A stretch of DNA of 28,638 bases from an uncultured bacterium (GTDB taxonomy: Bacteria > Hydrogenedentota > Hydrogenedentia > Hydrogenedentales > CAILVY01): the NCBI GenBank assembly GCA_937951485.1, contig CALEDJ010000022.1, forward strand, positions 1-28,638, read 5' to 3'. Position 1 is the first letter of the stretch, and every line of letters starts with the position of its first letter. Below, piece by piece: positions 1-28,638 of the stretch. Under the pieces are notes generated by a model. It was not told the origin of the DNA and did not search any database. It was given only the letters and a program-made list of their open reading frames with translations. A program made the translations under genes and the position numbers.

Positions 1-147
1 GCTCCCTCTCCTGCTGGGAGAGGGCGTTTATGACAAAACCTGATGAATGCTGTTGCTCCCTCTCCTGCTGGGAGAGGGCGTTTATGACAAAACCTGATGA
101 ATGCTGTTGCTCCCTCTCCTGCTGGGAGAGGGGTGGGGTGAGGGTGG
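1..147. repeat. 54-bp tandem palindromic repeat, about 2.7 copies
   Basis: A 54-bp unit starts at 1 and 55 and a partial third copy at 109. Each unit has a hairpin with arms ccctctcc and gggagaggg (4-24, 58-78, 112-132) and a spacer of about 30 bp. The right edge carries a ggggtggggtgaggg tail. Reverse-complemented, the hairpin, spacer and tail align with the element at 14606-14710, so both belong to one dispersed family. The left end is cut by the window edge. The rest of the gap up to 367 shows no gene or clear terminator. The reading frames through the repeat are repeat-derived. Confidence 0.9.
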
Positions 148-367
148 CTGATGAACATGACAGAAGACTTTTCATAGTACCAAGACTATTTCGGACAGCA
201 TTGATAGCGTGTCTTATACAATGCCAATATCCTTTTGGGCAGCACTGAACTTTCGTACAGGATCGCATTCAAAACTGGTGTCCATTGGCGTTCATTCGTG
301 GTTTGCTTTTCGCAAGAAAAAATCAGGCGAAACTACGGGCTTCATGCGGCGATGTTGTTGCTCGGTT

Positions 368-1432
368 TCAAGGATCATTGCATTTGTCCCAGTCCGCTAC
401 CCGTCCCAATGCGTGGGCGGCGATGCGCAGGTTTTCGCGGGCGTCGGCGTTTTCCGGGTTAAGACGCAGGGCGCGGGTGAACTGGTCATAGGCGCGCGCG
501 TGCTCGCCCATGCGCCACAGCGCCACGCCGAGGTCATTGTAGTTGAGGTCGTAGGCGGGGGCAACCTCGATGGCCGCCTTGTATTGGCGGATTGCTTCGA
601 CATAATCGCCTTCGTTAAGCGCGGCGGCGGCGCGCCGGTTGTATTCGCGCGACTGCTGCACCACGTCGCTCCGTTCTTCAGGACGTACAGACCATTTCTC
701 GTGAAAAGTTTTTTCATTACGAGCGATGAGGTCGCGCCAGGCATCATCCACTATGCCCATGCCGAGGAAGGTGCGGCCGCCGTAGTGAAAGACGAAGGCG
801 TCCTCCGCCACGCAAAGGCGGTATCCCGCGCGCAGGACGCGCAGGCAGTAGTCGTCGTCCTCGAAGTTGCCCACGCCGTAGGTCTCATCGAAACGGCCGA
901 CCGCCGCCGCCGTTTCTGCGCGAATCAGGAGGCAGAATCCTACCAATCGCGCAACATCCCGTAATTTTCCGGCGTGGGTCAAAGCGCGTTCATCCGCGCA
1001 GGCGTTGATTTCTTCGAGGTCTGACAGAACCAATCCGTCAATCTGCTGGCTGCCGGAGACACAATTGCTCATCGGGCCGACCATGCCGATGTGCGGGTCA
1101 GATTCGAGCGCCGTGACCAGACGTTCGAGCCACCCGCGAGGCACGATGGTGTCACTGTTCAGCAGGAGTATATGCCCCTCGGCATGTTGCAGCCCCAGAT
1201 TCACCCCGCCCGCGAACCCGCGATTTTCACCCGCGTGCACCACCACGGCATCGGGAACAGCGTCGAAAAATTCCGCCACGCCGTCGTTGGACCCGTTGTC
1301 CACGAGGATCAGGCGATAAGGGTAAGTGGTGTGCATGAGCACCGATGCCACGCATTGCCGGCAATAAGCAAGTTGGTTGAATGCCGGGATGATGATGGAA
1401 ACCGGATTGTCTGCGCTCATGTCACCGCTCAT
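368..1432 (-). CDS. Family 2 glycosyltransferase with C-terminal TPRs
   Basis: A 354-residue cytoplasmic or membrane-associated protein predicted to move a sugar from a nucleotide donor onto a glycan acceptor. The GT2 (GT-A fold) domain covers about residues 9-245: SIIIPAFNQ at the start, VDNGSND at 44-50, GFAGGVNLGL at 72-81, and a metal-binding NSD at 92-94 in place of DxD. The NRGFAGG/LLNSD pattern is typical of WbbL-like rhamnosyltransferases, but the sugar cannot be assigned. Residues of about 265-345 form two or more TPR helices (for example GDYVEAIRQYKAAIEVAP and GEHARAYDQFTRALRLNP). The start codon overlaps the upstream formyltransferase stop in an ATGA, so the two are probably translationally coupled. 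A second in-frame ATG at codon 5 is possible. Confidence 0.88.
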   Translation of the reverse strand: MSGDMSADNPVSIIIPAFNQLAYCRQCVASVLMHTTYPYRLILVDNGSNDGVAEFFDAVPDAVVVHAGENRGFAGGVNLGLQHAEGHILLLNSDTIVPRGWLERLVTALESDPHIGMVGPMSNCVSGSQQIDGLVLSDLEEINACADERALTHAGKLRDVARLVGFCLLIRAETAAAVGRFDETYGVGNFEDDDYCLRVLRAGYRLCVAEDAFVFHYGGRTFLGMGIVDDAWRDLIARNEKTFHEKWSVRPEERSDVVQQSREYNRRAAAALNEGDYVEAIRQYKAAIEVAPAYDLNYNDLGVALWRMGEHARAYDQFTRALRLNPENADARENLRIAAHALGRVADWDKCNDP

Positions 1433-2373
1433 CGGCCTCCCTGCAGAACTTCCCCTATTTGAGGGCGCCGCCAGGGTCCGGGCCAGGGCAGAGATGTGGG
1501 ACCGCAGGCTTCGACGATACGCACCGAACCTGCAGCGGTCGCCACAACGACACAGGGCTCGACTTCGAGCACGGTACCGGGGCGGCCCTGCACGGCTTCC
1601 AGGTTGATTTCAAGGCGACGCACCTGGATTTCGCGGCCGTGATGGCGGAACCGCGTAAAGACAGAAGGGTATAACGCGCGCGCCAGGCGTTCAATGGCCG
1701 CCGCACTTTGATCCCAACGAATCCAGGCATCCGCGTCCGTCAATCTCTTGTCATAAGTCGCGGCTGCGGGATTCTGGGGCGTGCCGTGGAGTCCTTCCGC
1801 CTCGATGTGGTCCATCACCGACGTCACATGTCGCGCGGCGGTGACACATGCCGCATTATAGACATCGCGCGCCGTGGCGTCCGATGCGACGGGAAACGGG
1901 AATTGGGCGATAATGTCGCCTGTGTCAATGCCTTCGTCCATAATGTGAAATGTGACGCCCGATTCCCGTTCCCCGGCCAGCACCACCGCCTGGAAAGGGT
2001 TCGGACCGCGATGTCGGGGAAGCAGTGAGGAGTGCATGTTGACACAGCCCAGGCGGGGCAGTTGCAGAAGCAATGACTTGAGGATGATGCCGAAACCGCC
2101 GACCAGCAGCAAGTCCGGCGCAATGTCGCGAAGCGGCGCCAGTTCCACCGGATTCATGGCATCAATCCAGACGATGGGCAGTCCCAGCAACCATGCACGG
2201 CCCGCGACGCTCTCGCCGGGCATCCATGCGTCGAGCGCAGGCTGTATGGCGCGCATGACGCCGCGCACCGCGCGGCCATCCTGCACGACGCCGGCGAGTT
2301 CATGGCGGGAATCGAGAAGCGCTGTCATCATGCCCGCCGCCAGTCGGCCGCTGCCCGCCACGACAATCCGCAT
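1429..2373 (-). CDS. Methionyl-tRNA formyltransferase-family protein
   Basis: A 314-residue protein of the formyltransferase family, which moves a formyl group from 10-formyltetrahydrofolate to an amine. The catalytic triad is visible as N112, H114 (VNMHSSLLPR) and D150 (MDEGIDTGDI), with the spacing seen in Fmt. The C-terminal part (about 205-310, with ATYDKRLTDADAWIRWDQ) resembles the Fmt C-terminal tRNA-binding domain, and the length matches Fmt. The N-terminus is divergent: it begins [14 protein letters not shown] and lacks the usual GTP-x-FA loop. It could be the housekeeping Fmt, which the upstream dtd favours, or a sugar N-formyltransferase, which the downstream glycosyltransferase favours. 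Its ATG shares one base with the dtd stop (TGATG), and its stop overlaps the glycosyltransferase start. Confidence 0.8.
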   Translation of the reverse strand: MRIVVAGSGRLAAGMMTALLDSRHELAGVVQDGRAVRGVMRAIQPALDAWMPGESVAGRAWLLGLPIVWIDAMNPVELAPLRDIAPDLLLVGGFGIILKSLLLQLPRLGCVNMHSSLLPRHRGPNPFQAVVLAGERESGVTFHIMDEGIDTGDIIAQFPFPVASDATARDVYNAACVTAARHVTSVMDHIEAEGLHGTPQNPAAATYDKRLTDADAWIRWDQSAAAIERLARALYPSVFTRFRHHGREIQVRRLEINLEAVQGRPGTVLEVEPCVVVATAAGSVRIVEACGPTSLPWPGPWRRPQIGEVLQGGR

Positions 2374-2822
2374 CAGAATACCTTCTTTGAGTCCAGGAGA
2401 ATGGTCACCGGCCCATCATTTATCAGCCGCACCAGCATATGCGCGGCAAATTCGCCGGTAGCCACTTCCAGTCCGCGTGCGCGCAGCATGCACACCACGG
2501 ATTCGTAGAGGGGAATGGCATGCTCCGGTCGCGCCGCTGCAGTGAAGGACGGCCGACGGCCCCGGCGGCAATCGCCGTGCAGCGTAAATTGGGAAACCAC
2601 CAGCACTGCCCCGCCGACGTCTTCCACCGAAAGATTGAACTTCCCGTCGCCGTCATTGAAAATCCGCAATCCCGCGATCTTTTCAGCGATATACTGAGAG
2701 TCCTGTTCCGAATCCGCGTCTTCCACGCTGACCAATGCGAGCAGGCCCACCCCGATCGCTCCTGTTACGCGACCATCCACCGTGACCGAGGCTTCCGTCA
2801 CCCGTTGCACCACCGCGCGCAT
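2373..2822 (-). CDS. dtd: D-aminoacyl-tRNA deacylase
   Basis: A 149-residue cytoplasmic enzyme that hydrolyses D-amino acids mischarged on tRNA, a proofreading step in translation. The signature motifs are present: SQFTLHGD at 77-84 (family SQFTL) and NDGPVT at 135-140 (the cis Gly-Pro motif), plus the GRRPSF segment at 88-93. The length is normal for DTD. The frame is open further upstream, but the ATG at 2822 has GGGAG about 8 bases before it, and the N-terminus MRAVVQRV is the family's usual start. It is the first gene of the dtd, formyltransferase, glycosyltransferase unit, joined to the next gene by a TGATG overlap. Confidence 0.95.
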
Positions 2823-2994
2823 GAAGTAATCTCCCTGGTTCCGCAACGGCAGTCTAGCAAGTTGCAGCGAAGTGCGCAACAGGCCCCGGCGCGGCGCGAT
2901 GAGGCGAAAAGCGCAAAGAACACCAACGGCACTGGAGGCCAAACGCGGCAGCGCCGCCACTACATGTGAACCGAGCTTTCGCAACAATGGAAAG

Positions 2995-3027
2995 CGCGCC
3001 GATCCGCAAGAACATCGAATCGGCGCG
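2995..3027. repeat. 9-bp perfect inverted repeat (hairpin) next to the triple repeat
   Basis: CGCGCCGAT (2995-3003) and ATCGGCGCG (3019-3027) enclose a 15-base loop. It lies 14 bp from the first of the three large hairpins and upstream of dtd. On the minus strand it could end a transcript coming from the triple-repeat region, but no T-run follows. The rest of 2823-3040 shows nothing I can name. Confidence 0.6.
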
Positions 3028-3040
3028 TTGAATATTAGAA

Positions 3041-3138
3041 AGAGGCGGGTCTGTGCAGCATGTTGGCTGCAGGTACTCTTGGGGAAGGAGTGACGTGAGG
3101 CAGAATTCTAACCGTGCGCTCCACAGACCCGAACCTCT
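3041..3138. repeat. Stem-and-core hairpin, copy 1
   Basis: A conserved 66-bp core (3057-3122) is enclosed by a stem. The arms are 3041-3055 and 3122-3138, with a perfect CGGGTCTGTG/CACAGACCCG match and further AGAGG/CCTCT pairing past a 2-base bulge. Inside the core, CTGC/GCAG and ACTC/GAGT can form nested helices. It could be a structured RNA, a single-stranded DNA hairpin, or an insert in a pre-existing palindrome. Both strands are open in one frame across all three copies. Confidence 0.8.
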
Positions 3139-3160
3139 TCAGGGAAGCATTGTTAAAAGA

Positions 3161-3267
3161 CGGGCGAGCAGCGGTCACGCGCAGCATGCTGGCTGCAGGT
3201 ATTCTTGGGGAAGGAGTGACGTGAGGCAGAACATTGACCGTGCGCTCCGCGTGTCCGCTACTCGCCG
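3161..3267. repeat. Stem-and-core hairpin, copy 2
   Basis: The core is at 3183-3248 and differs from copies 1 and 3 at a few positions. The arms, 3161-3181 and 3248-3267, pair over about 20 bases with two mismatches and one single-base bulge, yet their sequence is unrelated to the copy 1 stem. The core change ACTC to ATTC keeps pairing with GAGT through a U-G wobble if read as plus-strand RNA. One stem position (C opposite A) pairs only as minus-strand RNA (G-U). The transcribed strand is therefore unresolved. Confidence 0.8.
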
Positions 3268-3275
3268 AAGAAGGA

Positions 3276-3369
3276 AAAACGGGCCTGCAAAGCATGTTGG
3301 CTGCAGGTACTCTTGGGGAAGGAGTGACGTGAGGCAGAATTCTAACCGTGCGCTCCGCAGACCCGTTTT
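3276..3369. repeat. Stem-and-core hairpin, copy 3
   Basis: The core is at 3291-3356 and is identical to copy 1 over the part compared. The arms are AAAACGGGCCTGC (3276-3288) and GCAGACCCGTTTT (3357-3369), a 13-bp stem with one C-A mismatch that becomes a G-U pair in minus-strand RNA. The copy spacings, 126 and 108 bp, are multiples of three. A 126-codon minus-strand frame therefore reads [22 protein letters not shown]-like units three times; this is listed as an alternative, not a gene call. Confidence 0.8.
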
Positions 3370-3417
3370 GTAGAGGCTGATATGCTCTCTGGCTATGTCG
3401 TCTATAAGTATTCATGA

Positions 3418-4686
3418 CTACATGCTCAATGCCGCCACTTCGATAAATGGCGTTTCTATTACGCCGGAAGCGCCGTCCGGGATGACATTGATGTGCAGGA
3501 TGGATTTGCCGACAATGGAGACGCCCTCCGGCACCGGCAGTTCGTAGATGTGTTTCTCCTTGTTCTCGAAGACACGGGCGTCAATGTATCCCGTAAACAA
3601 CTGGTTCATGTGCTCATCAGAAACGAAGATGTGATATCCGCAGTGATTATCCTCAAAAGCGTCAGGACGCCACTCAAAAGTGATCGCATGCACCACATGT
3701 CGGCGCACATCCACCACGAAAACCTGTTCGGCGCGAATGCGCTCGCTGTGTGGGAAATTGGCCAGAAACATCCGTTCCGCCTGGGGATCGGAATGGAACC
3801 CCGACGCCCACGCCATAAGCGTATGTGCATCCACCGCCACTTTCCGGAGCGGTTTGCGACCGGGCATCAGTTCGACCTGTTCGCCACTGTGCAGCACCGT
3901 GAAGGTGCGTTCATTCTCGACTTGGACCGTTCCCTCCGCAACGGTAACGGTGGTTCCGCGGTCGGTCACATGAACATCGAAAACAGTGCCAAAAACCGTG
4001 ATGTCGCCTGAGGGGGTGAACACACGGAAATACGCGCGGTCGTTGTTCGACACTTTCAGCCATATGCGGCCGCGTTCCAGGCTCAATTCGCGCTCATGTT
4101 CCACTTTCAGGCGGGTATTTTCGTGGAGTTTCACATAACTGGGACCCACGAGGCCGATGATTAGGACTGCGTTTTCCGCCGTCTCAAAGCGTTCATCGGC
4201 CTGCACGACGGTCTGCACAAGCGTCGGCATGCGATCGGTGCTGTTTTCCCGGCTGCGCAGCACTTTGCCCTGTTGGTATGTGACCATGCCCACTTCCCGA
4301 TGCACAGGCGTATAGGTTTTCGGCCATGTGTACAATACGGCCGCTCCCACGAGCAGCACGGCGGCTGCGGCGAAAACGGGCATAATCACCCGAAAGAACA
4401 GTGACCGTCCCCGCTGCTTGGCGCGCAGCGTCACCTCGTGCGAGCGCCGGTAATCATGGTCCATTTCAGGCAAATGCGCCATCACCACCGGGGTTAAATC
4501 CTCACGCAGACGCTGTTCGCTTAAACTTTCAAAGAGCAGGGCCGCATTGGCCTTCTGGCGCTTCAGCAGCGCGTCGCACATGCGACATTCCGCAATATGC
4601 TGCTCCAGTATCACTTTTTCGGCCTGGCTGAGTTCGCCGTCAATATACGCTTGCAGAAAACTCTCTATTTGCGCGCACGATGCCAC
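3418..4686 (-). CDS. Membrane anti-sigma factor with FecR-like domain
   Basis: A 422-residue protein predicted to hold the neighbouring ECF sigma factor inactive at the inner membrane. The N-terminus is an anti-sigma zinc-finger helix bundle with H30-x3-C34-x2-C37 (HIAECRMC). One membrane segment lies at about 99-120. The periplasmic part has a FecR-like domain (about 150-260: VKLHENTRLKVE, FTPSGDITVFGTVFDVHV, VAEGTVQVE). A C-terminal beta-rich domain of about 120 residues is one I do not recognise. The start is a GTG at 4686 with GGAGG 10 bases upstream, and it overlaps the sigma gene by 22 bp. The overlap and order support co-expression as a sigma/anti-sigma pair. The signal sensed by the periplasmic part is unknown. 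Confidence 0.88.
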   Translation of the reverse strand: MASCAQIESFLQAYIDGELSQAEKVILEQHIAECRMCDALLKRQKANAALLFESLSEQRLREDLTPVVMAHLPEMDHDYRRSHEVTLRAKQRGRSLFFRVIMPVFAAAAVLLVGAAVLYTWPKTYTPVHREVGMVTYQQGKVLRSRENSTDRMPTLVQTVVQADERFETAENAVLIIGLVGPSYVKLHENTRLKVEHERELSLERGRIWLKVSNNDRAYFRVFTPSGDITVFGTVFDVHVTDRGTTVTVAEGTVQVENERTFTVLHSGEQVELMPGRKPLRKVAVDAHTLMAWASGFHSDPQAERMFLANFPHSERIRAEQVFVVDVRRHVVHAITFEWRPDAFEDNHCGYHIFVSDEHMNQLFTGYIDARVFENKEKHIYELPVPEGVSIVGKSILHINVIPDGASGVIETPFIEVAALSM

Positions 4687-5261
4687 TGGGCATCATCCTC
4701 CGTCGTGTCAGCATCTGCCAGCAATTCCCGCAACTGCCGGCCCGCCCGGTGCAGGATCCCCCGAATTTCATCGCGGGACTCGCCCGTAAAGCGGCTGATC
4801 TCTTCGTAACTCAACTCTTGCAGATAACGGAGAATCACCGGCAACCGGTACCGCTCCGGCAGCGCGTCAATCGCGCGCTGCACGTTTTCGTGCCGGTCAA
4901 TGATCTCCGATGTTCCCGTCGGTCCTTGCCTGGCGATTTCAAATGGCACCGTTCGGCGTTGCGGCAGCGGCGTCTCGTGCCGTAACCGCGGCCCGTTGCG
5001 CCGCAACCAGTTTGCCGCGGTGCGCGTGGTGATCTCCTTCAGCCAAACGCCGAACTTGTCCGGTTCCTTCAAATTGGGCATGCTCCGGTATGCCGCCCAG
5101 AACGCTTCCTGGGCCACATCCTCTGCTGCGTGGTAGCGCCCCACGTAGTAATAGGCGGTGGCATAGACGGCGCTCTGATAGCGTCGCACCAATTCGGCAA
5201 AGGCGTCCGTATCGCCCTGCAGGCACCGAAACACCAATTCCGCATCTTTTGCTGAATGCAT
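4665..5261 (-). CDS. ECF-type RNA polymerase sigma factor
   Basis: A 198-residue sigma-70 family protein of the extracytoplasmic-function type, which directs RNA polymerase to a small regulon. Region 2 covers about 20-90 (DAFAELVRRYQSAVYATAYYYVG, AAEDVAQEAFWAAYRSM). Region 4 is the C-terminal helix-turn-helix (ERYRLPVILRYLQELSYEEISRFTGESRDEIRGILHRAGRQLRELL). Region 3 is absent, as usual for ECFs. The start at 5261 is chosen over an ATG 13 codons upstream because GGGGAAGGA lies just before it. It overlaps the anti-sigma gene by 22 bp. A GGAAC/TCTA promoter motif about 80 bases upstream suggests autoregulation. Confidence 0.93.
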   Translation of the reverse strand: MHSAKDAELVFRCLQGDTDAFAELVRRYQSAVYATAYYYVGRYHAAEDVAQEAFWAAYRSMPNLKEPDKFGVWLKEITTRTAANWLRRNGPRLRHETPLPQRRTVPFEIARQGPTGTSEIIDRHENVQRAIDALPERYRLPVILRYLQELSYEEISRFTGESRDEIRGILHRAGRQLRELLADADTTEDDAQWHRARK

Positions 5262-5339
5262 GTTCCTTCCCCTGCTTTCTGCCTCATGGTTTCGGCGCAC
5301 TACTCAGATTCAACTGTTCGCCCTGTAAGTGGCGCGGAA

Positions 5340-5365
5340 TAGATTCATTTTGCATGCAATGTTCC
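5340..5365 (-). promoter_or_regulatory. Putative ECF-type promoter for the sigma gene
   Basis: Read on the minus strand, GGAAC (5365-5361) is followed after 17 bases by TCTA (5343-5340). This resembles the -35 GGAAC and TCT-containing -10 boxes of group-IV sigma promoters. It would leave a leader of about 79 bases before the sigma ATG. Assigned by motif resemblance only. Confidence 0.35.
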
Positions 5366-5375
5366 ATTTTGGAAC
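5361..5375. promoter_or_regulatory. Palindrome with two opposed GGAAC boxes
   Basis: GTTCCA-TTT-TGGAAC is a perfect 6-bp inverted repeat in the 230-bp divergent gap. Each arm provides a GGAAC box pointing outwards, one towards the sigma gene and one towards the CFI-box gene. It could equally be an operator, or a weak hairpin. Confidence 0.5.
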
Positions 5376-5399
5376 CTTTTCGCCTTTCTCTCTACGTAA
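5371..5399 (+). promoter_or_regulatory. Putative ECF-type promoter for the CFI-box gene
   Basis: On the plus strand GGAAC (5371-5375) is followed by TCTA at 5391-5394 (15-base gap) and CGTAA at 5395-5399 (19-base gap). Both spacings are off the usual 16-17, so this is weaker than the minus-strand motif. The leader to the ATG at 5492 would be about 95 bases. Confidence 0.25.
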
Positions 5400-5491
5400 T
5401 ATGTGCCGTCACAAGCAACCACACTTTTGTCTTTTCCCTTCCCACTGTTTATACTGACGTCAGGCTTGGTCTTGCAAGAAGGATACGACAG

Positions 5492-6313
5492 ATGAATGAA
5501 ACACCGGCGTATGGACACAAGACTTCCGGAGACAAGTTGCTTTTTGTGGTGTTTTTGCTGATTTTCGTCCCAATTTCTCTGGCGTATGCCTCCGCAACCA
5601 TAACGACGAATCCTGCACCCATGGAGGTCGCATCATTTCAGGGAACTATGCACGGCCATGACCTCTCCATGATTTCACATGCGTCGCTGCTCAACTTACG
5701 CACAGCATGGAAACAATATAACGGTGAAGGCGAAGGCGAGGGCGAAGGCGAAGGCGAGGGCGAAGGCGAGGGCGAAGGCGAAGGCGAAGAGGAAGGCGAA
5801 GGGGAAGGCGAGGATGAGGGCGAAGAGGAAGGCGAGGATGAGGGCGAAGAGGAAGGCGAGGGCGAAGGCGAAGGTGAAGGATGGCCTGAAGGAGAGTACA
5901 GCATATGGGATTACCTTGAAATCTGGCTCGCCGTGCTTATACCGCTTATTCTCATTCAATTCATCCGGGGCGATGTCGGTGGGACGGGCGGCGGTCCCTG
6001 CTTCATTGCCACGGCGGCCTATGGGAGTGCCTTGGCCTCGCAGATTGAGGTGTTGCGCGCTTTCCGAGACGCATATCTGCTGGACAACGCGGTGGGTTCA
6101 GCGTTGGTGGATATCTATTACCGGATAAGTCCATTCCTTGCAGACTGGGTTGCGCGGTCATCCTTCCTGGCAGGTGTGGTGCGCCTGCTGTTGTATCCCG
6201 TTATTTTCGCGGCGCATATGCTCCTGGTGGCGCCCTGTGCGATTGCGGTTGGCACGCCGGCATTGCTGGTGATGTTGGGGTGGCGCCGTCGCGCGGCGCG
6301 AACCCGGCGCTGA
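5492..6313 (+). CDS. Gly-Glu repeat membrane protein with CFI-box C-terminal domain
   Basis: A 273-residue predicted surface or envelope protein of unknown function. A hydrophobic segment at about 15-33 is a signal peptide or anchor. Residues of about 78-130 are an almost pure Gly-Glu repeat with some Asp. A membrane segment at about 143-158 follows, then a Gly-rich stretch and CFIATAAYGS at 170-179. The latter is the signature of CFI-box-CTERM domains, followed by the usual LRAFRDAYLL, YRISPFLADW and hydrophobic helices. Gly-Glu linkers of this kind are common in Hydrogenedentota proteins (from memory). The frame is open far upstream, but the ATG at 5492 has AGAAGGAT before it and begins the signal segment. 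It is divergent from the ECF sigma gene and may be its target. Its stop abuts the convergent GH78 gene stop. Confidence 0.85.
   Translation: MNETPAYGHKTSGDKLLFVVFLLIFVPISLAYASATITTNPAPMEVASFQGTMHGHDLSMISHASLLNLRTAWKQYNGEGEGEGEGEGEGEGEGEGEGEEEGEGEGEDEGEEEGEDEGEEEGEGEGEGEGWPEGEYSIWDYLEIWLAVLIPLILIQFIRGDVGGTGGGPCFIATAAYGSALASQIEVLRAFRDAYLLDNAVGSALVDIYYRISPFLADWVARSSFLAGVVRLLLYPVIFAAHMLLVAPCAIAVGTPALLVMLGWRRRAARTRR
5723..5881 (+). repeat. In-frame GGCGAA/GGCGAG hexanucleotide repeat
   Basis: A low-complexity 6-bp repeat encoding Gly-Glu, with GAGGAA and GATGAG variants, inside the CFI-box gene. Perfect units such as GGCGAAGGCGAG recur, so copy number may vary by slippage without shifting the frame, because the unit is two codons. 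Confidence 0.95.
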
Positions 6314-9157
6314 TCAGTTCTGCTGTGTGATGAGTACTGGCGCGCCGACCGGGATTCTCTCATAGGCGACGATGACATCGTCGTTGAGCAGGCGGATGCA
6401 CCCGTGCGAGGATGGCGCTCCGATGCGGGTTTCATCGTTGGTTCCGTGGATATAAATACATCGCTCCCGGGAATCCACGGAGATACCGGCTTCATTCTTT
6501 CCCTTGTTTTTTCCGGGTTCCAGCCCTTCCAGCCAGAGCAGGCGCGTCAGCACCAGGTCTTCGCCGAGATCATCGCCGGGTCGCCAGATTTCTTTGGTCG
6601 GCACACGCGAACGGAATACCTGACCCCACGGCGCACCCTCCCCCACTTTCTCCGCCACTTGATGCCAGCCCAGCGGCGTCTGCATGCTGCCGGCGGCCGT
6701 TCCCGGTCCTGCGGCGGCGGTGGCGCAGCGGGCCTGCCACACGGCAACACCGTTTTCAATCAGATAAAGCATCTGGCGGTCCACCGAAACCCAGACGCCC
6801 AACCCCTGACCGACATGGTCATTCCATCCTTGTCCTTGTAAAAAGGCCATGTCTTCCGGAGAAAAGGTTGAATCCGCATGGGATTCTTCATGTTTTATCA
6901 TGATGGGAACACCTTCCGGGGCATGCACTTCCGCGGGAACGCCTGGCGGCAGGGTGATGCAATAGCCCTTACCGGGGACATGCCGCGCGGTGATCCTGCC
7001 ACGGGGGTGCGGCGCAGTCAAGGTGATTTGCGGCAAATTGGCGATTTTCGCCGGGGCCACGCGCACTGCGTGCCATCCGGGTCGTGCTGGTCCCAGTCCC
7101 ATCACATATTCTGCAATCAGATAAATGGGGCTGCTGCTCCATGGATGACACCAGGAGGTATTCCATTTCTGGTCCGGGCCCCATGCCTCCATGCAGGTGG
7201 TCGCACCATGGCGCAGCATCTCATGCCAGGAGCGCTCATCCTTGGAAGTGATCAGATCGTATGCCAGATCAGGTTCGCCGTTTCGGAAGCACGCTTCGAT
7301 GACATATGCGGCGATATAGACCCCGCAGGAAAGCCGCTTGTTGCGAATGAGGTCAAGCATGGCCGCGCGGTCCGCCCCCGCATGCAGCCCAAACGCCAAC
7401 GGTATTGCGTTGGCGTGGAGTGAACTGTGGGATGACCCCGGTGCATCCACGTAGCAACCTGTGTCCGAATCCACGAGGTGCGCCGCAAATCCCTGCGCCA
7501 CGCGGTCGGCCCGCGCGTCATACGCCGCGCCGTCCCGGCCCAGTTCCCGACACAAAGCGGCGGCAGCGCGCAACGCGCCATAGTAAAAGGCGTTCAGAAC
7601 GGTGTTGGCCTTATCCTCGGCGTAATCATAGTCGTAGTTATCGCGCAGGTTTTTCGGCCAGTCCACCACCACCCATTTTTCCCGCATGTTCTCGATGAGT
7701 CCGGCCTCGTTCTCAAAGGACGCAAAGTATTGGAAAAGACCGGGCAACACCGCATCCATCATGGACGCGGTGAACTTGCGGTCTCCGGTGAACCGGTAGT
7801 ATTCCTGTAACAACAGCACCCATTGCAGCGAGTATTCGGCGATTTCCTGACTGAAACTGCACGGCGCCACCCCCATCAACCCTTCATGAATAAAACGCGA
7901 CTGCGCAAAATCATCCAGGCATTTTTTCGTCAAAGACGGGTCGCCCGTGAGCCACAGATGAGAACGCGCTGCCATGACGGCATCGCCGAGATACTGTCCC
8001 TTTTCCCGTGACGGGCAGTCCAGGAAGCCACCCTGCGACCCCATTTGCACGCCGTTCCGGCAAATAGTCCATATCCCTTCCAAGAGGGCATCTGAGGAAC
8101 GCAGGCTGCTTTTTTCGGGGTCGAACGGATAATGGCGGACATCCACCCAGACGTCAGGTTCTGCGGGCGCATCAAGTATTTCCAGGTACCGGAACGCGCG
8201 GTAGTCGTAAAACTCGATGAGGTCCATGTCTCCAGAGAGTACCGGGCGTTCCTCGTAATTACAGTTGGCGCGCATCTCATGGCGGACGGACCCGTCCTCC
8301 CACAATTCCTCCCCGTGCCGGACGATCAGCACATGCCCTTCCGGCCCCTGAATGCGAATGCGGGTATGCCCGACAATTTCCGTCCCGAAGTCATAGAAAT
8401 ACCGCCCCTCACCCACTTTCCTTGCAATCGTCGGCCTCGCCATGCGGTGCTGCAGCGGCGGGGTGATTTGCGGTGTGAAGACATGGTCCTGTCGGCCAAC
8501 CAGCGGCGCGGTCCATGCAGTATCATCAAAACCTGCCTCCCGCCATCCCTTTGGATAGCGACGCATGTCCATATGCTCCAGAAACTGCGTCTGATAACCG
8601 GTCGTCTCTTCCCCGGGAAAGGCTTCCAGCGCGTGGCATCGCCACGAGGTGTCGGTGACAAAACGTTCCTGCACGCCATCCGGATAGGTCACCTCCAAGG
8701 CCGCCATGAATCCGGATCGGTTGTCCCCGCTCACCCACACCCGGTTGTAAAGCCCCTGATAAAAGGCATGCGCAGCGAGACAATTGACGCCTTCCTCCAG
8801 GAAACTGGAGATTTCCAGCCAGTAATGGGGATATGCTGTCGGATACCCGCCCTCAGGCCCCTGCACCACAAAATCGCCGTTGACGTAGAACTTGTAGTAA
8901 TCATCGCCGGTAATGGCCAGAGCCGCCTTGACGGGTTTTGCGCGTAACATGATTTCCTTCCGAAACAACGTGTGTATGTTCGTCGGCCCGGAGAGTTTCG
9001 GTTTTGGAGCGTTTGCGCGATGAAACACCTGGACGATTGGCACCCCGTCAAATACGGGGTCTCGAAGCCATTGCGATCCCTCGAAAACCTCCAGCGAAAA
9101 CACAGGAATTGTTGTTGTCGCCATGAGAAAGCATCCCAGAATTGTTCCGATGCGCAT
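6314..9157 (-). CDS. Secreted GH78-like alpha-L-rhamnosidase fused to an L,D-transpeptidase domain
   Basis: A 947-residue protein. A signal peptide lies at about 1-21 (MRIGTILGCFLMATTTIPVFS). The N-terminal beta domains and the alpha-barrel fit GH78, which cleaves terminal alpha-L-rhamnose. The acidic motif DCPSREKGQYLGD has D380, E385 and D392 at the family spacing, with Y389 where Trp is usual. E657 in CMEAWG fits the second catalytic Glu. A C-terminal beta domain ends near 750. From about 785 to 945 is a YkuD L,D-transpeptidase domain: VSVDRQMLYL, then IHGTNDETRIG (H904) and SSHGCIRLLN with catalytic C920. That family crosslinks peptidoglycan. The start at 9157 has AAGGAGAACGG upstream and begins the signal peptide. 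One frame runs through both domains with no stop. The joint activity is unknown. Confidence 0.88.
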   Translation of the reverse strand: MRIGTILGCFLMATTTIPVFSLEVFEGSQWLRDPVFDGVPIVQVFHRANAPKPKLSGPTNIHTLFRKEIMLRAKPVKAALAITGDDYYKFYVNGDFVVQGPEGGYPTAYPHYWLEISSFLEEGVNCLAAHAFYQGLYNRVWVSGDNRSGFMAALEVTYPDGVQERFVTDTSWRCHALEAFPGEETTGYQTQFLEHMDMRRYPKGWREAGFDDTAWTAPLVGRQDHVFTPQITPPLQHRMARPTIARKVGEGRYFYDFGTEIVGHTRIRIQGPEGHVLIVRHGEELWEDGSVRHEMRANCNYEERPVLSGDMDLIEFYDYRAFRYLEILDAPAEPDVWVDVRHYPFDPEKSSLRSSDALLEGIWTICRNGVQMGSQGGFLDCPSREKGQYLGDAVMAARSHLWLTGDPSLTKKCLDDFAQSRFIHEGLMGVAPCSFSQEIAEYSLQWVLLLQEYYRFTGDRKFTASMMDAVLPGLFQYFASFENEAGLIENMREKWVVVDWPKNLRDNYDYDYAEDKANTVLNAFYYGALRAAAALCRELGRDGAAYDARADRVAQGFAAHLVDSDTGCYVDAPGSSHSSLHANAIPLAFGLHAGADRAAMLDLIRNKRLSCGVYIAAYVIEACFRNGEPDLAYDLITSKDERSWHEMLRHGATTCMEAWGPDQKWNTSWCHPWSSSPIYLIAEYVMGLGPARPGWHAVRVAPAKIANLPQITLTAPHPRGRITARHVPGKGYCITLPPGVPAEVHAPEGVPIMIKHEESHADSTFSPEDMAFLQGQGWNDHVGQGLGVWVSVDRQMLYLIENGVAVWQARCATAAAGPGTAAGSMQTPLGWHQVAEKVGEGAPWGQVFRSRVPTKEIWRPGDDLGEDLVLTRLLWLEGLEPGKNKGKNEAGISVDSRERCIYIHGTNDETRIGAPSSHGCIRLLNDDVIVAYERIPVGAPVLITQQN

Positions 9158-9381
9158 GATTTTCCGTTCTCCTTCTCCCTGGGCGCATGGTAACACGGTT
9201 CAGGATGCAAGGGTCAATGATGGATTTGTGGGCGGGTCGGACATAGGGGACGTAATGGGACCATGCCTTATCTACAACGCATCTCTTGTTCACTCCGTCC
9301 ACGCTGTCCATAACGCCCACAGATACTCTGCGTCACCAGAAATCCCGCGTTGTCCCGCATTGCCCGGTCCCGGTACGCACT

Positions 9382-9410
9382 GGCAACGCCCCGGCCCCTT
9401 GCACTAGAAT
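9382..9410 (+). promoter_or_regulatory. Weak promoter-like -10 before the oxidoreductase
   Basis: TAGAAT at 9405-9410 matches four of six -10 bases, 30 bases before the ATG at 9440. The -35 candidate (GGCAAC) is poor. The rest of the 282-bp divergent gap shows nothing else I can name. Confidence 0.2.
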
Positions 9411-9439
9411 GCCGCATCCAACCAGGGAGTACCCCAAGA

Positions 9440-10450
9440 ATGTTGCGTGTTGTTGTCGTAGGCATGGGGCCTATCGGAAACGTGCATGCCCGGCATTATC
9501 AGTCCAGTCCACACTGCGCGCTGGTCGGAGTGTGCGACATCATCCGGGAGCGTGCCGACGAAGCGGCGGCGCGTTTCGGCGTGCCCGCGTTCTACAGCGC
9601 CCCTGAAATGTTGAAGGCGCTTGCGCCCGACATCTGCGGGATATGCACCGGTGGAGAGGAATATGCATCAGACCACTACGAACCGACGATGCAGGCATTT
9701 GAGGCGGGATGTCACGTATTGGGCGAGAAACCCATTTCCAACAATATCCGGCAGGCGCAGGAGATGGTGGACGAAGCGCGCAAGCGCGGACGCTGTTACG
9801 GCATCAATCTGAACCACCGTTTCACGCCGCTGGCACGCACTGCGAAACGCTGGGTCGAGGAAGGTCGGCTGGGACATCTTTTATTCATCAATATGGCGAT
9901 GTGGATCATGAACCCACGGGAATCCTCGCCATGGTTCCAGATCAAGGCGCTGCATCCGCATACTGTGGACACCATGCGTTATTTCTGCGGCGATATCAAG
10001 GCCGTGCAATGCTTTGCCACAAAGGCGCCGGGACGGACAATATGGTCCACGGCGCATTTCAACATGGAGTTCGAGAACGGGGTCGTCGGCGGCCTGACCG
10101 GCAGTTACGACATCGCGCGGGGACATCCCATGGAGCGTTGCGAAGTGGCGGGCACCGCAGGGCGCTTTGTGCTGGAAGACATGTTCATGGAATTGACCTT
10201 GTATCCGGCGGACACAATGGAAAAAACGGTGATCACAAATACGCCTTTCGGCGACATCAGGGAAAAAACTTTTGACGACACCTTCCGCAACCGCATCCAC
10301 CACTTTGTCGAGGAAGTGGCGCAGGGGTGCGCGCCGGAGGCGATTGACGCATCCGGAGCGGACGGGCTTGCGGCGCAGCGGGTGATCGCCGCAGCCATTG
10401 AATCCTTCCAGCACCGCACGGTCGTCGAGGTGGCGTCCATCACCGGCTGA
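9440..10450 (+). CDS. Gfo/Idh/MocA family oxidoreductase
   Basis: A 336-residue cytoplasmic NAD(P)-dependent dehydrogenase-like enzyme, probably acting on a sugar or cyclitol. The Rossmann start MLRVVVVGMGPIGNVHA contains GxGxxG, and LGEKPIS carries the EKP motif at 96-98 with the family's catalytic Lys. The C-terminal alpha/beta domain (about 120-330) includes LNHRFTP and HPHTVDTMRYFCGD, a D/HxxD-type active-site helix. The frame is open 30 codons upstream, but those residues do not fit the family, so the ATG at 9440 is chosen; GGGAG lies 12 bases before it. It is followed 19 bp later by a membrane-protein gene. The substrate cannot be told from sequence. Confidence 0.9.
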   Translation: MLRVVVVGMGPIGNVHARHYQSSPHCALVGVCDIIRERADEAAARFGVPAFYSAPEMLKALAPDICGICTGGEEYASDHYEPTMQAFEAGCHVLGEKPISNNIRQAQEMVDEARKRGRCYGINLNHRFTPLARTAKRWVEEGRLGHLLFINMAMWIMNPRESSPWFQIKALHPHTVDTMRYFCGDIKAVQCFATKAPGRTIWSTAHFNMEFENGVVGGLTGSYDIARGHPMERCEVAGTAGRFVLEDMFMELTLYPADTMEKTVITNTPFGDIREKTFDDTFRNRIHHFVEEVAQGCAPEAIDASGADGLAAQRVIAAAIESFQHRTVVEVASITG

Positions 10451-10469
10451 TCCGGAGACGGGACTGAAA

Positions 10470-11231
10470 ATGCATGCAATTGCGGCAGAAGATCTGCGGA
10501 TGGCGATGCAATATGCCGCGACCACCCATGCGCGGGAAATCCTCATTGAAAGCGCCGGGCTGTTCTGGATTCTGGCGGAATTGCTGATTCTGTTCTTCGT
10601 GATCGCGGGACGCGATCATCTGGAAAACCGCCCTGCAAGCCCCACGTTCCACTGGTCGCCACGATTGACCTGCCGGGTTGCAATGATGACGGTTTTTTTT
10701 CTGGCGCTGTGCGCAGCAGTCTATGGCCGGGACTGGATATGGCCGCCGGTGCATGCGCAAGTCGTCGAGGCGGCGGAAGGCACTGTGGATATTCATCAGG
10801 TTCAGGCCGCATTTACGGCATCCTGCCGGCGACACTTGACAATATGGGCGATATTCGTCGCAGTCTGGGTGATTCTTGAAATCCTGATCGTTTATCACGG
10901 CTGGCGGGGTTACCGTAAACTTCGGACGCTGTTGAGACACACGCCATCACGACCGACAATGCGATTCGCACTACCGGGAATTCTTCTGTTCTCATGCTTT
11001 TTCGCGGCGAGTGCCTCGGCAACGACCTCGCCAGATAGCGGCGACCTGTTTGCCGTCCTGCAGACCGCCTATCAGGACGACGCGGCCTATCGCAACGCGA
11101 TGTACCTGTATCTCCGGCTGGCGGGCGTCGTATGGATTGCCGTGGAATGGGTGGCCGCCATCATCCTCTGGCGCGCGTGTCGGATGCTCACGGATGCCGC
11201 CCGGCACAGAAAGTCCGGCCATGCTGCATGA
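10470..11231 (+). CDS. Multi-pass membrane protein of unknown family, with internal repeats
   Basis: A 253-residue protein I do not recognise. It has five hydrophobic segments, at about 26-46, 70-90, 122-142, 165-185 and 212-235. Three share a pattern: an amphipathic stretch beginning with Asp, then a helix with Trp followed by an acidic residue (FWILAELLILFF, VWVILEILIVYHGWRGYRKL, VWIAVEWVAAIILWRACRML). This suggests internal duplication. The ATG at 10470 has GGAG 12 bases upstream; an earlier in-frame ATG lies inside the oxidoreductase gene and is disfavoured. The 3' end overlaps the next membrane-protein gene by 11 bp, so the two are probably made together. Confidence 0.75.
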   Translation: MHAIAAEDLRMAMQYAATTHAREILIESAGLFWILAELLILFFVIAGRDHLENRPASPTFHWSPRLTCRVAMMTVFFLALCAAVYGRDWIWPPVHAQVVEAAEGTVDIHQVQAAFTASCRRHLTIWAIFVAVWVILEILIVYHGWRGYRKLRTLLRHTPSRPTMRFALPGILLFSCFFAASASATTSPDSGDLFAVLQTAYQDDAAYRNAMYLYLRLAGVVWIAVEWVAAIILWRACRMLTDAARHRKSGHAA

Positions 11232-11583
11232 TTTCATTCTTTGGATGGGCGCGCAATTCAGTCCCGAACAATACCTGTTTTGGACGCGCATCCAGTGCCT
11301 CGCCTGGACCTCTGCCGACATTATCATCGTCTTCTACGCCATCCGCATTGCCAACCTTGGACGACAGATAGTCCGGCAACCTCTGCATCGCATCCCCTAC
11401 ATGATTCTCGCGGCGACGATTCCTTTTGTCCCCTTTATCGCCGTCGTCGCCACGGGGTGGGGCGTATTCCTCCTTGAACTGGCCATAACCATCCCGCATT
11501 TCTGCCTGCTGGTCTATCTGGGCGCGGCGAATTTCCGTGTTTTTCCGGCAATGCTGGCGAGATTCATCCATGGCCCAGGGTAA
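11221..11583 (+). CDS. Small membrane protein paired with the preceding one
   Basis: A 120-residue protein with three to four hydrophobic segments (about 20-42, 55-78 and 80-105). Family not recognised. Its first part, DFILWMGAQFSPEQYLFWTR followed by CLAWTSADIIIVFYAIRI, fits the Asp-start amphipathic stretch plus Trp-x3-acidic helix repeated three times in the preceding gene. The two products may therefore form one complex built from a shared module. The start overlaps the previous gene by 11 bp. The frame is open upstream, but those codons lie inside the neighbour. Confidence 0.7.
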   Translation: MLHDFILWMGAQFSPEQYLFWTRIQCLAWTSADIIIVFYAIRIANLGRQIVRQPLHRIPYMILAATIPFVPFIAVVATGWGVFLLELAITIPHFCLLVYLGAANFRVFPAMLARFIHGPG

Positions 11584-11648
11584 TTGTCGCAAGAAAGTTG
11601 AAATGCGGTGGCCGGGTGTCGTAGCGTCATTGTTTGGAGATTAACAGT

Positions 11649-12281
11649 ATGAATTCGAAGAACGAGCAGGATGTTTTCTCCGAAAACCAATGGCATCCCA
11701 TCCTGCACTGGATTGGCCGGGTCGTGCTGCGGATTACGGGCTGGAAACTTACGGGCGCCGTGCCGCGGAATCCGAAATATGTGGTGGTGTGCGGACCGCA
11801 CACCTCGAATTGGGACTTGCCGGTATTTATGATGTTGGGCTTCGCCATCAACATACGGGGCAAATGGCTGGCCAAACATACGATATTCCGGGGACCGCTG
11901 GGATGGCTGCTCCGCAGGCTTGGGGGGATTGCGGTAGACCGGCGCGTCTCACACAACGTGGTGCGGCAGGTGGTGGAGGAATTCAACCGGCACAAGGCGA
12001 TGGTGTTGGGCATCGCGCCGGAGGGCACCCGGCGGTTTACGGACCACTGGAAGTCAGGGTTCTACCAAATCGCCTTGGCGGCCAATGTGCCGATACTGCT
12101 CGGCTATGCCGATTATGCGCGCAAAGAGGGGGGAGTGGCGGACTTTTTCCTGCCGACAGGAAATATCGAGGCCGATTTGCAGCGCATCCGGCGGGCTTTC
12201 GAGAAGGTCATCCCGAAACGTCCGGAAAACAAAAGTCTTATCCGCTTCAAAGACGGTCCGCCTCCAAAGGATGAATCGTAG
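11649..12281 (+). CDS. PlsC-like 1-acylglycerol-3-phosphate acyltransferase family protein
   Basis: A 210-residue membrane-associated acyltransferase. The HX4D motif is HTSNWD (H51, D56). The acceptor-binding motif FRGPLGWLLRRLGGIAVDR is at about 80-98, and PEGTRR is at 124-129, followed by VPILLGYADY. The family moves an acyl chain onto lysophosphatidic acid or related lipids. This short, soluble-looking variant could act on another lipid. The ATG at 11649 has GGAGA 8 bases upstream and is preferred over an in-frame TTG at 11634. It is downstream of the two membrane proteins by 65 bp and converges on the next gene. Confidence 0.87.
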   Translation: MNSKNEQDVFSENQWHPILHWIGRVVLRITGWKLTGAVPRNPKYVVVCGPHTSNWDLPVFMMLGFAINIRGKWLAKHTIFRGPLGWLLRRLGGIAVDRRVSHNVVRQVVEEFNRHKAMVLGIAPEGTRRFTDHWKSGFYQIALAANVPILLGYADYARKEGGVADFFLPTGNIEADLQRIRRAFEKVIPKRPENKSLIRFKDGPPPKDES

Positions 12282-12396
12282 GCGGCGACACAAAGGAGCG
12301 CGGCGCTATCCTGCATCGCGTGCGTTGTTGCCATCGCTCGATGAACGCCGGTGGGAGGACGCAGCCTTGCGGCCGGTGTGCAGACGGTCGCCGGAC

Positions 12397-14400
12397 TCAG
12401 AAGACAGGAACATGCATGATCTCCTGGAAGAGCCGGTCCGGCGGCAGCAACGCCAACAGGTCGGGCAAATCATAGTATGCCAAAGCGTTATGAACGGCGT
12501 TCACGAGTTGACCGCGCGCGCGCGGTGTGCGCACGACGTCCAACCAAGAGGGAATGCCACCGGCCAGCACGAGAGAGTCGAAAAGGTCGCGCTCCAGCGC
12601 GGCAGCATGCGCGGCGGGCACGGTGGCAAAGGAAACGGCATGGAGCCGGATGGGTGTTTTCTCCCCGAAACGCGTCCGGGCATACTTCGCGGCAACCAGA
12701 ATATCCTCTGTCCGCATTCCCACCATGCTCTTCCCCAACAGATAGGCTCTGAGTGCATTGGTATAATCAGGGCCGCACTTGTCGCGCCAATCCGGGCGTC
12801 CCTCGGCCGACTCCGTTTCGCCGATGCCGCGCAGGTCCACCGCCAGGATGGCCTGCCCCTCACGCGCCCAATTTTCCAAATTCCCTCCGGGGTGTGCGTC
12901 GGCGGCTTTGTTTTCGCCATGACAATACACCACAACGCATATGGGTCGGCGCTTTGGCAGAAACAGGAGACCGGGCAGATGGATCGCCGGTTCGGGGCGC
13001 AATACGATTTTTTCGATTCGATACCCTTCACGAGCGACAACACCCAGGATTTCAACTTCGGGGGTTGGCAGTTCCGCATATGACCGCGTTCCAGTCAATT
13101 CCCGCACCTTTGCCAATGCCGTCTCCGGTGCATGGTCGCGCCAGAACGCTTCGCGTCTTGCGGCAAGCCGTTCTGCGCGTTCGATGTTCAGTTCGGCCAT
13201 GCTGCGCGCCCCCGGGATTTTGATCACCTGCCCTTCGGGCGTGCATTGGAGTTCTTCAGCGGCAGGCGCGGGAAATTCCTCCTCCCTCACCGGGCGGGCG
13301 TCATCCAGAAGCCAGCGACGCAACCATTGCGCGGTGGCTTCACGCAACGTCCTGTTATAGCCATGTTCGGCGTCGCTTTCGACAATATCCACCCGGTCAG
13401 CAAAGCCCAGACGTGTATAGGTGCGTTTGGCTTCGCGGAACGCGATCCAGGTACCGTTGATGTCGAAGAAGTCCCGCGTTGCAGCACAAACGAGCACCGG
13501 CAACGGCGCGCGCATGGTGAGGTAATCGGCGTGGTCCATGCCGTAGGCGATCTGGCCGAAGATGTTTTGCTCGAGGTCCTGCGGTCCGATGGTGGCCATG
13601 AGGCGCTCGAAAGTGGTGATGTAACAACTGGGGGCGGCGACCTTGATGCGCGGGTCCAGCGCCATAAGGTAACTGGTCTGCGTGCCGCCGCCGGAATTGC
13701 CCACGCAGCCGATGCGGTCCGGATCAATGTCTTGGCGGGTCTGCAGATAGTCAATGGCGCGCATGCCGTCCCAGATGAAATACATGGCCGGATTTGTCCC
13801 CGTAAGAATACATCCCACGCCGGTGACGGAATGATGAAGGGTGGGTCCGAGAACAGGCCTGCCCTGGTCGTTGAGAAAATCATGGCGTTCGCCCTGGCCG
13901 TGGGGGTCGTAGCAGAACGCCGCGATGCCGTTCTGTGCCAGCAGTGCAGCCATGAGAACGTAGCCCGCCTTCCCTTCATCGCTGTGTCCACAGGGGACCA
14001 ATGAGGCGGGATACGGCGGTTCGGAGTTCGGCAGATACAAGGTGGCGGTCACGAAAAATCCGGGAATGCTCTCAAATATGACCTTTTCGTAACGGAATCC
14101 GGGGCCTTCGGCCTTTCCCACGGTTTGCGCATTCAGCGGTGTGCGCTCCGGGAAATCGCCGAGTTGTTCCAGGAAAAACCGTCGCATTAGCACCTGTCGT
14201 TCAGCCACATCCTCAGAGGTCTTGATCGTCTCGATGGTTTCGGCCCGCTGCGCAAAGCACATGCTCGCTGTATCCTCAAGATATGTGCGCAACATTTCCC
14301 TCCGGGATTCCGCATCCTCCAATCCCTGATATACGGACAACTCATCTCCTTGGGTCACGTCGGCCACCAGTAGAAATGCGGCGAAAAATATCCGATGCAT
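12397..14400 (-). CDS. Secreted tandem alpha/beta hydrolase (acetyl xylan esterase-like)
   Basis: A 667-residue protein with a signal peptide (MHRIFFAAFLLVADVTQG). Two alpha/beta-hydrolase folds lie in tandem. The first (about 100-370) has the elbow GNSGGG with nucleophile S236, an acid near D310/D313 (TRDFFD) and H346 (AEHGYNR), fitting esterases and S9-like peptidases. The second (about 460-660) keeps VVVYCHGENK and DLRGIGET, but its elbow is degenerate (HAVSFATVPA), so it is probably inactive. Such proteins often deacylate plant polysaccharides; the substrate here is not known. GGAGG lies 8 bases before the ATG at 14400. The promoter side faces the 14401-15002 gap. Confidence 0.87.
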   Translation of the reverse strand: MHRIFFAAFLLVADVTQGDELSVYQGLEDAESRREMLRTYLEDTASMCFAQRAETIETIKTSEDVAERQVLMRRFFLEQLGDFPERTPLNAQTVGKAEGPGFRYEKVIFESIPGFFVTATLYLPNSEPPYPASLVPCGHSDEGKAGYVLMAALLAQNGIAAFCYDPHGQGERHDFLNDQGRPVLGPTLHHSVTGVGCILTGTNPAMYFIWDGMRAIDYLQTRQDIDPDRIGCVGNSGGGTQTSYLMALDPRIKVAAPSCYITTFERLMATIGPQDLEQNIFGQIAYGMDHADYLTMRAPLPVLVCAATRDFFDINGTWIAFREAKRTYTRLGFADRVDIVESDAEHGYNRTLREATAQWLRRWLLDDARPVREEEFPAPAAEELQCTPEGQVIKIPGARSMAELNIERAERLAARREAFWRDHAPETALAKVRELTGTRSYAELPTPEVEILGVVAREGYRIEKIVLRPEPAIHLPGLLFLPKRRPICVVVYCHGENKAADAHPGGNLENWAREGQAILAVDLRGIGETESAEGRPDWRDKCGPDYTNALRAYLLGKSMVGMRTEDILVAAKYARTRFGEKTPIRLHAVSFATVPAAHAAALERDLFDSLVLAGGIPSWLDVVRTPRARGQLVNAVHNALAYYDLPDLLALLPPDRLFQEIMHVPVF

Positions 14401-14605
14401 GTGCTTACCTCCGACATTGGCGGCGTCGCCACGGCGACACCAATCTTCTTTGATGGAGTGAGTGTGTCATTTTTTCCCGTAGATTGTCGAACGCCGCAGG
14501 GATTGACGCGCTTGCGGCATGGGCTGCTATGGTTCATGAAAAAAACGCTTGTTCCCAGTGCTGTCCAAAATATTCTGGACGCTGAGAAAGGCCTTGGATT
14601 GATTC

Positions 14606-14710
14606 TTCCCCTCACCCCATCCCTCTCCCGGAGGGAGAGGGAGCATCAGTATTCCTCAGGTTTCAAGGTAAGCACCCTCTCCCTCCGGGAGAGGGATGGG
14701 GTGGGGGGAA
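14606..14710. repeat. Palindromic repeat element with 24-bp terminal inverted repeats
   Basis: A 105-bp MITE-like or BIME-like element in the 602-bp gap. The ends at 14606-14629 and 14687-14710 are inverted copies with one mismatch. Two hairpins, at 14621-14641 and 14675-14695, flank a spacer of about 33 bp. The spacer aligns with that of the repeat at 1-147 (shared core CAGNATTCNTCAGGTTT), in the opposite orientation. No transposase is present. Open frames through it are repeat-derived. Confidence 0.85.
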
Positions 14711-14847
14711 ACAAAACGGAAGACCTTGGCGCACGGGTCAACAATGGCTCAGGAATTCCCACGGAGAGGTTTGTGTATCAGGAAAGCCCCGCCACATCAT
14801 CTGGATTCAACAGGATTTTCCAAGGGTTTTGGCCATATCCTTTCATT

Positions 14848-14968
14848 ACACCCTTTCCTGGACAACACTGGCTTCTTCCGAATATCCGCGATTTCCTTGA
14901 TCAGACGGCAACCAAAAGTGGTCATATCGCAATTGCCTGAGATGAAACCTCTTTCCCGGAAAGGGTGT
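14848..14968. repeat. Nested inverted repeat before the thioredoxin-like gene
   Basis: ACACCCTTTCC (14848-14858) and GGAAAGGGTGT (14958-14968) are a perfect 11-bp pair enclosing 99 bases. Inside, GGCAA (14907-14911) and TTGCC (14933-14937) pair, extended by TCAG/TGA past a bulge. It could fold as a long RNA arm in the leader of the gene at 15003, or be a mobile repeat. A TTGACG/CTATGG promoter-like pair at 14503-14532 is too weak to call. Confidence 0.55.
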
Positions 14969-15002
14969 CTACAGGTATTCGACCACCGATTGCATTCGGC
15001 TG

Positions 15003-15746
15003 ATGAAACAAAACCGTTATCATAGAGCGATGTACGATCACGGCAACAGAAATATTCAGCGAATGGCGTCAATCGTCCTGGGGATACTGTTCACCGTTGC
15101 AGGGACTGTTCCTTGCGCAGCCGGAGAACAAACGGATTCTGCAGCGCCCATTGCCGACGACAAGAAGACACATTCCCATGTGACTGAAGCGAAGAAAGCC
15201 CCAGTGCCGGCATTCGAGGGTCTTGCGCCGGGTTTTCAATTGCAGAACCAATACAACATCGTTCATCGGCACGCGTTTCCCTCCGACCGCCCGCGCATTG
15301 TCTTCATTGCCGACCGCCACGTAACCAACCACCTCGCGGCGTGGTACAACCCGATTGCTGAACGGTACCTCGGGCCGGAAGCGCGCGAATCGGGGGCCTA
15401 TCGAAAGAAGGAAGAACGTTATGAGCCGCCGGAAAGCCATGTGCGTATCATCGGCGTGGCGGCGCTGGATGACATGCCTGTGATATGGAAGCCGCTGGTG
15501 CGGTGGGCGCGCCGGCATTATGCACGGAGTTCGGTCCTGCTGGACTGGCGAGATGATGTGGCGCGCGCTTACGGGTTTGTGCCTGGAAAGGTTAATGTAT
15601 ATGTGATCGCGCCTGACGGCGAGGTGCTGCTGCATGCGCATGGTCGCGACCCGAAAGACGAATTGGACCGCGTTATCAGTGTGGTGGACACTTCCATTGC
15701 GAAAAACCAGCAAGAGGCCGAAAAAACAATACCTGAGGCATCATAA
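15003..15746 (+). CDS. Secreted thioredoxin-fold-like protein without CxxC
   Basis: A 247-residue protein with a signal peptide (MASIVLGILFTVAGTVPCAAG). The body resembles redoxin/AhpC-like folds: LAPGFQLQNQY, RPRIVFIADRH, VRIIGVAALDD, VLLDWRDDVARAYGFVPGKVNVYVIAPDGEVLLHAHG. The region after the strand RIVFIADRHVTN has no cysteine, so redox chemistry is unlikely. The start is uncertain: ATGs at 15003, 15030 and 15063 all keep a signal peptide, and none has a good ribosome site. It is 18 bp before the beta-propeller gene and probably co-transcribed with it. Function not known. Confidence 0.7.
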   Translation: MKQNRYHRAMYDHGNRNIQRMASIVLGILFTVAGTVPCAAGEQTDSAAPIADDKKTHSHVTEAKKAPVPAFEGLAPGFQLQNQYNIVHRHAFPSDRPRIVFIADRHVTNHLAAWYNPIAERYLGPEARESGAYRKKEERYEPPESHVRIIGVAALDDMPVIWKPLVRWARRHYARSSVLLDWRDDVARAYGFVPGKVNVYVIAPDGEVLLHAHGRDPKDELDRVISVVDTSIAKNQQEAEKTIPEAS

Positions 15747-15764
15747 CACCGGGAGAAGATACCC

Positions 15765-17036
15765 ATGCGCACGGAAATGATATCGTTGTTCTTGCTGGTG
15801 TTCTATTGCGCAGAGGCATCGTGGGCAACGCCGCGATATGAAGTCCTGAATGATGTTCCCCCGGGTCGCCCGTTTCTCAAGATCAAAGAAGTCCGGCAAA
15901 TCACCCGGGGGCCGAAACATCATTTTTTCGGCTACTACGGCATTTCGCCGTGGAACGCAAGTGAACAGTTGCTGGCCTTCCTGCAGACGGATTTCGGTGC
16001 ACAACCGGTGATGGAGGAGGACAGGGCGAGCATCTGCATCATGAACCTGGAAAGCGGTGAAGTCCGCCGCGTCGCGGAGACCCACGCCTGGAATTTTCAG
16101 CAGGGAACGCTGCTGCATTGGCTGCCGACCGACCCCGAACGCAAGATCATTTACAACCACCGGGCCGACGGCGAATTCTGTTCGATTGTGCTGGACGTGG
16201 AAAGCGGTGAGATACGACGGCTTCCCCGGCCAATAGCGGCCGTGTCGCATTCGGGAAAATGGGCGGCGAGCATCAACTATGCCCGGCTCGCCGACATGCG
16301 TCCCGGCTACGGCTATGTCGGCGTGGCGGATCTTTTCGCCGATGCACTGCATCCCGAAGAGGACGGCCTCTATGTGATGGACCTGGAAAGCGGCGAATAC
16401 AAGTTGATTGTCTCGATGGATAGGGCGTTCCGGGCCGAACGGCCGCCAGAGGCCTTTCTCGAAAAGAAAATGTGGTTCAATCATGTGTTGTTCAGCCGCG
16501 ATGACAGCCGCATCTTTTTCATGGCCCGCTACAAGCAGGACACCGGCCCGCTTGTGACGGCGGCGTTCACCGTGAATCCGGACGGCACGGACCTGCGCTG
16601 CGTGTTGCCGTATTCCTGGGGCGCGTCGCATTACGACTGGCTCGACGCGCGCCGAATGGTGGTGGTTTCCCGCTATAAGGGCGAGCCAAAATGGCTGCAC
16701 GTGCTCTTCACTGACGGCGGCGGCGACTACGCCCCTCTTGCCCCGGAAATTCTGCAACGGGACGGTCACTGCCACTTTTCCCGCGATGGGAAATGGATGG
16801 TGACCGACTCGTATCCGCAGGGTCCGGACCGGATGCGCTCACTCTACGTGATGGAGATGGCCACGCAGCAGGTCGGAGAACTCGCCCGCTTTCATGAGCC
16901 CGCCGACTACAAAGGCGAATGGCGTTGCGATTTGCACCCGCGATGGAACCGCGACGGCACACAAATCTGCATTGACGCTGCGTGCGACGGCACCCGACAG
17001 GTCTATATCGTACACCTGGAAATGACGGGCGAGTAG
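15765..17036 (+). CDS. Secreted beta-propeller, PL22/TolB-like
   Basis: A 423-residue protein with a signal peptide (MRTEMISLFLLVFYCAEASWA). Repeated blades such as IMNLESGEVRRV, VLDVESGEIRRL, VMDLESGEYKLI and FSRDDSRIFFMARY indicate a propeller. Conserved His-containing loops (HHFFGYYG, FNHVLF, SHYDWLD, DGHCHFSRDGKWM, RCDLHPRWNRDGTQ) recall oligogalacturonate lyase (PL22) folds, where metal-binding His residues cluster in the funnel. A lyase role is possible but unproven; a plain TolB-type binding protein is the alternative. GGGAGAAG precedes the ATG. Confidence 0.75.
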   Translation: MRTEMISLFLLVFYCAEASWATPRYEVLNDVPPGRPFLKIKEVRQITRGPKHHFFGYYGISPWNASEQLLAFLQTDFGAQPVMEEDRASICIMNLESGEVRRVAETHAWNFQQGTLLHWLPTDPERKIIYNHRADGEFCSIVLDVESGEIRRLPRPIAAVSHSGKWAASINYARLADMRPGYGYVGVADLFADALHPEEDGLYVMDLESGEYKLIVSMDRAFRAERPPEAFLEKKMWFNHVLFSRDDSRIFFMARYKQDTGPLVTAAFTVNPDGTDLRCVLPYSWGASHYDWLDARRMVVVSRYKGEPKWLHVLFTDGGGDYAPLAPEILQRDGHCHFSRDGKWMVTDSYPQGPDRMRSLYVMEMATQQVGELARFHEPADYKGEWRCDLHPRWNRDGTQICIDAACDGTRQVYIVHLEMTGE

Positions 17037-17048
17037 CGGCTGAAACGC

Positions 17049-17474
17049 CTATTTATTCAGCGCCTTCGCAAGAATACGCTGGGCCTTCGCTGCTGTGGGC
17101 TTGTCATCGAATGCGATGCACAGGATGGCCTTGCGGCCCACCGCCATCGCCGAGATGCCGCGCATGTTCACGCCGGCGGCTGCAAGCGCGGCCGCGATAC
17201 ATGCGCCCAGACCCGCTTTGTCCGGTCCACTGACACATAGCGCGGATAGATCACTTGCGGGCGCCAGCCCGGCGGCCTGTGCGGCTTTCGTCGCCGCTGC
17301 GCCCTTGATTGGCGCGAGGAACACAACGCCCTTGCCCGGCGCACTGCGTCGCGCCAACATGAAGGTTAGCGCGACACCTGCTTCGGCCAACGGTCCAAGT
17401 TTGGCGGCCAATCCCCCCGGCACGTCGTCAATCACGCCGGACCATACATCCACTTTCTCAATCACGTATGCCAT
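17049..17474 (-). CDS. Tandem ACT-domain protein
   Basis: A 141-residue cytoplasmic protein with two ACT-like regulatory domains (about 3-70 and 73-138). The first has VDDVPGGLAAKLGPLAEAGVALTFMLARR, the second SGPDKAGLGACIAAALAAAGVNMRGISA, both with the ligand-binding Gly-rich turn. Such stand-alone proteins are thought to bind amino acids or other small ligands. The ATG at 17474 has AGGGAGG upstream and is chosen over an earlier ATG. The stop converges on the propeller gene 12 bp away. Confidence 0.82.
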   Translation of the reverse strand: MAYVIEKVDVWSGVIDDVPGGLAAKLGPLAEAGVALTFMLARRSAPGKGVVFLAPIKGAAATKAAQAAGLAPASDLSALCVSGPDKAGLGACIAAALAAAGVNMRGISAMAVGRKAILCIAFDDKPTAAKAQRILAKALNK

Positions 17475-17570
17475 GGTGTTTTCCTCCCTTCGGTTTCGGA
17501 TTTCCACGACATTCCAATATAACACATTGCCCGTTATACGGATACAGGTTTCTGTTGCCTTTTCTGACCG

Positions 17571-18449
17571 TCATGACTCCACAGCGATGATGGCGACACA
17601 ACGGTGTTCCTCTCTGTTGATACGGTCCATAATAGCGGGGAGATCATCCACTGAGACGCCCAGATCATCCCAAACATTGTCATAGAAACGTCTTGCGGGG
17701 CTGATGCCGCCCAACGAGGTGCCGATGCCCAGCGAGCGGCAAATGAAATCCGACAGGTGAATGGTCTGCGCGAGGAAACGGTATTTCTCCGGTGCGCATC
17801 CGGGTTCATGATGCCAACTCACCGCCTGGATGATTGCTTCGGGGAAATGCCATCGCTCCAGCAGGATGCCGCCCATCTCGCCATGATCCATGCCCAGCAT
17901 GTTTCGTTCGACATCTGCGCATGGCGCATTGTCGCGTTCGGCGCAATGAAGCACTTCCTTGAAAACTTCGGGAAAATAGCAATTCAGCAGCAATTGCCCC
18001 ACATCATGCAGCAATCCACTGACGTATGCCGTGTCTTCATTAAAATCACTGGGGACCGCGCGATATTGCTCAATCGCTTTGGTCGTAATGGCGGTCAGAA
18101 GGCAGTGCTTCCAAAAACCCTCCGGATCAATATCCCGATGCAGCACTTTGAATGATCGGATGATTTCCAAGGCGGTGCAAATGCGCCGAATTTCGGAAAA
18201 ACCGATGCGGGCGACGGCCTTGCTCACCGAAGCAATCGGGCCGGAGGCCGCGCTGAAATAGACACTGTTTACAATCCGCAACACCTTCGCCGTGAGACTG
18301 ATGTCTTCGGCGATGACCTTGGCGACATCCTGCGCGCCGGAAGCCATATTGGAAAGCGCCGCCTGCAAGGCGATATAGACTGGGGAAATGGTAGGCAGAT
18401 TATCCACTTCGTCCAGTTTTCGATAAAATGTCGCGCGAAAATCATCCAT
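17571..18449 (-). CDS. HDOD domain protein
   Basis: A 292-residue cytoplasmic signalling protein. The HDOD domain spans about 15-225: LPTISPVYIALQAAL, AEDISLTAKVLRIVNSVYFS, SVSKAVARIGFSEIRRI, YVSGLLHDVGQLLLN, LGMDHGEMGGILLERWHFPEAI, VSWHHEP. HDOD proteins resemble HD phosphohydrolases but usually act as regulators in signal transduction or motility. The LLHDVG motif is present, but a complete HD-GYP set is not. GAGG lies upstream of the ATG. The gap to rhaB contains two CCGGAACA direct repeats at 18493 and 18503. Confidence 0.9.
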   Translation of the reverse strand: MDDFRATFYRKLDEVDNLPTISPVYIALQAALSNMASGAQDVAKVIAEDISLTAKVLRIVNSVYFSAASGPIASVSKAVARIGFSEIRRICTALEIIRSFKVLHRDIDPEGFWKHCLLTAITTKAIEQYRAVPSDFNEDTAYVSGLLHDVGQLLLNCYFPEVFKEVLHCAERDNAPCADVERNMLGMDHGEMGGILLERWHFPEAIIQAVSWHHEPGCAPEKYRFLAQTIHLSDFICRSLGIGTSLGGISPARRFYDNVWDDLGVSVDDLPAIMDRINREEHRCVAIIAVES

Positions 18450-18520
18450 AACCGCACCTCACACCCTTCCTTACCGCCCGCCATGTCCGCAACCGGAACA
18501 CTCCGGAACATGCAGGGCAT

Positions 18521-19987
18521 TCAGGAATCCAACCTTTCCCATGGAGTTGTATGTTCCGGTTGATACATGTCCAAAGTCACCGAATCGGCAATGACACGGC
18601 GCATGGTTTCCAGCGAGTCAATCGCCCCTATCGCCATGGCCTGCACACCTATATTTCCCAAGGCCGTCGCTTCGATCGGTCCGGCAACCACCGGCACGCC
18701 GCAGGCGTCCGCCGTCATCCGGCACAACAAGCGGTTTTGCACCCCGCCTCCGATGATATGCAGCCGTTCCGTCTTGCGGTTCAGGGTGACATCCAGGCCG
18801 CGCAGGGTTTGCCGGTATTTCAGGGCGAGGCTTTCGAGCGCGCACCGGACGATTTCCCCACGGGTTTTGGGCACGGGCTGCCCGGATTCCCTGCAAAGGG
18901 CTTGAATTGTCTCGGGCATGTTTTCTGGAGCGAGAAGACGGGGATCATCCACATTGATGATGGCTGCAAAAGCCGGGGCCGCCTCCGCTTCGGCGGTAAG
19001 CGCGGCATAGTCCAACGATTTCCCGTCGCGCTCCCACGCCCTGCGACATTCCTGCACCAGCCACAGCCCGAAGATGTTTTTCAAGAACCGGATTCTGCCG
19101 CCGACGCCGCCTTCGTTGGTGAAATCGAGCCGCCGGCTTTCGTCAGTGATGCAGGGTTCGTCCAACTCCGCGCCCAAAAGCGACCATGTGCCGCTGGAAA
19201 GAAACGCCCATGGCGCGCTATGGGCGCCCAGCGGGACGGCCGCGACCGCGGAAGCGGTATCGTGGGTGCCCGGCGCGATCACGGGCGTATGGGGTGACAC
19301 GCCGGTGGCGGCGGCGACCTCGGAAAGCACCGGACCAAGAACCGTTCCCGGAGGAATGGGGTCCAAGAGAAGTCGGCGCGGCAGCCCCAGCCGTGCGAGC
19401 AGGTCCTCGTGCCACATGCGCCGACGCGGATCGAGCATCTGGGTGGTGGAAGCATTGGTGTATTCACAGGCGCGACGACCGCTGAGCAGATAGCCGAACA
19501 GGTCGCCCATCAACAGCAGGCTATCGGCAATCTCAAGCAACGGCGAGTGCGCGCGGACCATGCTCAACAACTGATAGACGGTATTGAACGGCAGGAACTG
19601 GATGCCGGTGGCGGCGTAGATTTCCTCGCGCGGCATGCTCTGGAAGGCATGGTCCATCATGCCCTCGTTGCGTTTGTCCCGGTAGTGCACGGGATTGGCC
19701 AGGACGGTTCCATCAGGCGCGACCAAGCCAAAGTCCACCCCCCAGGTATCCACGCCGATGCCGTCCAGTTCCGGGCCGTACTTGCGCACGCATATTGCCA
19801 GACCGGCGCACATTTCTTCATAAATACGGGTGAAGTCCCACTGCCGCACCCCCAGCATGACCAGGCCTTCGGTGCGAAAGCGGTGAATGACTTCAAGCGA
19901 GATGCGCCCCCCCTCAAGCGTCCCCAGCACGGCGCGCCCGCTCTCCGCTCCCAAATCAAACGCCAGGAAACGATGGCAATCTTTCAT
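18521..19987 (-). CDS. rhaB: Rhamnulokinase
   Basis: A 488-residue FGGY-family sugar kinase predicted to phosphorylate L-rhamnulose to L-rhamnulose 1-phosphate with ATP. The N-terminal phosphate loop is FDLGAESGR (10-18), as in RhaB. VDTWGVDFGLV carries the substrate-binding Asp, APGTHDTASAVAAVP and SSGTWSLLG are typical RhaB blocks, and IIGGGVQNRLLCRMTADACG is the C-terminal ATP-site motif. The ATG at 19987 has GGAGC 8 bases upstream; the longer open frame upstream is not conserved-looking. No rhaA or rhaD is nearby. The GH78-domain protein 9 kb away could supply rhamnose. Confidence 0.92.
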   Translation of the reverse strand: MKDCHRFLAFDLGAESGRAVLGTLEGGRISLEVIHRFRTEGLVMLGVRQWDFTRIYEEMCAGLAICVRKYGPELDGIGVDTWGVDFGLVAPDGTVLANPVHYRDKRNEGMMDHAFQSMPREEIYAATGIQFLPFNTVYQLLSMVRAHSPLLEIADSLLLMGDLFGYLLSGRRACEYTNASTTQMLDPRRRMWHEDLLARLGLPRRLLLDPIPPGTVLGPVLSEVAAATGVSPHTPVIAPGTHDTASAVAAVPLGAHSAPWAFLSSGTWSLLGAELDEPCITDESRRLDFTNEGGVGGRIRFLKNIFGLWLVQECRRAWERDGKSLDYAALTAEAEAAPAFAAIINVDDPRLLAPENMPETIQALCRESGQPVPKTRGEIVRCALESLALKYRQTLRGLDVTLNRKTERLHIIGGGVQNRLLCRMTADACGVPVVAGPIEATALGNIGVQAMAIGAIDSLETMRRVIADSVTLDMYQPEHTTPWERLDS

Positions 19988-20016
19988 GGTTGCAGCTCCG
20001 CGCTGTATGAGCCGGT

Positions 20017-20637
20017 TTATTCCGTGACGTGATTCAAATGAATGACGGTTTTCCCGTCCTCGGCATTCAAGACAAAATGCAGGACGCGGTTGTCCTTGGA
20101 GTAACCGAGCATCTGCATCGGCGGGTCCCCCGCCTGACTCATCGCAAGGGTTTCCTGCCATCCTTGTGCGGCGACCTCTTTCTTGAGGTATGCGACCACC
20201 TTGTCCACAGAATCGTCGCTGCGCGCCTGGATGATATACCCCTCCTGCTCCGGCATGCTTTGAACGACAAGAAGTTTCATATCCGGATACAACGGCACGT
20301 CTTTGGGAAAACCATCAGGAATCTTTGCATCCTCGCCGCCCACAACCATCACCTTTCCGTCCGCGCCCGACATGGAAAGCGAGAAAGTCTGCGTATCCTG
20401 ACCGATCTTGATTTCAGACACGCCTTCGGCATCGTCACCACTGATGGTCATGGAAAGCCCGTCGCTTTCCTGGCCGATTTTCACGTCAACCTTCTGGCCT
20501 GTGTCGCTTAGAGCCTGTGCCAGCATCTTCTCTGCCGCTTTTTCCGCGACCGTCTCCGTTGGCTTGCTGCCGCACCCCGGCATCAGTATCCCCGCGCTGA
20601 TCACCCCTGCAATCACCCATAATCTGAAGCCACGCAT
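20017..20637 (-). CDS. Putative lipoprotein
   Basis: A 206-residue predicted envelope lipoprotein with signal segment MRGFRLWVIAGVISAGILMPGC. The lipobox is atypical (LMPGC, C22). The mature part is beta-rich, with SDGLSMTISGDDAEGVSEIKIG repeated loosely as TQTFSLSMSGADGKVMVVGG. A C-terminal alpha/beta segment follows (DSVDKVVAYLKKEVAAQGWQE). I do not recognise the family, and the role is unknown. The ATG at 20637 is chosen because GGAGGG lies 7-8 bases upstream; the ATG at 20643 would be too close. It is 29 bp upstream of rhaB on the same strand, probably in one operon. Confidence 0.75.
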   Translation of the reverse strand: MRGFRLWVIAGVISAGILMPGCGSKPTETVAEKAAEKMLAQALSDTGQKVDVKIGQESDGLSMTISGDDAEGVSEIKIGQDTQTFSLSMSGADGKVMVVGGEDAKIPDGFPKDVPLYPDMKLLVVQSMPEQEGYIIQARSDDSVDKVVAYLKKEVAAQGWQETLAMSQAGDPPMQMLGYSKDNRVLHFVLNAEDGKTVIHLNHVTE

Positions 20638-20846
20638 AGCCATTCCCTCCAACCTGTTTTTCCAGTGGGCCTCGCCGGCCTCCGGGTTGGGCACATTCCC
20701 ATATTCCCACAATGCCCAAATGTCCCGACACACCATCACAATACCCTATTCGGACTTCGATTCGCCACTTTACGACCCGGCAGGGTTTGTATCCCCCCCG
20801 AATCGTGGACGATGCGGACGGAATGGACATCGCGGTGTGATTGTGA

Positions 20847-20940
20847 GCCATTTGCGAAATGGCCGTTCCGGACCTCAGTTCCACAGGAAATCCCGGATAT
20901 TTCGTGCTCTTATGGGCAGAAACAGTCCATTTCGCAAATG
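20847..20940. repeat. 14-bp inverted repeat, each arm itself a palindrome
   Basis: CATTTGCGAAATGG (20849-20862) and CCATTTCGCAAATG (20927-20940) are perfect inverted copies. The first lies in GCCATTT-GCG-AAATGGC (20847-20863). A partial CATTTCGCA recurs near 20988. They lie in the 401-bp divergent gap between the lipoprotein and DinB-like genes, so they could be operators. The rest of the gap shows nothing else I can name. Confidence 0.65.
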
Positions 20941-21038
20941 CCTCATTGTTGACTATGTTCACATCCGGGGCTAAGATGAAGGCGATGCATTTCGCAGGCT
21001 GCGATGTTCGCATTTCTAACAGTAACGGATACCAGTCC

Positions 21039-21509
21039 ATGGATGGAAAACAGGCTGCGACGATGGTTCGCAGGAAACAGAAATACCTGATGCATATTGT
21101 GGGGAGTTTCAAGCCGGAACAAGGCCATTTTCGACCGGTGGACGGCATGATGAGCGTGGCGCAGCAAATCCGCCATATCGCTTTCACCGTGACGTGGTTC
21201 CGGGAAGGCGTATTCGGCGCAGGCTTCGACATGGATTTTGAGAAACTTGAGATGGAAAACCGAAGACCTGTCACGTTGGGCGCCGCCAGGCAAGAATCGG
21301 ACGAGACGTACGCGGACTATACCAAGTTCCTGGAAAGCCTGAGCGAAACGGATTTGTCTGCGCCCATGTCACCGAACGCCGTTTTCGGCGAAGCCCCGAA
21401 GGTGATGGTGATCGGCGCTGGTGCGGACCATGCCGCTCACCGCCGCGGCGCGTTGCGTGTTTATCTGCGACTGCCGGGCATTACGCCGGTAATGGTATAT
21501 ACAGAGTGA
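21039..21509 (+). CDS. DinB-like protein
   Basis: A 156-residue protein resembling the DinB/YfiT four-helix-bundle metalloenzymes. IRHIAFTVTWFREGV and DHAAHRRGALRVYLRLPGITPVMVY match the family's His-containing helices and its C-terminal GxxP ending; the His residues probably bind a divalent metal. Function in this family is varied (thiol transferases, hydrolases) and not set here. The start is uncertain: the ATG at 21039 gives family length, and ATGs at 20976 and 20985 would add about 20 residues. None has a strong ribosome site. Confidence 0.8.
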   Translation: MDGKQAATMVRRKQKYLMHIVGSFKPEQGHFRPVDGMMSVAQQIRHIAFTVTWFREGVFGAGFDMDFEKLEMENRRPVTLGAARQESDETYADYTKFLESLSETDLSAPMSPNAVFGEAPKVMVIGAGADHAAHRRGALRVYLRLPGITPVMVYTE

Positions 21510-21551
21510 TGCAGCGGCGCCATGCGCGCTGAACCCAAGGAGGATTGTGCC

Positions 21552-22109
21552 ATGCCAAAAAAAGTGTTGATTGCCTTGGCGCAGGGTTGCGAGGAACTGG
21601 AAGCGGTCACGATTGCGGATATTCTGCATCGCGCCAATATTACTGTCGTGACGGCGGGTCTGGAAAAAGGCCCGGTGAAGGCCAGTCACGGGACCACGCT
21701 TGTCCCCGATACGACGCTGGAGGAAGCGTTGCAGCACGATGACTACGACATGGTCGTGCTTCCGGGCGGACTGCCCGGCGCGGATCATCTCGGCAATGAT
21801 GCACGGCTCGCCGCGTTTCTCAAGCGGATGGCCGACGCCGGACGCTATGTGACGGCCATTTGCGCCGCGCCGCGCGTATTGGCGAAGGCAGGGCTGCTGG
21901 ACGGCAAGAAAGCGACGTGCTATCCGGGCTTCCTTGACAAGCGAGATTTCCCGAAAGTGCAGTGCACCGGCGCGCCGGTGGAGCGGGACGGCAAGATTAT
22001 TACAGGACGTGGTCCCGGCACGGCGATGGATTTCGCGCTGGCGCTGGTCGAGGCGCTGGCGGGCGGAGAGGTCCGCGCCACGGTGGAGAAAGCGCTGGTG
22101 CGCCCGTGA
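21552..22109 (+). CDS. DJ-1/PfpI family protein
   Basis: A 185-residue cytoplasmic protein of the DJ-1/YajL subfamily. Catalytic-site residues are E15 (GCEELE) and C104 (TAICAAP), and the pattern MVVLPGGLPGADHL matches. YajL-like proteins are linked to protein deglycase, chaperone or oxidative-stress roles; which applies is unsettled. The ATG at 21552 has AAGGAGG upstream; an earlier ATG is less likely. It lies 42 bp after the DinB-like gene and 24 bp before the small unknown gene, suggesting one operon. Confidence 0.92.
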   Translation: MPKKVLIALAQGCEELEAVTIADILHRANITVVTAGLEKGPVKASHGTTLVPDTTLEEALQHDDYDMVVLPGGLPGADHLGNDARLAAFLKRMADAGRYVTAICAAPRVLAKAGLLDGKKATCYPGFLDKRDFPKVQCTGAPVERDGKIITGRGPGTAMDFALALVEALAGGEVRATVEKALVRP

Positions 22110-22133
22110 TCTTCCATCCGCAAACGAGGCGAC

Positions 22134-22412
22134 ATGACAGAGGAGTTCAGAGACATCATTGCGCCAATCGGCGGCACGCCGCCGATTGAAGGGCTGGAAG
22201 GCGGGGGTGGCGGGCCGTCGCCCCCCCGGCCCCGGCGGACCATCCCGGGCAAGGTCGTGTCGGTGCGCCGGGCGGCGCCCAGGCGCGGCGGGGAACACAC
22301 GCTTGATGTCACGGTCGGCGGCCAAGACTATGCAGAAATCGTGCTGCGTGTCGCTCCAGGGGCCTATCCCAACCTGGAAGGCCGGCACGCCACGCTCTAT
22401 GTCGAGGAGTGA
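22134..22412 (+). CDS. Small unknown protein
   Basis: A 92-residue protein with no recognised family. The N-terminal half is Gly/Pro/Arg-rich and probably disordered. The C-terminal half (GGEHTLDVTVGGQDYAEIVLRVAPGAYPNLEGRHATLYVEE) is beta-strand-rich. The ATG at 22134 has GAGG upstream. It follows the DJ-1 gene by 24 bp. Its end overlaps the convergent DMT transporter gene by 16 bp. I accept it because of the start signal and operon position. Confidence 0.6.
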   Translation: MTEEFRDIIAPIGGTPPIEGLEGGGGGPSPPRPRRTIPGKVVSVRRAAPRRGGEHTLDVTVGGQDYAEIVLRVAPGAYPNLEGRHATLYVEE

Positions 22413-23329
22413 TCGCCGTTGACGGGGAGTGTCGCGGCGGCGGGCCGCGTCAAAACACTCATTACAATGGCCACGGCGATCATGGTCACCCCCGCGACTT
22501 TCCACCAATCAAAGGGATAGCCCCAAATGAAGAAGTCATACATCGCGGCGAAGCCTATCTGGCTGATGCCCACCAAGGCGACCAGGGTCGTGCTGCCGCG
22601 CGCATAGGCGGAGGTCATCAGTATCTGGGCAAACGCACCCGCCAGACCCATCGGCAACAACCAGAACCACATCGGCAGCGTCATGCCTTCCAGAATGCGG
22701 CCGGGACTGATCAGACACATAAAAAGGCTGGCCGCCGTGGAGCAGATGGAAAAATGCGCCACCACAGAAAGGCGGTGAAGACGATGGCACATGCTGAGGC
22801 TGACCATCGCCGCAGCGGCGGCCACTGCGCCCAAGAGCGCCACTGTCACTGGAAACGCGCCCGCGTCGAAGCGAGGCCGGTACATGACATAAACCCCCAA
22901 CAATGCCCAGCCCGCATGGAGCCACACGGTTCTCGGCATACGTTGCTTCATCACGATCAGCAGGATGAGGGCAATCCAGATCGGCCCTGTGGCAAAGATG
23001 GTCACCATGTCCGTCAACGGCAGATGGGTGACCGCATAGAAGGTGCACAAGAGGCCGGTCGTGCCAAAAAGGCTGCGCATCCACAGTTCCATCGTGCCTC
23101 GGAACAGCAATGGCGCCCCGAACCACCACATCATGCCCAGCGTAAACACCAGCGTGACAAAAATCCGCGCAAACGCAATCAGCGGCCAGGCGGCCCTGCC
23201 GCTGTATCCATGCGCGATGCAGGACATCGTGGCGAAAAGAAAAGCCGCCAGGAACATCTCGATGGCGGCATAGCCGTTCTCCGGAAGGCGCGCCGGGCAG
23301 GCAGTGCTTTGGTGTGCGGGACTGTTCAT
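22397..23329 (-). CDS. EamA/DMT-family transporter
   Basis: A 310-residue inner-membrane protein with about ten hydrophobic helices, in two EamA halves (about 25-160 and 170-300). Family-like features include FARIFVTLVFTLGMMWW, TTGLLCTFYAVTHLPLTDMVTIFATGPIW and AYARGSTTLVALVGISQIGFAAMYDFFIWG. DMT exporters move metabolites or drugs; the substrate is unknown. The start at 23329 has no clear ribosome site and is chosen because the upstream residues do not fit the family. It overlaps the convergent small gene by 16 bp. Confidence 0.88.
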   Translation of the reverse strand: MNSPAHQSTACPARLPENGYAAIEMFLAAFLFATMSCIAHGYSGRAAWPLIAFARIFVTLVFTLGMMWWFGAPLLFRGTMELWMRSLFGTTGLLCTFYAVTHLPLTDMVTIFATGPIWIALILLIVMKQRMPRTVWLHAGWALLGVYVMYRPRFDAGAFPVTVALLGAVAAAAAMVSLSMCHRLHRLSVVAHFSICSTAASLFMCLISPGRILEGMTLPMWFWLLPMGLAGAFAQILMTSAYARGSTTLVALVGISQIGFAAMYDFFIWGYPFDWWKVAGVTMIAVAIVMSVLTRPAAATLPVNGDHSST

Positions 23330-23440
23330 GGGCCGCACACTATACAACCGTTGATGGCCGATATCAATCGGCGCCACGCAGATTTTGTCAACGGATTGGA
23401 AAAAAATGATGGTGACGGCACATCCGTAATCAACAGGACG

Positions 23441-23570
23441 TATAGGACCTGTATGACCAATATGTTTTGTGGCGCGAGAAAGATAGCACATATTGACATT
23501 TCCGGTGGCATCTTTATGGACTGCATTTCCTGATTGCCCTCTGGTTCCTGTTTCTCATACAGGTCCTATA
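23441..23570. repeat. 16-bp perfect inverted repeat with a nested hairpin
   Basis: TATAGGACCTGTATGA (23441-23456) and TCATACAGGTCCTATA (23555-23570) enclose 98 bases. Inside, CAATATGT (23458-23465) and ACATATTG (23488-23495) pair. After the right arm comes a run of imperfect 10-bp units of the GGTCGTATGG and GGCCTATACG type. It lies in the 411-bp divergent gap between the transporter and the hydrolase array. No gene is seen in the gap. Confidence 0.75.
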
Positions 23571-23740
23571 GGTCGTATGGGGCCTATACGCTCTGTTCCC
23601 CTGTTTTCTTCGCGTATTTCGGAAGTGGCAAAGAGGATGATATTCCGATTGTCACAAAGAGGAAGCGATTCAGGCGTCCGTAGTAAACTATTGGCATTCA
23701 TGGGACAAATCCGACACATCCCCTGACCGAAGAGGACATC

Positions 23741-24688
23741 GTGATTCCACTTGACTCAAAACTCATCATTTACCTGTCGGGAGTCGCGTTTCTGGTCATA
23801 GCCGCGGCTACGGGCTGTGCGACCAATCGCGTAAAGGGTATATTCGAAAGTCCCGACGGTGTGCGTATTCGGTACGTGGCGGAAGGCAGAGGCGAGCCGG
23901 TGGTGTTGATTCACGGATTTGCGGTGAACGCGAACCTGAACTGGCGCTTTTACGGCGTGGCGCAAAAACTGGCGAAGCACTACCGTGTCATCACGTTTGA
24001 CAATCGCGGTCATGGCCAGAGTGATAAACCGCATGACCCCACTTTGTATGGCGCGGAACTGGTGGAAGACGTGGTGCGCCTGATGGACCACTTGGGCGTG
24101 GAACGCGCCCATGTGGCGGGGTATTCGCTGGGTGGTTTCATCACGCTTCGGTTGATGGCGTCGCACCCGGAGCGGCTCTGCAGCGCAGTGGTCTGCGCAG
24201 CGGGCTGGGAACGCCGTGAGGGCGAGCACATGCGGCAGTTGGACGAGGCGGCGAACACGCTGGAGCGCGGGGACGGATTTCGGATGATCCTCCGTTCCCT
24301 TGATCCGGAGGAGAAACCGTTCGGCGAATTGCGAATTCTCGTCGTGGACGCCTGTCTGCGGTTTCTCAATGATACGCAGGCGATGGCGGCGGCCGTGCGC
24401 AGTCTGTCCGCGCTGGAGGTGACCGAAGCGGAACTGCGGGCCAACCGCGTGCCGGTGCTGTCCATTATCGGCGAGAATGACCCGCTGAAAGGCACCGTTG
24501 ACGATCTGGCCGGCGTGCTGGCCAACCATCGCGTCGTCGTGCTCAGGAAGGCCAACCATCATACCGCCATCCGCCGTCCCCGCCTGGTGAAGGAGATGCT
24601 GTCATTCTTCAACGAACACCGGGGATGCGCCACCGCGCACTCGGCGGATGAGTCTATCAGCATCGCGGCGGAGCATGTCGCGCCATGA
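23741..24688 (+). CDS. Alpha/beta hydrolase paralogue 1 of 4 (lipoprotein-like)
   Basis: A 315-residue hydrolase with an N-terminal lipobox-like segment (VIAAATGC, C26), so probably membrane-tethered. The fold is shown by PVVLIHGFAVNANLNWRF (53-70), DNRGHG, nucleophile S129 in GYSLGGF, acid D247 (ENDPL) and His at about 273 (NHHT). The array repeats the same motifs in each member, so the members are paralogues. The start is GTG at 23741 with AGAGG upstream. Its stop overlaps the next start (ATGA). The substrate is not known. Confidence 0.87.
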   Translation: MIPLDSKLIIYLSGVAFLVIAAATGCATNRVKGIFESPDGVRIRYVAEGRGEPVVLIHGFAVNANLNWRFYGVAQKLAKHYRVITFDNRGHGQSDKPHDPTLYGAELVEDVVRLMDHLGVERAHVAGYSLGGFITLRLMASHPERLCSAVVCAAGWERREGEHMRQLDEAANTLERGDGFRMILRSLDPEEKPFGELRILVVDACLRFLNDTQAMAAAVRSLSALEVTEAELRANRVPVLSIIGENDPLKGTVDDLAGVLANHRVVVLRKANHHTAIRRPRLVKEMLSFFNEHRGCATAHSADESISIAAEHVAP

Positions 24689-25581
24689 ACTGCATCATTC
24701 GGGCCTTGTGTTGCGTTCTGGCGGGGCTTGCCTTGACGGGGTGCATCAACCATCGCGTGGTGGGAACATATTTCCAATCGGATGGCGTACCCATTCACTA
24801 CACCGACCAGGGCGCCGGAGAACCGGTGATCCTCGTTCACGGCATCGCTGTCAATGCGGACCTCAACTGGCGGCGTCCGGGCATCCTGAAGCGATTGGCA
24901 AAGGATTACCGGGTCATTGCGCTGGATAACCGGGGCCACGGCTTGAGCGGCAAGCCGCATGATCCCGGCGCATATGGCGCAGCGTTGGCCGAGGACATCC
25001 CGCGCCTGATGGACCATCTCGGCATACAGCGCGCGCACCTCGTGGGCTATTCGATGGGCGCGTTTATCGCCCTGAAACTTGCCGCGAGCCATCCCAATCG
25101 TTTTGTTACCATCATCCCTTGCGGCGGCGGTTGGGAACGCACTGATGAAACGGGATTGGCGCAACTGGAGGCGATTGCACTGGAAATCGAGACTGAACGT
25201 CGTTTCAACCTGTTGTTGCGCGAGGTGGGTCTGACCCCGCGCGGCTTTGATCGGGTCAAGGTCTTTGTCGTGAACCGTGTTTTTCGCTGCATCAACGACA
25301 CCGACGCCATTGCCGCCGTGGTGCGGTCATTGCCTGAACTCGAAGTCGGCGAGGCCGAACTGCGCGCCAACCAGGTGCCGGTATTGTTTGCCGTTGGAGA
25401 ACACGATCCCCTTCGGCGCGGGCTGGAAAACCTGGAAGGGGTGATGCAGGGGCATGAAATCGTCTATATTAGGGGCGGGAATCATTACAGCACGCTGAAG
25501 CGGATCGATCTGGTCGCGGCCATCCGTGATTTCATTGAAGCGCATCGCGACAATAAAGCGTCAACGGGAGGGAAAACGTGA
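24685..25581 (+). CDS. Alpha/beta hydrolase paralogue 2 of 4 (lipoprotein)
   Basis: A 298-residue hydrolase with a clear lipobox, LTGC (C20). PVILVHGIAVNADLNWRRPG, DNRGHGLS, nucleophile S123 in GYSMGAF (Ala where the others have Gly), acid in GEHDPL and His in GNHYST are present. The 4-bp ATGA overlap with the previous gene indicates translational coupling. The array order is lipoprotein, lipoprotein, transmembrane-anchored, transmembrane-anchored. Confidence 0.87.
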   Translation: MNCIIRALCCVLAGLALTGCINHRVVGTYFQSDGVPIHYTDQGAGEPVILVHGIAVNADLNWRRPGILKRLAKDYRVIALDNRGHGLSGKPHDPGAYGAALAEDIPRLMDHLGIQRAHLVGYSMGAFIALKLAASHPNRFVTIIPCGGGWERTDETGLAQLEAIALEIETERRFNLLLREVGLTPRGFDRVKVFVVNRVFRCINDTDAIAAVVRSLPELEVGEAELRANQVPVLFAVGEHDPLRRGLENLEGVMQGHEIVYIRGGNHYSTLKRIDLVAAIRDFIEAHRDNKASTGGKT

Positions 25582-26486
25582 CATCACGCGGGAAGAGATG
25601 GCTGGCGGTTTGCCTGGTGTTGGGCACGCTGATTATCGCGGCGGTGCTGCTGGCATTTTTCGCAACACGGCGGGTTACAGGTGATTATTTCGATTCCAAC
25701 GGCGTGCGCATTCATTACATTGTGGAGGGGACGGGCGATCCGGTGATTCTCGTTCACGGCTTCGCGGCAAATGCCGATCTGAATTGGCGGCTGCCGGGCG
25801 TGACAAAATCGTTGGCAAAGGAATTCAGGGTCATCGCGCTGGACAACCGGGGCCACGGCCTGAGCGACAAGCCGCACGACCCCAAGCAATACGGCGCGGA
25901 GATGATCGAGGATGTTGTGCGCCTGATGGACCATCTGGGCATCGAAAAAGCCCATGTCGTCGGGTATTCGATGGGTGGATTCATCACCTTGCGGCTTGCC
26001 GTTGCACACCCGGATCGCCTGCTGAGCGCGGCGCCCTGCGCCGCCGGATGGCGCGAACCCACCGTGGAAAACCTCATGATGGTTCGCGGCATTGTGGAAG
26101 CGCTGGAAAGCGGCCGGGGATTCAAACCACTCCTTTCGAATATTGAGCGGATCGGCGGGCGGCCCAACCGATTGCGCTTGGCCATTATGGACGGGGTCAT
26201 GCGCCTGATGAGCGACGAAAAGGCGCTCGCGGCAGTGATGCGCGGCTTTGTGGACTTCGCCGTTACGAAGGAACAATTGGAGGCCAATACCGTTCCTGTA
26301 TTGTCCATAGTCGGTGAAAAAGACCCTCTTCGCGACGGCGTGGATGCGATGGTCGGCGTCATGGCAAATCATAGGGCGGTGTATATCGGCGGCGGCGATC
26401 ATTTTACCACGATTCGCAATCCCCAATTTGTTGAAACCCTGAAGGCATTTCTCAGGGAACATCGCGCAGGGACGCGGGGAACATGA
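25578..26486 (+). CDS. Alpha/beta hydrolase paralogue 3 of 4 (membrane-anchored)
   Basis: A 302-residue hydrolase anchored by one N-terminal helix (about 8-29, LAVCLVLGTLIIAAVLLAFFA) with no lipobox. The rest matches its neighbours: PVILVHGFAANADLNWR, DNRGHGLSDKPHDP, nucleophile S131 in GYSMGGF, acid in GEKDPL, His in GDHFTT. It starts with GTG at 25578 in a GTGA overlap with the previous stop, with GGGAGG upstream. Confidence 0.87.
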   Translation: MTSRGKRWLAVCLVLGTLIIAAVLLAFFATRRVTGDYFDSNGVRIHYIVEGTGDPVILVHGFAANADLNWRLPGVTKSLAKEFRVIALDNRGHGLSDKPHDPKQYGAEMIEDVVRLMDHLGIEKAHVVGYSMGGFITLRLAVAHPDRLLSAAPCAAGWREPTVENLMMVRGIVEALESGRGFKPLLSNIERIGGRPNRLRLAIMDGVMRLMSDEKALAAVMRGFVDFAVTKEQLEANTVPVLSIVGEKDPLRDGVDAMVGVMANHRAVYIGGGDHFTTIRNPQFVETLKAFLREHRAGTRGT

Positions 26487-27460
26487 AGAAGAAGATTCTC
26501 ATTGGATGCAGCGCGTTCCTGTTGTTGTGCGTCGCAACGGTGGGCGTGCTTGCGTTTCTGCTGTTTCACCGGGTGGAAGGACAATACTTCGACGCAAACG
26601 GCGTAAGGATTCACTACACCGTCGAGGGCAAAGGGGATCCTGTAATCCTGGTGCACGGACTGGCGGCGAACGCGGACCTCAACTGGCGCCGTCCCGGCGT
26701 GACGGCGGCCCTGCGCCGGAATTTTCAGGTCATTATGTTCGACTGTCGCGGTCACGGCCTGAGCGACCGCCCCACGGAACCCGAACAGTACGGCATGGAA
26801 CTTGTTAATGATGTGATTCGGTTGATGGACCACCTGGCCATTGAGAAGGCCCATATCGCAGGTTACTCGATGGGCGGATTCATCGTGTTGAAACTGCTGG
26901 AAACCCACCCCCAGCGCTTCCAAAGCGCTGCGATCTGTTCCGCGGGCTGGAAACGGCCGGATGATGACCGACCGTTGCCCAACCCATACCAGCCGCCCCC
27001 GCCGGAAGCCGCATCACGCGATGCGCTGAACGCCGGCATGCCTGCGATGATCCCCGCCTTTGCCGCACGGCGCGGTCCGGTCCACGTTGTGCGTAACTGG
27101 GTGGGTGACAAGATCAACAGCCGCACCGCCATGAAAGCGTTGAAAAAATCCGCGGAAATGATTGCCATCCCGGAAGAGGTCCTCCGGAACAACACCGTCC
27201 CGGCGATATGCTTTATCGGCGACCGCGATGGATTTCTCCCCTATGCCAGGGACCTGCACAGGGTGATGGCGCAACTCGAACTTGTGGTGTTACCCGGCGT
27301 CAACCACCTGACCGCCCCCCTGCAACCGGCATTCCGCCGGGGTCTGCGCGATTTTTTCATCCGGCACCGCATGTCGGAAAAAGAAAAAATGCCCCCGGCG
27401 GCGCGGCTGGAAAGAGATGAAAGGCTTCAGATGTGTGCCATTCTCGATATGGAACGATGA
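26483..27460 (+). CDS. Alpha/beta hydrolase paralogue 4 of 4 (membrane-anchored, with insert)
   Basis: A 325-residue hydrolase anchored by an N-terminal helix (about 5-28). It has PVILVHGLAANADLNWRRPG, DCRGHGLSDRP, nucleophile S129 in GYSMGGF, acid in GDRDGF and His in VNHLTA. It differs from the others by a Pro-rich segment (NPYQPPPPEAA) after the elbow domain, and it lacks the GExDPL form. The start overlaps the previous stop (ATGA). It ends the array; the next gene begins 96 bp later. Confidence 0.87.
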   Translation: MKKKILIGCSAFLLLCVATVGVLAFLLFHRVEGQYFDANGVRIHYTVEGKGDPVILVHGLAANADLNWRRPGVTAALRRNFQVIMFDCRGHGLSDRPTEPEQYGMELVNDVIRLMDHLAIEKAHIAGYSMGGFIVLKLLETHPQRFQSAAICSAGWKRPDDDRPLPNPYQPPPPEAASRDALNAGMPAMIPAFAARRGPVHVVRNWVGDKINSRTAMKALKKSAEMIAIPEEVLRNNTVPAICFIGDRDGFLPYARDLHRVMAQLELVVLPGVNHLTAPLQPAFRRGLRDFFIRHRMSEKEKMPPAARLERDERLQMCAILDMER

Positions 27461-27556
27461 ACTGTGTGTGTGCCGCCGTCGCTGTCGGGGGCTAAGCCTT
27501 CACAGACAGTATACCACAAAAACTGATGGAATGCCAAAAAGCAAGGAGACAAGGCC

Positions 27557-28558
27557 ATGACAATCCGAGTGGGACTGCTGGGAATGGGCATGATGGGCAA
27601 GTGCCATCACGACACTTACGCGAAAATCAAGGGCGTGCGCGTGGAAGCCGTCTGCGACGCGGACGCGGAAAAACGCAAAGGCCAAATCGGGCACGATTTC
27701 GGCGAAATAGACGTCTCCGGCTATCGGGTCTACAGCCGCGCCGAACAACTGCTTGCAGACCCCAATCTTGACGTGATTGACATCAGCCTGCCCACCTTCT
27801 TGCACGCCAAGTACACCATCGCCGCGCTGCGCGCGGGCAAGCACGTGATTTGCGAAAAGCCCATGGCGCGCAGCGCCGCCGAAGCGAAGAGCATGGTGGC
27901 GGCGGCCAGAAAAACCGGCAAGAAACTCTTTCTTGCGCACTGCATCCGCTTCTGGCCGTCATATGCCAAGGCGCGGGAGATTGTACAGAGCGGGCGCTAC
28001 GGCAGCGTCCGCACCGCTCGTTTCTGCCGTCTGTCAGGGCTGCCGGGCTGGAGTTGGAAAAACTGGCTCCAGCAATCGAGCAAAAGCGGCCTGTGCGCCC
28101 TGGACCTGCACATCCACGACGCGGATTTCGTGATGTATCTCTTTGGCAAGCCGAAATCGGTGCTCAGCGTGGCGGGCGGACTGAGACCCGGCAGCCTGGA
28201 CCATATCATCACCGCTTACAACTACGGCGGCGGACGCCTCATCAGCGCCGAGGGCGCCTGGGAATACGCGTCCGGCTACCCCTTCAGCATGACCTTCAGC
28301 ATCGCCATGGAACGCGCCACGCTTGACATGACCCGCGACCTCAAATTGATGATCTACCCCGTGGGCGGATCACCAAAGGAGGTCAAAGTACCGGCGGGGG
28401 ATGGTTACCTGCATGAACTGCGGCATTTCATCGAGTGCATCCATGCCGGGGAAGACTCCCCCATCATTCCCCCGGAATCGGCCCTGAACAGCATTCAACT
28501 CGTGGAAGCCGAAATTAAGTCAGCCAGGACCGGAAAACCCGTAACGGTGCGTTTCTGA
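27557..28558 (+). CDS. Gfo/Idh/MocA family oxidoreductase
   Basis: A 333-residue NAD(P)-dependent dehydrogenase-like enzyme. The Rossmann motif is GLLGMGMMGKCH (GxGxxG) at the start, and EKP is at 100-102 (VICEKPMA). LAHCIRFWPSY and LDLHIHDADFVMYLFG are family-like active-site segments, the latter resembling the D-x-x-x-H/D helix. The substrate is unknown, probably a sugar or cyclitol. GGAG lies 9 bases before the ATG. It is only distantly similar to the gene at 9440, so this is not a recent duplication. From 28559 to the window end no gene is seen. Confidence 0.9.
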   Translation: MTIRVGLLGMGMMGKCHHDTYAKIKGVRVEAVCDADAEKRKGQIGHDFGEIDVSGYRVYSRAEQLLADPNLDVIDISLPTFLHAKYTIAALRAGKHVICEKPMARSAAEAKSMVAAARKTGKKLFLAHCIRFWPSYAKAREIVQSGRYGSVRTARFCRLSGLPGWSWKNWLQQSSKSGLCALDLHIHDADFVMYLFGKPKSVLSVAGGLRPGSLDHIITAYNYGGGRLISAEGAWEYASGYPFSMTFSIAMERATLDMTRDLKLMIYPVGGSPKEVKVPAGDGYLHELRHFIECIHAGEDSPIIPPESALNSIQLVEAEIKSARTGKPVTVRF

Positions 28559-28638
28559 GGGGGGCGGCGCGCGGCAGCGGGAAAAACGACAAAAAGGACA
28601 TTAAAAACGCCAGGGACAACTACTGAGCCACAATGTCA

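Follow-up and report, generated by a model that had tools for sequence, protein, structure and literature searches.

What kind of element is formed by the three near-identical repeats that lie close together in this genome, and what might it do for the genes beside it? The window, by which we mean the whole 28,638-nucleotide stretch of DNA analysed here, carries an 86-nt repeat family (D1) with copies at 3046-3131, 3172-3257 and 3280-3365, spaced by 126 and 108 nucleotides. The initial annotation had described three copies of a conserved core enclosed by self-complementary arms, and these are real. The outer arms of each copy do pair within that copy, but to call the arms of different copies unrelated was too strong, as those of copies 1 and 3 are related to each other. 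Similarly, the 66-bp core repeat that it described is genuine but only part of a longer element, for which a covariance model (R1) spans about 104 nt per copy. In RNA order on the minus strand, the copies recognized by this model lie at 3270-3373 (110.8 bits), 3162-3265 (100.6 bits) and 3036-3139 (110.5 bits), each with a long stem (P1), a conserved core and a C-rich apical loop. The putative antisense core, UUCUGCCUCACGUCACUCCUUCCCCAAGAG in the first copy and near-invariant in relatives, occupies 3310-3339, 3202-3231 and 3076-3105, respectively, on the same strand (coordinates checked for all three). Fold z-scores of the copies range from -3.2 to -4.0 on the minus strand and from -1.7 to -3.9 on the plus strand. 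By comparison with its relatives, the array with its self-pairing arms is far beyond chance, because the core is kept in those genomes while the stems are rewritten with compensatory changes.

Each copy is predicted to fold, on the minus strand, with P1 (about 19 bp) as its outer stem; the interior consists of an asymmetric internal loop and a small hairpin whose loop is CUUCCCCAA. In alignment A1, the 29 copies aligned with MAFFT from which R1 was derived, 16 of the 19 P1 pairs change on both sides; in alignment A2, built from 96 matches with E no higher than 1 (a few being weak) and fitted to the model, all 19 (helices 1 and 2) do so. The covariation score of the whole structure in A2 is 0.473, against 0.171 (sd 0.007) shuffled and 0.10 or less when slid, and A1, though not fitted to the model, agrees with the picture of P1 covariation given by A2. 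Homologous cores thus recur in relatives with stems that covary as predicted, and the tandem structured RNA put forward in the initial annotation is upheld. On the minus strand, G-U pairs in P1 outnumber A-C mismatches by 209 to 58 (68 to 10 for the whole structure in a first subset), an excess indicating that the structured RNA is that of the minus strand. A plus-strand RNA would give the reverse ratio and is ruled out by the P1 counts. As the nested core pairs ACTC/GAGT and CTGC/GCAG hardly vary, covariation neither supports nor refutes pairing in the inner core. The bias in the core is opposite to that of P1 (18 G-U against 55 A-C), a sign that CTGC/GCAG may be no genuine helix.

The core search in relatives and the covariance model that had been proposed as checks both returned the element. 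With copy 1 as the blastn query and E up to 1 allowed, 53 of 60 genomes from the same order matched, mostly with short tandem arrays, and R1 detected the element in 53 of 68 Hydrogenedentota genomes, all from one order, with covariation in P1. The same model found it in none of 318 genomes from other phyla. Mostly there are one to four copies at one locus per genome, the exception being G010, the assembly of which is split; in the genome from which the window derives (4.5 Mb, 77 contigs), the repeats occur at the window locus only. This single locus differs from the many scattered copies per genome of REP/MITE-type repeats. That no named family matches was also borne out, with no match in 10 loci to Rfam 15 at the gathering threshold, while a permissive Rfam search of the window returned a best E of 1.2, off target. 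A literature search on RNA motifs of Hydrogenedentes found no earlier description. Tandem sRNAs with C/U-rich anti-Shine-Dalgarno loops are known from alphaproteobacteria as the CCUCCUCCC-motif or cuckoo sRNAs; unlike these, the present element has its own sequence, host and linkage and lacks an Rfam match. It appears to represent a new RNA family. Degenerate further copies are seen downstream of the last copy in four loci (L009, L007, L051 and L014), and three of these copies retain a stem but, CUUCCCC apart, little of the core.

Directly upstream of the RNA, on the same strand, is a gene (3418-4686) for a FecR/zf-HC2 protein (Pfam FecR 1.5e-14, zf-HC2 4e-08), a probable anti-sigma regulator as judged also by synteny. 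It is preceded by a gene (4665-5261, minus strand, ATG at 5261) whose translation is a 198-residue ECF-type sigma factor (Sigma70_r2 5.8e-16, Sigma70_r4_2 1.5e-11). The order sigma, FecR, element, with all three co-directional, is kept in 19 of 20 relative loci, where the element lies about 55-200 bp past the FecR/zf-HC2 stop codon. In the remaining locus (L051 of G010) the contig ends, and its FecR end and a further copy are found on contig C584. The FecR gene is single-copy and adjoins the element wherever the contig reaches, close relatives of its product being found only within the phylum; in G039 and G040, which have the element with no FecR match, the contig ends there. The gene on the other side of the element varies among relative loci. 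After the last copy in the window, an inverted repeat (I2) with a short U-containing tail (2995-3027, minus strand) is a weak candidate for the transcript end; some relatives have clear terminators behind their last copy, on the strand of the RNA. A scan for sigma-70 promoters near the element gave nothing above chance. About 100 nt before the sigma start, at 5361-5375 on the minus strand, lies the palindrome GTTCCAAAATGGAAC, which is kept in most relatives and probably serves the operon as a promoter or operator.

In the window, the sigma leader reads UGAGGCAGAAAGCAGGGGAAGGAAC-AUG (5259-5286, minus strand). Two of its words, close ahead of the start codon, have perfect complements in the conserved core UUCUGCCUCACGUCACUCCUUCCCC. 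The Shine-Dalgarno region GGGGAAGGA (5264-5272, minus strand) is a perfect 9-bp complement of UCCUUCCCC in the core, and UGAGGCAGAA in the 5' region (5277-5286, minus strand) is a perfect 10-bp complement of UUCUGCCUCA. The strand of the RNA, its fixed link to a sigma-FecR operon and this complementarity to the sigma ribosome-binding site all go beyond the initial annotation. Of the 50 genomes that have both the element and a readable sigma leader, 23 carry a perfect 9-12 nt complement of the core no more than 60 nt from the sigma start, compared with one of 376 other ORFs (Fisher 4e-23, an optimistic value, since the genomes share ancestry and such tests overstate their independence). These 23 genomes span 16 genera and 9 of 11 families, and reversed and same-sense control cores match in none of the 50. 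In about half of the lineages, the complementarity is statistically exceptional. GGGGAAG precedes sigma in 21 of 50 genomes and 1 of 379 other ORFs, and is retained in some genomes where the rest of the Shine-Dalgarno sequence is poor (GGGGAAGTATCATG). The leader word GAGGCA is found in 13 of 27 genomes with a GCCUC core as against 1 of 20 with an ACCUC core, and in one genus (G022/G031) another stretch of the core matches the leader, GAAGGAGTG. The signature GAGGYA..GGGGAAG..ATG has a single site in the 4.5-Mb genome of the window, at the sigma start. Four genomes of genus g14 have sigma-FecR with the element undetectable, and in the leaders that were read from this genus GGGGAAG and GAGGCA are both absent.

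Other observations set bounds on the match. Ordered by duplex energy alone, the sigma site comes 3rd of 272 for the loop, 7th for the arm and 2nd for their sum, and the AAGGA part of the match is expected of any Shine-Dalgarno sequence, an 8-nt match of this kind being present in G037, which is without the element. Near the sigma start, a long complement is missing from roughly half of the element-bearing genomes, chiefly from much of family f5 and from families f6 and f7; where lineages lack the leader match, looking for a shifted target within the sigma gene gave only 6-8 nt matches. To judge from its retention in these lineages, the element must have other targets or functions.

We consider it about two-thirds probable that the element is a 3'-UTR antisense module repressing translation of the sigma gene of its own operon. 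The three hairpins would form the 3' untranslated end of the sigma-FecR transcript, with each long P1 stem presenting a near-invariant core antisense to the ribosome-binding site of that sigma gene. The apical loop CUUCCCC would pair with the Shine-Dalgarno GGGGAAG and the UUCUGCCUCA arm with UGAGGCAGAA just upstream of it, whether within one mRNA (in cis) or as a processed RNA acting in trans. By masking the ribosome-binding site, such pairing would reduce translation of sigma, providing a second, RNA-level negative feedback alongside the FecR-type anti-sigma protein, and extra hairpin copies may raise the dose. Because the order of the two words does not differ between the RNAs, a single hairpin could not engage both of them in one continuous duplex; two copies could divide the task, or the pairings could be mutually exclusive. 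We infer that the element is co-transcribed with the operon, that its core stays unpaired and accessible, that the result is repression and that its purpose is feedback. More tentatively, and rather doubtfully, a tandem-hairpin module feeding back on the ECF sigma of its own operon may be phylum-wide, with its wiring exchanged in evolution, such that one subclade has lost the match between 3' element and sigma leader, and there the loop of a convergent neighbouring sRNA (ACCGAGC) matches a leader word (GCTCGG) instead.

The nearest mechanistic precedents, by analogy, are icaR and OppZ/CarZ. In the icaR mRNA of Staphylococcus aureus, the C-rich 3'-UTR motif UCCCCUG is complementary to the Shine-Dalgarno sequence of the same mRNA, and the resulting duplex prevents translation and serves as an RNase III substrate (PMC3868564). 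The hairpins resemble icaR in that a C-rich motif of the predicted 3'-UTR, here CUUCCCC, is perfectly complementary to the Shine-Dalgarno region of a regulator encoded in the same operon. They differ in being tandem (mostly one to four) and covarying, in standing behind a two-gene sigma/anti-sigma operon and in belonging to another phylum. OppZ and CarZ of Vibrio cholerae are 3'-UTR-derived sRNAs that pair with the transcript of their own operon and repress its translation; they were shown by experiment to be RNase E products and act in trans (PMC7398697). Like them, the Hydrogenedentota element lies behind an operon and is complementary to the mRNA of that operon, as predicted from its sequence; unlike them, it is repeated and has a long covarying stem. 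The new family probably works as a variant of known 3'-UTR/5'-UTR pairing.

Among other readings, the one that survives best, unlikely as we consider it, is that the hairpins are processed or separately transcribed to give a trans-acting sRNA with a wider regulon, the C/U-rich loop of which blocks the ribosome-binding sites of several mRNAs, sigma being one. It would fit the retention of the element where the sigma match is lost and the generic anti-Shine-Dalgarno character of CUUCCCC, as well as a ACAGTTGAATC-like motif that stands just before the element in 17 of 53 loci and also before sigma (5307-5317, minus strand, in the sigma leader of the window). This motif, considered also as a candidate promoter element, has few sites per genome and is about six-fold over its reversed control in eight genomes, some of them picked for carrying it, in mixed contexts. 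Against a wider regulon, no second recurrent target emerged: other composite matches occur at about the frequency of the control pattern, and in the genome of the window the sigma site is the only one. Less probable again is a role as protein-binding or mRNA-protecting 3' hairpins, in which the core would be a recognition site for an RNA-binding protein or RNase, the stems would protect the operon mRNA and the complementarity to the sigma start would be secondary. Long stems, tandem copies and the U runs after some last copies are in keeping with such a role, but perfect 9-12 nt complements at the sigma start in 16 genera are not what it predicts. That a ligand-sensing, riboswitch-like RNA should occupy this 3' position we regard as highly improbable: near-invariant internal and apical loops on a variable stem recall one, yet the downstream genes vary among relatives, there is no Rfam family match and antisense pairing accounts for the core in many genomes. 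Single-stranded DNA hairpins, a mobile element inserting into palindromes and a repeat peptide, all raised initially and in keeping with tandem palindromic repeats and an open minus-strand frame in the window, can be set aside, as there is one fixed locus per genome, the stem asymmetry favours G-U rather than A-C, and among relatives 13 of 39 copy spacings are divisible by three, the proportion given by chance, so that no repeat peptide is encoded.

If the 3' hairpins do repress their own sigma gene, the sigma/anti-sigma principle would gain an RNA layer, in the form of feedback on an ECF sigma factor exerted through a 3'-UTR that is both repeated and structured. The element is conserved across a largely uncultured phylum, and the two-site base-pairing model is testable; its approximately 96 copies would be a large natural addition to the data on 3'-UTR/5'-UTR pairings, of which few are known.

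In families f4 and f5, a convergent putative sRNA gene ends beside the element. It has a -10-like TACAAT, a body of about 100 nt and an intrinsic terminator with the conserved loop GACCCCGAC. Examples are found at L012:302-430:+, L021:1682-1810:-, L046:5167-5295:-, L136:799-927:- and L138:934-1062:+, with about 10 more, and the gene had no Rfam match in the loci searched. Five f5 genomes (G006, G029, G042, G048 and G062) combine the sRNA loop ACCGAGC with GCTCGG in the sigma leader. Taken individually, these matches are near chance except in G062, where the match is 10 nt long; the pair is present in five of five genomes of this one clade and in none of nine other sRNA-bearing genomes.
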